A program made the position numbers and the translations under genes. The notes below the pieces were generated by a model. It did no database searches and was not told where the DNA came from. It worked only from the letters and a program-made list of their open reading frames with translations. DNA of 64,000 nucleotides. Source: Nitrospirillum viridazoti CBAmc (lineage in GTDB: Bacteria > Pseudomonadota > Alphaproteobacteria > Azospirillales > Azospirillaceae). The DNA is taken from positions 372,001 to 436,000 of the forward strand of contig NZ_CP022110.1 in assembly GCF_000730165.1 (NCBI RefSeq), given 5' to 3'. This document shows positions 1 through 64,000 of the stretch, in pieces (position 1 is the stretch's first letter; each line of letters starts with the position of its first letter).

Positions 1-569
1 CGCGCCTGCCGGGCCTGGGCCCGCGCTCGGCCCGCCGCGCCGCCTTGCACCTGATCAAGAAGCGCGAGCAGTTGATGGATCCCTTGGCCGAGGCCCTGGC
101 CGGGGCCGCCGCCCGCATCCGCACCTGCCCCGTCTGCGGCAACCTGGACACGGTCGACCCCTGCGGCGTCTGCCGCGACGCCTCCCGCGACCGCACCATC
201 CTGTGCGTGGTGGAGGAGGTGGGCGACCTCTGGGCGCTGGAGCGCACGGGCGCCTATCGCGGCCTCTACCACGTGCTGGGCGGCACCCTGTCGGCGCTGG
301 ACGGCATCGGCCCCGACGATCTGGCCGTCCCCGGCCTGCTGGCCCGCGTGGCCCAAGGCACGGACAGCGTGGCCGTGCGCGAGGTCATCCTGGCGCTGAA
401 CGCCACCGCCGGCGGCCAGACCACCGCCCACTACCTGACCGACCGCCTCTCCGGCCTGCACGTCGCCATCAGCCGCCTGGCCCACGGCGTGCCCGTGGGC
501 GGCGAGCTGGACTACCTGGACGACGGCACGCTGACGGCGGCCTTAAGGGCGCGGCGGACGCTGGGGTGA
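1..569 (+). CDS. recR: Recombination protein RecR, 5' end missing
   Basis: RecR binds DNA with RecO and loads RecA at gaps during recombinational repair. The gene enters from outside the window. The reading frame is open from base 3 ([13 protein letters not shown], the helix-hairpin-helix region) to the stop at 567-569, giving about 188 visible residues. A four-cysteine zinc finger (CPVC then CGVC) starts near base 126. It is followed by a Toprim domain ([15 protein letters not shown]) and the [15 protein letters not shown] segment typical of RecR. The apparent ATG at base 45 lies inside the gene and is not the true start. recR next to def, fmt and truA is a familiar alphaproteobacterial neighbourhood. 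Identification is firm; only the N-terminus is unseen. Confidence 0.95.
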
Positions 570-577
570 GGGCGCGG

Positions 578-1093
578 CTATCGATGGGGGCTCTTGCCGA
601 CATCGGGGAGTCGGAAGCGGTAGGCCATTTTTGTCGAAACAGAGGGGACCGCTTGGCCGTTCTCGATTGCCGGGACGCATCGCCACCGGCCGGATCGCGC
701 GGCCTTTACCAGGGCCGCGTCCAATCGGTCGTGGGTGCTGCTCTCCATGACCCTGGCGTCATAGACATGGCCTTTGGCGTTACAGAAGGCGATGAAGACC
801 ACCCTGCCTTCTTCGCCCTGCTTTACCGCCGCCGCTGGATAAGCCGGCCGAAAACGGCGAAAGGACTCCGGATCAATCCTGGTGAGCGGCCGGTCTGCAT
901 ACGGGGCTGCATTAGGGGGCGGCATGAAAGCGGCGAACGGCGGCGGTCCAAGAGCAACATTTGTGATTCCGATCTCGAATGCGAGATGGAACACCCGTTC
1001 GCTGGCCCGTTGAGGAACCGGTACCGTCGCGGGCCAACAGGCCAGCACTACCAGAACACCACTAATGACCGCGTGGGCCGCATCTGTCTGCAT
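578..1093 (-). CDS. Small TonB C-terminal-domain protein
   Basis: This encodes 171 residues. An N-terminal hydrophobic stretch (AVISGVLVVLACWPA) suggests a signal peptide or anchor. The C-terminal half (from about residue 80) resembles a TonB C-terminal domain: paired PAYPAAAVKQGEEGRV and a later DAALVKAARSGRW segment. TonB-type domains contact outer-membrane proteins. This protein lacks the long Pro/Lys linker of a true energy transducer, and no exbB/exbD lies nearby, so a role as energy transducer is doubtful. The start has a strong ribosome site (GGAGGGGAACGGG before ATG). It is followed on the same strand by nothing but recR in convergent orientation, and it lies downstream of a second TonB-like gene, so the two may be co-transcribed. 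Confidence 0.7.
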   Translation of the reverse strand: MQTDAAHAVISGVLVVLACWPATVPVPQRASERVFHLAFEIGITNVALGPPPFAAFMPPPNAAPYADRPLTRIDPESFRRFRPAYPAAAVKQGEEGRVVFIAFCNAKGHVYDARVMESSTHDRLDAALVKAARSGRWRCVPAIENGQAVPSVSTKMAYRFRLPDVGKSPHR

Positions 1094-1150
1094 CCCGTTC
1101 CCCTCCCCCCGGATGACGATCGTTGCAGAGTTGGGGTCGATTGTCGCGGC

Positions 1151-2035
1151 TTAGTTTCCCCCCGGCGGCAACGCCGCTTTGTCCGCCGATGCCATCTCCG
1201 GCGGGGCGAACAGATAGGCCATCATGCCCCAGGAGGTGACAGCCGGTCCGTTCTTGGGGGCATGGGCGGGCTGGCAGGCAGCGCCGGTGGGGAAGGCGCG
1301 CAGCAGGGCGTCGTCCAGGCGTGCGCTGCCGGAGGAGCGGATCAGCCGCGCGCGCTGCACCGTGCCGTCGCGGCCGCAGAGGAAGGCGGCGGTGACGGTG
1401 CCCGTCTCCCGTCCCGCCAGGGCGTCGGCCGGATAGGCGGGGGGCTGGAAGGCGCCGGGGCTGAAGCGGGCCTCCAGCGTCATGGACCAGGCGGCGCTGT
1501 AGCCCTCCGGGTCCGTCGCGGCCGGGATGGCGATGTCCGGGTTGGCGGCGCGGGCCTCGGCCATCAGGGCCAGCGTCTCCTCCCGATCCAACTGCAGGGT
1601 GGTCTGGTGCGAGGGCGGCGGGGGCGGTTCGCGTAGCTTGAAGGTGTAGCGGAACCGGGCGCGGCCGGTGACGACCTCGCCGGTCTGGGTGTCGTGCCCG
1701 GGGAAGCAGCGCAGGCCGGGTACCACCGCCAGCACGGCGTTGTCCAGCCGCGCGAAGCCACTGGGCTCCACCACTTGGGGGTCGCTGACGACCCCATCCA
1801 CTCCACACAGGACGCTGATGCCCACGCGACCTTCCTCGCCGGCCTGCACGGACTCAGGGGGATATTCCGGCGGCTTGAAGGAGGCGACGTCGAGGCGGGG
1901 CTTGGTGGCGTCGGGTGGCGTGGGTTGGTCGGCCGCCCCGGCGGCGATGGGCGCCAGGATTAGGCAGAGGATGGCAGGCAGGCGCCGGCAGCGGCGGTCT
2001 TGGATGGTCAAGCGCGTCTCCCCCGTTTCACGCAT
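1151..2035 (-). CDS. Secreted protein with two TonB-like C-terminal domains
   Basis: This encodes about 294 residues. A signal peptide is visible (LPAILCLILAPIAAGAA). Two similar domains follow, each starting with an F-x-PPEYP/PPAYP motif and containing a central Cys (SVLCGVDG and AFLCGRDG). They cover roughly residues 50-135 and 180-280, and look like an internal duplication of the TonB C-terminal fold. It lies 57 bp upstream of the single-domain relative at 578-1093. The ATG at 2035 is only three bases from a possible AGGA. A TTG at 2011, with GGGGGAGA seven bases upstream, is an equally good start and places the signal peptide at the extreme N-terminus. Its partners are unknown, and no ExbB/ExbD genes are in reach. 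Confidence 0.65.
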   Translation of the reverse strand: MRETGETRLTIQDRRCRRLPAILCLILAPIAAGAADQPTPPDATKPRLDVASFKPPEYPPESVQAGEEGRVGISVLCGVDGVVSDPQVVEPSGFARLDNAVLAVVPGLRCFPGHDTQTGEVVTGRARFRYTFKLREPPPPPSHQTTLQLDREETLALMAEARAANPDIAIPAATDPEGYSAAWSMTLEARFSPGAFQPPAYPADALAGRETGTVTAAFLCGRDGTVQRARLIRSSGSARLDDALLRAFPTGAACQPAHAPKNGPAVTSWGMMAYLFAPPEMASADKAALPPGGN

Positions 2036-2230
2036 GATCCTAGCGTTAGAATAAACGGGCGCATGAGGCAACCGATGGGATGCGCGCGTCGCCGGTGAAT
2101 ACCCGCCCGCATACCCCCTGCGGCGCAACCGGGCCTTGCCCTGGCGGCCGGCTTCCCCTATCTCGCAGATGGGCGAGCGTTTATACTCATCGCCCTCACT
2201 CACCAGCCGCCTGATCCGGACACGACCCCC

Positions 2231-2737
2231 ATGGCCCTCCTGCCCATCCTCACCGTTCCCGACGCCCGCCTGAAGAAGAAGTGCGCGCCCATCGCCAACG
2301 TCGACGGCCGCGTGGTGAAGCTGATGGATGACATGCTGGAGACCATGTACAAGGCGCCTGGCATCGGCCTGGCCGCCCCGCAGATCGGATTGCTGGAGCG
2401 CATCATCGTCGTGGACGTGTCCGAGCATAAGGAAGGCGCCAAGGAACCCATCGCCATGGCCAATCCGGAGCTGCTGTGGCTGTCGGACGAGACCTGCGTG
2501 CACAACGAGGGCTGCCTTTCCATCCCTGAGATCTACGCCGACGTGGTGCGGCCCAAGCAGATCCGCGTGCGCTATGTCGACCGCGACGGCAGCGTGCAGG
2601 AACGCGACTGCGACGACCTGCTGGCCCGCTGCATCCAGCATGAGGTCGACCACCTGAACGGCGTGCTGTTCATCGACCACCTGTCCTCCCTGAAGCGCAA
2701 CATGATCATGCGCAAGGTGTCCAAGGCGGGGCGGTAA
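2231..2737 (+). CDS. def: Peptide deformylase
   Basis: Def removes the formyl group from the initiator methionine of nascent proteins in the cytoplasm. The 168-residue protein has all three family motifs: GIGLAAPQIG (from residue 44), EGCLSIPE (metal-ligand Cys95) and QHEVDH (metal ligands His137 and His141, catalytic Glu138). Length is normal for a type I enzyme. Its neighbour fmt carries out the opposing formylation step, a classic pairing. The upstream gene is divergent, so the promoter lies within 2036-2230. Between def and fmt sits a hairpin-rich dispersed repeat. Confidence 0.97.
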   Translation: MALLPILTVPDARLKKKCAPIANVDGRVVKLMDDMLETMYKAPGIGLAAPQIGLLERIIVVDVSEHKEGAKEPIAMANPELLWLSDETCVHNEGCLSIPEIYADVVRPKQIRVRYVDRDGSVQERDCDDLLARCIQHEVDHLNGVLFIDHLSSLKRNMIMRKVSKAGR

Positions 2738-2747
2738 TTTTAGTTTT

Positions 2748-2837
2748 CCTCAAGCGCCGGCGCGGCCATCCGGCCGCTTGGCTATCCTCGCTCCGCCCTG
2801 CGGTGCTCGCTCCGGGGCCCGCAGTCGCGGGCCTGTA
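2748..2837 (+). repeat. Intergenic three-hairpin repeat, copy A
   Basis: This is one of at least five related non-coding elements in the window, all between genes. Copy A runs CCTCAAGCGCCGG, then a hairpin built on CGGCC-atcc-GGCCG, then TTGGCTATCCTCGC, then a second hairpin (CTCCGCCCTGCGGTGCTCGC region), and ends with GGCCCGCAGTCGCGGGCC before TGTA. The other copies are at 4576-4670, 14731-14821, 38778-38888 and 44747-44836. Here it separates def from fmt and could act at the RNA level as a processing or termination element. Confidence 0.75.
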
Positions 2838-2862
2838 AATCGGTTGCACCTTTGAGGCCGCC

Positions 2863-3804
2863 ATGACCCGCCTGCGCCTAGCCTTCATGGGCACGCCCGA
2901 CTTTTCCGTTCCGGTGCTGGACGCGCTGGTGGCGGCCGGGCATGAGGTCGCCTGCGTCTACAGCCAGCCGCCCCGCCCCGCCGGGCGCGGGCACAAGGAG
3001 CAGCTGACGCCGGTGCACGCGCGGGCGGCGGCGCTGGGTATTCCCGTCCGCACGCCGCGCACCCTGCGCAAGGAAGAGGCCCAGGCGGAGTTCCGCGACC
3101 TGAACCTGGATGTGGCGGTGGTGGTGGCCTATGGCCTCATCCTGCCGCAGGCGATACTGGACGCGCCGCGCCTGGGCTGCCTGAACATCCATGCCTCGCT
3201 GCTGCCGCGCTGGCGCGGTGCCGCGCCTATCCAGCGCGCCATCCTGGCCGGTGACGCCGAGAGCGGCGTCACCATCATGCAGATGGAGGCCGGGCTGGAC
3301 ACCGGCCCCATGCTGTTGGAGGAACGCATCGCCCTCACCCCGCGCATGACCGCCAGCCAGCTGCATGACGGCCTCTCCGCCATGGGCGCCCGCCTGATCG
3401 TCACGGCGCTGGACCGCCTGGCGGCCGGCGACCTGCCCGCCACGGTCCAGCCGGAGGAGGGCGTGACCTACGCCGCCAAGCTGACCAAGGAGGAAGGGCT
3501 GCTGGACTTCACCAAGCCGGCGGCCGAGCTGGACCGCCAGGTGCGGGCGCTGACCCCCTGGCCGGGCACCTGGTTCGAGGCGGCCCTTGAGGGTGGTACG
3601 GTTGAGAAGATCAAGGTGCTGGCGGCCGAGCCCGTGGCCGGCACCGGCGCTCCCGGCACCCTGCTGGATGCCAACCTGACCGTGGCCTGCGGCGAGGGCG
3701 CCTTGCGCCTCACCACCGTGCAGCGCCCGGGCAAGGGCCCCGTCGAGGGGGCGGCTTTCCTCCGCGGCTTCCCGCACCAGCTGGGCCAGCGGATCGCCCA
3801 GTGA
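2863..3804 (+). CDS. fmt: Methionyl-tRNA formyltransferase
   Basis: Fmt transfers a formyl group from 10-formyl-tetrahydrofolate to Met-tRNAfMet, which the ribosome needs for normal initiation. The 313-residue protein shows the formyltransferase core, including N108-x-H110 and the following [11 protein letters not shown] loop, and LDTGPML about 35 residues later. A C-terminal OB-like tRNA-binding domain follows (from about residue 205, LTPWPGTWF). Length matches the family. It lies directly downstream of def and one base upstream of truA, so the three are probably expressed together. Confidence 0.97.
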
Positions 3805-3805
3805 C

Positions 3806-4546
3806 ATGACGAGGTGGAAACTCACCGTCGAATATGACGGCCGGCCCTACCAAGGCTGGCAGTTGCAGCCGCATGGCCCCTCCGTCCAGGCCTGCCTGGA
3901 AGAGGCCATCCGGCGGTTTTCGGGCGAGGTGGTGCGGGTGCATGCCGCCGGCCGCACCGACGCCGGCGTCCACGCCCTGGGCCAGGTCTGTCACTTCGAC
4001 CTGGAGAAGCCGACCAAGGCCGACACGGTGCGCGACGCCCTGAACTTCCACCTGCGGCCGGAGCCCGTGGCCGTGGTGAGGGCGGAGGCGGTGGATGACG
4101 ACTTCCACGCCCGTCTGTCCTGCAAGGGCCGCGCCTACCTCTACCGCATCGTCAACCGCCGGGCGCCGCTGGCGCTGGACATCGGCCGCGCCTGGCACGT
4201 GCCCACCGTCCTGGACGCCGACGCCATGAACGAAGGCGCCCAGCGCCTGGTGGGCAACCACGACTTCACCAGCTTCCGCGCCAGCATCTGTCAGGCCAAG
4301 AGCCCGGTGAAGACGCTGAGCCTGTTGACGGTGAGCAGCGTGGGGCAGGAGATCCACATGGTCGCCCGCGCCCGGTCCTTCCTGCACCACCAGATCCGCA
4401 ACATGATAGGCACCCTGCGCCTGGTGGGCGAGGGCAAGTGGACGCCCGACGACGTGACCCGGGCGCTGGAAGCCCGCAACCGCGCCGCCGCCGGCCAGAC
4501 GGCGCCGCCCGATGGGCTGTACTTCACCGAGGCGTGGTACGAGTAG
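3806..4546 (+). CDS. truA: tRNA pseudouridine(38-40) synthase TruA
   Basis: TruA makes pseudouridine at positions 38-40 of the tRNA anticodon stem. The 246-residue protein contains the signature GRTDAGVHA with catalytic Asp52, and the YxYRIVN-type strand ([12 protein letters not shown]) that carries the active-site tyrosine. The C-terminal [13 protein letters not shown] motif is also present. The ATG follows the fmt stop by a single base, indicating translational coupling. A dispersed hairpin repeat (copy B) follows its stop. Confidence 0.96.
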
Positions 4547-4575
4547 CCCTACGGAATGAGCCGGGGCCTTATCCC

Positions 4576-4670
4576 GTAATGGGACGCGACCGCGTCCGCC
4601 GGAAGTTTCTGGGGAAGCAGTGGACTGGAAACTGAGGAAGCCAAGGCCACGGATGTGGCCGCCCGGCGAT
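4576..4670 (-). repeat. Intergenic three-hairpin repeat, copy B
   Basis: On the minus strand this reads CGCCGGGCGGCCACATCC, GTGGCCTTGGCTTCCTCA, TTTCCAGTCC, CCCAGAAACTTCCGGCGGAC and GCGGTCGCGTCC. It keeps the same order of three short inverted repeats as the other copies; the GGCCAC-atcc-GTGGCC stem and the GGACGCG-a-CCGCGTCC-type stem are conserved by compensating changes. It sits between the convergent genes truA and the YIP1-like gene. Confidence 0.7.
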
Positions 4671-4680
4671 AGGGGGAAAA

Positions 4681-5286
4681 CTAACTGACAGCCATCAGCG
4701 GCCCATGGACCAGGGTGGTCGTCAGGTCGCTGACGACCACGTCCAGCAGCACGAAACCGGTGGCGGTCAGCCAGCCGCAGCCCAGCACGGCCCGGGTAAC
4801 GTAGGCCTCGTAGAACAGGCTCCAGAAATAGGTGACCGCCATGATGGCCGCCCCCATGGGCATGGACAGAAGGCCGCTGTGCGCCAGCACTGCCAGGGGC
4901 AGCGCCACGAGCAGGGCGATGATGCCGCTCCAGTTGAAGGCGGCGATGAAGCGGGGGAACAAGGCCCCGTTACCCTGCAGGTGCAGGATACGCTCCACCA
5001 TCAGGAAATAGCCGAAGGTGCCGATCAGGTAGGCCAGCAGGGTGGCGGGAATGGCCCGTGCCACGGGGATGGTGGCGAGCGCGGTGCCGTCGCCCAGCGG
5101 CGTCAGTGGGTGGCCCATCCAACGCTCCACCGTATCCAGCGCCACCACGCCAGGCAGCAGGGCCAGGAAGACCCAGAAGCTGCGCAGTGCGCCCGCGCGG
5201 TCGGCCGGGAAGCGGGCGGCGGCCGTCTTATCCAGGAAGACCAGGCGCAGGGCGCCGGCCAGACTGCGGCCCAATTCCCCCATCAC
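4681..5286 (-). CDS. YIP1-like inner-membrane protein
   Basis: This encodes 201 residues with about five hydrophobic segments: [67 protein letters not shown] and [13 protein letters not shown]. The overall look is of the YIP1/DUF1282-type membrane proteins found beside dapE in alphaproteobacteria. No catalytic motif is visible and I do not assign a function. The start codon overlaps the dapE stop by four bases (ATGA), so it belongs to the dapD-dapE transcript. Confidence 0.7.
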
Positions 5287-6485
5287 GCGGCGGTGCCGGT
5301 GGCGGCACCCTGGGCGGCGAACCAGTCGGCCAGAACGCGGGCGTAGATGTCGGTCAGGCGGGCCAGGTCGTCGACGGCGATGTGCTCGTCCACCTTGTGC
5401 ATGCTGGCGCCCACGCCGCCGAACTCCACCACCGGGCAGTGGTTCTTGATGAAGCGCGCGTCGGAGGTGCCGCCGCTGGTGCTCAGTTCCGGCTCCAGCC
5501 CCGTCACGGATCGTACCGCTTCCGCAACGATGGCGCTCAGCTGCCCCGGCGGGGTCAGGAAGGCGTCGCCGCTGACCGCCACCTTCACGTCCCAGGACCC
5601 GCCCACCTCGGCCAGGACGCCGCGCACGTGCGCCTCCAGGCTGGCGGGGCTGTGCAGGTCGTTGAAGCGGACGTTGAACACCGCCGTGCCCTTGGCCGGG
5701 ATGATGTTGGTGGTGGGATTGCCCACGTCGATGGTGGTGATCTGCAGGCTGCTGGGCTGGAAGTGGGGCGTTCCCTGGTCCAGCGGTTCGCCCGACAGGC
5801 GGCTCAGGGCCTGGGCCAGACGGGGCAGGGGGTTGTCGGCCAGGTGGGGATAGGCCACGTGCCCCTGGGCGCCCAGGCTGGTGATGGTGAAGGTGATGCT
5901 GCCCCGCCGGCCGATCTTCATCATCTGGCCCAGGCGCTGCGGGTTGGTGGGCTCCCCCACCAGGCAGGCGTCCAGGGCCTCGCCCCGGTCCTGCAGCCAG
6001 CCCAGCACCTTGCGCGTGCCGTTGATGGACGGGCCTTCCTCATCCCCGGTGATCAGCAGGCTGAGGCTGCCAGTTCTGGGCAGTCCGGCGGCCTTATGCC
6101 GGGCCACGGCGGCGATGAAGGCGGCGATGGCCCCCTTCATGTCCGAGGCGCCCCGGCCGAACAGCCGGCCGTCGATGATGTCGCCGGCGAAGGGCGCCAC
6201 CGTCCAGGCCGCCTCATCCCCCACCGGCACCACGTCGGTATGGCCGGCGAAGCAGAAGTTGGGGCCGGCGTCGCCCAGCCGGGCATACAGGTTCTCCACC
6301 GGCGCCGTTCCTTCTTCCGTGAAGGGCAGGCGGTGGCAGGTGAAGCCCAGGGCGCCCAGCACCCCCTCCAGCACGCCCAGGGCGCCGGCGTCCGCCGGCG
6401 TGACGCTGGCGCAGCGGATCAGCGCCTGGGCCAGCGCCACCGGGTCGGTGGCGTCCAACGGCGTGGGAAGGGGGCTGGCGGCCAT
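5283..6485 (-). CDS. dapE: Succinyl-diaminopimelate desuccinylase
   Basis: DapE hydrolyses N-succinyl-LL-diaminopimelate, a late step of the succinylase branch of lysine and meso-DAP synthesis. The 400-residue M20 metallopeptidase has the metal ligands His82 and Asp84 (AGHTDVVP), bridging Asp115 ([10 protein letters not shown]), and the catalytic Glu149-Glu150 pair ([12 protein letters not shown]). The C-terminal [10 protein letters not shown] motif carries further active-site residues. It follows dapD by only five bases, giving a compact dapD-dapE-YIP1-like operon. Confidence 0.97.
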
Positions 6486-6490
6486 GGGGA

Positions 6491-7336
6491 TCAGTCCCGC
6501 AGCAGGTCGTTGATCGAGGTCTTGGCCCGGGTCTGCTCATCCACGCGCTTGACGATGACGGCGCAGTACAGGCTGGGGCCCGGGGTGCCGTCGGGCAGGG
6601 GCTTGCCGGGCATGCTGCCGGGCACGACGACGGAATAGGCGGGCACGCGGCCCATGAAGACCTCACCGGTGGCGCGGTCGATGATCTTGGTGCTGGCGCC
6701 GATATAGACGCCCATGGACAGGACGGCACCTTCCTCGACCACCACGCCCTCGACCACCTCGGACCGGGCGCCGATGAAGCAGTTGTCCTCGATGATCACC
6801 GGGCCGGCCTGCAGCGGTTCCAGCACGCCGCCGATGCCCACACCGCCCGACAGGTGGACGTTGGCGCCGATCTGGGCGCAGGAGCCGACGGTGGCCCAGG
6901 TGTCGACCATGGTGCCCTTGCCCACGCGGGCGCCGATGTTGACGAAGCTGGGCATCAGCACCACGCCGGGGGCGATATAGGCGCTGCGGCGCACGATGGC
7001 GCCGGGGACGGCGCGGAAGCCGGCGGCGCGGAAGCGGGCGTCGTCCCAGCCCTCGAACTTGGTGGGCACCTTGTCGAACCAGGTGCTGCCCCCCGGCGCG
7101 CCGGGCATCGGCGCGCTGTCCGTCAGGCGGAAGGACAGCAGAACGGCCTTCTTCAACCACTGGTTCACCACCCAGGCGCCGTCCACCTTCTCCGCCACCC
7201 GCAGGTCCCCCCGATCCAGGGCCGAAAGCGCCTCGTTCACCGCGTCGCGGGTGGCGCCGGTGGTGCTGGCGTTCAGGGTGTCGCGGGTTTCCCACGCTTG
7301 CTCGATATGGCTCTGCAGGTCGGTGAAAGCGGTCAT
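6491..7336 (-). CDS. dapD: Tetrahydrodipicolinate N-succinyltransferase
   Basis: DapD succinylates tetrahydrodipicolinate using succinyl-CoA, committing carbon to the succinylase route to DAP and lysine. The 281-residue protein has the helical N-terminal domain ([18 protein letters not shown]) and a left-handed beta-helix of hexapeptide repeats from about residue 105 ([30 protein letters not shown]). The C-terminal GASTKIIDR and [13 protein letters not shown] segments are typical. dapE follows directly. Confidence 0.97.
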
Positions 7337-7499
7337 GGGGCGTCGTCCGGATGGCGCCTGGTCGGCGGCTTTGGGGGCGGAGGTGTCCGATTAAGCGGGG
7401 GGACAATGGCGGGGGGCTTCGACCCCTGTCAACGCCCCCGGCGGCAGGCCAGACCCTACTTTAGCAGCCTCTCCCGGACATATTCTTGCGTGGACGGGC

Positions 7500-8246
7500 C
7501 TACTTGGGGCCGGCCAGGTCGGCCACCACCTGGGCCAGCCAGGCGGGCACGTCGGTGATGCGGTGCTGCACATAGGGCAGCGCCGCGGGCGGCGCGTCGG
7601 GATTGGGCAGGGAAAAGGGCGAGTCCGTTTCCACCAGCACGGTGGCCATGCCCAGCGCCCGGGCCGGTTCCAGGTTGCGGGCGATGTCCTCCACCATCAC
7701 GGCGCGGGTGGGGTCGATGCCGTGCCGCTGGATCAGGGTGGTGTAGGGCAAGGCATCGGGCTTGGGCGTGAAGTCGGCGGCCACGATGTCGAACACGGCG
7801 TGGAACTGGTCGGCCACGCCCAGGCGCCGCATCACATTCTCCGCATGGCCGGCCGAGCCGTTGGTGTAGATGATCTTGCGCCCTGGCAAGGCCGCCAGGC
7901 TTTCCGCCATGGCAGGCTGCGGCAGAATGGCGCTGACGTCAATGTCGTGGACATAGTCCAGGAAGGGCCCCGGCTGCACCCCATGGTTCAGCATCAGCCC
8001 GCGCAGGCTGGTGCCGTACTGGCGGAAATAATCCTTCTGCAGGCGCTTGGCCGCGTCGGCGTCCAGCCCCAGCGCCTCGGCGATATAGGCGCCGATGCGC
8101 ACGTCGACCTGGGCGAACAGGTTGCACGCCGCCGGATACAGCGTGTTGTCCAGGTCGAAGATCCAGGTGTCGACATGGGCGAAGGGGCTGCCCATGGGCG
8201 CATGGTCGGCGGGGGTTACGGTCAGGGGCGCGGTGGTGTCGGTCAT
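7500..8246 (-). CDS. HAD-family pyrimidine 5'-nucleotidase
   Basis: This is a predicted cytoplasmic phosphohydrolase of the SDT1/PPM1-like HAD group, which dephosphorylates pyrimidine nucleotides. From the ATG at 8246 it has 248 residues. HAD motif I is FDLDNTLYP (Asp31 nucleophile, Asp33), motif II is IIYTNGS, motif III is FTPKPDAL with its Lys, and motif IV is VMVEDIARN. A longer version could start at 8285, but the shorter start has GGTGGGGG just upstream. Genes of this type often lie between argB and dapD in alphaproteobacteria, which fits the order here. Confidence 0.88.
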   Translation of the reverse strand: MTDTTAPLTVTPADHAPMGSPFAHVDTWIFDLDNTLYPAACNLFAQVDVRIGAYIAEALGLDADAAKRLQKDYFRQYGTSLRGLMLNHGVQPGPFLDYVHDIDVSAILPQPAMAESLAALPGRKIIYTNGSAGHAENVMRRLGVADQFHAVFDIVAADFTPKPDALPYTTLIQRHGIDPTRAVMVEDIARNLEPARALGMATVLVETDSPFSLPNPDAPPAALPYVQHRITDVPAWLAQVVADLAGPK

Positions 8247-8434
8247 CATGGCCCCCACCATGGGCCCGCCGCCCGTTCCGGGCAAGCCGGGACTACCCGC
8301 CGACGGGCGGCTCGCATCCTATCCCGACGCGGCACAGGGTGCCCGTCCGGGCCTGTTGCCGCCATCCGGGGAGTAAGCTACTCCTTTGGTGAGGCGGGCT
8401 TGCCGGCCCAGGTGTTTGAGCCCAAGGACTTGGG

Positions 8435-10171
8435 ATGGGCGGGCGGCTGTTGGGCGCGCGAGGCGGGGGCATGGGTTCCGATTTGATCGATGGCCAGGCA
8501 TTGCTGACGGGGTGGGCCGGTCCCGGGCTGGTGGTCGACGCCGAGGGCCGGGTCACCGCCGCCAACGCGGCGGGTGCCCAGCTGTTGCTGCGTGACGACG
8601 GCTGGCTGGATCTGCTGTCGCGCTGGGTGGCGGATGGCGGCGTGCTGCAGCCCGGCACCCATTCCAGCCCCTTGCCGGACCAGGAAGTGGTGGAATGGAC
8701 GCCGTTGGCGCTGCCCCCCGACGGGGCGGGCCATGCGCAGTACCTGCTGCTGGGGCGCATGGCCACCCTGGAACGCCGATTGCGCCAGGCGCTGACGGAA
8801 TCGCGCCAGCGCTATAAGGACCTGGTGGAAATCTCCAGCGACTTCGCCTGGGAAACCGGGCCGGACGGGCGCTTCGCCTTCGTCTCCCCCGCCGGGGCCA
8901 TCGGCTATAGGCCGGACGACCTGGTGGGCCGCCACCCCAACGACTTCCTGCTGCCGGAGTTCGACGACGGCCTGTCGCCGTTCGAGGCGCGGGACGCCAT
9001 CGAGCGGGTGGAGGTCTGGTTGCGCGCGGCGGACGGCCGCCCCGCCTGCCTCATCTCCTCCGCCCTGCCGCTGACGGGGCCGGAGGGGCAATGGGTCGGG
9101 GCCCGCGGCGCCTGCCGCGACATCACCGACGCCCGGCTGCGTGCCATGGAACTGGCGCAGGTGCGCCTGCGCGAGCGCTACCTGGGCTACATCGTCTCCT
9201 CCACCCGTGACGACGTCGACCCAGCCCGCACGCTGGAGATCGCGGCCGGCGTGGCGGTGAACGCCACCGGCGCCGCCGGGTCCGCCCTGCGCGCCCGGGT
9301 CGAGGGGGCGGACAGCTACGTCCCCGTGGGCGTGGCGGAAAACATTCCGGCGGAGCTGGAGGCGACGCTGGCCGAATTGCCCCACCGGGCGGCGGAAAGC
9401 GAGGGGCCGGTGACGGTCACCGCCGCCGGTTATGACGTGCTGGCCGCCCGTACCCTGTTCCGGCACGAGGTCAACGGCGCCGTCCTGGTGTGGCGGCCCA
9501 CGCCCGAAACGGCCGCCGACAACGGGCAGGGCGGCTGGTCCGCCGACGATCTCTCCATGGCCCACACCATCGCCGACCATGTGGGCGCCGCCATTGCCCA
9601 GGCCCGCTACCAGGAACGGCTGAAAACATTGTCGGAGCGTGACGGCTTGACCGGCCTGTACAACCGCCGCACCGTCATGGAACTGCTGGGCCAGCGCCTG
9701 GGCGCCAAGACCGGCGGCGCCTCCGCCCTGCTGTATTTCGACCTGGACAACTTCAAGGCGGTGAACGACCTGCGCGGCCACACCGCCGGCGACGACGTGC
9801 TGCGCGCCGTGGGCGACTTGCTGCGCCGCATGGCGCGGCCGGGCGACCTGGCGGGACGCCTGGGCGGCGACGAGTTCGTGCTGTGGATCGACCGCGTGGA
9901 CGAGGCCCAGGCCCTGTCCGTGGCCGACCGCCTGCTGCGCGAGGCGGCGGAATTCCTGCGGCCGCTGTCCGCGGGCCCGGAGAAGCCGCTGGGCGTCTCC
10001 ATCGGCGTGGCCGTCCACCTGGGCGGCGGGGGCGAGCCGGTGCAAAGCCTGGTGGACCGCGGCGACCAGGGCATGTACGCCGCCAAGCGTTTGGGCAAGG
10101 GCCATCGCTGCCTGTCGCCCGCCTATAGTGACGACACCGGGAAAGAGGGTCCCGGGGAAAAGGACGAGTGA
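8435..10171 (+). CDS. PAS-domain diguanylate cyclase
   Basis: This is a predicted cyclic di-GMP synthase of 578 residues (about 566 if the ATG at 8471 is used). It has an N-terminal PAS-like segment (PGLVVDAEGRVTAANAAG, residues 29-46), a second PAS domain (DLVEISSDFAWETGPDGRF, from about residue 129), and a GAF-like middle region. The C-terminal GGDEF domain begins at about residue 397 (RDGLTGLYNRR), with an intact active-site GGDEF at residues 477-481. The RxxD inhibitory site five residues before it reads RPGD/RLGG, so RxxD feedback is uncertain. There is no transmembrane segment, so it is cytosolic. Its stop overlaps the next start by one base. Confidence 0.93.
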   Translation: MGGRLLGARGGGMGSDLIDGQALLTGWAGPGLVVDAEGRVTAANAAGAQLLLRDDGWLDLLSRWVADGGVLQPGTHSSPLPDQEVVEWTPLALPPDGAGHAQYLLLGRMATLERRLRQALTESRQRYKDLVEISSDFAWETGPDGRFAFVSPAGAIGYRPDDLVGRHPNDFLLPEFDDGLSPFEARDAIERVEVWLRAADGRPACLISSALPLTGPEGQWVGARGACRDITDARLRAMELAQVRLRERYLGYIVSSTRDDVDPARTLEIAAGVAVNATGAAGSALRARVEGADSYVPVGVAENIPAELEATLAELPHRAAESEGPVTVTAAGYDVLAARTLFRHEVNGAVLVWRPTPETAADNGQGGWSADDLSMAHTIADHVGAAIAQARYQERLKTLSERDGLTGLYNRRTVMELLGQRLGAKTGGASALLYFDLDNFKAVNDLRGHTAGDDVLRAVGDLLRRMARPGDLAGRLGGDEFVLWIDRVDEAQALSVADRLLREAAEFLRPLSAGPEKPLGVSIGVAVHLGGGGEPVQSLVDRGDQGMYAAKRLGKGHRCLSPAYSDDTGKEGPGEKDE

Positions 10172-11418
10172 TGGGCGGACTGGACTACGATACCGCCAAG
10201 AAGCTGGCTACCGGCGATGCGGCCGACCGGCGTTTCGTCGCCTCGCGCGCCGAGACCCAGCCGGAAATCCTGTATCTGCTGGCGACGGACAAAAGCGCCG
10301 AGGTGCGGCGAGAGATCGCGCTGAACAGTTCCACGCCGCGCCAGGCGGACATGATGCTGTCCACCGACGTGGACGAGAGCGTGCGCAGTGGCCTGGCCTC
10401 CAAGATCGCGGCCCTGGTGCCCACGCTGTCCGCCGACCGGGTGGGGCAGATCGAGCGCATGACCCTGCAGATCCTGGAGACGCTGGCCCGCGACCGGGCG
10501 GCGGCGGTGCGCGGCGTCATGGTGGCGGCGCTGAAGGATCTGCCCAACGCCCCGCCCACGGTCATCCAGCAGCTGGCCCGCGACCTGGATGCCTCCATCT
10601 CCGGTCCCGTCCTGCGCCACTCCCCCATCCTGACCGACGACGACCTGCTGGAGATCATCGCCGGGGCCCCGGAGGATGAGCGGCTGTGCGCCATCGCCGA
10701 GCGTGCCGACGTCAGCGTCGCCGTGTCCGACGCCATCGTGCAGACGGAGCGCGAGGCGGCGGTGGCCAGCCTGCTGGGCAACGCCAGCGCCCAGATCCGG
10801 GAAGAGACGCTGGACCGCATCCTGGATCTCGCGCCCAAGCATGAACCTTGGCACGCCCCGCTGGTGCGTCGCCCCCACCTGCCGCCGGCGGCGGCCGCGC
10901 GCATCGCCGGCTTCGTCACCGACAGCCTGGTCAAGGTGCTGGAAAGCCGCAGCGACCTGCCGGCGGAAACCCGCCAGGCCATCACCCAGGCCGTGCGCCA
11001 GCGCCTGCCCGCCGCCAAGACCGGCGCCGGAACGGGCAACGGCCTGGTGGATGAGGAGGAAGCGCCCAAGGAGCGCCCGGCCGACCGGGCCCGGCGCCTA
11101 CACAAGGAAAAGAAGCTGACGGAGGATACGGTGACCATGGCCCTGGGCCAGGGCGACCGCGGCTTCGTCATGGCCTCGCTGGCGCTGCTGTCCGGCCTGC
11201 CCCAGCCCATCGTGGAAAAGATCATCGCCGGCCAGAGCCCGCGCGGCGTCACTGCCCTGTGCTGGAAGGCCAAGCTGACCATGCGCGCCGCCCGCCAGGT
11301 GCAGATGCGCCTGGCCCAAATCCCCCCGTCCAATGTGCTGAACGCCCGCGAGGGCACCAAGTACCCTATGACCGACGACGAGATGAAATGGCAGCTGGAA
11401 TTTTTTGGGGTTGAATGA
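10171..11418 (+). CDS. DUF2336 domain protein
   Basis: This 415-residue, mostly helical protein of the DUF2336 family is common in alphaproteobacteria. A HEAT-like pattern is visible (KSAEVRREIALNSST, ESVRSGLASKIAALV, AAVRGVMVAALKDLP). A C-terminal part (from about residue 290, RLHKEKKLTEDTVTMALGQG) matches the second half of DUF2336 proteins. No catalytic residues are evident; the family's function is unknown to me. The ATG at 10171 overlaps the cyclase stop and its own stop overlaps the next ATG, giving a tightly coupled trio. The coupling to a GGDEF protein suggests a signalling role, which is inference. Confidence 0.85.
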   Translation: MGGLDYDTAKKLATGDAADRRFVASRAETQPEILYLLATDKSAEVRREIALNSSTPRQADMMLSTDVDESVRSGLASKIAALVPTLSADRVGQIERMTLQILETLARDRAAAVRGVMVAALKDLPNAPPTVIQQLARDLDASISGPVLRHSPILTDDDLLEIIAGAPEDERLCAIAERADVSVAVSDAIVQTEREAAVASLLGNASAQIREETLDRILDLAPKHEPWHAPLVRRPHLPPAAAARIAGFVTDSLVKVLESRSDLPAETRQAITQAVRQRLPAAKTGAGTGNGLVDEEEAPKERPADRARRLHKEKKLTEDTVTMALGQGDRGFVMASLALLSGLPQPIVEKIIAGQSPRGVTALCWKAKLTMRAARQVQMRLAQIPPSNVLNAREGTKYPMTDDEMKWQLEFFGVE

Positions 11419-12815
11419 TGGCGCGTAAACCTGCCCTGTCCGTGGAGTCCCTGGTCGCCCTGGGGCCGGAGAAACTGGCGCAGATCATCCTGGATGAAGC
11501 GGCCGACAGCGCCCCCTTCCGCAAGCGGGTGAATGCCGCCCTGGCGGCCCTGAAGGGACCGGACGCGGTGGCCAAGCTGATCGATCGCCGTCTGGGCGCG
11601 CTGGAGCGGGCGCAATCCTTGATCCCCTGGGAAAAGGAAAAGGCCTTCGTCGCCGACCTTCAGGCCACGGTGGACACCATCGTCAAGGAACTGGCGCCGG
11701 CGGACGCCTTCGCCGCGGTCAACCGTCTGTTGCGCTTCCTGGGGACGCAGGAGGATGTGCTGGAGCGTACCCCTGATTCCGGCGGGCGCATGGGCAACCT
11801 CTATTGGGAGGCGGCGGAGTCCGCGAATGGCCTGCTGGAGCGGCTGAAGCCGGTGGAGCGGGCCCAGATTGCCGAGTGGCTGACCGTCGCGCTGGAATCA
11901 GACGATTATTCCTTGTTCCTGCGCGTCGCCCTGGCCCTGGCGCCCCTGCTGTCCGATCCCCAGCGCAAGGATTGGGAAGCGGCGCTGGCCAAGGTGGGCG
12001 GCGACCGGGCGGCGCCCATAGAGGTGCGCCAGGCCCTGGCCGAAGCCCGGGGCGACATGGACGCGGTGATGGCGCTGGAGGCGCAATTGCCATCCTGGCG
12101 TCAGAATCCCATGCGCTTGGCCGAGCGGTTGCTGGCGGCGGGACGGCATGAGGACGCGCTGAGGTGGATTCGCACCGAGGACAAGCCCAACCGGCTGATC
12201 GTGGCGACCACCGCCGAGCTGATGGCCGGTACCCTGCCACGGCGAGGATCCCATCCCGACAAGATTCGGCTGGAAGCCAAAATCCTGGACGCCATGAAGG
12301 ATCGCGCCACCGCCCAGGCGCTGCGCTGGCGGGGCTTCGAGGCCACGTTGGATGCCGGCCTGCTGCGCGATTACATCGATAAACTGGATGACTTCCAGGA
12401 GTTCGATGAGCTGGACCGGGCGTTCGCCGTCGTCGCCGCCTGCAAGGATCCGCACAGGGCGCTGGACTTTTTCATCCGCTGGCCCCGCCTTGACTTGGCG
12501 GCCAGCCTGGTCTTTGCCCGGCGTGGCGAGTGGAGGGGCGCCTACTACGAGGTGCTTTCCGACGCGGCGGTGGCGCTGGAGGACGGCTTCCCCCTGGCGG
12601 CGACCGTTCTGTACCGCGTGCTGCTGGACGACATCCTGGGTCGCGGTGTCTCGGCCGCTTACGGCCATGGCGCACGGTATCTGGCCCGTCTTGGCGCCCT
12701 CGCGTCGCGCATCGAGACCTATGCAGACCTGGACAACCACACCACCTACGCCCTGCGCGTGCGCAAAGACCATGGCCGCAAGGCGTCGTTCTGGAGTCAG
12801 GTGGCGCCCGGCTGA
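11415..12815 (+). CDS. DUF6880-like hypothetical protein
   Basis: This encodes 466 residues of soluble, helix-rich protein resembling large uncharacterised bacterial proteins of the DUF6880 type. Visible landmarks include LVALGPEKLAQIILDEA near the N-terminus, a TPR/HEAT-like middle (LAEARGDMDAVMALEAQLPSW, LLAAGRHEDALRWIRT), and a C-terminal part (FPLAATVLYRVLLDDILGRG, AYGHGARYLARL) characteristic of the group. No catalytic motif was found. ATG-ATG at its start overlaps the previous stop, so it is the third gene of the cyclase operon. A clear terminator follows. Confidence 0.7.
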   Translation: MMARKPALSVESLVALGPEKLAQIILDEAADSAPFRKRVNAALAALKGPDAVAKLIDRRLGALERAQSLIPWEKEKAFVADLQATVDTIVKELAPADAFAAVNRLLRFLGTQEDVLERTPDSGGRMGNLYWEAAESANGLLERLKPVERAQIAEWLTVALESDDYSLFLRVALALAPLLSDPQRKDWEAALAKVGGDRAAPIEVRQALAEARGDMDAVMALEAQLPSWRQNPMRLAERLLAAGRHEDALRWIRTEDKPNRLIVATTAELMAGTLPRRGSHPDKIRLEAKILDAMKDRATAQALRWRGFEATLDAGLLRDYIDKLDDFQEFDELDRAFAVVAACKDPHRALDFFIRWPRLDLAASLVFARRGEWRGAYYEVLSDAAVALEDGFPLAATVLYRVLLDDILGRGVSAAYGHGARYLARLGALASRIETYADLDNHTTYALRVRKDHGRKASFWSQVAPG

Positions 12816-12831
12816 GCCTTGGGCTCAAACG

Positions 12832-12867
12832 AAAACGCCGGGCGGATCACTCCACCCGGCGTTTCGC
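12832..12867. terminator. Bidirectional hairpin terminator between DUF6880-like gene and argB
   Basis: A 13-base stem AAACGCCGGGCGG / CCACCCGGCGTTT (one mismatch) with a six-base loop lies between two convergent genes. A-rich sequence on the left and T-rich on the right let it serve both strands. Confidence 0.8.
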
Positions 12868-12889
12868 GTTTCAAGGACCCTGGGGCCGC

Positions 12890-13816
12890 TTATTTGTGCC
12901 CGATGAGCGTCCCGGCGCCGCCCTCGGTGAAGATTTCCATGAGGATGGCGTGCGGCACGCGGCCGTCCAGGATGACGGCGGCGTCGACGCCCTTTTCCAC
13001 CGCCTGGATGCAGGTTTCGATCTTGGGGATCATGCCGCCGCTGGCGGTGCCGTCGGCGATCAGGGTCTTGGCCTGTTCCACCGACAGCTCGGGGATCAGG
13101 GCTTTGTCCTTGGTCAACACGCCGGCCACGTCGGTCAGCAGCAGCAGGCGCTTGGCGTTCATGGCGGCGGCCACGGCCCCGGCGGCGGTATCGGCGTTGA
13201 TGTTGAAGGTCTCGCCATGCGGGCCGAAGCCGATGGGGGCGATGACGGGAATCAGGCCGGCGTCCTGGATGCGGCGGATCATGCCCGGGTTGACGTTGAA
13301 GGGGTCACCCACGAAGCCCAGGTCCAGCACCCGCTCGATATTGCTGTCGGGGTCGCGCTTGGTGCGCAGGACCTTGCGGGCCTCGATCAGGTTGCCGTCC
13401 TTGCCCGACAGGCCGATGGCCTGGCCGCCCTGGTCGTTTATCAGCTGCACCAGCTGCTTGTTGATGGAGCCGGACAGCACCATCTCGACAATCTCGACCG
13501 TCTCCTTGTCGGTGACGCGCAGGCCGTCGATGAATTCCGACTTGATCTTCAGCCGGTCCAGCATCTGGCCGATCTGCGGCCCGCCGCCGTGCACCACGAT
13601 GGGGTTGATGCCCACCTGCTTCAGCAACACGATGTCGCGGGCGAACATTTCGCCCAGGCGCTCGTCGCCCATGGCGTGGCCGCCATACTTCACGACGAAG
13701 GTCTGGCCGGCGTAGCGGCGCATGTAGGGCAGCGCTTCCGACAGGGTCAGGGCCTTGCCCAGCCACTCCTCGCGGGAGGCGGCCAGGGAGGAGGAAGCGG
13801 CGGTGGCAGCGGTCAT
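12890..13816 (-). CDS. argB: Acetylglutamate kinase
   Basis: ArgB phosphorylates N-acetyl-L-glutamate in arginine synthesis. From the ATG at 13816 it has 308 residues, the usual length. Diagnostic segments are VVKYGGHAM (phosphate-binding glycines), [10 protein letters not shown] (substrate loop), [10 protein letters not shown] and [10 protein letters not shown] near the C-terminus. An open frame continues upstream as far as 14527, but that part is antisense-phase to engB and is not protein-coding. The gene lies 131 bp downstream of engB on the same strand. Confidence 0.97.
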
Positions 13817-13947
13817 CGGCTCGGGATCCGTGTCACGGGAATGGAAGGGCGGTTCGTATCTATACCCGACCCGGCCCTGGGGCAATCCCCCGTTACGGCC
13901 GGTGCGGCGATGGGGACCAGCATAGCGGCGCCGGCCGTTCGTGCGTG

Positions 13948-14616
13948 TTACGGATTGGCTAAAGCCGCCAGGCTGGCCCGCAGTTCCGGCACGCCCTGGC
14001 CCGTCTCGCTGCTGGTGAACAGCACCTCGGGATGGGCGGCGGGGTGCTTCTTGATCGCGGCCTGGGTGGCGGCGTGCACGTGGTTCAGGGCCAGGCGGGT
14101 CAGCTTGTCGGTCTTGGTCAGCACCACCTGGTAGACGACGGCGGCGTTGTCCAGCATGCCCATGACTTCCATGTCGATGGGCTTGAAGCCGTGGCGGCTG
14201 TCGATCAGCAGGCAGCAGCGGCGCAAGGTCACCCGGCCCTTCAGGTAGGCGCGCACGAACTCGTTCCACGCCTCCACCTTGTCCTTGCTCTCCTTGGCGT
14301 AGCCGTAGCCCGGCATGTCCACCAGCGACAGCCGGTCGCCCAGGTCGAAGAAGTTCAGCTGCTGCGTCCGGCCGGGGGTGTGCGAGGTGCGGGCCAGGGT
14401 CTTGCGGCCGGTCAGGGCGTTCACCAGGCTGGACTTGCCCACGTTGGACCGGCCGGCGAAGGCCACCTCCGGCAGGCCCTGCGGCGGCAGGTTGTCCTTG
14501 GCCGAGGCACCCCACTTGAACTCGCATTCCTTGGCGAACAGCAGGCGCCCCTGCTCCAGCGCCTCTGGCGAGATGGGGGTCAGGGCGGGCAGGGGGGGCA
14601 GCGGCTTGGTGGCCAT
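13948..14616 (-). CDS. engB: Ribosome biogenesis GTPase EngB (YihA/YsxC)
   Basis: This small GTPase is needed for large ribosomal subunit assembly. The 222-residue protein has G1 [11 protein letters not shown]2 region [10 protein letters not shown]3 DMPGYGYA and G4 TKTD, with the SSET-type G5 at the C-terminus. Length is normal. It lies between yidC and argB, a conserved alphaproteobacterial arrangement. The 211 bp upstream contain dispersed repeat copy C. Confidence 0.96.
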
Positions 14617-14730
14617 GGGCCGTACTCTCTCATGATCTGGAAATGGCGCGGGGGCATGGAACCTTGTCCCATGCCCCCGGCGGTATGAAAACAGGTCTTA
14701 CACCAGCGGTGTGCGGCCACGCCGCATGCC

Positions 14731-14821
14731 GTTGTAGGACGCAAGTGCGTCCGCCGGAGCGAGTACCGCAGGGCGGAGCGAGGAAGCCAAGGCCGCGGAT
14801 GCGGCCGTCCGGCGCTTGAGG
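14731..14821 (-). repeat. Intergenic three-hairpin repeat, copy C
   Basis: On the minus strand this reads CCTCAAGCGCCGGACGGCC, GCATCCGCGGCCTTGGCTT, CCTCGCTCCGCCCTGCGG, TACTCGCTCCGGCGGACGC and ACTTGCGTCCTACAACGGC. It contains three stems: GGCCGC-atcc-GCGGCC, a CTCCG/CGGAG-type stem (CTCCGCCCTGCGGTACTCGC region) and GGACGCA-c-TTGCGTCC. It is closest to copy A in its middle stem. It lies between the yidC stop and the engB start, both on this strand. Confidence 0.75.
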
Positions 14822-14827
14822 GCGCCT

Positions 14828-16555
14828 TTAAGTCGGCTTTACCCCCATGCGGCGCATCAGCACGTATTGCTGCGTCACGCTGAACAGGTTGGACCACACA
14901 TAGTAGATCACCAGGCCGGCGGGCAGGGAGCCCATCATCCAGGTGAAGACCAAGGGCATGGTCATCATCACCTTCTGCTGCGTCGGATCCATGCCCGGGG
15001 TGGGCGTCATCTTCTGCAGCAGGAACATGGTGCAGCCCAGCAGGATGGGCCAGACGCCGAGGTGCAGGAAGGCGGGCGGGGCGAAGGGCAGCAGGCCGAA
15101 CAGGTTGAACAGGCTGGTCGGATCGGGCGCCGACAGGTCATGGATCCAGCCGAAGAAGGGCGCGTGCCGCATCTCGATGGTGACCGACAGGACCTTATAC
15201 AGCGACCAGAAGATGGGCATCTGGATCAGGACGGGCAGGCAGCCCGTCATGGGGTTGGCGCCTTCCTTCTTATACAGCGCCATCATCTCGATGGACGCCT
15301 TCTGCTTGTCGTCGCCGGCACGCTTGCGGATGGCCTCCACCTGCGGCTGCAGCTTCTTCATCTTGGCGGCGCTGCGGAACTGCTTCTGCGCCAGCGGGAA
15401 CATCAGCGTGCGCAGGCAGATGGTGAACAGCATGATGCCCAGGCCGAAGTTGCCCAGCAGGCGGCCGAAGAAGTCCAGCGCCAGCGAGAACGGCATGGTC
15501 AGGAACCACAGATGGCCGAAGTCGATGGCCCGGTTGAACAGCGGGATGTGCTGCTCATCCTGGTAGCTGTCCAGCAGCTTCATCTCCTTGGCGCCAGCGA
15601 ACAGGCGTTCGCTGCTCTCCGTGCTCTGTCCCGCCTCCAGCGTCACCGACGGCTCGGCATAGTCGGTCTGGTACAGGTCGCCCTTTTCCTGGTGGGTGAC
15701 GTGGGCCGTCAGGCTCTTGGCCTGGTCCGGCACCAGGCTGACCAGCCAGTACTTGTCGGTGATGCCCAGCCAGCCGCCCTTGGTGTCGAAGGACTTGGAG
15801 GTCTCGCCCGCCACGTCCTTGTAGCTGATCTCCTTCAGCGTGCCGTCCATCAGGCCGATGGGGCCCTCGTGCAGCATGTAGGAACCGACCAGCGTCGGGT
15901 GGCTGGCGCGCGCGATGCGGGCGTAGGGGTAGAGGGTGACGGCGGCGGCGCCGTTGTTCGTCACCTTCTGGCTGATGCTGAACATGTAGTTGGCGTCGAC
16001 CGCCACCGTGCGCTCGAACGTCAGGCCCTGGCCGTTGTCCCAACGCAGGGTGACGGGATGCTCGGGCGTCAGCTCACCCTGGTCGGCGGCCTGCCATTCG
16101 GTGGTGGGGCCGGGGACGGCGGCGCCGTTGGCGGTCCAGCCGTATTCGGCAAAGAAGGCGCCGGGGGCGCCGCTGGGCGACAGCAGGGTGACGGCCGGGC
16201 TGCTCTTGTCCACCGTCTCGCGGTAATCCTGCAGGCTGAGGTCGTCAAAGCGGCCGCCGCGCAGGTTCAGGCTGCCGGCCAGGCGGGGGGTGCGGATGGT
16301 GATGCGCTGCCCTTCGCCCAGCACCGTGGCGCGGTCGCGCAGGGCGTCGGCCACACCGCCGGCGGCGACGGCGCCCGGTGCGCCCGTGGGGGCGGCCCCG
16401 GGGGCTGGTGGGGCGGCCAGGGCTTGCGCCGCTTCCTGCCTGGCCTTCGCCTCCTGCAGGGCCCGCTGGCGCGGTGCCTCGTAGAAGAAGTGGAAGCCCA
16501 GCAGGATGGCGGCCGACAGGCCGATGGTGATGAACAGGTTCTTCTGATCGCTCAT
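14828..16555 (-). CDS. yidC: Membrane protein insertase YidC
   Basis: YidC inserts and folds inner-membrane proteins, alone or with SecYEG. The 575-residue protein begins with an N-terminal membrane segment (NLFITIGLSAAILLGFHFF). A large periplasmic domain follows (about residues 70-350), then the conserved insertase core from about residue 355 with KQFRSAAKMKKLQPQ, NPMTGCLPVLIQMPIFWSLY and the last segments (PLVFTWMMGSLPAGLVIYYV). The ATG at 16555, preceded by GGAAGTG, is preferred to the in-frame start five codons upstream. It lies in the rpmH-rnpA-yidD-yidC order. Confidence 0.97.
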   Translation of the reverse strand: MSDQKNLFITIGLSAAILLGFHFFYEAPRQRALQEAKARQEAAQALAAPPAPGAAPTGAPGAVAAGGVADALRDRATVLGEGQRITIRTPRLAGSLNLRGGRFDDLSLQDYRETVDKSSPAVTLLSPSGAPGAFFAEYGWTANGAAVPGPTTEWQAADQGELTPEHPVTLRWDNGQGLTFERTVAVDANYMFSISQKVTNNGAAAVTLYPYARIARASHPTLVGSYMLHEGPIGLMDGTLKEISYKDVAGETSKSFDTKGGWLGITDKYWLVSLVPDQAKSLTAHVTHQEKGDLYQTDYAEPSVTLEAGQSTESSERLFAGAKEMKLLDSYQDEQHIPLFNRAIDFGHLWFLTMPFSLALDFFGRLLGNFGLGIMLFTICLRTLMFPLAQKQFRSAAKMKKLQPQVEAIRKRAGDDKQKASIEMMALYKKEGANPMTGCLPVLIQMPIFWSLYKVLSVTIEMRHAPFFGWIHDLSAPDPTSLFNLFGLLPFAPPAFLHLGVWPILLGCTMFLLQKMTPTPGMDPTQQKVMMTMPLVFTWMMGSLPAGLVIYYVWSNLFSVTQQYVLMRRMGVKPT

Positions 16556-16622
16556 GTATTCACTTCCCACACGACCCGGGCCGGCGATGACGGCAACTCT
16601 GGAAACAAACGGCGGCAGGACC

Positions 16623-16934
16623 CTAACGGGCCGCGCGTCCCCCGTCCATATGGCAGCATTGAATGTCAGGCGAATGACGCCGGAAATGCGATGATTCGGG
16701 CGGCATATGGTTCGCTGGCGGCACCGGATCCAGTCCCCCGTCGCTCCAGGGATGGCAGCGGGCGATACGGCGCACCGCCAGCCAGCCGCCCTTCAGCCCG
16801 CCGTGCACCGCCAAGGCCTCAAGCGCATAGGCGGAGCAGCTGGGCTCGAACCGGCAGCGCGGGCCCAGCAGGGGCGCCAGCACCAGCCGGTAGAGATGGA
16901 TGGGCAGACGCAGGAGCCGGGCCAGTGGGCTCAT
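16623..16934 (-). CDS. yidD: Membrane protein insertion efficiency factor YidD
   Basis: YidD is a small inner-membrane-associated protein that assists YidC-dependent insertion. The 103-residue protein has an amphipathic start ([20 protein letters not shown]) and the three family cysteines: [17 protein letters not shown] and RIARCHPW. The [12 protein letters not shown] motif is diagnostic. The C-terminal 25 residues (His- and Arg-rich) are a non-conserved tail. It overlaps rnpA by four bases. Confidence 0.95.
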
Positions 16935-17386
16935 GACGCCGCCGGACTGTTGGGGCCGGCATCCGGCCCCGCCGGCTGGGGCGCGGGTATGGCGAAAGCC
17001 CGGGCGCCCTCGGTCCAGGCGCCAAGCTTTTTCAAGGCCAGGGTCAGGTCAGCCAACAGGTCGGCGTAGCGCCGGGTCACGGTTTCGCTGCGCGCGATGA
17101 CGACGAAATCGGTGTTGGGCTTGCCATGAAGGGCCAGCACGGCACGGACGGCCGCGCGGAGGCGTCGCCGGGCGCGGTTGCGCTTGACAGCGTTGCCGAC
17201 CTTCTTGCTGGCGGTAAAGCCCACGCGCACCAAAACGTCGCCGGCGGCGGGCCGCTGGCGATCGTCGTGGGCACGGGCTTGCAAAATCAGGCCGGGGGTT
17301 GCCCATTTACGGCGCGCCCCGGCAACGGCCAGAAACTCCGACCGTTTCAAGAGGCGCCCCACCACGGCTATGCGCCGGGGCGCCAT
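16931..17386 (-). CDS. rnpA: Ribonuclease P protein component
   Basis: RnpA is the protein cofactor of RNase P, which matures the 5' ends of tRNAs. The 151-residue protein contains [15 protein letters not shown] at the N-terminus and the RNA-binding signature [21 protein letters not shown] Pro/Ala-rich tail of about 25 residues ([15 protein letters not shown]) extends beyond the usual end and overlaps the start of yidD. It lies nine bases downstream of rpmH, the universal order. Confidence 0.95.
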
Positions 17387-17395
17387 CTCCCTGCC

Positions 17396-17530
17396 TTAGG
17401 CGGAGAGACGCTTGCGGCCCTGGGCGCGACGGCGGGCCAGCACCTTGCGACCGCCGGGGGTCGCCATGCGGGCGCGGAAGCCATGGCGGCGGGCACGCAC
17501 GAGCTTGCTCGGCTGGAACGTACGCTTCAC
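17396..17530 (-). CDS. rpmH: 50S ribosomal protein L34
   Basis: L34 is a small protein of the large ribosomal subunit. It has 44 residues, with the family sequence starting [18 protein letters not shown] and ending in a basic run closing with GRKRLSA. It begins with GTG, preceded by GGAG ten bases upstream. The gene is too short for most open-frame listings, but the family match along its whole length makes it certain. It heads the rpmH-rnpA-yidD-yidC set. Confidence 0.97.
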
Positions 17531-17599
17531 GACTGATACTCCGGATATAAAACTGGAAAATGGAAGGGCGTTGTATAGTGGCGGCCCGGCGCGGAGTCA

Positions 17600-18382
17600 A
17601 TGCGCCTGTTCCACGTCGAAAGGATGGCCGCATTGCCTGTGGAGAGGGCGTCCGATGATTATGAAAGCTCTGGCGCCGGCCGTCCAGCCCGCCCGCTGGT
17701 GTCTTGGATACGGCGGCTGGCGCCCCTTGGCCTTTTAGTGGCGGGACTTATTGTGGTGCTGGGGACCGGCGGGCACCACTGGTTGACGGTGGAGGCCCTG
17801 TCCGGCCGGCTGGCGGATCTCTCCGCCCTGGTCGCCGGCCATCCCGCCTGGGCGGCGGCGGCACTGTTCGGCGTGGCGCTGGGCGTGGCCGCCTTGTCCC
17901 TGCCGGCGGCCACGGTGGTCAGCCTGGCGGCGGGTTATGCCTTCGGCGCCGGCCTGGGGGCGCTGCTCTCCGTGGCGGGCGGCACCCTTGGCGGCACCTT
18001 GGCCTTCCTGGCCCTGCGCCGGGCCGGCGTGGGGGGGATGGCGGGGCGGCTTCCCGGCTGGCTGAGGCCGGTCGCGGACCGGCCCTGGGCCGTCATCCTG
18101 GTGCTGCGCCTGCTGCCGATCATGCCGTTTTCCGCCATCAACGTGCTGGCGGCGGCGATTCGCATGCCGGTATCCATCTTCATCATCGGCACGGGCCTGG
18201 GCGCCTATCCGCCGCAATTCCTCTATGCCTTGCTGGGCGCGCGGCTGCCGGCGCTGCTGGCGGCGGGGGATCGGCCGGGCCTGGGGCTGGTGCTGCGGCC
18301 CGAGATGGGCGGGCCCCTGGCCCTGCTGGTGCTGCTGGCCCTGGCGCCGGTGGCGATTCGCCATTGGCGGCGTGGTGTCTGA
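17600..18382 (+). CDS. TVP38/TMEM64-family membrane protein
   Basis: This encodes 260 residues with about six hydrophobic segments, beginning with LGLLVAGLIVVLGTG near residue 43. The family (SNARE-associated/DedA-like) signature is visible in AAGYAFGAGLGALLSVAGGT and in LRLLPIMPFSAINVLAAAIR, with a conserved Gly-rich re-entrant loop and the F/P-x-x-x-N motif. These proteins are thought to be lipid scramblases or transporters in the inner membrane; the substrate here is unknown. It is divergent from rpmH. A start at 17624 (ATG) is also possible. Confidence 0.85.
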   Translation: MRLFHVERMAALPVERASDDYESSGAGRPARPLVSWIRRLAPLGLLVAGLIVVLGTGGHHWLTVEALSGRLADLSALVAGHPAWAAAALFGVALGVAALSLPAATVVSLAAGYAFGAGLGALLSVAGGTLGGTLAFLALRRAGVGGMAGRLPGWLRPVADRPWAVILVLRLLPIMPFSAINVLAAAIRMPVSIFIIGTGLGAYPPQFLYALLGARLPALLAAGDRPGLGLVLRPEMGGPLALLVLLALAPVAIRHWRRGV

Positions 18383-18460
18383 GTCGCGATCCGGTGAGTC
18401 GCGTTTCGGCGATTAGGCCCCACTTAATAAGAGAGACACCAAGAAGAAGGAGGGTCGCCC

Positions 18461-19231
18461 ATGGCCTGGGATCCCGCGCAGTATGGATTGTTCGAGGCGG
18501 CGCGCGCCCGCCCGGGGCATGACCTCATCGCGGCCTTGCCGCCGTGCAAGCCCGCCACCGTGGTGGATTTGGGCTGCGGCGCGGGCAAGCTGACCATGGC
18601 GCTGGCCAACCGCTGGTCGGCGGCGGAGGTGGCCGGCATCGACAGCTCATCCGCCATGCTGGGGCGCGCCGCCCTGCTGGACGCCCGTGTCGCCTGGGAA
18701 CTGGGCGACATCCGCCACTGGACGCCCAAGGCGCCGGTGGATGTGCTGTTTTCCAACGCCGCCCTGCAGTGGGTGGAGGGGCATGGGACCCTATTCCCCC
18801 GCCTGCTCAGGGGCGTGGCGCCCGGCGGCGTGATGGCGGTGCAGATGCCGCGCAACTTCGCCTCCCCCTCCCACACCCTGCTGCGTCAGCTGGCGGAGGA
18901 TGGGCCCTGGGCGGCGGCGCTGGCGGGCAAGCTGCGCGAGGCGCCGGTGCACGACCCCGCGCAGTATTACGACTGGCTGGCCCCCATCGCCGCCCACGTG
19001 GATGTGTGGGAGACGGAGTATCTGCACGTGCTGGACGGCCCCGATCCCGTCCTGGAATGGACCAAGGCCACCGCCATGCTACCCGTGCTGGAAACGCTGC
19101 AGGGCGCCGAACTGGCGGATTTCACGGAGCGCTACCGCGCCGCCCTGGCCGCCGCCTACCCGCGCCGCGCCGACGGCCGCACGCTGTTCCCCTTCCGCCG
19201 GCTGTTCATGGTCGCTACCCGGGCGTCCTGA
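18461..19231 (+). CDS. tam: Trans-aconitate 2-methyltransferase-like
   Basis: This is a predicted S-adenosylmethionine-dependent methyltransferase of 256 residues. It starts MAWDPAQYGLFEAARARP, typical of Tam, followed by SAM motif I VVDLGCGAGKLT. FSNAALQWVEGH and VQMPRNFASPSH are characteristic Tam segments. Tam esterifies trans-aconitate, detoxifying an inhibitor of aconitase. A strong ribosome site (AAGGAGGG) precedes the ATG. It follows the TVP38-type gene by 78 bp and may share its transcript. Confidence 0.88.
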   Translation: MAWDPAQYGLFEAARARPGHDLIAALPPCKPATVVDLGCGAGKLTMALANRWSAAEVAGIDSSSAMLGRAALLDARVAWELGDIRHWTPKAPVDVLFSNAALQWVEGHGTLFPRLLRGVAPGGVMAVQMPRNFASPSHTLLRQLAEDGPWAAALAGKLREAPVHDPAQYYDWLAPIAAHVDVWETEYLHVLDGPDPVLEWTKATAMLPVLETLQGAELADFTERYRAALAAAYPRRADGRTLFPFRRLFMVATRAS

Positions 19232-19298
19232 AATTGACGGGAAACGGGTATAGGCGGAAAATGGCGCATCCCGTCCTCGTTTTCCCGTAAGAGGCCCC

Positions 19299-19661
19299 AT
19301 GACCGTCCTTGAGGTCGCCGTCTACGCCCTGGTGCTGACCGGCGGCAAGACCCCGTTCTTCTGTGAGCAAAAGGACCAGGTGGCGGCCCCAATGGTGGTG
19401 GAATGCACCAACGGCCTGTCGGCGACGGAGGAGAAGGGCGTCATCCACTACGGCAACGGCGTGGTGGTCTCCCGCTTGCCCGATGGCAACCTGTCCTTCT
19501 CCAACGGCATCACCGCGCACTGGGGCGCCGGCAGCTGGGTGCAGTTCAGCAATGGCATCAGCATGCGCCGCGTGGCCGGCGGCAACTTCAAGTCATCGAC
19601 CGGCATGCTGTGCGAGGCTGGCGGCACGACCAAGGCGTCGTGCCATAAGGATGAAGAGTAG
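19299..19661 (+). CDS. Hypothetical protein with repeated N-G-I motifs
   Basis: This encodes 120 residues that I do not recognise. Two Cys near the N-terminus (FFCEQ, VVECTNG) and two near the end (MLCEAGG, ASCHKDEE) could form disulfides. The middle has three short beta-like repeats: NGVVVSRLPDGNLSFSNGI, HWGAGSWVQFSNGISM and RRVAGGNFKSS. The N-terminal VAVYALVLTGG is weakly hydrophobic and may be a short signal. AAGAGGCC precedes the ATG. Codon use is like that of its neighbours. It may be a small beta-rich extracytoplasmic protein. Confidence 0.55.
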   Translation: MTVLEVAVYALVLTGGKTPFFCEQKDQVAAPMVVECTNGLSATEEKGVIHYGNGVVVSRLPDGNLSFSNGITAHWGAGSWVQFSNGISMRRVAGGNFKSSTGMLCEAGGTTKASCHKDEE

Positions 19662-19667
19662 AGGGGA

Positions 19668-20801
19668 TTAAACCACACTATCCGGGGCCAGGGCGCAGGG
19701 TTCGCCGTGGCCGGTTTCCACCTGGACGGTGGCGTGGTTGATGCGGAAGCGGGTTTTCAACTCGCGGCAGACTTGCGCCAGCAGCTGGTCGCCGTCGCGA
19801 TTGTCGGGGCGCACCAGGTGGGCGGTCAGGGCCGTGTCGGTGGTGCTGAGCGCCCAGACGTGCAGGTCGTGCACCTCCGCCACGCCGGGCAAGGCCGCCA
19901 GATAGGCGCGCACGGCGGCGAGATCCACCCCGGCCGGCACGGCGTTCAGCGCCAGGTTCAGCGATTCGCGCAGCAGCGACCAGGTGCCCAGCACGATGAC
20001 CACGCTGATGACCAGGCTGATGACCGGGTCCAGCCAGTTCCAGCCCGTCCACAGGATCAGGGCGCCGGCGATGACCACGCCCAGCGTGACCAGGGCGTCG
20101 GACGCCAGGTGCAGGAAGGCGCCGCGCAGGTTCAGGTCATGCTCCGACCCGCGCATGAACAGTAGGGCCGTGCCGCCGTTGACCAGGATGCCGCCGGCCG
20201 CCACCCACATCATGATGGTGGGGGCGGAGGGCTCGGGTTCGGTGAAGCGGCGCACCGCTTCCCAGGCGATGCCGCCGGTGACCAGCAGCAACGCCACCGC
20301 GTTGGCCAGCGCCGCCAGGATGGAGCTGCCGCCCAGGCCGTAGGTGTAGCGGCTGGAGGGGCGGCGCCGCGCCAGGATCACCGCCACCCAACTGGCGGCC
20401 AGGCCCAGCACGTCGGACAGGTTGTGACCGGCGTCGGCCAGCAGGGCCAGCGAGTTGCTGACGAAGCCGTAGAACGCCTCCGCCCCCACATAGGCCAGGT
20501 TCAGCGCGATGCCGATGGCGAAGGCCGTGCCGGCGTCGGCCGGGGCGGCGTGGTGGTGGCCGCCCAGCCCATGGCTGTGGCCATGGTGGTCGTGGCCATC
20601 GTGGTCGTGATCCTGGCCATGATCATGACCGTCGTGGTCGTCATGATCATGCCCGTGATGATCATGCCCATTGGGGCCGTGGTCGTGGTGGTCATGCCCA
20701 TGGTCATGCCCCGCGCAGCCGTGGTCATGGCCGGGTTCATGTTCGTGGTCATGGCCGCGCGCCGGGGCGGACTTGGGATGGTCGTGGTCGTGCGGGGCCA
20801 T
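19668..20801 (-). CDS. CDF-family metal cation exporter with long His-rich N-terminus
   Basis: This is a cation diffusion facilitator of 377 residues, expected to export Zn2+, Co2+ or Ni2+ from the cytoplasm. The first ~88 residues are almost entirely His, Asp and Gly (for example GHDHGQDHDHDGHDHHGHSH). About six membrane segments follow. The metal site is intact: LADAGHNLSD in TM2 and HLASDALVT in TM5. The C-terminal cytoplasmic domain (from about residue 290) has VHDLHVWALST and INHATVQVE. The long His-rich head is commonest in DmeF-like members. No metal regulator was seen beside it. Confidence 0.92.
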   Translation of the reverse strand: MAPHDHDHPKSAPARGHDHEHEPGHDHGCAGHDHGHDHHDHGPNGHDHHGHDHDDHDGHDHGQDHDHDGHDHHGHSHGLGGHHHAAPADAGTAFAIGIALNLAYVGAEAFYGFVSNSLALLADAGHNLSDVLGLAASWVAVILARRRPSSRYTYGLGGSSILAALANAVALLLVTGGIAWEAVRRFTEPEPSAPTIMMWVAAGGILVNGGTALLFMRGSEHDLNLRGAFLHLASDALVTLGVVIAGALILWTGWNWLDPVISLVISVVIVLGTWSLLRESLNLALNAVPAGVDLAAVRAYLAALPGVAEVHDLHVWALSTTDTALTAHLVRPDNRDGDQLLAQVCRELKTRFRINHATVQVETGHGEPCALAPDSVV

Positions 20802-20918
20802 GGGCTTCGGGGACGGCTCGGGGATGGGCGGGCGGCAACCATACCGTGGGTGGGCCCAGGGGCGCCACCGGCTTGGATCCCGGCGGGCTTATGCCGCAGT
20901 CTTGGTGCCGCAGGGGGC

Positions 20919-21905
20919 CTACGCGCCGGCGCCGCCGGCGGAGGCCGCTGCCTCGGCGGTCTTGGCCAGGGTCAGCTGATCCAGCCGGGTGCGATAACCG
21001 ACGACGGCGGCCAGCACCTCGTTCATGCGCTTTTCCGGATCGTCCACCCGGCTGGTCAGGCCCATCAGGGCGTGGGCCTCGCGGCGCAGCGCCTCCACCT
21101 CGTCGGCGGGCAGGGTGCCACGGGTCTTCAGGATGCCCAGCAGGTTTTCCATGCGGCGGATGTGGGTGGTGGCCTCCAGCCGCAGCTCCCCCGGGGGCAG
21201 GCGCCGCTCCAGGTCTTCCAGCACATGGGCCGCCCGCAGGGCATGGTCCATGGCGCGCTTTTCTGGCGGGTGCACCGACAGGCCGGGCAGGGCGAATTCC
21301 ACCAGGAACGCGACCTGGAAGCCGTGGCGGATGACCTTTTCCGAATCGATGACCTGGGCGGCGTGGGCCGTCAGTTCATGGATGTTCACGCGGTCGAACT
21401 CCCCCGTGCACTTCAGTCGCAGGGGGTTGGGCACATCGATCAGCTGCACCACCTGTCCCTCGCGGGGGCTGCGGCGGCGGTCCGGCCCGATATAGTCGCT
21501 GGTGACGACGAACTTCTTGCGGTTCTCGATCAGGTTGACCAGCCGGTCTTGCACCTGCTTGGGCGAATAGGGCTTCACCAGGATGTCGTCCGCGCCGGAA
21601 CCGGCGAAGCGGATCATCATCTGCTGTGTGGGGTTCCAGGTCATGACGATGGCGCCCACGAAGGGGTTCAGCGTCGTCAGGCCGTGGCGGATGGCGTGGA
21701 TCCAGCGCAGGGCGGCCCCCTCCGCCTGGTCGGCATCCAGGATGACCAGATCTATGGTGGCCGGGCTGCCGGCGGCCTCAGCCAGGTTGGCATGGTCCGT
21801 CACCTTGTCCATGCCCATGCGGGCCAGCATGGCGCGCAGGATGCGCCGGGTGTTCAGGTCGGCATCAACCAGCAGGGTCTGGATCTTGCTGAGATCGGTG
21901 GCCAT
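20919..21905 (-). CDS. Response-regulator receiver protein with alpha-helical C-terminal domain
   Basis: This has 328 residues from the ATG at 21905 (an in-frame TTG lies six codons upstream). The N-terminal receiver domain (residues 1-125) has the acidic pair in LLVDADLN, phosphoacceptor Asp in LVILDADQ and the conserved Lys in LVKPYSPKQ. The remaining 200 residues are helical with no DNA-binding or enzymatic motif (IGPDRRRSPRE linker, then VNIHELTAHAAQVIDSE). It is therefore an orphan single-output regulator of unknown output. The segment IGPDRRR recurs in alphaproteobacterial CheY-like proteins linked to motility; that link is inference here. Confidence 0.85.
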   Translation of the reverse strand: MATDLSKIQTLLVDADLNTRRILRAMLARMGMDKVTDHANLAEAAGSPATIDLVILDADQAEGAALRWIHAIRHGLTTLNPFVGAIVMTWNPTQQMMIRFAGSGADDILVKPYSPKQVQDRLVNLIENRKKFVVTSDYIGPDRRRSPREGQVVQLIDVPNPLRLKCTGEFDRVNIHELTAHAAQVIDSEKVIRHGFQVAFLVEFALPGLSVHPPEKRAMDHALRAAHVLEDLERRLPPGELRLEATTHIRRMENLLGILKTRGTLPADEVEALRREAHALMGLTSRVDDPEKRMNEVLAAVVGYRTRLDQLTLAKTAEAAASAGGAGA

Positions 21906-22224
21906 GGGGGCGGCGGACTTCAAGGCGGCGAGGGCCGGCGGGCCGGCGTCTCAGGGGACCAGGGGATGAGCCGCGGGTGGTCATTCCGACAGCCCAACGA
22001 CGCGGGCGAATCATGGCCGTTTACCGTCAAGAATGCAATAAATGCGAGAACAGGTGGCCGGATCCGAAAGGATGCCCCCGATAGTGGCGGTCAAGCCGCC
22101 AAGACCCGCTGGTATTCCCCATCGGCGAGTTCTGAAATCAGGGGGCGGTCACGCCCCCTGATACATGGGTGCCACGGGGCGGCGCCCGCTTTGGCCAATG
22201 ATGGCCGGGGCATCGGCCAGGCGA
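21906..22224. other. Intergenic region upstream of response regulator, downstream of deoA
   Basis: This holds no convincing gene. It contains the promoter side of the minus-strand response regulator and, at 22137-22163, a perfect hairpin likely to end the deoA transcript. A stretch around 22010-22060 is relatively AT-rich (caagaatgcaataaatgcga) and could hold the regulator's promoter. Confidence 0.5.
22137..22163 (-). terminator. Hairpin terminator downstream of deoA
   Basis: A perfect ten-base stem, ATCAGGGGGC / GCCCCCTGAT, with a five-base loop, followed on the minus strand by TTTC. It lies about 60 bp past the deoA stop. Confidence 0.65.
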
Positions 22225-23547
22225 TCAGCCGAGGATGCGCTCTGTCACCGTGGGGCCGCGTGTGGCCGGGCCGGCGCCCAGGGTGAAGGCCTGGCGTAAA
22301 GCCGCCACGGCGGCATCGGCGTCTGCCTCGGTGGCGGCGTGCACGCGGGCCAGCGGCCGGCCGGCGGGATCGACCTGGTCGCCCAATCCCACGATGCCGG
22401 TGAAGCCGACGCGATGGTCCACGCCGTCCTGCGGCCGGGTGCGGCCGCCGCCCAGGGCCACCACGGCGATGCCGACGGCGCGGGTGTCCACGGCGGTGAC
22501 GGTGCCCGCCTCCGCCGCATGGATGTCGCGCACCACCGGTGCCGCGGCCAGGTAGGTGTCCGACCGTTCCAGGAAGTCGGCCGGGCCCCCCAGGGCGGTC
22601 ACCATGCGGCTGAAGCGGTCGGCGGCGCTGCCGTCGGCCAGGGCCCGGTCCACCTTGGCCCGCGCCTCATCCAGATCCGTGGCCAGCTTGCCCAGCAGCA
22701 CCAGTTCGGCCGTCAGCTCCCGCGTCACATCCCACAGGCGGGCCTCCGGCGCCTCGCCCTTCAGGATGGCCACGCACTCCGCCACCTCCACCGCGTTGCC
22801 GGCGGTGGTGCCCAGCACCTCGTTCATGTCGGTCAGCAGCGACACAGTGGGCAGGCCGGCGCCGCGCGCCACGCTGGCGATGCTGCGGGCCAGGGCCTGG
22901 GCGTCATCGTACTTGGCCATGAAGGCACCGCTGCCGAACTTCACGTCCATGACCAGGCCGTCCAGCCCCGCGGCCAGCTTCTTGGACAGGATGCTGGCGG
23001 TGATGAGGTCGATGCTTTCCACCGTCGCGGTCACGTCGCGGATGGAGTAGAGGCGGCGGTCGGCCGGCGCCAGGTCGGACGTGGCGCCGATGACGGCACA
23101 GCCCACCTCGCGCACTACCTGGCGCAGCCTCTCCAGGTCCGGCTGCACGACATAGCCGGGGATGCTTTCCATCTTGTCGAAGGTGCCGCCGGTGTGGCCC
23201 AGGCCCCGGCCGGACAGCATGGGCACGAAGCCGCCGCAGGCCGCCACCAGGGGCGCCAGCAGCAGGCTGACCTTGTCGCCGACGCCACCGGTGGAATGCT
23301 TGTCTAGGATGGGGCCGGGCAGGTTCTGCGACCGCCATTCCATCACCGTGCCGGACTGGGTCATGGCGCGGGTCAGGGCCACGCGCTCCTCCATCTCCAG
23401 CCCCTGGAAATAGACGGCCATGGCGAAGGCGGCGGCCTGGCCCTCGGTGACGCGGCCGTCGGTCAGGCCGCGCACGAAGTCGGTAATGTCCGCGGCGGCC
23501 AGGCGGCCGCCATCACGCTTCTGGCGGATGATTTCTTGGGGAAGCAT
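22225..23547 (-). CDS. deoA: Thymidine phosphorylase
   Basis: DeoA splits thymidine with phosphate into thymine and deoxyribose-1-phosphate. From the ATG at 23547 it has 440 residues, the normal length. The pyrimidine-phosphorylase signature is clear: KHSTGGVGDKVS, SGRGLGHTGGTFDKME and VMDVKFGSGAFM. The C-terminal domain (from about residue 340) has GGGRTRPQDGVDHRVGF. An open frame extends upstream to 23763 but overlaps deoC and is not coding. It is the last gene of a cdd-deoC-deoA operon. Confidence 0.96.
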   Translation of the reverse strand: MLPQEIIRQKRDGGRLAAADITDFVRGLTDGRVTEGQAAAFAMAVYFQGLEMEERVALTRAMTQSGTVMEWRSQNLPGPILDKHSTGGVGDKVSLLLAPLVAACGGFVPMLSGRGLGHTGGTFDKMESIPGYVVQPDLERLRQVVREVGCAVIGATSDLAPADRRLYSIRDVTATVESIDLITASILSKKLAAGLDGLVMDVKFGSGAFMAKYDDAQALARSIASVARGAGLPTVSLLTDMNEVLGTTAGNAVEVAECVAILKGEAPEARLWDVTRELTAELVLLGKLATDLDEARAKVDRALADGSAADRFSRMVTALGGPADFLERSDTYLAAAPVVRDIHAAEAGTVTAVDTRAVGIAVVALGGGRTRPQDGVDHRVGFTGIVGLGDQVDPAGRPLARVHAATEADADAAVAALRQAFTLGAGPATRGPTVTERILG

Positions 23548-23614
23548 GGAATGGTCCGTTCGCGTATGGGGGCGTCCGCCGGAGGGGCGGCGCGGAAGGT
23601 CGATGAAAGGGGGC

Positions 23615-24424
23615 TCAATACCTGCTGGTAGTCGCCGGCCGGCCGTCGCCCTGGCCCAGGGCTGCCAGCAGGGCATCCAGCAGGCCCGAGGCGCCGAAGC
23701 GGAAGGTGGCTGGGCTGACCCAGCCGGGGCCGCAGATCTTGTCGGCCAGCGCCAGATAGTCACGCGCCCCGTCCAGGTCGCGGATGCCGCCGGAGGCCTT
23801 GAAGCCCACGGGCCGGCGAGGATTGCCGTCGTCGTCCGGCTTCAGGCTGTCGCGGCAGGCCTCCAGCATGATGCGGGCGGCCCCCAGGGTGGCGCCGATC
23901 TGCACCTTGCCGGTGGAGGTCTTCAGGAAATCGGCGCCGTTGCGCACGGCGATCTCCACCGCCCTTTCGATGAAGACGGGCTTGGCCAGGCTGCCGGTTT
24001 CCAGGATGACTTTCATGACGGCATCGCCCGCCGCCTCGCGCGTGGCGGCCAGCACCTCATCCGGCTGGGTGCTGTTGGGGTAGTGCATGATGCTGTGATA
24101 GGGGATGACCACGTCGATCTCGTCGGCGCCGTCGGCCAGGGCGGCCAGCGTCTGCTCCGCCACCTTTTCCGGTGACAGGCTGCCGCCGGGAAAGTTCACC
24201 ACCGTGGCGATGCGCACGCCCGTGCCGGCCAGCCGCGCGCGCGCCTGGGGGACGAAGCTGGGCCACAGGCAGACGGCGGCCACGCGGCCCGCCGGGCTGA
24301 CGGCCCGGGCGCACAGCGCGTCGGTCGTGGCCTCGTCCTCTTCCTCGTTCAGGCTCGTCAGGTCCAGCAGCGGCAGGGCGCGGCGGGCCAGGGCCTTTCC
24401 TTCTGGCGACTGGGGATCGGTCAT
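23615..24424 (-). CDS. deoC: Deoxyribose-phosphate aldolase
   Basis: DeoC cleaves 2-deoxyribose-5-phosphate to glyceraldehyde-3-phosphate and acetaldehyde, the last step of deoxynucleoside breakdown. The 269-residue protein has the Schiff-base lysine in FLKTSTGK and the proton-relay lysine in GFKASGGIRD. VVNFPGGS and ADEIDVVIPY are the usual barrel strands. It lies between cdd and deoA with short gaps, as expected for a nucleoside-salvage operon. No phosphopentomutase gene is in this cluster. Confidence 0.96.
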   Translation of the reverse strand: MTDPQSPEGKALARRALPLLDLTSLNEEEDEATTDALCARAVSPAGRVAAVCLWPSFVPQARARLAGTGVRIATVVNFPGGSLSPEKVAEQTLAALADGADEIDVVIPYHSIMHYPNSTQPDEVLAATREAAGDAVMKVILETGSLAKPVFIERAVEIAVRNGADFLKTSTGKVQIGATLGAARIMLEACRDSLKPDDDGNPRRPVGFKASGGIRDLDGARDYLALADKICGPGWVSPATFRFGASGLLDALLAALGQGDGRPATTSRY

Positions 24425-24436
24425 GGCGCTACCAGA

Positions 24437-24925
24437 TTAGAAACTGAGGTTGTCCGGCCCAAAGGAGAAGGGCAGCAGCTGGTCCATGGTGAAGGTGGCG
24501 CGCACCCCCTCCGGCCCGGCCACATGGATCAGGGTGTCGGGCGTGGAGAATTCGCGCAGGCGCTGGCGGCAGCCGCCGCAGGGCGTGCACAGGCCCGATG
24601 TGTCGGCGGACGGGTCAGCCGGCGCGCCGATGACCACGATCTCGGCGATGCGCTTCTTTCCGCCCGCCACCATGGCGCCGATGGCGCTGGCCTCCGCGCA
24701 CTGGCCCTGCGGATAGGCCGCGTTTTCCACGTTGCCGCCGGCGAAGACGGCGCCGTCCGGCGTGCGCAGGGCCGCCCCCACCAGGAAACGGGAATAGGGC
24801 GCGTGGGCATGGCCGCGCGCGGCCGCCGCGGCGGCGAACAGTTCAGGCACGGCCGCAGTGGGGGCCGCAGTGGGGGCCGCAGTGGGGGCCGGTGTGGGGG
24901 CCGGGGCGGGCGGGGTGGCGGTCAT
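24437..24925 (-). CDS. cdd: Cytidine deaminase
   Basis: Cdd converts cytidine and deoxycytidine to uridine and deoxyuridine. From the ATG at 24925, with AGGAG twelve bases upstream, it has 162 residues. The core matches small tetrameric deaminases: PYSRFLVGAAL, GGNVENAAYP, zinc-binding CAEASA with catalytic Glu, and PCGGCRQRL. The first ~25 residues are an added Pro/Thr/Ala tail made by a 12-bp DNA repeat and are probably disordered. It is the first gene of the cdd-deoC-deoA operon. Confidence 0.95.
   Translation of the reverse strand: MTATPPAPAPTPAPTAAPTAAPTAAVPELFAAAAAARGHAHAPYSRFLVGAALRTPDGAVFAGGNVENAAYPQGQCAEASAIGAMVAGGKKRIAEIVVIGAPADPSADTSGLCTPCGGCRQRLREFSTPDTLIHVAGPEGVRATFTMDQLLPFSFGPDNLSF
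24852..24911 (+). repeat. 12-bp tandem repeat inside cdd
   Basis: Three perfect copies of GCCGCAGTGGGG (24852-24887) are followed by two diverged copies. On the coding (minus) strand they give repeating Pro-Thr-Ala-Ala and Pro-Thr-Pro-Ala. The number of copies could change by slippage without breaking the frame. Confidence 0.85.
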
Positions 24926-25072
24926 GGCCGTCGGCGTCTCCTGATCCGGGGGGTGCGGAAGGCGGGATAGGGCGGTACCAGCAGGTTGGCATGGGGACAC
25001 CGCCATAACCTGACCAAATGGTCAAGTCGCAGGGTGTGCCCAAGGCGATGGAATCGCAAGGCCCGAAAATGC

Positions 25073-25099
25073 GAAAGCGGCCTTTGAGGGACCGCTTTC
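25073..25099 (-). terminator. Hairpin terminator downstream of cheZ
   Basis: An eight-base stem, GAAAGCGG / CCGCTTTC, with an eleven-base loop, followed on the minus strand by GCATTTTC. It lies about 60 bp past the cheZ-like stop. Confidence 0.6.
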
Positions 25100-25156
25100 A
25101 CCACTTTCAGGCGCTGGTGTGCCGCCCTGCGGCGGCCATCTTAATCAAACCCCGTC

Positions 25157-25996
25157 TTAATCAAACAGGGCGTCGATGTCAGACTGGCTGCTGGGACCGG
25201 TGGGCTTGGCCGGCTTGGGCGCCTCGCCACCGGCGGCATTGAACAGGGCGTCGATGTTGTCCTGGCTGACGTCCGTCAGGGACGGGCCATTCAGCAGGTG
25301 GGCGTCCGGGCGGGTGTCGCCGGGCTTGGTGGACATCATCGGGTCGCCGTTGCCTTCCACCCCCCAGATGCCGATCATCGCCGCCACGCGATGCTCGATA
25401 TAGCGCAGCGTGTTCACCACCTTGGTGGTGCGCTGGCCGGTGATGTCCTGGAAGCTGCAGGCCATCAGGATGGACATGACGTGGTTTTCGATATCGGTGG
25501 CGATTTCGATCACGTCGATGTGACCGGTGCGGGCCAGACGTTCGGTGGTGGCCTGGATGGCCTCCGCGGCGGACAGGATGTCGCTGGTCGCCCGTTCCGT
25601 CGCGGTGACGATGGCGTCCAGTTCCGAGGTGGCGGCCAGGATGCGGCTGTTGGCCGAATCCTTGGGCACCATCTGGGCGATTTCCTGCTTGGTCTGCTCG
25701 ATATGCGAAGACAGCTGCCGCAGTTCATGCCGCATCATGTGCATGTGCGGGTGCTGGCCGGCGATGGCCATGCTGCCATCGCTCAGCTGATGGCTCATGG
25801 ACTGCAGCTTACCGACCTCGGTCCGCAGCATGCCCAGCAAATCCCCGCCGGTGGACGCGCCTACGTTCCGCATATGGGCGTCGCGCTTTTCCAGAAAGGC
25901 GCGGGTCCGCGGATCGTTCAGCAACTCGGCCTCAATAGCCGTGTAATCGGCGGCCGTGATGGCCGCCGTTTCAACCACACCCGTCTTCTGGCCCAT
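25157..25996 (-). CDS. cheZ: CheZ-like chemotaxis phosphatase with two FliM-like C-terminal peptides
   Basis: This is predicted to dephosphorylate CheY-P. It has 279 residues, mostly a long helical hairpin: TEVGKLQSMSHQLSDG, then HELRQLSSHIEQTKQEIAQ, then TSDILSAAEAIQATTERLA. The conserved CheZ segment SILMACSFQDITGQRTTKV carries the catalytic Asp-x-x-x-Gln motif (DITGQ). The C-terminus ends in SQSDIDALFD and, 30 residues earlier, has SQDNIDALFN. Both resemble the CheY-P-binding SQAEIDALLN peptide at the N-terminus of FliM. It directly follows cheY. Confidence 0.88.
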   Translation of the reverse strand: MGQKTGVVETAAITAADYTAIEAELLNDPRTRAFLEKRDAHMRNVGASTGGDLLGMLRTEVGKLQSMSHQLSDGSMAIAGQHPHMHMMRHELRQLSSHIEQTKQEIAQMVPKDSANSRILAATSELDAIVTATERATSDILSAAEAIQATTERLARTGHIDVIEIATDIENHVMSILMACSFQDITGQRTTKVVNTLRYIEHRVAAMIGIWGVEGNGDPMMSTKPGDTRPDAHLLNGPSLTDVSQDNIDALFNAAGGEAPKPAKPTGPSSQSDIDALFD

Positions 25997-26001
25997 GCGG
26001 G

Positions 26002-26391
26002 TTACTCCAGCGTGCCGAGGACGCTCTCGATCTTCTTTTTCAGCGTTTCGGCGTTGAACGGCTTCACGATGTAGTTGTTGACGCCGGCTTCCTTGGCGGC
26101 AACGACGTTCTCGGTCTTCGATTCGGCGGTGACCATGATGAACGGTGTGCTCTTCAGGCGGACGTCCGCGCGCACTTCCTTCAGCAGCTGCAGGCCGGTC
26201 ATGGGCTCCATGTTCCAGTCGGAAATGACCAGGCCGACGTTGGAGCCGCGCAGCTTGCCCAGGGCCTCCGCGCCATCGGCGGCCTCTTCGATCTGGGTGA
26301 AGCCGATCTGGGTCAGCAGGTTGCGCACGATGCGGCGCATGGTGGCGTAGTCGTCAACAACGAGGACGGGGGTGGCAGAGGCCTTGGCCAT
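26002..26391 (-). CDS. cheY: Chemotaxis response regulator CheY
   Basis: This single-domain receiver of 129 residues controls the flagellar switch. It has the acidic pair in LVVDDYATMRR, phosphoacceptor Asp in LVISDWNMEPMTG, Thr in IMVTAES and Lys in IVKPFNAETL. The VSDWNM and KPF segments are those of genuine CheY. The ATG at 26391 has GGAG eleven bases upstream. It is followed after ten bases by the cheZ-like gene, so both are on one transcript. No other che genes are in the window. Confidence 0.94.
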   Translation of the reverse strand: MAKASATPVLVVDDYATMRRIVRNLLTQIGFTQIEEAADGAEALGKLRGSNVGLVISDWNMEPMTGLQLLKEVRADVRLKSTPFIMVTAESKTENVVAAKEAGVNNYIVKPFNAETLKKKIESVLGTLE

Positions 26392-26841
26392 AGGAACATG
26401 TCTCCGGAGGGTACTTGGCGATGCGGTGGGCGGGCCCACCGGGGTGTTTACGAGCGTGATATCCCGCGGGACCCTAGCACGAGTCTGGGTTCTCGCCCAT
26501 CACCCACCCGTATGGGGAGCGTCGAAAGAAGAAGTGCCGCCATCGGCGGACGTGGGTGAGGCGAGCGGAATGCGGCTTGTTGCACAACGCAATGCACAAA
26601 TAAAAAACCCTATCCCAAGGGTGCGATGCGGTAAGCAACTGATGATCTCGGAAAGAGGCATATGCAAAAAGGCCTATGACTATGACTGCTCCGGCGTTTT
26701 CCTATAATACACTGATTTTGTTGAGTTTTTGCGACGGAACGGTGCCGGACCCGTTCCGTTGGCACGGCGGGTGCTTAATAACCAGACATGAACCAACCGG
26801 GGCCGCTCAAGCCGCCCACCCGAACCGATAGGAACCTCATC
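26392..26841. other. Intergenic region between cheY and first SCPU gene
   Basis: This 450-bp region is more AT-rich than its surroundings from 26580 on. It holds the divergent promoters of cheY-cheZ (minus) and the first SCPU gene (plus), including a TATAAT hexamer at 26703-26708. An open frame through 26372-26707 has no family resemblance and overlaps the cheY start, so I do not call it a gene. Confidence 0.5.
26680..26708 (+). promoter_or_regulatory. Candidate sigma-70 promoter for first SCPU gene
   Basis: There is a perfect TATAAT at 26703-26708. The -35 at 17-bp spacing is weak (CTATGA/TATGAC). It would give a leader of roughly 125 bases before the ATG at 26842. Confidence 0.35.
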
Positions 26842-27315
26842 ATGATCCGCATTGCCGCCGCCGCCGCCACTGTCCTGTTTTCTGGGGCCCTGTTCGCCGC
26901 CGCCCCCGCCTTCGCCGCCGCCGGCGCCTCGGGCACCATCCAGCTGAACAGCTCCGTCGCCCAGACCTGCACCGTGGCCGTCACCGATGCCGGCGCCACC
27001 CTGAACATCCTGTCCGGCTCCAGCAATGTCGCCGTCGGCAGCGTGGTCGAGAACTGCAACGACGGCGCCGGCTACACCATCACCGTCGCCTCCGCCAACA
27101 ACGGCACCCTGAAGTCCTCCGCCACCGGCGCCCAGGCCGTCAGCTACACCACCACCTACGACGGCACCAACGGTTCGGGCAGCAGCTTTGCCGTCACCCG
27201 CTCCGGCGCCCAGTTCAACAAGACCTCGAACGTCTCCGTGACCGTCCCGGCCAACGCCCAGGCCATCGCCGGCAGCTACGCCGACACCCTGACCATCACC
27301 ATCGCCGGCAAGTAA
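26842..27315 (+). CDS. Secreted SCPU-domain (spore coat U/Csu-like) protein 1
   Basis: This encodes 157 residues. A signal peptide is visible (MIRIAAAAATVLFSGALFAA, cleavage after AFA). The mature part is a single beta-rich SCPU-type domain, with GTIQLNSSVAQTCTVAV near its start and SVTVPANAQAIAGSYADTL at its end. Two Cys (QTCTV and ENCND) probably form the disulfide of this pilin-like fold. Such domains occur in Csu-type chaperone-usher pili, but no usher or chaperone gene is near. The ATG at 26842 follows AGGAA. A paralogue lies 322 bp downstream with a matching leader. Confidence 0.8.
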   Translation: MIRIAAAAATVLFSGALFAAAPAFAAAGASGTIQLNSSVAQTCTVAVTDAGATLNILSGSSNVAVGSVVENCNDGAGYTITVASANNGTLKSSATGAQAVSYTTTYDGTNGSGSSFAVTRSGAQFNKTSNVSVTVPANAQAIAGSYADTLTITIAGK

Positions 27316-27348
27316 GCCGCCAGCGACGGCCACCCTCAGGTTCGGGAG

Positions 27349-27375
27349 AGGGCGCCCCATGCCGGGGCGCCCTTT
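27349..27375 (+). terminator. Hairpin terminator after SCPU gene 1
   Basis: A perfect ten-base stem, AGGGCGCCCC / GGGGCGCCCT, with a five-base loop, followed by TTCGC. It lies 34 bp past the stop and separates the two SCPU genes into their own transcripts. Confidence 0.8.
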
Positions 27376-27636
27376 CGCGTGTCCGCCGTCTGGCGGACTG
27401 CAAATCCTAATGCATTGATTCAGCTGAATTCCTAACCTTTCGCATGGTGCGCGACGCAACAGCGCCGCCGGCATGCCTGGGCACGCTGCGCGGCGTTAAA
27501 TCAGATAAATTAATGATATCAATGTGTTAATGGATTAATGCCGACTTGGTCCCGGTTCTGGCATCGCGATTGCTTTTACATCTCACATCAAAGCAATCGG
27601 GCAACAAGCCCAGCCGAACCGATAGGAACCCTTGTC
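27376..27636 (+). promoter_or_regulatory. AT-rich upstream region of SCPU gene 2
   Basis: This falls in a 321-bp gap without genes. It includes a perfect 12-bp palindrome ATTCAGCTGAAT at 27418-27429, and an AT-rich stretch at 27490-27540 (aaatcagataaattaatga). The sequence CGAACCGATAGGAACC just before the gene is identical to that before the first SCPU gene. Confidence 0.4.
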
Positions 27637-28101
27637 ATGATCCGCTTCGCCGCCGCCGCCCTGATCGCCGCCGTCTCCCTGGCCGCCACCCCCGCCTTCG
27701 CCGCCACGGCCGCCGCCTCCGGCACCATCCAGCTGAACAGCACCGTCGCCCAGACCTGCACCGTCAGCGTCACCGATGCCGGTGCCCAGCTGAACATCCT
27801 GACCGGTTCCAACGCCGTCACCGTCGGCAGCGTCGTCGAGACCTGCAACGACGGCGCCGGCTACCAGATCAGCGTCCAGTCCGCCAACGGCGGCACCCTG
27901 AAGTCCAACGCCACCGGCGCCCAGCCCGTCAGCTACACCCCCATCTACGACGGCCAGTCCAGCGGCAGCAGCGTCAACGTCGTCCGCTCTTCCGCCCAGT
28001 TCAACAAGACCGCCACCGTCGCCGTCACCGTCCCCGCCAACGCCCAGGCCATCGCCGGCAGCTACACCGACACCCTCACCATCACCATCCAGGGCCGCTG
28101 A
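27637..28101 (+). CDS. Secreted SCPU-domain (spore coat U/Csu-like) protein 2
   Basis: This encodes 154 residues and is closely related to the preceding protein along its whole length. It has a signal peptide (MIRFAAAALIAAVSLAATPA), then GTIQLNSTVAQTCTVSV, LNILTGSNAVTVGSVVETCN and AVTVPANAQAIAGSYTDTL. The same two Cys are kept (QTCTV, ETCND). The ATG at 27637 has the same AGGAACC ribosome site as its paralogue. An in-frame upstream extension to 27538 would bypass the signal peptide and is unlikely. Tandem duplication is the simplest explanation. Confidence 0.8.
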   Translation: MIRFAAAALIAAVSLAATPAFAATAAASGTIQLNSTVAQTCTVSVTDAGAQLNILTGSNAVTVGSVVETCNDGAGYQISVQSANGGTLKSNATGAQPVSYTPIYDGQSSGSSVNVVRSSAQFNKTATVAVTVPANAQAIAGSYTDTLTITIQGR

Positions 28102-28154
28102 TCCCGCCCCGCAACCGCACCGGTTCGGCTGACATTACGGCCCCGCCTGGACGG

Positions 28155-28191
28155 CCCCGCCTGGATCACCCGGGCGGGGTCGTCGCCGTTT
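28155..28191 (+). terminator. Hairpin terminator after SCPU gene 2
   Basis: A ten-base stem, CCCCGCCTGG / CCGGGCGGGG (one mismatch), followed after a few bases by GTTTT. Confidence 0.6.
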
Positions 28192-28309
28192 TGCCGCCTA
28201 AATCCTTGATCTTCTAAGCAGGGTGTATTCACGGAAGCCGGTCGGTTAATCTGTGGCTCACGCCGCCGGGGCAGGCGGCATCGACACCGTTGTTATTAGG
28301 GGCAAGGGC

Positions 28310-29197
28310 GTGACTGTGAATGAACGCGGCGCGCGCCCGGTGCGCAATGCGCCGGCCGCCAGGCCCGGGTCCGGCAATCGCGGGCCCGGCAATCGGGGAC
28401 CCGCCAAGGGGGGCGTCACCTCCCGCTTCATTGGCACGACGCTGGCGGGTGTGCTGGCCACCGTCGCCCTGCTCTGGTTCGTCGTTTCCGCCGGCGGCAA
28501 CTGGCATTTCTATTACAATCCCGAGGGCCTGCTGATCGTGCTGGGCGGCGTCGTCTGCGTGGCCTTGCTGGCCTTCCGCGGCGATGAGATCCGCGCCGCC
28601 CTGGGCGCACTGGTCGGCATTGTGCGCGACCGCGACAGCATCCGCGCCGATGTCGCCGAACTGATGGAGGTTGCCCGCCACCTGCATGAGAAGCGCATCC
28701 AGGCGGCCGACGAACGGGCCCAGCGCGTGGCCCACCCCTTCCTGCGGCTGGGCCTGCAGATGGTGGTGGACGCCCAGCCGCTGGAAGACCTGCTGCAGGT
28801 CATGAACTGGCGCATCCAGAAGCAGATGGAGCTGGAGGCCGGGCAGTCGCGATTCTTCCGCACCCTCGCCACCTTCTCCCCCGCCTTCGGCCTGCTGGGC
28901 ACGCTGGCCGGCATGGTCGGCATGCTGAAGCACCTGGGCGAGGGTGACATCGGCCTGATCGGCGGCAGCATGGCGGTGGCCATGCTGGCCACCCTCTACG
29001 GCCTGGTGCTGGCCAACCTGGTGTTCAAGCCCATCGCCATCAAGCTGGAACAGCGCACTGGCCGCCGGGTCGCGCTGATGAACGTGCTGCTGGAGGGGGT
29101 GGTGCTGACCCATCTCGGCCGTTCCCCCACCATCATTCAGGACAGCCTGGACCATTACCTGCGCGACGCGCGGGAGGAGGATTGGGGTGGCGCCTAG
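28310..29197 (+). CDS. motA: MotA/TolQ/ExbB-type proton channel subunit (MotA-like)
   Basis: This is the predicted stator subunit that couples ion flow to motor rotation. It has 295 residues from the GTG at 28310, chosen because AGGGGCAAGGG lies just upstream; a GTG at 28253 is the other option. An Arg/Gly/Pro-rich head of about 45 residues precedes four membrane segments: GTTLAGVLATVALLWFVVS, LLIVLGGVVCVALLAF, FSPAFGLLGTLAGMVGML and MAVAMLATLYGLVLANLVF. The third and fourth carry the usual MotA pattern. It overlaps the next gene by 11 bases. Flagellar use is likely given cheY-cheZ nearby, but unproven. Confidence 0.85.
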   Translation: MTVNERGARPVRNAPAARPGSGNRGPGNRGPAKGGVTSRFIGTTLAGVLATVALLWFVVSAGGNWHFYYNPEGLLIVLGGVVCVALLAFRGDEIRAALGALVGIVRDRDSIRADVAELMEVARHLHEKRIQAADERAQRVAHPFLRLGLQMVVDAQPLEDLLQVMNWRIQKQMELEAGQSRFFRTLATFSPAFGLLGTLAGMVGMLKHLGEGDIGLIGGSMAVAMLATLYGLVLANLVFKPIAIKLEQRTGRRVALMNVLLEGVVLTHLGRSPTIIQDSLDHYLRDAREEDWGGA

Positions 29198-30215
29198 TGA
29201 CCAGTCCGGCGGCGGGGCCGGCGGCGGCGGCGATCCCCCTCCGCCGCCCAAGCCCCGGCACACCGCCCGGGTCTATGCCTCCGGCGTTCCCGTGCCGCCG
29301 CCGGTGATGCCGGGGGCGGCCGCTGTGAAGCCGGGGACCGCGAAACCGGTGGCGGAGACCAAGGCCCCCGGCCGGCCCGACATCCGGGCCCGGGGTGGCC
29401 GCGCGGTGCAGAACCGCACCGTCCCCGGCCGCATGCCCGGCGAGCCGGCGGAGGAGTCGGAGGAGTGGGTCATCAGCTACATGGACATGGTCACGCTGCT
29501 GATGATCGTGTTCCTGGGGATGGTGGCCATCCTGGGCATCAACGGCCGGCTGAAGCTGAAGTCCGACAACAACCAGCCGGGTGCCGGCCGCGTGGCCGTC
29601 TCGGCCAGCCCGGTGGGCGCCCCCGCCCGCGACATGGCGAAGAACCCGACGGCCGCGTCCATGTCCAGCCCCACCTTACCGCCGGTGCCCCCCTATCCGC
29701 CGCAGCGCCCGCCCCAGGATGCCCTGCCGGAGGCTGGCCCGGCGGAGGAACCGACGGAGGAGGCCAAGCGCCTGGCCCAGGACCTTGAGGCGCAGGACCT
29801 GCCGCCCGACGTGCAGGTCACGCCGCACGGCAAGGGCCTATCCATCGAGATCAAGGACCGGGTGCTGTTCGCCTCCGGCCGCGCCGACCTGGGCGATGAG
29901 GGGCAGCAGATCCTGTCGCGCCTGGTGCCGGTGTTGCAGTCGCTGAAGGGCATGGTGACGGTGGAGGGGCACACCGACAGCAACGCCATCAGCACCGCCC
30001 GCTTCCCAAGCAACTGGGAACTGTCGGCCGCCCGCGCCGCCGCCGTGGTGCGCATGCTGATCAGCGACGGCGTGCCGGCCAACCGCCTGCGGGCCGTGGG
30101 CTATGCCGACACTCGGCCGCATGTGTCGCCCCCGGGCGCCAACACCGACCCAAACGCGCCGGACCATGACCGCGCCGCCGACCGGCGCGTCACCTTGATC
30201 GTCGAAACGCCCTAA
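29187..30215 (+). CDS. motB: MotB-like protein with OmpA peptidoglycan-binding domain
   Basis: This is the partner stator subunit, 342 residues from a GTG start inside the motA end. An unusually long Pro/Gly-rich cytoplasmic head (about 90 residues) precedes one membrane segment, [15 protein letters not shown]. Just before it, SYMDM has the Asp equivalent to the essential proton-binding Asp of MotB. A Pro-rich periplasmic linker is followed by the OmpA-like domain from about residue 210, with [12 protein letters not shown] and [13 protein letters not shown]. Its 3' end overlaps the convergent pseudouridine synthase gene by 26 bp. Confidence 0.88.
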
Positions 30216-30801
30216 GGGGCGTTTTGGCAGCGGGCGCTTTAGCCGGTGCGGACCGAGGGGGAAAGGGCACGTCGCGCCACTGCCCGGGCGCCAGGTCGTC
30301 CAACGTCCAGTCGCCCACGGCCCAGCGCACCAGGCGCAAGGTGGGGAAGCCCACAGCGGCCGTCATGCGGCGAACCTGGCGGTTGCGCCCCTCCCTCAAG
30401 GTCAGCTCGACCCAACTGGTGGGAATGGCGGCGCGGTAGCGGATGGGCGGATCACGGGGCCATAGATTGGGCGGCTCTTCCATCAGCCGGGCGCCCGCCG
30501 GCAGGGTGGGGCCGTCCTTCAGCGTGACGCCCCGGCGCAGGGCCGCCAGCGCCGCTTCGTCCGGCACGCCCTCGACCTGCGCCCAATAGGTCTTCGCCAG
30601 CTTGTGCTTGGGGTCGGCGATGCGGTGGATGAAGGGGCCGTCGTCGCTCAGGACCAGCAGGCCCTCGCTGTCCCGGTCCAGCCGCCCCGCCGGATAGACA
30701 TCCGGCACGTCGACATAATCCTTCACCGTGGTCCGGCCGGTTTCGTCGCTGAATTGCGACAGCACGTCATAGGGCTTGTTGAACAGGATCAGCCGGGGCA
30801 T
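30190..30801 (-). CDS. rluE: 23S rRNA pseudouridine synthase, RluE type
   Basis: This is a member of the RsuA/RluB/E/F family that makes pseudouridine in rRNA. The 203-residue protein has the catalytic motif [15 protein letters not shown] with its Asp, preceded by [34 protein letters not shown] and [16 protein letters not shown] are the conserved C-terminal strands. It lacks an S4 domain, which fits RluE (target U2457 in E. coli) better than RluB or RluF. The C-terminal 20 residues are a basic Ala/Pro tail over the motB end. Confidence 0.9.
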
Positions 30802-30802
30802 C

Positions 30803-31672
30803 TCAGGCCCGCCGGGCCCCAGGGGTCGCCGCCCCAGGGGTCGCCAGGGCGTGCACCAGGATGGCGGCGGTGGCGGAGACGTTCAGCGACTGCACCTGAC
30901 CGCTGCCGCGCAGGGTGACCAGCTGGTTGCAGGCCTGCAGCGTGGTGGCGGGCAGGCCCACCTCCTCATTGCCCAGGATCAGGGCGGCGGGCTTGGCGCC
31001 GGCATTGCCGCCGGCGGCGGTCGACAGCACGGTGGCCGGGTCGGGATGATCTCCCAGGGCGGTGCCGACGATGCGGTAATGGGCGCGCAGGTGGCGCAGG
31101 CTTTGGGCGAAGCGCGGCAGCTGGTAGAGCGTCACATACTCGAACCCGCCCTCGGCCACGCGGTAGGCGGCCTCGGATGGCAGGGCCTGTTCGGCATGGT
31201 CGGAGAGCACCAGGCGGTTGATGCCGAAGAAGGCGCAGGTGCGGACGATGGCGCCCAGGTTGTGGGGGTTGCCCACGCCGTCCAGGATCATCAGCGGCTC
31301 GCCCGCCGCCGCCCATCGCGCCGCCTCGTCCATGTCCAGGGGCAGGACGGGGCGGGGGGCGGCCACGGCCACCACGCCGCCATGCAGGGGCGTGCCTGCC
31401 ACCTTCTCCATCTCCTCCGCCGGCAGCAGGCGGTAGACCTTGCGCGCCTGCGCCAGGCCGGCGCAGTAGGCGCCAACCTTTTCCTTCATGCGATCGTCGA
31501 AGAACAGCCGCTCCACCCGGTCGGGGTCGCGCGCGAACAGGGCGGCCACGGCCGGCAGGCCCAGGATGCGGAAGGCCTTGCGCCGGATACTCTCGCCCAC
31601 CGCGCCTTCGGTGGCGGCGGGCTTGCTGGGGGCGGCCTTGGACGGCCCTTTGGCGCTGCGGGGGTCCGGCAT
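30803..31672 (-). CDS. SpoU (TrmH/RlmB-type) RNA 2'-O-methyltransferase
   Basis: This is a predicted rRNA or tRNA ribose methyltransferase of 289 residues. An N-terminal substrate-binding domain (residues 25-115, [28 protein letters not shown]) precedes the knotted SpoU domain. Its three motifs are [29 protein letters not shown] and [14 protein letters not shown]. The exact target cannot be told from sequence. It ends two bases before the RluE-type gene starts, so the two RNA-modifying enzymes form a probable operon. Confidence 0.92.
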
Positions 31673-31750
31673 CCCTGGTCCTCGATCGCGAATGGCTGTG
31701 ATGGGGCCGCATGAAGCGCGTGGGGCCTTACGGGGTCAACCCGTTTTGTC

Positions 31751-32602
31751 TCAACCCTGCAAGCGCCCCAGTCTTACTCCCATTTCCTCCAGCAAGTGGG
31801 CGAAGGCGTCGCCCGACAGATAGGCCTGTTCTACCTGGCGGCTGGCCACCACCGGGTCCAGCCCGGCCAGCACCTCATCCGGCAGGGCCGGGTGCACCAT
31901 GATCAACGCGCGGTCGCGCGCGGGCGCCAGGAACCTCGCCATCAGCGCCGGGAAGTCGCGGTCGGGGCCGAAGTCATAGACGCCGCGGAAGCCCCGGTTG
32001 GTGGGGATGCCGCGCCGGGCGGCGGCGGCGGCCAGGCCCCGCGCCAGGCTGGCGATGATCAGGGCCTTCACGCTGTCCACCCCGCGCGCCAGCACGGCGG
32101 CCATGGGCTCGGCGCAGTCGCGGACATAGACGCTGCCCCGGGGGTAGCGGCGGGCCACGGCGTCCAGCACCAAGCCGCGCACGCCGGGCAGCAGGTGGAC
32201 ATGCTGGTGCCCGTCGACGTGGGAGGGCGGCCGGCCGGCATGGGCCTCGAACAGGTCCAGTTGGCGCCCGATCTCCGCCTTCAGGTCGGCTTGGGATGCG
32301 GTGTCCATCAGCCGGCCGGTCAGGGACCGGATCATCAGGTCGCCTACGCTGCCGAAGCGGCCGGTGGGTGCCAGGGCCGGGCAGGGGCCCGCCGGTTCCT
32401 GGTCCGTCAGGGTCAGGTGCAGGCCGATGTCGGCCCGGTCCGCCACCTCCGCCAGCCAGGGCGCGTGCTGCGGCCAAAAGGGGGTGGCGGTCATGCAGCT
32501 GGTGCCCGACAGGCGCCCCTGGCGGATCAGGGCCAGGATGCCTTGGGAGACCCCCGGGGACAAACCGTAGTCGTCGGCGTTCAGGACAATGGTTGCGGTC
32601 AT
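31751..32602 (-). CDS. hpnK: ChbG/HpnK (YdjC)-family deacetylase
   Basis: This is a predicted metal-dependent carbohydrate deacetylase of 283 residues. The family motif VLNADDYGLSPGVSQGI starts at residue 5, IGLHLTLTD carries metal-binding His, and SHVDGHQHVHLLPGV holds two further His. The RGFRGVYDFG stretch and length resemble the hopanoid-associated HpnK members more than chitooligosaccharide ChbG, but no other hopanoid gene is near, so the symbol is tentative. The start overlaps the stop of the lipoprotein hydrolase by four bases (ATGA). Confidence 0.75.
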   Translation of the reverse strand: MTATIVLNADDYGLSPGVSQGILALIRQGRLSGTSCMTATPFWPQHAPWLAEVADRADIGLHLTLTDQEPAGPCPALAPTGRFGSVGDLMIRSLTGRLMDTASQADLKAEIGRQLDLFEAHAGRPPSHVDGHQHVHLLPGVRGLVLDAVARRYPRGSVYVRDCAEPMAAVLARGVDSVKALIIASLARGLAAAAARRGIPTNRGFRGVYDFGPDRDFPALMARFLAPARDRALIMVHPALPDEVLAGLDPVVASRQVEQAYLSGDAFAHLLEEMGVRLGRLQG

Positions 32603-33663
32603 GGCGTGCGCCCCTCGGCCAGCAGCGTGGGGATTTCCGGGTTGGTGTCCATGCCGCTGGGCAGGGGGGCGGCCGGGTCTGTGATCCAGGCCAGGATGTC
32701 CTGCCAGACGATCTGGGCGTGCAGGTCGCGCAGCATCATGTGCCAGGCCGTGGGATAGAAGGCAATGCGCGGACCGCCCTGGCTGGCGTCCGGCAGGTGG
32801 GCCAGGGCCTTGCACATGGGCTCGCGCGGGATCAACTCCTCATGCTGGCCGTACATCACCAGGGACGTCACCTTGAAGCGGGGGGCGGCATCCATGGCGG
32901 CATCCATCAGGTCGGTCAGGCCCTCCAGCGCGTCCACGCGGGTGGCCTTCACCACCAGGGGGTCGCGGCCCAGGGCGATCAGCATCGGGATGTTGTCCGA
33001 CGCCTGCACATGGATCAAGCCGCGCGGCGGCGTCAGGCTCAGCCAGGGGACGGTCCAGTTGGCGATGGCCAGGGCCCAGCGCTGGTAAAAGGGCATGGTG
33101 CCGCGCGACCATACGGCCGGCGCGGTCAGGATGACGCCTTTGAAGCCTGCCGGCAGGGCATGCCCCGCCAGAGCCGTCATCAGCACGGCGGCGCCCATGC
33201 TCTCCCCCGTCAGGAACAGCGGCGTGTCGGGGTAGCGGTCGTGCAGGGCGGCGGCGGCGTCCCACATGTCGCGCACCATGACGTCGCCGCCGGCCCAGAC
33301 GCCGGGGTGCGGATTACGGCCGAAGCCCCGCTGGTCATAGGCATAGGTCGCCACGCCGTGTTGCGCCCACCAGCGGCCGGGGGCGTCATAGGAATTGGCA
33401 TAGTCGTTGAAGCCGTGCAGCGCCAGGATGACGGCGTGCGGCGGCCCCTCCGCGGGCAGCCAGGACTGCGTGGGCAGGATGGCGCCGTCGCGGGCGGTGA
33501 TGCCCGCCGTCGTCAGCTGAGGGGTGACGACCACCGGGGGCCCGGCCACCCGGGCGGTGGGGGCGCAGGCCGTGACAGACAGGCCAAGTGCTACCGCCGC
33601 CAGCCAGCGGGGGCGCCAGCGCGGTGCGGTGGGGGAAAGGGCGTTGTCCTCAGCCCGCGCCAT
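32599..33663 (-). CDS. Lipoprotein alpha/beta-hydrolase (monoacylglycerol-lipase-like)
   Basis: This encodes 354 residues. The N-terminus has a signal peptide with a lipobox-like LSVTAC, so the protein is probably lipid-anchored in the envelope. The hydrolase fold follows, with the oxyanion strand ILALHGFNDYANSYD, nucleophile elbow GESMGAA, acid in MYGQHEELIP and His in PTAWHMMLRD. The layout is that of Serine aminopeptidase S33 / monoacylglycerol lipases. The substrate is unknown. It overlaps the ABC ATPase gene upstream by 14 bases and HpnK downstream by four, suggesting one transcript. Confidence 0.85.
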   Translation of the reverse strand: MARAEDNALSPTAPRWRPRWLAAVALGLSVTACAPTARVAGPPVVVTPQLTTAGITARDGAILPTQSWLPAEGPPHAVILALHGFNDYANSYDAPGRWWAQHGVATYAYDQRGFGRNPHPGVWAGGDVMVRDMWDAAAALHDRYPDTPLFLTGESMGAAVLMTALAGHALPAGFKGVILTAPAVWSRGTMPFYQRWALAIANWTVPWLSLTPPRGLIHVQASDNIPMLIALGRDPLVVKATRVDALEGLTDLMDAAMDAAPRFKVTSLVMYGQHEELIPREPMCKALAHLPDASQGGPRIAFYPTAWHMMLRDLHAQIVWQDILAWITDPAAPLPSGMDTNPEIPTLLAEGRTP

Positions 33664-34672
33664 TGCCGGCGGGCGCGCGGGTCAGCTGCAGGAAGATGTC
33701 CTCCAGGTCCGACTCCTTGGTGCTGAGGTCCACGATGGTCAGGCCGGCAGCGGCGATGGCGTTCAGCACCTCCCCCACCTTCACGCGGCTGGGCGGGTAT
33801 TGCACCGTCAACTGGCGGCCCTTCAGCGTCACTTCGAAACCCGCCAGAGTGGCGGGCACCTCGGTCAGATCCTGGTCCACCACCGCCACCAGGTCTTTGC
33901 GGTCCAGGGTGCGCAGCAGGCGGTCGGTGCTGTCGCACGCCACCACCTGGCCGTGGTTGATGATGGCGATGCTGTCGCACAGCTCCTGCGCTTCTTCCAG
34001 GTAGTGGGTGGTCAGCACCACGGTGGTGCCGGCGCGGTTCAGTTCGCGCACATGGGCCCACAGCGACTGGCGCAGTTCCACGTCCACGCCGGCCGTGGGT
34101 TCGTCCAGCACCAGCACCGGCGGGGTATGCACCATGGCCTTGGCCACCATCAGGCGGCGGCGCATGCCGCCCGACAGGGTGCGGGCATAGGCGTTGGCCT
34201 TGTCCTTCAGGCCCACCGCCTCCAGCAGGCGGTCGGTCTGCCGCTCGCGCTTGGGCACGCCGTACAGGCCGGCCTGCAGGTCCAGCAGCTCACGCGGGGT
34301 GAAGAACGGATCCATGTTCAGTTCCTGGGGCACCACGCCGATGGCGGCGCGGGCAGCCCGCGGGTCCTGGTCGATGTCGATGCCCCAGATCTTGGCGGTG
34401 CCGCCGCTCTTGGTGACTAGGCCCGCCAGGATGTTGATCATGGTGGACTTGCCGGCGCCGTTGGGACCCAGCAGGCCATAGACCGAGCCGCGGGGAATCG
34501 CCAGATCGATGCCTTTCAGCGCCAGCTTGGCCGGCGCCTTGCCGGAGGCCTTGTAGGTCTTGGTGAGCCCACGCAGCTCGATCGCCAGCTCGGGCGGGCT
34601 GCCGGTGGGGGCGGACGGGGCGGGTTGGGTGTCGGGCGCGCGCGTGTCGGGCATGGGGTCGGGACGGTCCAT
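33650..34672 (-). CDS. ABC transporter ATP-binding protein, ABC-2 type
   Basis: This is a cytoplasmic ATPase of about 340 residues from the ATG at 34672; 34654 is also possible. Walker A is LLGPNGAGKST, the Q-loop lies in GVVPQELNM, the signature is TLSGGMRRRL and Walker B is VLVLDEPTAGVD, with the switch His in VLTTHYLEE. The C-terminal domain (from about residue 245) matches multidrug/polysaccharide ATPases of the CcmA type. No permease gene is adjacent: downstream is a hydrolase, and upstream an insertion sequence has landed about 100 bp away. The permease may be elsewhere. Confidence 0.9.
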   Translation of the reverse strand: MDRPDPMPDTRAPDTQPAPSAPTGSPPELAIELRGLTKTYKASGKAPAKLALKGIDLAIPRGSVYGLLGPNGAGKSTMINILAGLVTKSGGTAKIWGIDIDQDPRAARAAIGVVPQELNMDPFFTPRELLDLQAGLYGVPKRERQTDRLLEAVGLKDKANAYARTLSGGMRRRLMVAKAMVHTPPVLVLDEPTAGVDVELRQSLWAHVRELNRAGTTVVLTTHYLEEAQELCDSIAIINHGQVVACDSTDRLLRTLDRKDLVAVVDQDLTEVPATLAGFEVTLKGRQLTVQYPPSRVKVGEVLNAIAAAGLTIVDLSTKESDLEDIFLQLTRAPAGNGAG

Positions 34673-34775
34673 GATGACGGGGCCGGGAAACATGCGGGCC
34701 CGAAAAAGGGGAAAACCCAGGAAAGCCGGGGCCGAAAAGGCGTACACCCCCGCCTTGACCACGGTCAACCACGGC

Positions 34776-34785
34776 CATCACACCC
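34776..34785 (+). repeat. Target-site duplication, left copy
   Basis: CATCACACCC, repeated exactly at 36017-36026 on the other side of the ISAs1-family element. Confidence 0.85.
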
Positions 34786-36016
34786 CACGGCAATCGCTTG
34801 AAGCGGGTCTTGACAAGACGGGGCTTTCGGAGCGGTGGCGATCTGTGATTCGTAGGAGGCTCCATTGATCTGGAGTTCTCGATGGCCGGTTCGCTTCTCG
34901 ACCATTTTGCGGCGCTCAGCGATCCGCGGCAATCCTGGAAGGTCATTTATCCACTGCCGGAGATTCTGCTTGTGGTGCTCTGCGCAACGATCGCGGGGGC
35001 TGAGGATTTCGTCGAGATTCGGCGCTGGGGCACGATGAACCGGGATTTCCTGCGGCGGTTTTTGCCCTATGCGGGCGGGATTCCGAGCCACGATACGCTG
35101 AACGACATCCTCAACGCGCTCGACGGCGATCTTTTTGCGCGATGCTTCGGCGACTGGGTCGAGGGGCTGCGCGAGGCCGAGCCCGACATCGTCGCGATCG
35201 ACGGTAAGACCTCGCGGCGGACGCATGACCGGGCGAAGGATCGCAATCCGCTGCATCTCGTTTCAGCCTGGGCCAGCCGGCAGCGCTTGGTGCTGGGCCA
35301 GCAAGCTTGCGAGGCCAAGTCGAATGAGATTACGGCCATTCCGTTGCTGCTCGACCGCTTGGCGTTGACCGGGGCGCTCGTCACCATCGATGCGATGGGC
35401 TGCCAGACCAAGATCGCCCAGAAGATTCTCGATAAAGGCGCCGATTACCTGCTGGCCATCAAAGAGAACTGGCCCAACCTGCACAGCGAGGTCATCCGCC
35501 ACTTCGACGATCTGCCTGCCGCCGACACGTTCGACACGACCGATGGCGAGCACGGCCGCATCGAGGTGCGCCGCCATGTCGTCAGCCACGAAGTTGACTG
35601 GCTTACCACAGACCGCCGCTTCCCCGGCGAGCCCCGCTTCCCCGGCCTCAAGGCCATCGCCATGGTCGAAGCCGAGATCGAGCGTGACGGCAAAACCAGC
35701 CGGGAACGCCGATACTACCTGTCATCTCAAAAACTCGACACGCGCCTCTTCGCTCATGCCGTCCGAGCCCACTGGCATATCGAAAACCGGCTCCACTGGG
35801 TCCTCGATGTCGTCTTCCATGAAGACTTGAGCCGTCTCAGATCCGGCAACGGCCCCCACAACATGGCAACCATCCGACACATGGCCTTGAACCTCCTGCG
35901 CGGCGCAAAGGATAAGCACAGCCTCAAAGTCCGAAGAAAATCCGCCGCATGGGATACCCAATACCTTCACGCCGTCATCACACAGTCCGCATAACCCCCT
36001 TCAAGCGATTCCCCTG
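34786..36016 (+). mobile_element. Complete ISAs1-family insertion sequence
   Basis: The element is 1231 bp. Its ends are 23-bp inverted repeats, CA-C/G-GG-C/G-AATCGCTTGAAG-C/G-GGGT, with three mismatches (34786-34808 and 35994-36016). It is flanked by the exact 10-bp direct repeat CATCACACCC. Inverted repeats of this size and 8-10 bp duplications are typical of the ISAs1 family. One intact transposase gene fills it. Codon use and GC are slightly below those of the neighbours. The intact frame and perfect duplication suggest a recent insertion. Confidence 0.93.
34882..35994 (+). CDS. ISAs1-family transposase
   Basis: This is a DDE transposase of 370 residues. It has the DUF4338-like N-terminal domain (LLDHFAALSDPRQSWKVIYP). 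The catalytic region includes IVAIDGKTSRRT (first Asp), ALVTIDAMGCQTKIA (second Asp) and the YREK-like stretch with HWHIENRLHWVLDVVFHED (final Glu). IKENWPNL and RYYLSSQ are common in ISAs1 transposases. The frame is uninterrupted and ends inside the right inverted repeat. Confidence 0.95.
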   Translation: MAGSLLDHFAALSDPRQSWKVIYPLPEILLVVLCATIAGAEDFVEIRRWGTMNRDFLRRFLPYAGGIPSHDTLNDILNALDGDLFARCFGDWVEGLREAEPDIVAIDGKTSRRTHDRAKDRNPLHLVSAWASRQRLVLGQQACEAKSNEITAIPLLLDRLALTGALVTIDAMGCQTKIAQKILDKGADYLLAIKENWPNLHSEVIRHFDDLPAADTFDTTDGEHGRIEVRRHVVSHEVDWLTTDRRFPGEPRFPGLKAIAMVEAEIERDGKTSRERRYYLSSQKLDTRLFAHAVRAHWHIENRLHWVLDVVFHEDLSRLRSGNGPHNMATIRHMALNLLRGAKDKHSLKVRRKSAAWDTQYLHAVITQSA

Positions 36017-36026
36017 CATCACACCC
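36017..36026 (+). repeat. Target-site duplication, right copy
   Basis: CATCACACCC, matching 34776-34785. Confidence 0.85.
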
Positions 36027-36162
36027 CCCACCAAGGAGGTCCGCCCGAGGCGGAACCGGGCGGGGCGCCTCACGCTTGATCCGGCGGCGCGCTTGGCTAT
36101 GATCCGGGCGTCGGCGGGACAGTCGTCCCGCCCTGGACCTTTATTATGGAGCGCCCGAGGCC

Positions 36163-36348
36163 ATGCAGCCGATTGAGACGATCTATGTCGACACCCCGTC
36201 CGTCGGGTGCGATGGCGGGGGCGGCGCCCTGGGCCATCCGCTGGTCTATCTGACCATGGAAAAGGAAGGCAAGATCGACTGCCCCTATTGCGGCCGCCAT
36301 TTCGTTCTGTCCGAGGCCGGCAAGGCCCATGCCGGTCACGGCCACTAA
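36163..36348 (+). CDS. Small zinc-finger (zf-CHCC) protein
   Basis: This encodes 61 residues. It contains the CHCC zinc pattern: Cys in SVGCDGG, His in ALGHPLVY, and CPYCGRHFVL. The family includes the NDUFS6 accessory subunit of mitochondrial complex I, and alphaproteobacterial versions are thought to be complex I-associated. IETIYVDTPSVGCDGG is the typical beginning. A His-rich end (HAGHGH) is extra. It lies 146 bp past the insertion sequence. Confidence 0.85.
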   Translation: MQPIETIYVDTPSVGCDGGGGALGHPLVYLTMEKEGKIDCPYCGRHFVLSEAGKAHAGHGH

Positions 36349-36628
36349 AGCAGCGGCCACGGCCGTCAAGCCGCCCCGAACGGGGGAGGGCGAAGTCCGA
36401 GGCTGTGGCGGCATGGGCTGTCGACGTCCTGCCGCTGGTTTACGCCGGGCCCAATGGGCCTGACATCACGCGCCAGGGGCGTCCGGCCTGTCCGGCGCCC
36501 CGGCGCGGGGACCTATTCTTCCGCATCGATAGCGGGCCGCGACTCGCCGGGTTATACCAGGGCCAGTAGGTTCGCCGGCTCCGCACCTCAATGTTTGGGG
36601 CCTGAACCATTTCTTGTCATGGCAAGCG

Positions 36629-36967
36629 ATGGCCTCCGTCCCACCCCCGTCCAAAGCCGCACCCCCTTCCGGCACCCCGGCCCGGTTGCCACTGGCCAAG
36701 CTGCCCTTCGTCGGGCTGCGCCGCGACGGCGCCCTGGGCTATTGGGTCATGCCGACGGACAGTGACGTTGCTATCGGCCCCGCCGCCGTGGGCCTGGGCC
36801 GCACCTACGCCGCCTGGTTCCTGCTGTATGCCGAGATCAACGGCCGCGACGCGGCGCGCACGCTGCTTAATACGATCGAGCGCGAAATGCCCTCGCGCTA
36901 TCCCGCCGTCGACCGTGCTTTCCTGAGGGAAATCGCGGGGCGGGGATTCTCACAAAGCGCTGCGTGA
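36629..36967 (+). CDS. Hypothetical protein
   Basis: This encodes 112 residues from the ATG at 36629 (a TTG at 36614 is less likely). A Pro/Ser/Ala-rich head is followed by LPFVGLRRDGALGYWVMPTD and a helical end (LLYAEINGRDAARTLLNTIE). I do not recognise the family. There is no signal peptide. The 280 bp before it hold no other gene that I can support. Confidence 0.5.
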   Translation: MASVPPPSKAAPPSGTPARLPLAKLPFVGLRRDGALGYWVMPTDSDVAIGPAAVGLGRTYAAWFLLYAEINGRDAARTLLNTIEREMPSRYPAVDRAFLREIAGRGFSQSAA

Positions 36968-37155
36968 GGTAGTACTATAATCTCTCGCTCAGGTTGCTTT
37001 TGGCTTAGTCGACCGGTATCGTTACCCATGATAACCATTTATGAACGGCCGGCCTGACATGCTCGGCGGATTGGCTTGGCGGCGCCATCAGCAATTTGTG
37101 GAAAATTGTTGGCAATGCTAGGCTCTGTGGGAACGCCGAAAGGATCGCCGCGGTC

Positions 37156-37707
37156 GTGCTTGAGGAATTCAGCATCAGCCTGTTCGTGATCGCGCTGCTG
37201 GGCGCGGTCGGCATGGTGGCCATGGTGCTGTTCCGCCAGACCCTGCTCTACGCCACCCGCAACGCGGTGGCGGAACTGGAGAGCAAGGTGGCCAGGACCC
37301 GCACCGCCCTGGATGAGGCGGTGAAGGCGCATGACCAGAACCTGGCTCGTGGCCGCGACCTGGCGGAGGAGCGGCGCATGATCCAGAACCAGCTGGCGGA
37401 GGCGCAGCGCCGGCTGATCGCCGCCCAAGCCGATAATTTCGAATTGATCCATGCTGTGGGGGAGCCGGGTACCGGCCGCCGCCTGTACACCGGCAGCCTG
37501 GCCCTGGGCCCGACGTTGACCATCAACCAGACGGCCACCACCCACAGCCATCTGCGCGGGTGTCCCCACGTGGTGGAGGTATGGGCCGAGAACCAGGCGG
37601 AGGCCATGCGCCTGGCCCGCCAGGCCTTCCCCGAGTTGGCGGGCTTTATCCTGTCCAGCATGCTGCCGGTGCCGGATGGTGCTGCCCAGCAGGCGGTGGC
37701 CTCCTGA
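37156..37707 (+). CDS. Membrane-anchored coiled-coil protein, first of a pair
   Basis: This encodes 183 residues from the GTG at 37156, chosen because AAAGGA lies upstream and the hydrophobic segment then starts at residue 6 (a TTG at 37096 is possible). There is one N-terminal membrane helix (ISLFVIALLGAVGMVAMVLF), then a coiled coil of about 60 residues (AVAELESKVARTRTALDEAV). A C-terminal domain follows (HLRGCPHVVEVWAEN, RLARQAFPELAGFIL). I do not recognise the family. The next gene has the same layout and overlaps its stop by one base. Confidence 0.6.
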   Translation: MLEEFSISLFVIALLGAVGMVAMVLFRQTLLYATRNAVAELESKVARTRTALDEAVKAHDQNLARGRDLAEERRMIQNQLAEAQRRLIAAQADNFELIHAVGEPGTGRRLYTGSLALGPTLTINQTATTHSHLRGCPHVVEVWAENQAEAMRLARQAFPELAGFILSSMLPVPDGAAQQAVAS

Positions 37708-38246
37708 TGTCGGCGGCTCTTCTCGCCAATATCGGTCTCATCATCCTGCTGCTCTATTCGCTGATCCAGTTCGCGCTGACGGCGCACACCATCGAGGATG
37801 ATCGCCGCGTGCGGGAACGCCGCCTGGGCCGGCTGGAGGAGGAACTGGGGCACGCCACCGCCGCCGCCAACGACGCCAAGGCCACGGCCGAGGGCAGCGC
37901 CCGCGAGGTCGCCGGCTTGGAGGAGGCGGTCGCCACCCTGCGCGCCACCCGGGCCGAAGCGGATGCCAAGCTGCGGGAACTGCAGTCCGCCCCCCGCCGC
38001 CGCTTGATCGTGCCGGACAAGACGGTGCTGGTGCACGGCCGGCTGTGGGAGGTGACGGTGGTCCCGGCCGCGAACAGCGTCGCGGCCAACACCGACGGCG
38101 CGGATGCCGCCAGCGTGATCGAGGGGGCCCAGGTCTACCTGTTCGGCGCCACCACCGATCGTGACGCCCGCTTCCGCGCCGAGCAGCGCTTTCCCACCAG
38201 CCTGGGCTATCGTGTCCAGAAGGTGGAGCGTTTCAAGCGGGGTTGA
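37707..38246 (+). CDS. Membrane-anchored coiled-coil protein, second of a pair
   Basis: This encodes 179 residues. It has an N-terminal membrane helix (ANIGLIILLLYSLIQFAL), a charged coiled coil (VRERRLGRLEEELGHATAAA) and a C-terminal beta-rich domain (RLIVPDKTVLVHGRLWEVTV). The ending FRAEQRFPTSLGYRVQKVE recalls the RLARQAFPELAGF of the preceding protein, so the two may be distant paralogues. TGATG couples it to the upstream gene. Function unknown. Confidence 0.6.
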   Translation: MSAALLANIGLIILLLYSLIQFALTAHTIEDDRRVRERRLGRLEEELGHATAAANDAKATAEGSAREVAGLEEAVATLRATRAEADAKLRELQSAPRRRLIVPDKTVLVHGRLWEVTVVPAANSVAANTDGADAASVIEGAQVYLFGATTDRDARFRAEQRFPTSLGYRVQKVERFKRG

Positions 38247-38251
38247 ATCCC

Positions 38252-38770
38252 ATGTCCGTGCCGTCCGACCCATCGTCGCCCGGCGATGAAGGCGACTTCG
38301 TCATTCCCGCCACCGTGCCGCCCTTCTTCGGCCGGCCGGGCATGGAACGCGCCCTGCTGCTGGCGCGGGGCGTGCGCCGCATGCTGGTCCACCACGGCAT
38401 GCGCTCGATGCTGGAGGTGCCGCTGGCCAACAACCGCCGCGCCGACATCCTGGCCTTGGCCGGTGACGGTACCGTCACCATCATCGAGATCAAAAGCTCC
38501 GTCGCCGATTTCCGCGCCGACCACAAATGGGGCGACTATCTGGAGTTCTGCGACCGGTTCTACTTCGCCGTGGGTGAGGACTTCCCCCAGGAGCTGATCC
38601 CTGAGGAATGCGGGCTGATCGTGGCCGATGGCTACGGTGCCGAAATCCTGCGCCAGGGGCCCGAGGTCAAGCTGAACGCTGCCCGGCGCAAGACCCTGCT
38701 GCTGCGCGTCGCCATGCAGGCCTTCCAACGCCTGCACCAGGTGGAAGACCCAAGGCCGACGGCGTTTTGA
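38252..38770 (+). CDS. mmcB: MmcB-family DNA repair protein
   Basis: This is a predicted restriction-endonuclease-fold protein of 172 residues. MmcB of Caulobacter is a LexA-regulated protein that helps the ImuB/DnaE2 repair pathway. The PD-(D/E)xK core is visible in RADILALAGDGTVTIIEIKSS, with Asp, then Glu-Ile-Lys, followed by DYLEFCDRFYFAVGEDFP. The ATG at 38252 is used; a TTG lies three codons upstream. It begins five bases after the coiled-coil gene. I see no clear LexA box upstream. Confidence 0.85.
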   Translation: MSVPSDPSSPGDEGDFVIPATVPPFFGRPGMERALLLARGVRRMLVHHGMRSMLEVPLANNRRADILALAGDGTVTIIEIKSSVADFRADHKWGDYLEFCDRFYFAVGEDFPQELIPEECGLIVADGYGAEILRQGPEVKLNAARRKTLLLRVAMQAFQRLHQVEDPRPTAF

Positions 38771-38777
38771 TGCCGTC

Positions 38778-38888
38778 CCTCAGACGCCGGGCGCCCGCAT
38801 CCGCGGGCTGGGCTTGTCCTCGAATTTCAGTCCGCTGACGCTCCCTGAAATTCTCTGGCGGCCGCAGTCGCGGCCTACAGCGGCATGA
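38778..38888 (+). repeat. Intergenic three-hairpin repeat, copy D
   Basis: This reads CCTCAGACGCCGGGCGCCCG, CATCCGCGGGCTGGGCTTGT, CCTCGAATTTCAGTCCGC, then TCCCTGAAATTCTCTGGCGG and CCGCAGTCGCGGCCTACAG. Stems: GCCCGC-atcc-GCGGGC, AATTTCAG...CTGAAATT (perfect) and GGCCGC-agt-CGCGGCC. Compared with copy A the bases of each stem differ but the pairing is kept. It lies just past the mmcB stop. Confidence 0.75.
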
Positions 38889-38931
38889 TGCAAGACCTCA
38901 CGCCGCTGCAAGGGGTGGCTTTCCAGAGCGT

Positions 38932-38965
38932 AAAAAAGGCCGGCCAGGTCGCCCCGGCCGGCCTT
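38932..38965 (-). terminator. Terminator of acs
   Basis: A perfect eleven-base stem, AAAGGCCGGCC / GGCCGGCCTTT, with a nine-base loop. On the minus strand it is followed by a run of T (TTTTTT across the stem end), a classic intrinsic terminator 23 bp past the acs stop. Confidence 0.88.
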
Positions 38966-38987
38966 TCCTCATTAATGATTCTGCGCC

Positions 38988-40928
38988 TCAGCCCCGGTTC
39001 ATGCGGCTATCCACCAGGTCGGTGACCACGGTGGGATCGGCCAGGGTGGAGGTGTCGCCCAGCGCCTCATGCTCGTTGGCGGCGATCTTGCGCAGGATGC
39101 GGCGCATGATCTTGCCGGAGCGGGTCTTGGGCAGGCCCGGCGCCCATTGGATCAGGTCGGGCGTGGCGATGGGCCCGATCTCCTTGCGCACCCAGGCCAC
39201 CAGCTCCTTGCGCAACTCCTCCGACGGGTTCTCCCCGGCGTTCAGGGTGACGTAGGCGTAGATGCCCTGGCCCTTGATGTCGTGCGGGTAACCCACCACG
39301 GCGGCCTCGGCCACCTTGGGATGGGCGACCAGGGCGCTTTCCACCTCGGCCGTGCCCAGGCGGTGGCCGGAGACGTTGATGACGTCGTCCACGCGGCCGG
39401 TGATCCAGTAATAACCGTCCTCGTCCCGGCGGCAGCCGTCGCCGGTGAAGTACTTGCCGGCGAAGGTGGAGAAATAGGTCTGCTTGAAGCGCTCGTGGTC
39501 GCCGAACACGGTGCGCATCTGGCCCGGCCAGCTGTCGGCGATGCAGAGGTTGCCCTCGGTCGCCCCTTCCAGCACGTGGCCCTCGTTGTCGACGATGACC
39601 GGCTTCACCCCGAAGAAGGGCAGGGTGGCGGAGCCCGGCTTCGTGGCGGTGGCGCCGGGCAGCGGGGTGATCAGGATGCCGCCGGTTTCCGTCTGCCACC
39701 AGGTGTCGACGATGGGGCAGCGCTCATCACCCACCACGGAGTGGTACCACAGCCAGGCCTCGGGGTTGATGGGTTCACCCACCGAGCCCAGCAGGCGCAG
39801 GCTCTTGCGGCTGTGGCGCTTCACCGGCCCTTCGCCCTCGCGCATCAGGGCGCGGATGGCGGTGGGGGCGGTGTAGAAGATGTTGACCTTGTGCTTGTCG
39901 ATGACCTGCCAGAACCGGCCGCTATCCGGGTAATTGGGCACGCCCTCGAACATCAGGGTGACGGCGCCGTTGGCCAGGGGCCCGTACAGGATGTAGCTGT
40001 GGCCCGTGACCCAGCCCACGTCCGCCGTGCACCAGTAGACGTCGCCCTCGTGGTAATCGAAGACGTACTGGTGCGTCATGCTGGCGTAGACGAGGTAGCC
40101 GCCGGTGGTGTGCAGAACACCCTTGGGCTTGCCGGTGGAACCGGAGGTGTAGAGGATGAACAGCGGGTCTTCCGCGCTCATCGGCTCCGGCGGGCAGTCG
40201 GGGGAGGCGGCGGCGACGGCCTCGTGGTACCAGATGTCCCGGCCCTCGACCCAGTTCACGGCGCCGCCGGTACGGCGCACGACGATGACGGTGTCCACGC
40301 CGGGGCAGGCCTTCAGCGCCTGGTCGGCGTTGACCTTCAGGCCCACCTTGCGGCCACCGCGCAGGCCCTCGTCCGCGGTGATGACCACGGTGCTGCCGCA
40401 GTCCTGCACCCGGTCCTTCAGGCTGTCGGGGGAGAAGCCGCCGAACACCACGGAATGGACGGCGCCGATGCGGGCGCAGGCCAGCATGGCATAGGCCGCC
40501 TCCGGGATCATGGGCAGGTAGATGGTGACCCGGTCACCCTTCTTCACGCCGCGCGCCTTCAGCACGTTGGCCAGACGGGTGACGTTGTCGTACAGCTCGG
40601 AATAGGTGATGTGCTTGTGCTCGGACGGGCTGTCGCCCTCCCACAGGATGGCGGTCTGGTCGGCGCGCGCGGGCAGGTGGCGATCCACGCAGTTGGCGCA
40701 GGCGTTCAGCACGCCGTCCTCGTACCAGCGGATGGAGACGTCGCCGGTGAAGCTGGTGTTCTTCACCTTGGTGTAGGGCTGGATCCAGTCCAGCCGGCGG
40801 CCATGCTCGCCCCAGAACCCGTCCGGATCGCTGATCGAACGGTCGTACATCTGCTGGTATTTCGTCGCGTCGACCCAGGCGTCTGCCGCCACCGCGTCGG
40901 GAACGGGGAACAGGGTGTTGTTGCTCAT
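38988..40928 (-). CDS. acs: Acetyl-CoA synthetase
   Basis: Acs activates acetate with ATP and CoA through acetyl-AMP. From the ATG at 40928 it has 646 residues, the standard size. The AMP-binding loop is [19 protein letters not shown] (from about residue 264), WWQTETGG marks the adenine/acetate site and the catalytic, acetylatable lysine lies in [11 protein letters not shown] near residue 609. Intact PKTRSGK implies possible control by Pat/CobB-type acetylation, known in the family. A longer open frame upstream is not credible. Confidence 0.97.
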
Positions 40929-41387
40929 GGGACCTTGGTTTCCTTCCCTGATGTGTTGTCGCCGGCCGGGGCCTGCTGAGGCCGCCACCCGTGTCCGGCC
41001 TGGCCCCTCCGCACCGGGGGGCTCTGGCCGGCCCTGTCTCTCGGGCCTGGCACGGCGATCGCCATCGCTTGCCGGGCCGAGTATCCCTCTTGCCCCCGCA
41101 TTCCACAAGCACGGGGCCGCTGCGGCCACCGGTAAATTCACGGCAACTCACGGGTTTGCCGACTTTTCCGGGGCTGTGAATCATGAAAAACCAGGGCGGG
41201 GCGGCGGGTCCATGACATGGATCACCCCGCCAACCATTCAGGGTGACGCGAAAGGGTGGTTTTCCCGACGTGCTTTCCCCTTCGGCGCCGCTCCCGCCCG
41301 TGTTCATCTTGTGTTATTCATAATGGCGCTATTGTCATTCGGGGCGGGCCACCTTCCGGCCCGGACTTTGCGCGGATAGGAATGCCC
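40929..41387. other. Intergenic region upstream of acs
   Basis: This is a 459-bp region without a supported gene between acs (minus) and a small plus-strand gene. It must hold the acs promoter. Around 41120-41200 the sequence is less GC-rich (ggtaaattcacggcaactca). Nothing clearly resembling a riboswitch or a long palindrome was seen. Confidence 0.4.
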
Positions 41388-41711
41388 ATGACCACGGGTG
41401 TTGGGGACAACGGTACGGGACATGACACGACGGACCTGATCGGCCGCCTAAGCCAGATCAGCAGCCGCACCAGCCTCATGGCCATCGACAGCGTGCTGCG
41501 CGCGCTGTCCCATCCGGCCGTGACCCGTACCACCTCGGGCCTGGCCACGGCGGAGGGGGCCTCGTCCTCGGCGGCCGTTGCCAATGACGCCGCAGATGCC
41601 CTGTCCGCCCCCACCGTCGCCGACGTGGCGCGCGAGGTGGGCGTGATCGCCCGCCGCATGGTCACCACGACCGAGGACTTCGCCGCCACCATGAAGACCC
41701 GCTCGGCTTAA
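41388..41711 (+). CDS. Hypothetical small Ala/Thr-rich protein
   Basis: This encodes 107 residues. The ATG at 41388 has AGGA six bases upstream; an ATG two codons earlier sits too close to that site. There is no signal peptide or membrane helix. Two helices are visible: DLIGRLSQISSRTSLMAIDS and VADVAREVGVIARRMVTTTE. The first, and the second's VAREVGVIARR, loosely recall the tip and flank of methyl-accepting chemotaxis protein signalling domains (IAxQTNLLALNA, EVRxLA). That resemblance is weak and could be chance. Confidence 0.5.
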   Translation: MTTGVGDNGTGHDTTDLIGRLSQISSRTSLMAIDSVLRALSHPAVTRTTSGLATAEGASSSAAVANDAADALSAPTVADVAREVGVIARRMVTTTEDFAATMKTRSA

Positions 41712-41727
41712 CCACGCCGGCGCGCTG

Positions 41728-42387
41728 TCACCAGGTGATCAGCGGGGCGCGGCCCAGCCAGGTATCGTCGCGCACCTGCTCCAGGACGAAGCCCGCGACA
41801 TCCGCCCGCGATATGGTTCCACCGTGGACATCGGAAAGATCCGTCAGCGCGCGGACGCCGCCGTGACCGGGCTTGTTGTTCAGGATGGTCGGGCGGACGA
41901 GAACCCAGTCCAGCCCGCTCTCCCTGACGATGGCCTCCTGCCGGTTCTTGTCGGCGTAGACCTTGCGCAGCAGCAGCGGGAAAATCAGGTGGTCGAACAG
42001 GAAGCCGCCGTGCCCGGCGCTGTCGCCGGCGCCCATCCCGGTGATGCAGACCAGGCGCCGTACCCCTTCGGCCTTCATCGCATCCACCAGGGCGTGCGTC
42101 GCGGTCGAAAGGGATGTCACCTCACGGAAGGGGCTGGCCGGCGTGCCCAGGGCGCTGATGACGGCGCCCCGTCCCTTGAGGGCCTGCCGCAGGACAGTCT
42201 CATCGCGGGCATCCCCGAGGGTGAGCGTCGCCCCCTCAAGCCCCCGTGCCTTTTCGGCGGAGCGCGCCAGCACGGTGACGTCATACCCCTGCGCGACCGC
42301 CTGGCGGACGATCAGGCGGCCGGTGGGGCCGGTGGCACCCAGGACCAGGATCTTGGTTTGGGTGCTGTCCATTACGGAATTTTGCAT
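41728..42387 (-). CDS. NAD(P)-binding SDR-type oxidoreductase
   Basis: This encodes 219 residues of the atypical short-chain dehydrogenase class (NAD(P)H-binding, NmrA-like). The nucleotide-binding loop is ILVLGATGPTGRLIVRQA, followed by VTVLARSAEKA. LVCITGMGAGDS and the C-terminal ISRADVAGFVLEQVRDD match the family. The substrate is unknown. It lies 67 bp downstream of the SRPBCC gene on the same strand, and both are divergent from a LysR regulator, a typical self-contained regulon. Confidence 0.85.
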   Translation of the reverse strand: MQNSVMDSTQTKILVLGATGPTGRLIVRQAVAQGYDVTVLARSAEKARGLEGATLTLGDARDETVLRQALKGRGAVISALGTPASPFREVTSLSTATHALVDAMKAEGVRRLVCITGMGAGDSAGHGGFLFDHLIFPLLLRKVYADKNRQEAIVRESGLDWVLVRPTILNNKPGHGGVRALTDLSDVHGGTISRADVAGFVLEQVRDDTWLGRAPLITW

Positions 42388-42454
42388 GATGGCCGCCTCG
42401 GAAAAAGGGAGCGCCGGCTGGGCGGCGCCCCATCATGGATGGTGGGGGTGTCGA

Positions 42455-42928
42455 TCAAAGCCGGCCTTCCGCCAGCAGCTCGCGGGTTCGCTTCAGCGTC
42501 GACAGCAGGGCGGCCTTGTAGCCCCGGTCGCTGTCGAACTGCGCCTGCTCGGCCTGTTCCTCGGCCCCGTTCGGTTCCTTGCCGCGCAGGCCGAGATAGC
42601 AATAGAAGCGGAGCTGAAGCGCGCCGTCGGCATCCTCGAACAGCTCGTTGACGATGGCGCCCTCGCGCGGGCCGGTGGCCTGGAAGAAGGTGACCTTGGC
42701 CTCGGGCTCGAAGGTGATGATCTCGCGCAGGTCGGCCCCGCCGATCGTGGCCTCCCGCACGATGTGCGTGGCGCTTTCCTCCACCACGTCGCAGCGGGTG
42801 CAGAGGTTGGGCGGCAGGAACAGGCGGGCGTCACGGGCCTTCAGCACCAGGCCCTTCCAGACCTGGGCGCGGGTCAGCGGGGCCTCGCCCTGGGGGTTCA
42901 CGGGATCGGTGGCGCTCGAATAGATCAT
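42455..42928 (-). CDS. SRPBCC/DUF1857 (AtaL-like) protein
   Basis: This encodes 157 residues from the ATG at 42928, which follows GAGGAG by seven bases. The pattern TRAQVWKGLVLKARDARLFL at the start and IGGADLREIITFEPEAKVTF in the middle resembles the DUF1857/AtaL-like START-domain proteins that bind hydrophobic ligands. No catalytic role is known to me. It pairs with the downstream oxidoreductase and is divergent from the LysR gene. Confidence 0.65.
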   Translation of the reverse strand: MIYSSATDPVNPQGEAPLTRAQVWKGLVLKARDARLFLPPNLCTRCDVVEESATHIVREATIGGADLREIITFEPEAKVTFFQATGPREGAIVNELFEDADGALQLRFYCYLGLRGKEPNGAEEQAEQAQFDSDRGYKAALLSTLKRTRELLAEGRL

Positions 42929-43070
42929 GATGGCGCTCCTCGCTCGGGATGGATTTACCAGGGCGTCCGGCTGGGCCGTGCCTGGTGTCCGGAGACACCC
43001 CAAAATTTAATGATCCATGTTCGGGCCGATAGACTGTAGATTTGGACATGTCGTCTCCGTGGTGGAACAG

Positions 43071-43967
43071 ATGGACCTGCTCGCCCTCGCCGATTTCAAT
43101 CTTGTCGCCCGCCATGGCGGGTTCGGGCGGGCCGCCCGCGCCTCGGGCCGGCCCAAGGCGACCCTGTCCCGCCGGGTGGCCGAGCTGGAGGCGGCCCTCG
43201 ACCTGCGCCTGTTCGAGCGGGGGGGCCGGGTGCTGAAGCTCACCGAGGAAGGGCGGGCCCTGTTTCAGCGGACGGGCGCGCTGCTGACCGAACTGGATGA
43301 GACGGCGGCGGCGATCGCCTCGGGCGGGGACCGGCCGCGGGGGCGGCTGCGGATCAGCGCGCCCCTGCTGTTCTCGCAGACCGCCATGGGCAGGATCGCC
43401 GCCGGCTTCGCGCTGAGATACCCGGACGTCCGGCTGGAGGTCACGACGGAGGACCGGCCTGTCGACATGGTGGAGGAAGGCTACGACCTGGTGATCCGGG
43501 TGAATCCCGATCCGGACGAAAGCCTGGTCGGGCGCAGCTTCCTGCGCGACCGACTGGTCGTCGTCGCCAGTCCCCATCTCGACCGGCCGGCGGACGACCA
43601 CGCGGTCCCGGCCGTGGTCCGGGGCCCCGCGAGCGGGGGCGGGACCTGGGATGTCGTGGGGCCGGCGGGACGGGCGCGCCTCGCGGTGGACCCGGTGCTG
43701 CGCCTGTCGTCGCTGGTCATGGTCCGCGACGCCGTCCGGGCGGGCGTCGGCGCCGCGCGCCTGCCCATTTCCCTGGTGAGCCACGACTTGGCCGCCGGCA
43801 CGCTGGTGCATTGGGGGGATGTGGAGGGGCCGGAGATCGCCCTGTGGGCGCTCTATCCCTCGCGGCGGCTGCTCAGCGCCCGCGTCTCCGCCTTCCTGGA
43901 TTACTTGAAGGAGGCTTTCCCCTCGGGTGCGCCGGAGGAACTCGCGGCCTATATCGGGGGCGCCTGA
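43071..43967 (+). CDS. LysR-family transcriptional regulator
   Basis: This encodes 298 residues from the ATG at 43071. The winged HTH at residues 1-62 reads DFNLVARHGGFGRAARASGR and KATLSRRVAELEAALDLRLF. The C-terminal substrate-binding domain begins near residue 90 (GRLRISAPLLFSQTAMGRI) and includes VDMVEEGYDLVIRV. The group is the CrgA/DsdC-like "LysR, aromatic-quinone" subgroup in overall look. It is divergent from the SRPBCC-SDR pair with 142 bp between starts, so it probably controls that pair and itself in response to a small ligand. Confidence 0.92.
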   Translation: MDLLALADFNLVARHGGFGRAARASGRPKATLSRRVAELEAALDLRLFERGGRVLKLTEEGRALFQRTGALLTELDETAAAIASGGDRPRGRLRISAPLLFSQTAMGRIAAGFALRYPDVRLEVTTEDRPVDMVEEGYDLVIRVNPDPDESLVGRSFLRDRLVVVASPHLDRPADDHAVPAVVRGPASGGGTWDVVGPAGRARLAVDPVLRLSSLVMVRDAVRAGVGAARLPISLVSHDLAAGTLVHWGDVEGPEIALWALYPSRRLLSARVSAFLDYLKEAFPSGAPEELAAYIGGA

Positions 43968-44324
43968 TCAGCCGTCCAGATGGACGGCGCCGTCCTCGAC
44001 GTGCACGCGCACCGGCGTCAGGCTGCGGCCGGCGCAGGGGCCGTGGATGCACAGGCCGTCCTCCACCCGGAACAGGGCGCCGTGGGTGGCGCACTGCAGG
44101 TGGCGGCCGTCGGCGCTCATGAACTGGTCGGGCGTCCAGTCCAGGGTGGTGCCGACATGGGGACAACGGTTGTGATAGGCGAAGGCCCGATCATCCCGCC
44201 GCGCCACCAGGATTTCCTCGCGCGCACTGCCGCTGCCCCAAGTGATCCCTTTCGCCTGGCCATCGGCGATATCGGCCAGGCGGCACAGGGGAGAGGGGGC
44301 CAGAGGGGTGGCCGCCTCAGGCAT
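43968..44324 (-). CDS. Rieske [2Fe-2S] domain protein
   Basis: This is a small ferredoxin-like Rieske protein of 118 residues from the ATG at 44324. The two cluster-binding boxes are CPHVGTTLDW and CATHGALF, giving the Cys-His / Cys-His ligands. It has no membrane segment and is likely a soluble electron carrier or nitrite reductase-small-subunit-like protein. It overlaps the EVE gene by eight bases, so both are read from one transcript. Confidence 0.88.
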   Translation of the reverse strand: MPEAATPLAPSPLCRLADIADGQAKGITWGSGSAREEILVARRDDRAFAYHNRCPHVGTTLDWTPDQFMSADGRHLQCATHGALFRVEDGLCIHGPCAGRSLTPVRVHVEDGAVHLDG

Positions 44325-44730
44325 CGACGCCCATGCGTTGGCAGGCGCCCTTCCACTCCGCATCCGTGATGGGGCAGACGGACAGGCGCGACTGGCGCAC
44401 CAGCGCCATGCTGGACAGCTCGGGGTCGGCCTTGATGTCCTTCAGCGTCAGGGGCGTCTTCACCTGCATCACCGGCTTCAGATCCACCATGACGAAGCGG
44501 CCGCTTTCATCCGACGGGTCGGGGTAGGCCTCGCGCACCACCTCGGCGATGCCCACGATCTCCAACCCCTCGTTGGAGTGATAGAAGAAGGCACGGTCGC
44601 CCACCTTCATGGCCTTCAGGTTGTTGGCGGCCTGGTAATTGCGCACGCCGTCCCAATGGGTGCGGCCGTCCGCCACGAACTTGTCCCACGCATACTTGAA
44701 GGGTTCCGACTTCACCAGCCAGTAGGGCAT
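44317..44730 (-). CDS. EVE-domain protein
   Basis: This encodes 137 residues forming one EVE (PUA-like) domain, a fold thought to bind modified bases in RNA or DNA. It starts MPYWLVKSEPFKYAWDKFVA. WDGVRNYQAANNLKAMKVGD and AFFYHSNEG are the diagnostic aromatic pocket segments, and the length is normal. It lies between the YciI-type gene and the Rieske gene, an arrangement seen in related alphaproteobacteria. Its biological target is unknown. Confidence 0.93.
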   Translation of the reverse strand: MPYWLVKSEPFKYAWDKFVADGRTHWDGVRNYQAANNLKAMKVGDRAFFYHSNEGLEIVGIAEVVREAYPDPSDESGRFVMVDLKPVMQVKTPLTLKDIKADPELSSMALVRQSRLSVCPITDAEWKGACQRMGVDA

Positions 44731-44746
44731 GTTTGGTTCCTTGTTG

Positions 44747-44836
44747 CCTCAAGCGCCGGGCGCGGCCATCCGGCCGCTTGGCTTATCCTCGATTTCCAGT
44801 CCGCCTCCGGCTCCCCAGAAATCTCCGGCGGCCCTC
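44747..44836 (+). repeat. Intergenic three-hairpin repeat, copy E
   Basis: This reads CCTCAAGCGCCGGGCGCGGC, CATCCGGCCGCTTGGCTTAT, CCTCGATTTCCAGTCCGCC, then CCGGCTCCCCAGAAATCTCC and GGCGGCC. Its first half matches copy A almost base for base, and its second half matches copies B and D (TTTCCAGTCC / CCCAGAAAT). It ends earlier and lacks the third hairpin. It lies upstream of the EVE gene and downstream of the YciI-type gene. Confidence 0.75.
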
Positions 44837-44899
44837 CTTTATGTAAACAGGGGGGCGCAGCCTAGGGAAAAACTGGGACGGCGGTGGCGGTGCTGCCGA

Positions 44900-45184
44900 T
44901 CAGGCCTTCGGATAAACGACGCGGAAGGGCTGGATCGTTACGGATTCGAAAAGGCCGGCCTGGGCATAAGGATCGGCGGCGGCGAAGGCCTGGGCGGCGG
45001 CTTCGTCGGGGAAATCCACGACCAACAGGCTGCCCACGGGGCTCTTGCCCTCGGCGTCCAGCAGGGGGCCGGCCACGACGATATGGGCCACCTGGGTGTC
45101 CAGGTACTCCAGGTGCTTCGGGCGGGTGGCCAGGCGCAGGTCCAGGTTGCCGGGCTTGTCGGTGCAGGTGATGGCGAAGTGCAT
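44900..45184 (-). CDS. YciI-family protein
   Basis: This encodes 94 residues of the YciI-like (ferredoxin-fold) family. HFAITCTDKPGNLDLRLATR at the start, RPKHLEYL with the conserved His and VAGPLLDAEGKSPVGSLLV are typical, as is AAADPYAQAGLFESV with the conserved Asp-Pro-Tyr. The conserved His/Asp pair suggests a small-molecule enzymatic role, but the substrate is unknown. It lies 23 bp downstream of gpsA on the same strand. Confidence 0.9.
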   Translation of the reverse strand: MHFAITCTDKPGNLDLRLATRPKHLEYLDTQVAHIVVAGPLLDAEGKSPVGSLLVVDFPDEAAAQAFAAADPYAQAGLFESVTIQPFRVVYPKA

Positions 45185-45207
45185 GGGAACGGCTCTCCGA
45201 TAAGGGC

Positions 45208-46200
45208 TTATGCGCCCTCAGTTTTGAGGGGGCGGGACAACAGGGACTGGATGGTGGCGTTGACGTCGGCGCCATGGTTCAGGATAGCGTCCACCGCCTG
45301 GCAGATGGGCATGTCCACGCTCCGGAGGGCCGCGAGGCGCACCACGGCTTCCGCCGTGTAGACGCCCTCCGCCACCGAATTGCGGCCGGCCAGGATGGTG
45401 GCCAGGGGCTGGCCCTGGCCCAGGGCATGGCCCAGCGACATGTTGCGCGACTGCAGGCTGCCGCAGGTCAGCGTCAGGTCGCCCAGGCCCGACAGGCCCA
45501 TGAAGGTTTCCGGCCTGGCGCCCAGCGACTGGCCCAGGCGGGCGATCTCCGCCAGTCCGCGGGTGATCAGGGCCGCGCGGGCGTTGTCGCCCAGGGCGCG
45601 GCCGGCGACGATGCCACAGGCGATGGCCAGCACGTTCTTCACCGCCCCGCCGATCTCCGCCCCCACCAGGTCGTCGCTGGCATAAGGGCGGAACGTCAGG
45701 CTGCCCAGGGCCTGGGCCAGGCCCTGGCTCAGGGTCGCGTCACGGCAGGCGAGGGTCACGGCGGTGGGCAGGCCCCGCGCCACCTCGGCGGCGAAGGTGG
45801 GGCCGGACAGCACGGCCAGCGGCGTGTCGGGCAACTCGCCGGCCGTCACCTCGGTCATCAGGCTGCCGGTGGCGATCTCGATGCCCTTGGCGCACAGCAC
45901 CACCGGCGTGCCCGTGGCCAGCAGGGGCTTCAGCTTGGCCGTCGTGGTGCGGATGTGCTGCGCCGGCGTCACCAGCAGCACGGCATCGGCCCGCACGGCC
46001 TCCGCCAGGTCGCCGGTGGCGCGGATGGCGGGGTCCAACGCCACGCCGGCCAGGAAGGGGGTGTTCTCGTGGCCGCCATTGACGGCGGCCACCACCTCGG
46101 GCTCGCGCGCCCACAGCACCACGTCACGCCCGGCCCGGCGGGCGGCCATGGCCAGCGCCGTGCCCCAGGCGCCCGCCCCGATGACACCGATCCGCTGCAT
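45208..46200 (-). CDS. gpsA: Glycerol-3-phosphate dehydrogenase [NAD(P)+]
   Basis: GpsA reduces dihydroxyacetone phosphate to sn-glycerol-3-phosphate for phospholipid synthesis. The 330-residue protein has the nucleotide-binding [13 protein letters not shown], then [25 protein letters not shown] and the catalytic-lysine segment [16 protein letters not shown]. Length is normal. In many relatives it lies directly after tsaD; here a secreted hydrolase and a toxin-antitoxin pair, both on the opposite strand, lie between them. Confidence 0.97.
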
Positions 46201-46377
46201 TTCATCCCCTCCGGACGCTATAAGCGATTGCTGGCCTTGGCTTACCCCGGATGGACCGGCTTCCGCAATGGGCCGGTGGCGGCGGTGCCGAGGCGATGAT
46301 ACCGTGGCGCCCAGCCGACCGGGCGGTGAACCGGCGGACGAAACAGGGACATGGCTTCTGAATAAGGGGATGCCGAA

Positions 46378-47760
46378 ATGGCTGTTGGTACGATGACGAC
46401 GGCGGGCCGCGCCCGTCGCGCCGCCTATTCCTTTGCCCTGCTGGCCGGTTGCGCACTGGCGCCGTTAGGTGCTCAGGCGCAGGACGCGGCCCCGGCTGCC
46501 AAGCCGGTGGTGCTGCATTGCCCAGCGTTGCTTGATTCGGTGGCCGGCAAGATGCTGGGCCAGAGCAGCGTGGTTATCCAGGGCGACCGCGTCACCGAGG
46601 TGGTCTCCGGCTATGTCACCCGGCCGGAGGCCGAGGTGGTTGAGCTGGCGGGGGAGACTTGCCTGCCCGGCCTGATCGACGCCCATGTCCATCTCAGCAA
46701 CGAATTCACCCCCACCGTCTACAGCGACATGCTGCACTTCAACCTGGCCGACTGGGTGGTGCGCAGCACGGTGTGGGCCAAGCGCACCCTGCTGGGCGGC
46801 TTCACCACCGTGCGCAACCTGGGCGACAGCCATTATGAGACGGTGGCCCTGCGCGATCAGATCAACAAGGGCTGGGTGGCCGGCCCGCGCATCCTGACCG
46901 CCGGCCCCGCCATCGGCTCCACCGGCGGTCATGCCGACGACGGCGATGGCCTGCGCATGGACCTGCAGCCCGACGTGGGCGCGCACGACAGCATCATCAA
47001 CGGCACGGCCGACGCCTGGAAGGCGGTGCGCGAGCATTACAAGCAGAACGTCGACACCATCAAGATCATGACCACCGGCGGCGTGCTGGACCTGTCGGGC
47101 AGCGTGGACAACAGCCAGCTGACGGAGGAGGAGACCAAGGCCCTGGTCGCCGCGGCGCATGAGTACGGCTACATCGTCGGCGTCCACGCCCACGGGGCGG
47201 AGGGCATCCGCCGCGCCGTCGTCGCCGGCGCCGACAGCATCGAGCACGGCACCTTCATGGACGCCCAGGACATGAAGCTGATGAAGGAGCACGGCACCTA
47301 CTACGTGCCCACTATCTATACCGGCACCTATGTGACGGAGAAGGCCAAGGGCAACCCCCATGCCTATCCGCCGGCGGTGCAGGCCAAGGCCCTGCTGGTG
47401 GGGCCGCAGCTGATGAAGACGGTGGGCGACGCCTATAAGGCGGGGGTGAAGTTCGCCTACGGCACCGACGCCGGCGTCTACCCGCACGGTGAGAACTGGA
47501 AGGACTTCCCGCTGCTGGTCCAGGTGGGCATGCCGGCGATGTACGCCCTGCAGATGGCGACCATCAACGCCGCCACCCTGCTGAAGAAGGACAAGGATAT
47601 CGGCAGCGTTGCCGCGGGCAAGTACGCCGACATCGTCGCCGTTCCCGGCGACCCGACCAAGGACATCACCCTGATGGGCAAGGTCGACTTCGTGATGAAG
47701 GGCGGCGTCGTCTTCAAGAAGGGCGGGGCGGAACAGGTGTTCACCAGCACCGCGCATTGA
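46378..47760 (+). CDS. Secreted metal-dependent amidohydrolase (Xaa-Pro dipeptidase-like)
   Basis: This encodes 460 residues. The N-terminus is a signal peptide ([20 protein letters not shown]), so it acts outside the cytoplasm. The amidohydrolase metal site is complete: [10 protein letters not shown], the metal-bridging Lys in IKIMTTGGV, His in [10 protein letters not shown] and SIEHGTF, and Asp in [11 protein letters not shown]. The layout matches imidazolonepropionase-like dipeptidases that cleave Xaa-Pro peptides or beta-aspartyl compounds. It is divergent from gpsA and lies 136 bp upstream of the higBA module. Confidence 0.88.
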
Positions 47761-47840
47761 GGGAGCCTGCCTTCGCCGATGGTGGCGAGGGCATCGGCCT
47801 AGCGACGCCCTATCAAGGACATGGTCACGGGGGCAAGGAT

Positions 47841-47880
47841 GTTCCCGGACCGGGAACGCTCTTGTTCCCGGTCCGGGAAC
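47841..47880 (+). promoter_or_regulatory. Double palindromic operator of higBA
   Basis: There are two 17-bp near-identical palindromes, GTTCCCGG-A-CCGGGAAC (47841-47857) and GTTCCCGG-T-CCGGGAAC (47864-47880), separated by six bases. Their centres are 23 bp apart. They lie 17 bp before the toxin start, next to a possible -10 (CTATGGT), as expected for autorepression by HigA. Confidence 0.85.
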
Positions 47881-47896
47881 GGGCTATGGTTGGATC

Positions 47897-48193
47897 ATGC
47901 AAGTCATAGCCCTGCGCACGCTACGCCAGTTCTGGGTAAAGCATCCCAGGGCGGAGGCTTCCGTCCGGGGATGGTATGCGGTGGCCGCCAGGGCTGAGTG
48001 GGCCGGCCCTGCCGACATCAAGGCGCAGTTCGGTTTGACCGTGGATTTCGTGGGGGATAACCGGGTGATCTTTGATCTAGGCGGCAACAAATTCCGCCTG
48101 ATCGTCCATGTGTCCTACACGTTCAGGCGCGTTCTGGTGAAATTCATCGGAACGCATGCCGAATACGACAAGATTGATGCGGAGACTGTGTGA
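47897..48193 (+). CDS. higB: HigB-family toxin (mRNA interferase-like)
   Basis: This is a type II toxin of 98 residues. The family pattern is clear: KHPRAEASVRGWYAVAARAE, then VDFVGDNRVIFDLGGNKFRL and the end KFIGTHAEYDKIDAE. HigB toxins cut mRNA on translating ribosomes. The order toxin-antitoxin, opposite to most type II modules, is typical of higBA. Its stop overlaps the antitoxin start (TGATG). A paired palindrome just upstream is the likely operator. Confidence 0.93.
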   Translation: MQVIALRTLRQFWVKHPRAEASVRGWYAVAARAEWAGPADIKAQFGLTVDFVGDNRVIFDLGGNKFRLIVHVSYTFRRVLVKFIGTHAEYDKIDAETV

Positions 48194-48567
48194 TGAACAT
48201 CCGCCCCCTGCGATCCGAAGCGGATTACGAACAGGCCTTGGCCGACATTGAGCGCTTCTTTGAAAACGAACCCGCCCCGGGCACGGTGGAAGCGGACGAC
48301 TTTGATTTGCTAGCCTTGGTCATCGCCGACTATGAGGCGAAGCATTGGCCCATCGAGGTCCCCGACCCGGTGGACGCCATCAAGTTCCAGATGCAGGCCC
48401 GGGGCTACAGCCAGCGCGACCTGTCCGTCCTTTTGGGGTCACGATCCCGGGCATCGGAAATCCTGTCCCGCAAACGGTCCTTGACCATGGAAATGGCCTG
48501 GAAGCTCAATCGCGAATGGGGCATTCCGGCGGAGTGTCTGATTCGTCCAAGCAATAGCGCCAACTGA
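48193..48567 (+). CDS. higA: HigA-family antitoxin (XRE-type)
   Basis: This encodes 124 residues from the ATG at 48193. An N-terminal helical segment (RSEADYEQALADIERFFENE) precedes a C-terminal HTH domain (FQMQARGYSQRDLSVLLGSR, ASEILSRKRSLTMEMAWKLN). HigA neutralises HigB and represses the operon through the HTH. It ends eight bases before the convergent tsaD stop, so no room is left for a separate terminator. Confidence 0.93.
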   Translation: MNIRPLRSEADYEQALADIERFFENEPAPGTVEADDFDLLALVIADYEAKHWPIEVPDPVDAIKFQMQARGYSQRDLSVLLGSRSRASEILSRKRSLTMEMAWKLNREWGIPAECLIRPSNSAN

Positions 48568-48575
48568 CGCGACGC

Positions 48576-49634
48576 TTACGCTTTCACCCCCGCGAACTTC
48601 ATCGGCTTCGCGGTCGGGTCCAGCGGCCAGCGGGGGCGGGGGGCGAAGTCCAGGCCGTCGGTCTGGCCCAGGCGGAAGCGTTCCAGCCCCGCCCAGGCGA
48701 TCATGGCGGCGTTGTCGGTGCACAGGGCCAGGGGCGGGGCGGTGAAGGTCAGGCCGCGCTTGGCGGCCAGCTTGGCCAACTGTTCCCGCAGGTACTTGTT
48801 GGCGGCCACGCCGCCGGCCACGACCAGGTGCTTGCCGGTGGGGTGGCGGCCCTTGAAGGCCTTGATGGCCCGGTCGCAGCGGTCCAGCAGTGATTGGCCC
48901 ACGGCGTGATGGAAGGCGGCGGCGAGATCGGCGACGTCGGCCTCCGTCGGGGTGCCCAGCTGTTCCACATGCCGGCGCACGGCGGTCTTGAGGCCGGAGA
49001 AGGAGAAGTCGCAGTCCGGCCGCCCCTTCATCGGGGCTGGCAGGTCGAAGCGGCCGGGGTTGGTGGCCTTCTGTGCGGCCTTCTCCAGCAGCGGGCCGCC
49101 CGGATAGCCCAGGCCCAGCAGCTTGGCGGTCTTGTCGAAGGCCTCGCCCACCGCGTCGTCGATGGTGGTGCCCAGGCGGCGGTACCGGCCCACGCCTTCC
49201 ACCTCCAACAACTGGCAGTGCCCGCCCGATACCAGCAGCAGCAGGTAGGGAAAGGGCACGTCGTCCGTCAGGCGCGCCGTCAGGGCGTGGCCTTCCAGGT
49301 GGTTCACGGCGACGAAGGGCAGGCCGCGCGCCGCTGCCATGGCCTTGGCCGTCATGACGCCGACGATCACCCCGCCGATCAGGCCGGGCCCGCCGGTGGC
49401 GGCGATGGCGTCCACTTGGCCCAGATCCAGGTGCGCCTCATCCAGCGCCTGCCGGATCAGGCCGTCCAGGTAATGCAGGTGGGCGCGGGCCGCCACCTCC
49501 GGCACGACGCCGCCATAGGGGCGATGCTCGTCCAGCTGCGACAGCACGACGTTGGCGCGGATGCCCCGCGCGTCATCGACGATGGCGCAGGCGGTTTCAT
49601 CACAACTGGTCTCGATACCCAGGACGATCATCAC
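48576..49634 (-). CDS. tsaD: tRNA N6-threonylcarbamoyladenosine synthase TsaD
   Basis: TsaD transfers the threonylcarbamoyl group to A37 of ANN-decoding tRNAs, with TsaB and TsaE. The 352-residue protein has the ASKHA-fold start [17 protein letters not shown], the metal-binding [13 protein letters not shown] (His-x-x-x-His) and the nucleotide-binding VSGGHCQLL. The C-terminal [15 protein letters not shown] and [12 protein letters not shown] motifs are complete. It is divergent from hemC, as in many alphaproteobacteria. Confidence 0.97.
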
Positions 49635-49755
49635 TCAAAACCCTTGGGCCATCCGGCATGCGCCGGACCTAAGCCATATCAAATCGGCATCATTTCCGCC
49701 GTTGTCACCGACCGGGCCCTTTCCCGCAACCGCAAAGGGGGATAGACAGGCAAGC

Positions 49756-50733
49756 ATGACGACCGCGACGCCCTCCCATACTCCACAGGCTCCCCTCCGC
49801 ATCGGCACGCCCCTGCGTATCGGAACAAGGGGCAGCCCCCTGGCCCTGGCCCAGGCGCATGAGACGCGCGACCGGCTGGGGGCGGCCCATCCCCACCTTG
49901 CTGTGCCGGGCGCCATCGAGATCGTCGTCATCAAGACGACGGGCGACCGCATCCTGGACCGCACCCTGGCGGAGGCCGGCGGCAAGGGCCTGTTCACCAA
50001 GGAGATCGAGGACGCCCTGCTGGCGGGGGAGATCGACCTGGCCGTCCACTCCATGAAGGACGTGCCCACGGTGCTGCCCCAGGGGCTGGATATCACCTGC
50101 CTGCTGCCACGCGAGGATCCTCGCGATGCCTGGTTCAGCCGCGACGGCGCCACGCTGATGGAACTTCCCGCCGGCGCCGTCGTCGGCACCGCCAGCCTGC
50201 GGCGCCAGGCGCAGGTGCTGGCCCGCCGCCCGGACCTGACCGTGGTGCCCCTGCGCGGTAATGTGCAGACCCGCCTGCGCAAGCTGGCGGAGGGCGAGGT
50301 GGACGCGACCCTGCTGGCCATGGCCGGTCTGCGGCGCCTGGACTTGGCCGACAAGGTGACGGCGGTGCTGGAGGCGGACGTGATGCTGCCCGCCGTGGCC
50401 CAAGGCGCCATCGGCATCGAGGCCCGCATCGCCGACGCCGCGACCAACCGCCTGCTCGCTCCGCTGAACTGCGCCGACACCGCCCTGCGCGTGACGGCGG
50501 AGCGGGGGGTGCTGACGGCCCTGGACGGGTCCTGCCGCACCCCCATCGCCGCGCTGGCGCGGGTGCTGGCCGACGGCAGCGTGAATATGGAGGCCATGGC
50601 GCTCAGCCCCGACGGCCGCACCATCGTCACCACCAGCCGCCGCTTCCTGGCCAGTGATGCGCGGGCCGCCGGCCTGGACGCGGGTGCCGAGCTGAAGGGC
50701 CGCCTGCCGCCCGGCATCTTCACCGCGTCCTGA
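49756..50733 (+). CDS. hemC: Porphobilinogen deaminase
   Basis: HemC joins four porphobilinogens into hydroxymethylbilane for heme and cobalamin. From the ATG at 49756 it has 325 residues. The catalytic Asp lies in HSMKDVPTVLP, the dipyrromethane cofactor Cys in LDGSCRTPIAA. GTASLRRQAQVLA and LRGNVQTRLRKL are the usual Arg-rich segments. The beginning shows a tandem duplication (PLRIGT-PLRIGT) before RGSPLALAQA, adding six residues. It is followed by hemD after 21 bp. Confidence 0.97.
   Translation: MTTATPSHTPQAPLRIGTPLRIGTRGSPLALAQAHETRDRLGAAHPHLAVPGAIEIVVIKTTGDRILDRTLAEAGGKGLFTKEIEDALLAGEIDLAVHSMKDVPTVLPQGLDITCLLPREDPRDAWFSRDGATLMELPAGAVVGTASLRRQAQVLARRPDLTVVPLRGNVQTRLRKLAEGEVDATLLAMAGLRRLDLADKVTAVLEADVMLPAVAQGAIGIEARIADAATNRLLAPLNCADTALRVTAERGVLTALDGSCRTPIAALARVLADGSVNMEAMALSPDGRTIVTTSRRFLASDARAAGLDAGAELKGRLPPGIFTAS
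49792..49827 (+). repeat. 18-bp duplication at start of hemC
   Basis: CCCCTCCGCATCGGCACG is followed directly by CCCCTGCGTATCGGAACA. It encodes PLRIGT twice; only one copy corresponds to the family's first strand. Confidence 0.65.
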
Positions 50734-50754
50734 CGGCGGGACGGGGCGGCACCC

Positions 50755-51480
50755 ATGGCCACCGTCCTCATCACCCGCCCCCAGCCGGAGGCCGACCGCA
50801 CGGCGGCGGCCGTGGCGGCCCTGGGCCACGACGTCCTGATCGACCCGCTGCTTACGGTGGAGGACATGGACGTTGCCCTGCCGCCGCATGTGCAGGCCGT
50901 GCTGATCACCAGCGTCAACGGCGTACGGGCCCTGGCCCGGCAGGGCGCGCCCCGTACGTGGCCCCTGTACGCAGTGGGCGACCGCACCGCCGCCGCGGCG
51001 CGCGAACTGGGTTTCACCACCGTGCGGTCCGCCGCCGGTGACGCGGACGACCTGGTTCGCCTGGTGGCGGCTGAAACCCGGCCCGAAGCGGGTCTGCTGC
51101 TGCACGCTGCGGGAGCCGACGTGGCGGGCGATCCCGCCGGCGCCTTGGCGGCCCAGGGTTTCACCGCCCGGCGCCTGGTTCTCTACCGCGCGGTGGCGGC
51201 GGACACCCTGCTACCCGGCGTCCGCGACGCGTTGGTGGCCGGCGCGGTTGACCATGTGCTGCTTTTTTCTCCCCGGTCGGCGCGTACGTTTGTTAACCTT
51301 GCGGTACAGGGCGGCGCCGATCTGGGCGCCGTTTCAGCCCTGTGCCTCAGCCCGGCGGTGGCGGGCGCCCTGGGAGACGCCCCCCTGTTCCGCCATGTCG
51401 CCGTGGCCGCCCATCCCAACCAGGCCGCCCTGTTGGACCTGCTGGCCCTGGCGCCCGACGGGCCTGGACGCGTTTTTTAG
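50755..51480 (+). CDS. hemD: Uroporphyrinogen-III synthase
   Basis: HemD closes hydroxymethylbilane to uroporphyrinogen III. The 241-residue protein shows the weakly conserved family pattern: VLITRPQPEADRTAAAVAAL, then VLITSVNGVRALARQ and YAVGDRTAAAARELGF. LFSPRSARTFVNL near residue 165 is the typical second-domain strand. Placement between hemC and the mitofilin-like gene supports it fully. Length is normal for the single-domain form. Confidence 0.95.
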   Translation: MATVLITRPQPEADRTAAAVAALGHDVLIDPLLTVEDMDVALPPHVQAVLITSVNGVRALARQGAPRTWPLYAVGDRTAAAARELGFTTVRSAAGDADDLVRLVAAETRPEAGLLLHAAGADVAGDPAGALAAQGFTARRLVLYRAVAADTLLPGVRDALVAGAVDHVLLFSPRSARTFVNLAVQGGADLGAVSALCLSPAVAGALGDAPLFRHVAVAAHPNQAALLDLLALAPDGPGRVF

Positions 51481-51497
51481 GATGAAAGGATCGCCGT

Positions 51498-53333
51498 ATG
51501 AGCGGTGAAGGTTCGGACGCCCGGTCCCCCACCCCCGGCACGGGACCCGCCCCTGCTATAGGACAAGGCGGTTTGGCCCAGGCGGGCGTCAATCCGCAGG
51601 TGGACGCCATCGTCGAACGGTTCGGCGGCATCCGGCCCATGGCGGCCAAGCTGGGCATTCCTGTGACCACTGTTCAAGGCTGGAAAAAGCGCGGTCATAT
51701 CCCACCCAACCGCCGCGCCGACCTGGAGGCGGCGGCATCGCGCCTTGGGCTGGTCCTGGAAGCCGCCGAGCTGGATGCCGTGATGGGCGCGCCCGAGACG
51801 CCCGCCAGCCTGTCCGCCACTGCAGTCATCGCGCTGCCGGGGCCGGACGATCGTCCCCTGCCGCCTGGCCCCGCGCCGCTCGCCGACCAGCCCTCTCTGG
51901 ATAGGGAGACGCCGGCCCCCGCCAGCAGCTATCGCCTGGGCGCCCGGCCAGACGACGCCGTGCCGCCCTCCCCGCCGCCGCTCCCACCGCCACTGGGCGA
52001 GACCTTCCGCGCGGATCGCCCCCGCATGGAATTGCCAAAGACGGACGCCCCCAAGGCGGAATCGCCCCAGGTGGACGCCCCGCGCAGGGAGGTACCCAAG
52101 CCTGACGCCATCCGCCGCGACGCGCCCCGGCCAGCCGCCCCGCCGCCACGCCGGGGCGGGGGGGCCGTGTCGGCCCTTGCCCTGTTGATCTCCCTGGCGG
52201 CGCTGGGGGCCGGCGGCTGGTCGCTGTACCGCGCCGGCGTCCTGGACCCGTGGCTGAGCCGCGCCGGCCTGCCCGCCGCCCTACCGATCGGCCAATCGGG
52301 GTCCGCCCAGCCGGCGCAGTCAGCGGAGCAGGCGGGGACGGAGGCGACCTTGGCCGAGATGGCCCGCCGCCTGAACGCTGCCGGCCAGCGCCAGCAGACG
52401 CTGGAGCAGGAGGTGGCCGACCTGAAGGCCAAACTGGCTGCCGCCCCGGTCGTGGGCACCGACGGTACCGCGGCTCCGGCGACCCCAGATCCCGCCCTGG
52501 CCGCCCGGCTGGAGCAGATGACGGACCAGTTCAACCGCCTGACCGATCGGCAGCGGGCGCTGGAACAGGCGCTGGCCCAGTCGGCGCAGCAGCGGGAGGA
52601 ATTGAGCGGCCGCCTGGCGGCGCAGACCGCCGCCGCCGGTCGCGGCCAGGCGCTGCTGGTGGCGACCAACCAGCTGCAGGCGGCCTTATTGTCCGGCCGG
52701 CCCTATGGGGTGGAGCTGTCGGCGGTGCGCAGCCTGGCGCCGGAGGACGATGCCCTGCGCCAGGCGCTGGATCGGCTGGCGCAAAGCCAGGCCACCGGAC
52801 TGGCCGGCCCCGTGGCGCTGCGCGAGGGCTTCGACCGCGCCGCCACCGCCGCCCAGCAGGCGGCCCAGGTGCCGGAAGGGGCCGACTGGCTGCAACAGCT
52901 GTGGGGCCACATCAAGGCCCTGGTCACCATTCGCCGCAAGGACGGCCGTATCGAGGGCAACGCGCCCGACGCGGTGGTGTCGCGCGCCGGCGCCGCGCTG
53001 GACCGGGGCGACATCGGCACGGCGGTGGCGGAAATGTCGGCCCTGTCCGGCCCGCCGGCGGCCGCACCCGAGGTCCAGGCCTGGCTGCGCGACGCCCAGG
53101 CGCGGCTGAGCGCCGATGACGCCATGAACCGGCTCTCGCGCCGCGCCGTCAGCGACGTGCAGGCCGGCCTGCCGCCTCCTAAGGAACGACCGGCCGAAAG
53201 CGCGCCCGCTCCGTCCTCCGACGCCGGCAAGGGCGAGGCGGCCAAGCCTGAGGATGCCAAGCCGGCGGAACCGGTGCCGACCGAGGGGGGCGCCCCTGCG
53301 CAGCCCCAGCCGGCTGATGGGGGCCATCCATGA
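51498..53333 (+). CDS. Mitofilin (Mic60)-like membrane protein with N-terminal HTH
   Basis: This encodes 611 residues. Residues 34-80 look like a Cro/YdaS-type helix-turn-helix: VDAIVERFGGIRPMAAKLGI and PVTTVQGWKKRGHIPP. A Pro-rich segment leads to one membrane helix near 220-240 (VSALALLISLAALGAGGW). A long coiled coil follows (about 275-400), then the mitofilin C-terminal region (VATNQLQAALLSGRPYGVEL, ALREGFDRAATAAQQAAQ). Alphaproteobacterial Mic60 is known to lie between hemD and hemY and to shape intracytoplasmic membranes. The N-terminal HTH is the odd part. Confidence 0.85.
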   Translation: MSGEGSDARSPTPGTGPAPAIGQGGLAQAGVNPQVDAIVERFGGIRPMAAKLGIPVTTVQGWKKRGHIPPNRRADLEAAASRLGLVLEAAELDAVMGAPETPASLSATAVIALPGPDDRPLPPGPAPLADQPSLDRETPAPASSYRLGARPDDAVPPSPPPLPPPLGETFRADRPRMELPKTDAPKAESPQVDAPRREVPKPDAIRRDAPRPAAPPPRRGGGAVSALALLISLAALGAGGWSLYRAGVLDPWLSRAGLPAALPIGQSGSAQPAQSAEQAGTEATLAEMARRLNAAGQRQQTLEQEVADLKAKLAAAPVVGTDGTAAPATPDPALAARLEQMTDQFNRLTDRQRALEQALAQSAQQREELSGRLAAQTAAAGRGQALLVATNQLQAALLSGRPYGVELSAVRSLAPEDDALRQALDRLAQSQATGLAGPVALREGFDRAATAAQQAAQVPEGADWLQQLWGHIKALVTIRRKDGRIEGNAPDAVVSRAGAALDRGDIGTAVAEMSALSGPPAAAPEVQAWLRDAQARLSADDAMNRLSRRAVSDVQAGLPPPKERPAESAPAPSSDAGKGEAAKPEDAKPAEPVPTEGGAPAQPQPADGGHP

Positions 53334-54799
53334 GGCGGACGCTGTGGTTCCTGCTGCGCCTGGGCCTGGTCATCGCGCTGGCCGTCTGGGTGGCGCGGCG
53401 GCCGGGCACCCTGCGGCTGGATTGGCAGGGTTACATCATCCAGACCCAGGTGGGCGTGGTGGCCGTGGCCCTGCTGCTGCTGGCGGTCGTGGCCTACATC
53501 CTGGTGCGCCTTTTCGTGCTGGTGTGGCGCAGCCCCGGGCGCTTCGGCGCGGGGCGCCGCACCAGCCGGCGCACGCGGGGATACCAGGCCCTCGGCCGGG
53601 GCTTCCTGGCGGTGGCCAGCGGGGACGGCGCCGGCGCCGGCCGCCTGGCCGCCAAGGCCGACGGCCTGCTGAACGAACCGTCGCTGACCCTGCTGCTGTC
53701 CGCCCAGGCGGCGCAACTGGCGGGGGACGAGGCGGCGGCGGCCGGCCATTTCACCGCCATGCGCGAGCGTGGCGCGGCGCTGAAGCAGCCGGACATGGCC
53801 TTCGTCGGCCTGCGCGGCCTGGCCCTGCAGGCGCTGGCCGCCGGCCAGACCCAGCGGGCGCTGGGCCTGGTGCAGGAGGCGGTCGCCCTGAAGCCCAAGG
53901 CGCGCTGGCCCCTGCTGACCCAGTTCGACCTGCAGGCGCGCGCCGGCGACTGGACCGCCGCGGCGGCCACGCTGGACGCCCTGACGGCGGCCAAGGCCCT
54001 GCCGGCGGAAGCCCTGCGCCGCCACCGCGCCGCCCTGCTGGTGGAACGCAGCCGGGCGGCGGAGGCTGACGGCAACCAGGATCAGGCGCTGGCGTTGGCG
54101 CGCAAGGCCCACGATCTGGAGCCCGCCTCCGTGCCGGCGGCGGTGCAGGCGGCGCGCCTGCTGGCGGCCACCGGGGCCGCCCGTGCCGCCACCCGCGCCC
54201 TGGAACAATCCTGGCGGCTGGCACCCCATCCCGAGCTGGCCGCCGCCTGGGGCACGGCGGGTGAGAAGGCGGGCGATGCCGCCGACCCGCTGGCGCGGGT
54301 GAAGCGGCTGGAGGCACTGGTGGCGTTGGATACCAGCGTGCCGGAGGCCCACGTCGCCCTGGCCGACGCTGCGACCGAGGCGCGCCTGTGGGGCCTGGCG
54401 CGGGGCCACCTGACCCGCGCCCTGGCCCTGCGGCCCAGCGCGCGCGTCTATCGCCGCCTGGCGGCGCTGGCGACGGCGGAGCATGGCCAGGGTGCCGAGG
54501 AGCGCGGCCACCTGGCCCAGGCGGCCAAGGCCGCCCCCGATCCCGCCTGGGTATGCCAGGCCTGCGGCGGCGTGAACCCCGCCTGGGGGGCGCTGTGCAG
54601 CCATTGCGGCGGCTTCGACACCCTGGTCTGGCGGGTGCCTGGCAGCGCCGCGCGCAGTGCGGCGGCCGAGACGCTGGGCTTCCTGCCGCCGCCGGAACCG
54701 CCGACGGGCGGGGCGGAGGCAGGCGGCGGTTTGCGCGGCCTGTCGAACCGGCTGCCGTCGTTCACGCTGGCCAGCTTCAGGCCCGGTAGACGGACATGA
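53330..54799 (+). CDS. hemY: HemY-like TPR membrane protein with C-terminal zinc ribbon
   Basis: This encodes 489 residues. Two N-terminal membrane helices (LWFLLRLGLVIALAVWVA and VGVVAVALLLLAVVAYILV) are followed by a HemY_N region and TPR-like helices (for example ALALARKAHDLEPASVPAAV). A Cys-4 zinc ribbon closes the protein near residues 405-428: WVCQACGGVNP and LCSHCGGFDTLVW. HemY (this family, not protoporphyrinogen oxidase) is linked to heme synthesis through its neighbours, with no defined reaction. It overlaps the mitofilin gene by four bases and the next gene by four. Confidence 0.88.
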   Translation: MRRTLWFLLRLGLVIALAVWVARRPGTLRLDWQGYIIQTQVGVVAVALLLLAVVAYILVRLFVLVWRSPGRFGAGRRTSRRTRGYQALGRGFLAVASGDGAGAGRLAAKADGLLNEPSLTLLLSAQAAQLAGDEAAAAGHFTAMRERGAALKQPDMAFVGLRGLALQALAAGQTQRALGLVQEAVALKPKARWPLLTQFDLQARAGDWTAAAATLDALTAAKALPAEALRRHRAALLVERSRAAEADGNQDQALALARKAHDLEPASVPAAVQAARLLAATGAARAATRALEQSWRLAPHPELAAAWGTAGEKAGDAADPLARVKRLEALVALDTSVPEAHVALADAATEARLWGLARGHLTRALALRPSARVYRRLAALATAEHGQGAEERGHLAQAAKAAPDPAWVCQACGGVNPAWGALCSHCGGFDTLVWRVPGSAARSAAAETLGFLPPPEPPTGGAEAGGGLRGLSNRLPSFTLASFRPGRRT

Positions 54800-55776
54800 T
54801 TCCCCTGCCGTTCGCCCCGCCCCGGGCGGAATCGCTGCTGCTGCTGGCGCTGGCCCTGGTGCTGAACGCCTTCATCGCCGGCTTCCCCGCTGTGGACCGC
54901 TGGCTGGCGACGCCGCAAAGCCAGCTGGCCGGCGCGGTGCGCTGGGCCGACAAGCGGCTGAACCGGATCGAGCGGCTGGATAGCGTGCGCCTGGCGCGGG
55001 GCGCCCTGCTGATCCTCATCCTGGGCGGCGGCGTGGGCCTGGCGGCCCTGGTGCTGACCATCGCCGCCGCGCATGTGCGCGTGGCCTGGCTGCTGTCGCT
55101 GCTGCTGGTGACGCGGGCGCTGCTTTTCGGCCGTCTGCTGGTCACCATGCGGGGCCTGCTGGCGGCCGCCACGGCGGCGGATGAAGAGGCGCTGCGCCAG
55201 GCGGTGGCGCCGCTGACCCACAAACCCGTCTGGTCCATGGACCGTCACGCCGTGCTGCGGGCGGGGATGGAGGCGCTGGTGGGCCAGGTCAGCCGCGGCC
55301 TGGTGGCGCCGCTGTTCTGGTTCGCGCTGTTCGACCTCCCCGGCCTGATGATCTGGGTGACGGTGGAGACGGTGGCGGTAACGGTGGGCCACACCTCACC
55401 GCGCTACGCCGCCTTTGGCCGGCCGGCGCGGCGCGCGCTGCTGGTCATGGATTGGGTGCCGGCGCGCCTGACCGTGCTGTTCCTGGCCGCCGGCTGCCTG
55501 ATGGTGCCCGGCAGCCGCCCGGGCACGGCCTTGGCCGCTCTGCGCACCCAGCATATCCAGGGCACGGCCGCCCTGCCCCTGGCCGCCGTGGCCCGCGCCC
55601 TGAACCTTGCCCTGGCCGGGCCGCGCAAGGAGGGCGAGATGGTGGTCTACGAGGACTGGCTGGGCACCGGCCGCGCCCGTGTCGACGCCAGCGACATGCG
55701 CGCCGTCGTGGCCCTGACCGCCGCCGCTGGCCTGCTGGCCGTGTGTATCGCGCTGCTGGCGCTGGTGTGGGCGTGA
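54796..55776 (+). CDS. Degenerate CbiB/CobD-like membrane protein
   Basis: This encodes 326 residues with about five membrane segments. The overall pattern matches adenosylcobinamide-phosphate synthase (CbiB/CobD): VSRGLVAPLFWFALFDLPGL, a region at ETVAVTVGHTSPRYAAFG, and VYEDWLGTGRARVDASDM. But the family's N-terminal GDP..HPV motif reads TPQSQLAGAV, the NTLDSMVG motif reads VETVAVTVG, and the DDxxNxxPARL motif reads LVMDWVPARL. It is therefore either a catalytically dead paralogue or a different enzyme. It is cotranscribed with hemY (ATGA overlap). Confidence 0.65.
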   Translation: MIPLPFAPPRAESLLLLALALVLNAFIAGFPAVDRWLATPQSQLAGAVRWADKRLNRIERLDSVRLARGALLILILGGGVGLAALVLTIAAAHVRVAWLLSLLLVTRALLFGRLLVTMRGLLAAATAADEEALRQAVAPLTHKPVWSMDRHAVLRAGMEALVGQVSRGLVAPLFWFALFDLPGLMIWVTVETVAVTVGHTSPRYAAFGRPARRALLVMDWVPARLTVLFLAAGCLMVPGSRPGTALAALRTQHIQGTAALPLAAVARALNLALAGPRKEGEMVVYEDWLGTGRARVDASDMRAVVALTAAAGLLAVCIALLALVWA

Positions 55777-55822
55777 GAGGTCCTCAGGCGCCGGTGGGCG
55801 CCCGAGGCGATCCCGATATCCC

Positions 55823-56509
55823 TCAACTACCGCTCAGCACACTCGCCAAAGCCTGGGCTTCCGGGCGGAAGAACGCGCGGTCCAGCAGAATTTGCTCGGG
55901 CGTGGTCTGCTGGCCATAGAAGATGTCGTTCCATTCCTTGCGCGGGGTGATGACCGAGCCGTCGACGGCCAGGCCGCCGAACAGGCCGCTGGTCTTGGCG
56001 TAGACGTACATGTCGGCATCCACGCCCACGCCATAGCCGGCGCCCACCTGGGTGCCCAGCTCACCCACCGCCACCTTGGCGTCGGCGCCCAGCTTCACGC
56101 TGCGGTCCATGACGGCATTCAGGCCCTTGTCGGTCATGATCACCAGCATCATCTGCGCCTGCTGGCCGCCGAACTGCAGGCCGAAGCTGGCCTCGGCCAT
56201 GGTGTAGAAGGCGGGGCCGCTCCACGACCCGTCGGTGCCGCGCGCCACCAGCACGCCGGTGCCGCCGCCCCCACCCAGGAAGAAGCCGGCCTGGATGACG
56301 TTGGGCAGGATCAGCACGCCCTTGGCCCGGCCCAGCAGGTTCTTCAGCGGGGCGTATTGCGGATCGCCCAGCAGGGTCATGGCGGTCAGCCGCGCGCGCT
56401 CCACCATCAGCTGCGCCTCCGTCACCTCCGCTCGCGCCGGCATCGCGGTTCCCAGCGCGAGCGCCACGCCCGCCGCCGCACCCGCCAACACCTGCCGCCG
56501 ATCGATCAT
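55823..56509 (-). CDS. SYLF-domain lipid-binding protein, exported
   Basis: This has about 228 residues from the ATG at 56509 (56518 and 56524 are in-frame alternatives). The N-terminus is a Tat-type signal (DRRQVLAGAAAGVALALG). The SYLF/Ysc84 domain covers most of the rest: NLLGRAKGVLILPNVIQAGF, GGGGTGVLVAR and ASFGLQFGGQQAQMMLVIMT. Family members bind phospholipids. A perfect inverted repeat lies just upstream of the start region. It is convergent with the CbiB-like gene. Confidence 0.88.
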   Translation of the reverse strand: MIDRRQVLAGAAAGVALALGTAMPARAEVTEAQLMVERARLTAMTLLGDPQYAPLKNLLGRAKGVLILPNVIQAGFFLGGGGGTGVLVARGTDGSWSGPAFYTMAEASFGLQFGGQQAQMMLVIMTDKGLNAVMDRSVKLGADAKVAVGELGTQVGAGYGVGVDADMYVYAKTSGLFGGLAVDGSVITPRKEWNDIFYGQQTTPEQILLDRAFFRPEAQALASVLSGS

Positions 56510-56531
56510 CTTCCTCATCCTCATTAGTCGG

Positions 56532-56550
56532 GGTTCAGCGTGGCTGAACC
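56532..56550. promoter_or_regulatory. Inverted repeat just upstream of SYLF gene
   Basis: An eight-base perfect stem, GGTTCAGC-gtg-GCTGAACC. It lies 8-26 bases before the ATG at 56524 and may be an operator or a hairpin close to the ribosome site. Confidence 0.45.
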
Positions 56551-56711
56551 ATCTTTTGATGGTGTTGGCAGAATTCCTACCATATCTGGATGCCGCCGCC
56601 CATGGCCCAGTCGGGCGCCCCCAGACGGGCACGCCTCATCAGGCCCCAAGCAGCCGACACCGTGGGGGTGACCCTAAAGGCGAAGTAAGGCGGCCGTGCG
56701 GCAAGGTTGGG

Positions 56712-57380
56712 TCAGGGGATGCGGTTCACCCAGCGCACGGCCCAGACGGGGCCATTGGCGGTGGCGATGCGGTCCAGGCGGGTCAGCGACAGGGGCGCCA
56801 CGTCCAGCGACAGGGCCGTGGCGGGCGTCAGGGCCAGGGCTTGGGCGATGGCGGCGCGCACCGGGCCGGCGTGGCTGATGCAGATAATGTCGCGGTCGCC
56901 GGTTTGCCGGGTGCTCCACTCCTCCACCGCCCCGGCGACGCGGCGGCACACCTCGGCGAAGCTCTCGCCGCCGGGCGGGGCGACGCTGGCTGGGTCGGCC
57001 CAGAAGGGGGCCAGGTGTGGGTCGCCCGCATCCTCCAGCTCGGCGTAGCTGTGGCCCTGCCAGGCGCCGAAATGCTGTTCCATCAGCCGGGGATCGGTCG
57101 CCGGCTCAGTCGGGGCGGCGGGAACCAGGGCCGCCAGGCGCGCGGCCGTCTCCCGCGTGCGGCCCAGGGGGCTGGCCAGCCACACGGCGCTGGTGGGCAG
57201 GCGCGCCGCCGTCAGCTGGGCGCTGGAGCCCGGCCACAGGGCCAACTCCACATCGGCCTGTCCGGCGATCTGATGCGGCTGTGCCAGGGGGGCGTGGCGC
57301 ACCCACCACCACCGCACCGTCTTCGCCAACGGGGGCGTCGCCAAGGGGGGAGGTGCTGAGGGGGGGAAGGACGTGGTCAT
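56712..57380 (-). CDS. cobC: Alpha-ribazole phosphatase-type histidine phosphatase
   Basis: This is a predicted phosphatase that releases alpha-ribazole or dephosphorylates cobalamin-5'-phosphate. The 222-residue protein has the phosphohistidine box VRHAPLAQPHQIAGQAD (Arg-His at residues ~28-29) and a second His in IICISHAGPVRAAI. FGAWQGHSYAEL is typical of CobC. The stop of cobS-frame overlap (4 bases) ties it to cobS, supporting a cobalamin role. RHG in place of RHA is usual, so the motif is slightly divergent. Confidence 0.85.
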   Translation of the reverse strand: MTTSFPPSAPPPLATPPLAKTVRWWWVRHAPLAQPHQIAGQADVELALWPGSSAQLTAARLPTSAVWLASPLGRTRETAARLAALVPAAPTEPATDPRLMEQHFGAWQGHSYAELEDAGDPHLAPFWADPASVAPPGGESFAEVCRRVAGAVEEWSTRQTGDRDIICISHAGPVRAAIAQALALTPATALSLDVAPLSLTRLDRIATANGPVWAVRWVNRIP

Positions 57381-58192
57381 GGCATGGCGACGGAGCCGCC
57401 CAGCGCGCCGGTCACGGCCACCAGGAACAGGATCTCCACCACCTGTTCCGTCGCCCCCAGCACGTCGCCGGTGATGCCGCCCACCTGGCGCCGGGCCAGC
57501 TGCCCCACGACCAGGACGCCGCCGGCCGCCACCGCCAGGATGGCCAGGCGGGTCATGCCGCCATCCAGCGGCAGCTTGGTCAGGGTGGTGGCCGCCAGGA
57601 CGAAGCCGGCCAGCAGCGCCGCCAGGGCGCGGGCGCTGTTGGGCTTGCCCACATTGGCGCTGTTGCCCACCAGTCGCGCCTCCGGCAACAACAGCTTCAT
57701 GCCCGGCAGGAAGGCGCGGGCATAGGCGTGCGCCCCCATCAGGGCCACGGCCACATGGTGGGGGCTGGCGATGGCCGCCAGGGCCAGGGTGCGGGCGGCG
57801 ACGCTCAGCACCAGGGCGGCGGCGCCATAGGTGCCCACCCGGCTGTCCTTCATGATGGTCAGCTTGGCCTCGCGGTCGCGCCCGCCGCCAAAGCCGTCGG
57901 CCACATCGGCCAGGCCGTCCTCATGCAGGGCCCCGGTCAGGCCCATCAAGGCGCCCACCGTCAGCAGGGCCGCCAGCAGGGGCGGGACGTTGACGCTGCT
58001 GAGCCCCCAATAGACCAGGCCGCCCACGGCGCCGATCAGCGTGCCGACGATGGGGAACCAGGTCAGGGCACGGGAATCCAGGTCCTTGGGCCAGGCCCCG
58101 CGCCAACGGATGGGCAGCCGCGTCAAAAAGATCACGGCGGCTATGAATTCGGCGAAGACACCGCCCAGGCGCGGCCCCGTTGCATCAGTCAT
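57377..58192 (-). CDS. cobS: Adenosylcobinamide-GDP ribazoletransferase
   Basis: CobS joins adenosylcobinamide-GDP and alpha-ribazole in the inner membrane, the last assembly step of adenosylcobalamin. From the ATG at 58192 it has 271 residues and about six membrane segments. The substrate motifs are ALHEDGLADVADGFGGGRDR and IMKDSRVGTYGAAAL. ITGDVLGATEQVVEI near the end is also typical. It overlaps cobC by four bases, and is divergent from cobT. Confidence 0.95.
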   Translation of the reverse strand: MTDATGPRLGGVFAEFIAAVIFLTRLPIRWRGAWPKDLDSRALTWFPIVGTLIGAVGGLVYWGLSSVNVPPLLAALLTVGALMGLTGALHEDGLADVADGFGGGRDREAKLTIMKDSRVGTYGAAALVLSVAARTLALAAIASPHHVAVALMGAHAYARAFLPGMKLLLPEARLVGNSANVGKPNSARALAALLAGFVLAATTLTKLPLDGGMTRLAILAVAAGGVLVVGQLARRQVGGITGDVLGATEQVVEILFLVAVTGALGGSVAMP

Positions 58193-58276
58193 GGTTCCGG
58201 TATACGGGAAGTCCCGTCCGCCCGCCAGCGCCACTCCGGCGCCCAGTCGCGGGTCCCATTATCGGGCCGGAGCATC

Positions 58277-59314
58277 ATGAGCGACATCCCCTCCTTCGAC
58301 GAATTCCGCCGCGTCCTGGCCGACCTGCCGGGCCCGGATCTGGAGGCCGCCACCACCGTCATGCAGCGTGAGGTGCAGCTGACCAAGCCGCGCGGCGCCC
58401 TGGGCCGGCTGGAAAGCCTGACGGAATGGCTGGCCACCTGGCAGGGCCGCACGCCCCCCCGGGTGCAGCATCCGCGCGTGGCGGTGTTCGCCGGTAACCA
58501 CGGCGTGGCGGCGCTGGGCGTGTCGGCCTATCCGGCGGCGGTGACGGCGCAGATGGTGCACAACTTCACCCAGGGCGGTGCCGCGGTGAACCAGCTGTGC
58601 GGCCAGGCCGACGCCGACCTGCGCGTCTATGAGCTGGACCTGGACAACCCCACCGCCGACTTCACCCACGGCCCCGCCATGAGCGAGGAGGCCTGCGCCC
58701 GGGCCATGGCCTACGGCATGATGGCGGTGGAAACCGGCATCGACGTGCTGTGCCTGGGGGAGATGGGCATCGGCAATTCCACCGCGGCGGCCGCCCTGTG
58801 CCTGGCCCTGTTCGGCGGCACGGCTGAGGACTGGGTGGGCCCCGGCACCGGCCTGGATGCCCAGGGCATGGCGCGCAAGGCCGCCGTGGTCGCGGCGGGC
58901 GTGGCGGCCAACGCCGACCTGCTCAGCGATCCCTTGCATGTGCTGCGCGCCCTGGGCGGGTATGAGCTGGCGGCCATCGTCGGCGCCATCATGGCGGCCC
59001 GCATGGCCCGCACGCCCGTGGTGCTGGACGGCTACGCCTGCACCGCCGCCGCCGCCGTGCTGTACAAGCTGGACCCCCGCGCCCTGGACCATTGCATCGT
59101 CGGCCACCTGTCGGCCGAGCCGGCCCACCGCCGCCTGCTGGACGCTATCGGCCAGGAACCGCTGCTGACCCTGGGCATGCGCCTGGGCGAAGGCTCCGGC
59201 GCCGCCCTGGCCCTGCCCATCCTCCAGGCCGCCGTCGCCTGCCACACCGGCATGGCCACCTTCGCGGAGGCCGGCGTGTCCACGCGCGGCGGCGAGGGCC
59301 GGGCCACCCATTGA
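58277..59314 (+). CDS. cobT: Nicotinate-nucleotide-dimethylbenzimidazole phosphoribosyltransferase
   Basis: CobT makes alpha-ribazole-5'-phosphate from dimethylbenzimidazole and nicotinate mononucleotide. The 345-residue protein has KPRGALGRLESLTEWLA, FAGNHGVAALGVSAYP, GEMGIGNSTAAAAL and the catalytic Glu in LRLGEGSGAALALP. Length is normal. The ATG at 58277 is preceded by GGAG. An in-frame open stretch far upstream (from 57017) overlaps cobS antisense and is not part of the gene. Confidence 0.96.
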   Translation: MSDIPSFDEFRRVLADLPGPDLEAATTVMQREVQLTKPRGALGRLESLTEWLATWQGRTPPRVQHPRVAVFAGNHGVAALGVSAYPAAVTAQMVHNFTQGGAAVNQLCGQADADLRVYELDLDNPTADFTHGPAMSEEACARAMAYGMMAVETGIDVLCLGEMGIGNSTAAAALCLALFGGTAEDWVGPGTGLDAQGMARKAAVVAAGVAANADLLSDPLHVLRALGGYELAAIVGAIMAARMARTPVVLDGYACTAAAAVLYKLDPRALDHCIVGHLSAEPAHRRLLDAIGQEPLLTLGMRLGEGSGAALALPILQAAVACHTGMATFAEAGVSTRGGEGRATH

Positions 59315-59377
59315 ACAGCCTGGCCTCCCTGGGCCGGCACGATGCCGGTCCAGGCCCCGGCCCCCGTCGTGCAGGGC

Positions 59378-59701
59378 TTAGTTGGAGAAGGGTGAGCCGG
59401 GAATGGGCAGCACGAAGCCGCCCAGCAAGGGCAGCACGATGACCTTGGTGCCGTAGGGGGAGGACGATGAGCCGCCCGTGGTGGTCACGGCGGTGCGGTT
59501 GCCGGCGGCGTCGTAGGTGTAGGTGGTGATGGCGCCGCCGGGCCCGGTCACCTTGGTCAAGCGTCCCAGCGTGTCGTACTCATACTGCGACGTGCCGGCC
59601 CAGGCGACGCCGGTCAGCAGCGTGGTGGCCATGACGGTGGCAAGGGCGAAACCGGCGCGTCGCGTCCGGCTGGGCGCGGTGGGGACGAAACGGGACGTCA
59701 T
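59378..59701 (-). CDS. Mini YD-repeat (RHS-type) secreted protein
   Basis: This encodes 107 residues. The N-terminus is a signal peptide (AGFALATVMATTLLTGVAWA). The mature part begins with two YD repeats: YEYDTLGRLTKVTGPGGAIT and TYTYDAAGNRTAVTTTGG. A short Ser-rich link and a hydrophobic end follow (KVIVLPLLGGFVLPIPG). It is far smaller than any RHS core, and divergent from the large RHS gene 431 bp away. No frameshift or longer homologous reading frame was seen, so it looks like a genuine small protein. Confidence 0.7.
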   Translation of the reverse strand: MTSRFVPTAPSRTRRAGFALATVMATTLLTGVAWAGTSQYEYDTLGRLTKVTGPGGAITTYTYDAAGNRTAVTTTGGSSSSPYGTKVIVLPLLGGFVLPIPGSPFSN

Positions 59702-60132
59702 GAGGCCTCCTGGACGGTCAGCATGCTATGGCGCGACGGGTACTTATACCGGGCGCCACCCGTAGCGGCGCCATATAATTCAGCCATTTTCTATCAAAAA
59801 TAACCACGGCCTGATATGAGCCTCGACGCTCCATCCGTCGCCGTATCCGGGTGGATGTCCCGCCATCGGCACGATATGGACGTGGCGGGCGGAAAAATTC
59901 CATTGAAAGGTATTGGCCGGTTCGTAGACGTTAGGTTATCTTACTTTTGGCATATTATATAAAGGATGCACGGCGGCGATGGGAAAATATTTGGCATCAA
60001 GCGGGATCCCTCATCGGCGGCGGCTCCGTCCCGACGCCTCCCGGCCATCGCACTTGACCTCGGCCTTTCGATAAAGCGGCGACCTCGCCGCCGCAGGCCG
60101 TTGATTGGTCTCCCGCCGTACTGTGAGGAAGC
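59702..60132. other. AT-rich intergenic region between mini YD and large RHS genes
   Basis: This 431-bp region is noticeably AT-rich at 59770-59810 and 59920-59970 (gcatattatataaaggat). It must carry the divergent promoters. A short open frame on the minus strand at 59718-59903 has no signs of coding. Confidence 0.5.
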
Positions 60133-63100
60133 ATGATTTTCGCCCGTTGCCGTGTCGCTGTTGGCCTAGCCTTTTTTAGTGCTTTTTCCATCATAGTTCT
60201 GGCGGGGTCACGAGATGGATATGCACAGAGCGCCTTATCGGATCCGGCGCCTATTTACTCTGCGGTGGATCCACAGAATGTTGATCTGGGAAGCGGTCAT
60301 TTTACATTGACTGTTCCAGAGGTGATTATTGGTCAGCCAGGAGCGGGTGGATTATCTTATGCTAGAACTTTTACGGGTACGGGATGGCGCGACAATTTGT
60401 CTTGGCAAATTTATAAGAATGGAACTGATTATACGGTTTCGACGGGGACAGCATCCGAGAAATTCTCATTGTCAGGAAACGGCAATTTTACTAACACTGT
60501 AGGCAGCGGATCAACGCTAACGGTTGATTCGAGTGGGTTATATTATTACACTATGGGCGATGGAACCGTCGCAATATTTTCTAATACTTATATAATTTCA
60601 AGTGTAACAAAGCCCTCTGGTGAGATAATTAAATGGAATTACGTTTTTCCACAAATATGCACACCTGCATGTGTTGTTGCGGCGCGCCTTCAGTCTGTGA
60701 CTAATAATTTTGGATACCAGATTCATTTTAATTATTCCTATGACGGTGATCCAAATAATGGTGGAAGTAATGGTTTCATATCAGGAACGACGAACGCCAA
60801 GAATTTTATGAAAATAGCAAGTGTAGTCGGATTTAATCAAACAATAGATATTTGTTCGCCAATTGCGCCGACTTGCTCACTCAGCCAAAACCAAAACTGG
60901 CCCACTGTTAATTACACAATCCCATCTGACGATAACAATGCTCTTAATGTCACAGATATGCTGGGGCATACTACGCGTTATAGCTATCATTCCGGTCTCT
61001 ATATAACCGCCATCCGCCGCCCCTCAAGCGGCAGTGACAATGTCACCATCAGCTATAACAGCCTGGGGTATGTTAGTTCAGTAAGCAATGGTGCTGGCAC
61101 CTGGAACTACAGCTATTCCGATAACGGTAACGTTCGCACCACCACGGTGACGGATCCCCTGAACCATCAGCGCGTGGTGACCAGTAACATCCTCACTGGC
61201 CAGATGCTGAGCGACACCGATGCGCTGCTCAACAAGACATCGTACAGCTATGACAGCTATAACCGGCTAACGCAGGTGACGCAGCCGGAAGGCGACTACG
61301 TCACCTATGATTACGATAGTCGCGGCAACGTCACGAAGACGACGACGTACGGCAAGCCGGGCAGCGGCCTGGTGGTGTGGTCTGAGGCCACGTATGAGAG
61401 TGGCTGTTCCAACCCCAAAACCTGCAACAAACCCAGCGGCAGCCACGACGACAATGGCCATTGGACCTACTACACCTATGATCCGACGCACGGGGGTGTA
61501 AAGACAATCACCCGGGATGCTCCCGGTGCCGGCAAGGCCCAGCCCCAGGCGCGGTACAGCTACGGCCCGTACCAGGCGTATTACAAGAACAGCAGCGGCA
61601 GCTTGACGGGCGGCGGCACCATCTATCTGCCTACGGGCACGTCCACCTGCGTCAACGGCAACTGGACGGGCTCCGCCTGCGACACCACCGGCAACAATGG
61701 CCAGAATGGGGTCGAGTCCAAGACCAGCATCGGTTACGGCGACACCTCGGGCAGCCAGGCGAACAACCTGCTGCCAGTGTCGATGACGCAGAGTTCAGGC
61801 GATGATTCGGTGTCGGCGACGACGAGCGTGACCTATGACAGTGTGGGCAACAAGCTGACGGTGACGGGGCCGGCCAACACCGGCACCACGCGGTATCGCT
61901 ATGACGCCGTCCGCCAGATGGTGGGCGTGGTGGGGCCGGCGGCTGGTGCGTCGGGCAAGTACCGGGCGACCGCCATCAGCTACAATCCAGACGGTCAGGT
62001 CACGGACACCAGCCAGGGTACGGTCAACGGCCAGTCGGATGGCGACTGGTCCAATTTCGTCACGCTGCAGAAGACGACGGTCATTTATGACGGCCAGGGT
62101 CGCAAGACGTGGGACGTGCTGAAGGACGCTGGCGGGAATGAGCTGGTGACGACGGCATACGGCTATGATGCGGCCAACAACCTGATCTGGACGACACGGC
62201 CCATGAAGGGCACCGGCGACGACCGGTGGATCAACTACGGCTATGACGCCGTGGGGCGGTTGACGCAGGTGAAGGATACCAGCAACCAGATCATCTCCGG
62301 CACCAGTTACACTGCCAACGGCCTGAAGGCGACGATGGTGGACGGCAATAACCACACCACCAGCTACACCTATGACGGCTTCAACAACCTGACGCTGGTG
62401 ACCTATCCGGCGGTGAACGGCACGGCCTTCACCGATGCCTACAGTTACGACAATAATTCCCGGATGACGTCGTGGCGGCAGCGGGACAATCAGACGACGA
62501 TGGGATACACGCGCGACGCCCTGGAACAGGTGACGAACCGGAGCGTCGGGAACTTCAACTACAGCTATGACAATCTGGGTCACGTGACGCAGGCGACGGC
62601 GGACGGCAAGGCGTCGGTGACCACCGTCTATGACGCGCTGGGCCGGTTGACCAGCCAGACGACGGACGGGCGCAAGGTCTCCGCGCAATATGATGCCGCC
62701 GGCCGCCTCCAGCGGTTGATTTGGCCGGACGGAACCTACGCCGACTACAGCTATGACGCGACGGGGGCGATGACCGGCATCTCGGTCAACGGCAACTGGG
62801 TGCAGAGCTACAGCTATGATGACTTGGGCCGGCGGCAATCGACGACGCGGGCCAACGGGGTGACGAGCGTCTATTGTTTCGACAGCGCGTCGCGGCTGAC
62901 GTTCCTGGATCTCGGCGGAACCGCCGGCCAGTGCAGTGACAGCTCCCCCCGCCTGACGTCGCTGAGCTTCGGTTACAATCTGGCGGGCCAGATCCTTAAA
63001 AGGACGAATTCCAACGCGGCCTATGATGGCACAGTGCCGATGAACGGCACGACCAACTACGCCAACAACGAATTGAACCAGACAACCTCCGTTTCGGGTC

Positions 63101-64000
63101 CGTCCGGCACCTCATCGCTGACTTATGGCCCTCGGGGCAATCTGTACACTTATGGGGCGACCACGACGGCCCATGACGCCGATAGCCAGATGGCCAGCGT
63201 GTCGCCAGCCACCAGCCTGGGCTACGACGCCATGGGGCGCCTATCCCAGGTCGGCCAATCGTCGACCACGCGCTTCCTGTACTTCGGCAATCGCCTGGTG
63301 GCGGAGTACGACAGCTCGGGCAACGTGCTGCGCCGCTATATCCCGGGCGCCGCCACGGACGAGACCGCCGTATGGTACGAAGGGCCGGCCATGGGCGTGG
63401 GCCGCTGGCTGATCCCGGATGAGCGTGGCTCGGTGGTGGCGGTGACGGACGGCGGCGGCACCGTGCTGGCCGTCAACACCTATGATGAATACGGCCGCTC
63501 GGGCGCGGGCAACATGGGCCGCTTCCAGTACACCGGCCAGGCCTACCTGGCGGAAGTCGGAGTGTACTACTACAAGGCCCGCATGTATCTTCCTGGCCTT
63601 GGCAAGTTCGCGGAGGCTGATCCGACCGGCTATGCCGCCAGCATGAATGTTTATGCCTACGTCGGCGGTGATCCGATCAACAACGTTGATCCTACGGGAT
63701 TGGACTGTGAATCGGCCGCGTTCGGTATAATGGAATGTGAAGTCACCGCGCAAAGACCGGTTCGCCCATTTTTCCCGACCCTTGATCCCAATGGGATGGG
63801 AAATGTCCTCGCGGATATACACAAGACTTCACTTTCCATGGCGCTACCCGGTGCGGGGATACGGGGCGTCGTGATGGCGTGGAGGGGGCTGGGCATTGTT
63901 GGAAGCGCGGCGAGGTTCCCCCAAATCGCGTCCATGGCTCAAACGGCCGGCGAGGCTGAGGCGCCTGCCGAAGCCGCCATTGAGGAGATAGTTGTCACCG
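60133..64000 (+). CDS. Large secreted RHS/YD-repeat protein, 3' end missing
   Basis: The frame is open from the ATG at 60133 (AGGA five bases upstream) to the window end, at least 1289 residues. A signal peptide is clear (VAVGLAFFSAFSIIVLAG, cleavage near AYA). Residues 35-280 form a beta-rich N-terminal region coded by AT-rich DNA. YD repeats begin near residue 275 and continue to about 1130 (many YSYD, YTYD, YDALGRLT motifs). The RHS core ends with YYYKARMYLPGLGKFAEADP and NNVDPTGLD at residue ~1190. A variable tail begins at 63706 and is cut off. Likely a secreted polymorphic-toxin or adhesion protein. Confidence 0.9.
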   Translation, partial: MIFARCRVAVGLAFFSAFSIIVLAGSRDGYAQSALSDPAPIYSAVDPQNVDLGSGHFTLTVPEVIIGQPGAGGLSYARTFTGTGWRDNLSWQIYKNGTDYTVSTGTASEKFSLSGNGNFTNTVGSGSTLTVDSSGLYYYTMGDGTVAIFSNTYIISSVTKPSGEIIKWNYVFPQICTPACVVAARLQSVTNNFGYQIHFNYSYDGDPNNGGSNGFISGTTNAKNFMKIASVVGFNQTIDICSPIAPTCSLSQNQNWPTVNYTIPSDDNNALNVTDMLGHTTRYSYHSGLYITAIRRPSSGSDNVTISYNSLGYVSSVSNGAGTWNYSYSDNGNVRTTTVTDPLNHQRVVTSNILTGQMLSDTDALLNKTSYSYDSYNRLTQVTQPEGDYVTYDYDSRGNVTKTTTYGKPGSGLVVWSEATYESGCSNPKTCNKPSGSHDDNGHWTYYTYDPTHGGVKTITRDAPGAGKAQPQARYSYGPYQAYYKNSSGSLTGGGTIYLPTGTSTCVNGNWTGSACDTTGNNGQNGVESKTSIGYGDTSGSQANNLLPVSMTQSSGDDSVSATTSVTYDSVGNKLTVTGPANTGTTRYRYDAVRQMVGVVGPAAGASGKYRATAISYNPDGQVTDTSQGTVNGQSDGDWSNFVTLQKTTVIYDGQGRKTWDVLKDAGGNELVTTAYGYDAANNLIWTTRPMKGTGDDRWINYGYDAVGRLTQVKDTSNQIISGTSYTANGLKATMVDGNNHTTSYTYDGFNNLTLVTYPAVNGTAFTDAYSYDNNSRMTSWRQRDNQTTMGYTRDALEQVTNRSVGNFNYSYDNLGHVTQATADGKASVTTVYDALGRLTSQTTDGRKVSAQYDAAGRLQRLIWPDGTYADYSYDATGAMTGISVNGNWVQSYSYDDLGRRQSTTRANGVTSVYCFDSASRLTFLDLGGTAGQCSDSSPRLTSLSFGYNLAGQILKRTNSNAAYDGTVPMNGTTNYANNELNQTTSVSGPSGTSSLTYGPRGNLYTYGATTTAHDADSQMASVSPATSLGYDAMGRLSQVGQSSTTRFLYFGNRLVAEYDSSGNVLRRYIPGAATDETAVWYEGPAMGVGRWLIPDERGSVVAVTDGGGTVLAVNTYDEYGRSGAGNMGRFQYTGQAYLAEVGVYYYKARMYLPGLGKFAEADPTGYAASMNVYAYVGGDPINNVDPTGLDCESAAFGIMECEVTAQRPVRPFFPTLDPNGMGNVLADIHKTSLSMALPGAGIRGVVMAWRGLGIVGSAARFPQIASMAQTAGEAEAPAEAAIEEIVVT

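What the first reader, a model, noticed from the sequence alone, without database searches (positions are those of the whole stretch)
60133..60960. AT-rich foreign-looking N-terminus fused to a host-like RHS core
From 60133 to about 60960 the coding DNA uses AT-ending codons (AAT, TTT, ATA, AGA) and is far less GC-rich than the rest of the window, while the YD-repeat core from about 61000 has host-like composition. In classic Rhs systems it is the C-terminal tip that is AT-rich and exchanged. Here the exchanged part seems to be the secreted N-terminal domain.
Basis: partly seen in the sequence, partly recalled or inferred. Interest (0 to 1): 0.62.

Follow-up and report, generated by a model that had tools for sequence, protein, structure and literature searches.

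The report
Mosaic secreted Rhs toxin, both ends AT-rich
The odd AT-rich stretch is the first part of the shell of a secreted bacterial toxin gene whose two ends both differ in composition from its middle; the toxin comes with its own immunity gene and a tiny secreted partner, and its relatives sit next to type II secretion machines, which probably export them to attack rival bacteria.

Summary
Residues 1-300 of the Rhs gene have GC3 0.37 and codon usage unrelated to the host (r=0.04), while the core is host-like (r=0.95). The window ends inside the gene; beyond it lies the classic AT-rich C-terminal tip, a Tox-REase-7 nuclease with an overlapping HEAT-like immunity gene. Its codon usage resembles the N-terminus (r=0.76), so both ends deviate. 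The N-terminus is not a foreign domain: all four same-genus homologues carry it (48-51% identity), and profile and fold comparisons place it as the start of the Rhs shell. It does seem to have its own history: the relative with the 78-81% identical core has an N-terminus only about 50% identical, and trees conflict, modestly. The gene lies in a clean 5.76-kb insertion with a divergent small secreted two-YD-repeat protein. Same-genus Rhs loci, and Asticcacaulis, Methylomonas and Variovorax plasmids, carry this trio beside gsp (type II secretion) operons. Export through a T2SS, as shown for Xanthomonas Bcn-A, is the best inference. New variant of a known kind.

The parts
59315..64000 (.). Insertion absent from the other genomes of the genus: mini-YD + Rhs + immunity, about 5.76 kb. 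It continues beyond the window to window-equivalent 65077 (L002 3316-9078).
   Evidence: In G001, G002, G003, G004 and G006 the cobT-side flank (to L002 3313-3316) and the other flank (from L002 9078-9084) are separated by only 0.08-0.33 kb; G005 matches the cobT side only.
59378..59701 (-). Mini-YD: 107-aa secreted protein = signal peptide + two YD repeats + C-terminal VIVLPLLGGFVLP motif
   Evidence: PF05593 E=7e-17; present next to all five N-section Rhs genes of the genus and, with the same tail motif, at four more loci.
59702..60132 (.). Divergent intergenic region between mini-YD and Rhs, about 55% GC
   Evidence: composition profile
60133..64000 (+). Rhs toxin gene, 1395 aa in full (L002:4134-8321); cut by the window end at residue 1289
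   Evidence: RHS_repeat, Rhs_assc_core and Tox-REase-7 matches
60133..60228 (+). Sec signal peptide (residues 1-32), A-x-A motif just before the conserved start of the mature protein
   Evidence: read from the sequence; conserved in the four same-genus homologues; no signal-peptide predictor was run
60229..61032 (+). The finding: AT-rich N-terminal section (residues 33-300), first part of the Rhs shell; GC3 0.35-0.37
   Evidence: homologues; Rhs-shell match
61123..63702 (+). YD-repeat core (residues 331-1190), host-like codon usage
63619..63699 (+). DPTG-(19 aa)-DPTG pair at the end of the core, the usual Rhs self-cleavage signature (residues 1163-1189)
   Evidence: read from the sequence; the first DPxG motif is invariant among the aligned homologues
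63778..64000 (+). Start of the variable C-terminal tip (residues 1216-1395; Tox-REase-7 at 1298-1377 lies beyond the window). The immunity ORF (224 aa, weak HEAT) follows at window-equivalent 64320-64994.
   Evidence: PF15649 E=1.4e-17; immunity ORF overlaps the toxin stop codon; GC3 0.57 and 0.41

Best explanation
The gene encodes a Sec-exported Rhs polymorphic toxin, most likely antibacterial. The signal peptide takes it to the periplasm, where it would fold as a closed Rhs cage; the DPxG pair is expected to cut the tip free inside the cage, and the tip is a restriction-endonuclease-fold nuclease (Tox-REase-7) neutralised in the producer by the HEAT-like immunity protein. From the periplasm it is probably exported by a type II secretion system, because same-genus relatives and more distant Sec-type Rhs genes sit beside gsp operons together with the same kind of small secreted two-YD-repeat partner; this copy is an orphan that could use one of the two gsp sets elsewhere in its genome. 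The AT-rich N-terminus is the first section of the cage. It is homologous in all relatives but has been exchanged or has diverged independently of the core, and like the tip and the immunity gene it keeps an AT-rich composition that the core lacks: the gene is a mosaic with two deviant ends around a host-like middle, and the whole cassette was inserted next to cobT. Shown: composition, homology, insertion, toxin domain, gene linkage. Inferred: self-cleavage, nuclease activity, immunity, T2SS export, role of the mini-YD protein, and recombination as the cause of the mosaic.
For: Composition and codon use: (N vs tip+immunity r=0.76; N vs host 0.04; core vs host 0.95). Toxin and immunity; the Tox-REase-7 motifs GxxxE, IxD, ExK, Q and the ImmHEAT partner listed in PMC3482391 can be read in the tip (GRDGE, IPD, EVK, QQ). 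Insertion. N-section homologous and collinear. N-section is shell: its profile matches solved Rhs cores (8qjc E=1.6e-5; 8qjb 3.5e-5); the model aligns to Rhs cores from mature residue 9 to 1156 (8qjb, Z 24.3, rmsd 24.0, 846 aligned). Mosaic: core trees join the query with G003b and G003a with G006; the N tree does not (p-AU 0.041 and 0.025); core data reject the N grouping of G003a, G003b and G004 (p under 1e-45); core 78-81% vs N 50% identity to G003b. T2SS linkage: five genomes of the genus; Methylomonas, Asticcacaulis, Variovorax. Experimental precedent: Xanthomonas Bcn-A, a 1398-aa Rhs bacteriocin whose activity is lost in a T2SS (xpsD) mutant (PMC7259588).
Against: This locus itself has no gsp genes, and six Caulobacteraceae-type loci and the Sphingomonas and Burkholderia plasmid loci examined have none nearby; genome G636, with three such Rhs genes, has no GspD above cut-off, so T2SS linkage is not universal. 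The N-versus-core tree conflict is modest (p-AU 0.03-0.07, weaker with fewer outgroups or without the query), and AT bias can pull a sequence to the base of a tree. The immunity assignment rests on position plus a HEAT match below cut-off. The structure model has low confidence (pLDDT 60, pTM 0.45) and the matches have large rmsd.
Confidence: 0.62

Rival explanations
1. Foreign secreted N-terminal domain recently acquired from an AT-rich unrelated organism and fused to a resident host-like core.
For: Codon usage unrelated to the host; different history from the core.
Against: The region is collinear and 48-51% identical to the N-sections of four same-genus Rhs proteins (28-35% to all others), grouping with them at 90/93 support; it forms the start of the shell, not a separate domain; no closer relative in 398 genomes of the phylum, 385 of the class, 82 of the order, or in phages or viral contigs.
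Confidence: 0.1
2. An AT-rich rhs allele (N-section, tip and immunity gene from one donor) entered the genus, and homologous recombination with a resident GC-rich rhs core overwrote the middle. The core, not the N-terminus, is then the replaced part.
For: N-section and tip+immunity share codon usage (r=0.76), the core matches the host (r=0.95); core 78-81% identical to G003b.
Against: AT-rich tips are the rule and need not share a donor with the N-section; no intact AT-rich allele was found; the linker before the toxin domain (residues 1216-1280) has intermediate GC3.
Confidence: 0.3
3. No exchange: the N-section simply evolves faster and drifts to AT under weak constraint, or because low GC near the start favours expression.
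For: N-section identity is below core identity in all close pairs listed; N GC3 is below core GC3 across homologues (Wilcoxon p=0.015; 0.03 without the query).
Against: G003a and G003b N-sections are nearly as GC-rich as their cores; G003a and G004 have N identity 71% over residues 36-150 but core identity only 33-60% over residues 331-1050, which drift alone does not give; the stretch is about 300 codons long.
Confidence: 0.25
4. The gsp neighbours are coincidental: the 3' end of the gsp operon is only an insertion hotspot and the Rhs proteins leave the cell another way.
For: In the genus the Rhs genes lie downstream of gspK, and a gspK fragment lies beside a Rhs gene in G003 C44; many Sec-type Rhs loci have no gsp genes.
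Against: The position relative to gsp genes differs between the genus, Asticcacaulis, Methylomonas (between the gspE-side genes and gspD) and Variovorax; in the genus the second gsp set is always beside Rhs while the other set is not; Bcn-A needs T2SS.
Confidence: 0.3

Closest known systems
Bcn-A of Xanthomonas perforans (T2SS-dependent Rhs bacteriocin, PMC7259588)
   Same: 1398-aa Rhs/YD-repeat protein (here 1395 aa), active in the supernatant, small accessory ORFs, immunity gene downstream; activity requires the T2SS secretin
   Different: Gammaproteobacterial; the passages read describe no neighbouring gsp operon and no two-YD-repeat partner; its sequence could not be compared here; its tip is not reported as Tox-REase-7
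Classic enterobacterial Rhs elements (Jackson et al. 2009, PMC2935791)
   Same: GC-rich core, AT-rich exchangeable C-terminal tip, clade-specific N-terminus
   Different: Here the N-terminus differs within one clade of closely related cores and is itself AT-rich; Sec signal peptide; no VgrG or PAAR context seen
Sec-signal polymorphic toxins with RHS repeats and Tox-REase-7 / ImmHEAT (Zhang et al. 2012, PMC3482391)
   Same: General-secretory export, RHS repeats, Tox-REase-7 tip and HEAT-type immunity are all listed there
   Different: That paper's 'T2SS' means the general secretory pathway; the held text mentions neither secretin nor GspD, and gsp gene linkage or the mini-YD partner was not found described
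Solved Rhs cages (8qjb, 8qja, 7q97 RhsA, 8uy4 Tse15)
   Same: Sequence and predicted fold of the shell, including the N-section
   Different: Those are T6SS effectors

Membership tests
Rhs polymorphic toxin | YD/RHS repeats and Rhs-associated core domain | tested here: met
   PF05593 E=2e-35; TIGR03696 E=3e-19
Rhs polymorphic toxin | Variable C-terminal toxin tip after a conserved core end | tested here: met
   Identity to same-genus homologues falls from 62-90% before residue 1190 to about 6-33% after it; Tox-REase-7 E=1.4e-17
Rhs polymorphic toxin | Adjacent immunity gene | tested here: inconclusive
   A 224-aa ORF overlaps the toxin stop; HEAT_2 E=0.12, below cut-off
Tox-REase-7 | Motifs GxxxE, IxD, ExK, Q | tested here: met
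   GRDGE, IPD, EVK, QQ read in the tip; motif list from PMC3482391
T6SS Rhs effector | N-terminal PAAR or VgrG domain, or neighbouring T6SS genes | tested here: not met
   Sec-type signal peptide; no PAAR/VgrG match in the protein; none noticed among neighbouring ORFs (neighbours not scanned by profile)
T2SS-exported Rhs (Bcn-A-like) | Sec signal peptide | tested here: met
   Read by eye, conserved in homologues; no predictor run
T2SS-exported Rhs (Bcn-A-like) | gsp genes in the same genome | tested here: met
   Two gsp sets in G000 (C2 and C3); the C3 set lies beside another Rhs gene and a mini-YD gene
T2SS-exported Rhs (Bcn-A-like) | Secretion lost in a gspD mutant | not testable with these tools
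   needs an experiment

The most novel reading that the evidence does not exclude
A dedicated type II secretion module for Rhs toxins exists in alpha-, beta- and gammaproteobacteria: a gsp operon, a small secreted two-YD-repeat partner, and a Sec-type Rhs toxin with two exchangeable ends, a C-terminal toxin tip and an N-terminal shell section that sets export or target recognition.
Probability: 0.25. Interest if true: 0.72.

Novelty: new variant of a known kind. Interest (0 to 1): 0.48.

Why it matters
Rhs toxins of Gram-negative bacteria are studied mostly as T6SS effectors. A recurrent gene trio of gsp operon, tiny secreted YD-repeat protein and Sec-type Rhs would point to a second, contact-independent export route, supported experimentally (as far as the papers found here go) only for Bcn-A, and to a partner protein with no assigned role. 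The mosaic suggests that the N-terminal shell section can vary independently of the core, which makes its part in export or target recognition directly testable.

Tried and rejected
Foreign N-domain from another phylum, a phage or a plasmid: only an Asticcacaulis plasmid (30%) and alphaproteobacterial genomes matched; viral contigs and phages gave nothing. Mini-YD as a mere rhs fragment: rejected, since the tail motif and YD pair recur at nine loci, nearly all with a signal peptide. tRNA-borne insertion: no tRNA in the locus. T2SS linkage as a general rule: rejected, many Sec-type Rhs loci lack it. Whole-genome download was not available. Small AT-rich secreted ORFs between gsp and Rhs: no convincing Pfam match. 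Bcn-A could not be compared because its sequence was not among the records reached. An N-only tree without the query was too weak to decide (p-AU 0.074).

Full report
WHAT IS THERE. The window is G000:C1:372001-436000 of a 7.38-Mb, four-contig genome. It starts with a Sec-type signal peptide (read by eye), continues into YD repeats and the Rhs-associated core, carries a DPTG...DPTG pair at the core end (sequence), and ends in a Tox-REase-7 nuclease tip (E=1.4e-17). A 224-aa ORF overlaps its stop codon and has a weak HEAT match; Tox-REase-7 with HEAT-type immunity is a listed pairing (PMC3482391).

THE OBSERVATION. The AT-rich N-terminal stretch is real: GC about 39-40% at 60350-60950 in a window of 69% GC, GC3 0.37 over residues 1-300, codon usage uncorrelated with host genes (r=0.04), while the core is host-like in codon usage (r=0.95) though lower in raw GC. 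GC3 climbs gradually between residues 260 and 320. So this is not an inversion of the classic pattern but the classic pattern plus a second deviant end.

IS THE N-TERMINUS FOREIGN? No, in the sense meant. Four Rhs proteins of three same-genus genomes (G003 twice, G004, G006) carry the same section, collinear and 48-51% identical over residues 36-300; those of other genomes are 28-35% identical. The profile of the section matches the start of solved Rhs cores (8qjc, 8qjb), and an AlphaFold model, of low confidence, aligns to Rhs cores from mature residue 9 onwards. It is the first part of the cage. Searches of phages, viral contigs, plasmids, 385 class, 398 phylum and 82 order genomes gave no closer source.

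DOES IT HAVE ITS OWN HISTORY? Probably. The relative with the most similar core (G003b, 78-81%) has an N-section only 50% identical; G003a and G006 have cores 76-78% alike but N-sections 50% alike, while G003a and G004, with cores 33-60% alike over residues 331-1050, share 71% over residues 36-150. Core trees pair the query with G003b and G003a with G006; the N tree puts G003a with G004 and the query outside. The AU test rejects the core pairs on N data at p=0.041 and 0.025, and the N grouping of G003a, G003b and G004 on core data at p below 1e-45; with fewer outgroups or without the query the N signal weakens (p 0.03-0.07). GC3 lower in N than in core by more than 0.1 is seen in 6 of 15 homologues (Wilcoxon p=0.015, 0.03 without the query), but not in G003a or G003b. 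Exchange of N-sections among related alleles, or replacement of the core of an AT-rich allele, both fit; I cannot separate them.

THE CASSETTE. In five of the six other genomes of the genus cobT is followed within 0.1-0.3 kb by the gene that lies beyond the immunity gene here, and the sixth matches on the cobT side only: mini-YD, Rhs and immunity gene form one 5.76-kb insertion (window 59315 to 65077-equivalent). The mini-YD gene (59378-59701, minus strand) encodes a signal peptide, two YD repeats and a VIVLPLLGGFVLP tail. It is divergent from all five N-section Rhs genes of the genus, and the same tail occurs at four further loci. Small secreted YD-repeat proteins also lie beside Sec-type Rhs genes in other alphaproteobacterial genomes and on Asticcacaulis, Burkholderia, Variovorax and Methylomonas plasmids.

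THE SECRETION LINK. Five genomes of the genus, this one included (C3), have a second gsp operon with gspE, F, G, J, L, M, D and K directly beside a Rhs and a mini-YD gene; the other gsp set of the genus is not beside Rhs. The same trio occurs on plasmids of Asticcacaulis, Methylomonas and Variovorax, with different gene orders, which speaks against a simple insertion hotspot. It is not universal: several Sec-type Rhs loci have no gsp genes nearby, and G636 has no GspD above cut-off. Xanthomonas Bcn-A, a Rhs bacteriocin of the same size, needs the T2SS secretin for activity (PMC7259588). In the paper library only that paper holds rhs, gspD and polymorphic toxin together; the library lacks most subscription journals.

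VERDICT. A Rhs toxin cassette that is ordinary in its main parts, with an unusual mosaic of two AT-rich ends and, through its relatives, a likely type II export route and an uncharacterised small partner.

Noticed in passing
window 59378-59701; L024:2272-2577; L023:5421-5855; L025:994-1314; L022:4827-5225; L108:16661-17104; L113:4762-5136; L114:5581-5811; L115:11587-11871: A family of small secreted proteins with two YD repeats and an almost invariant VIVLPLLGGFVLP tail, beside Rhs genes; no assigned function.
   Followed up: partly
L098:13536-14774, L108:17215-19212, L099:8113-8487 and 10672-11007, L024:1882-2253: Several small secreted proteins of about 110-200 aa, many AT-rich, lie between the gsp genes and Rhs or inside the gsp operon; no convincing Pfam family (one weak DUF5992, one weak DUF6410).
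   Followed up: partly
L113:4191-4535: A gspK fragment beside a mini-YD gene and a 2287-aa Rhs frame in G003 C44, looking like the relic of a gsp operon.
   Followed up: no
L108:9839-16444: The second Rhs gene of this genome (2201 aa) has a different N-terminus that reads like a transglutaminase-like domain, similar by eye to the Methylomonas plasmid Rhs (L134).
   Followed up: no
L024:2769-3365 and L027:87-680: A second type of small YD protein, with a tail of repeated units around DIAAAGVxPxxHY, also beside Rhs.
   Followed up: no
L002:14457-17614 (just beyond the window): A transposase-like ORF 6 kb downstream of the cassette, followed by an AT-richer stretch whose two ORFs read by eye like a DarT/DarG (macrodomain) toxin-antitoxin pair.
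   Followed up: no
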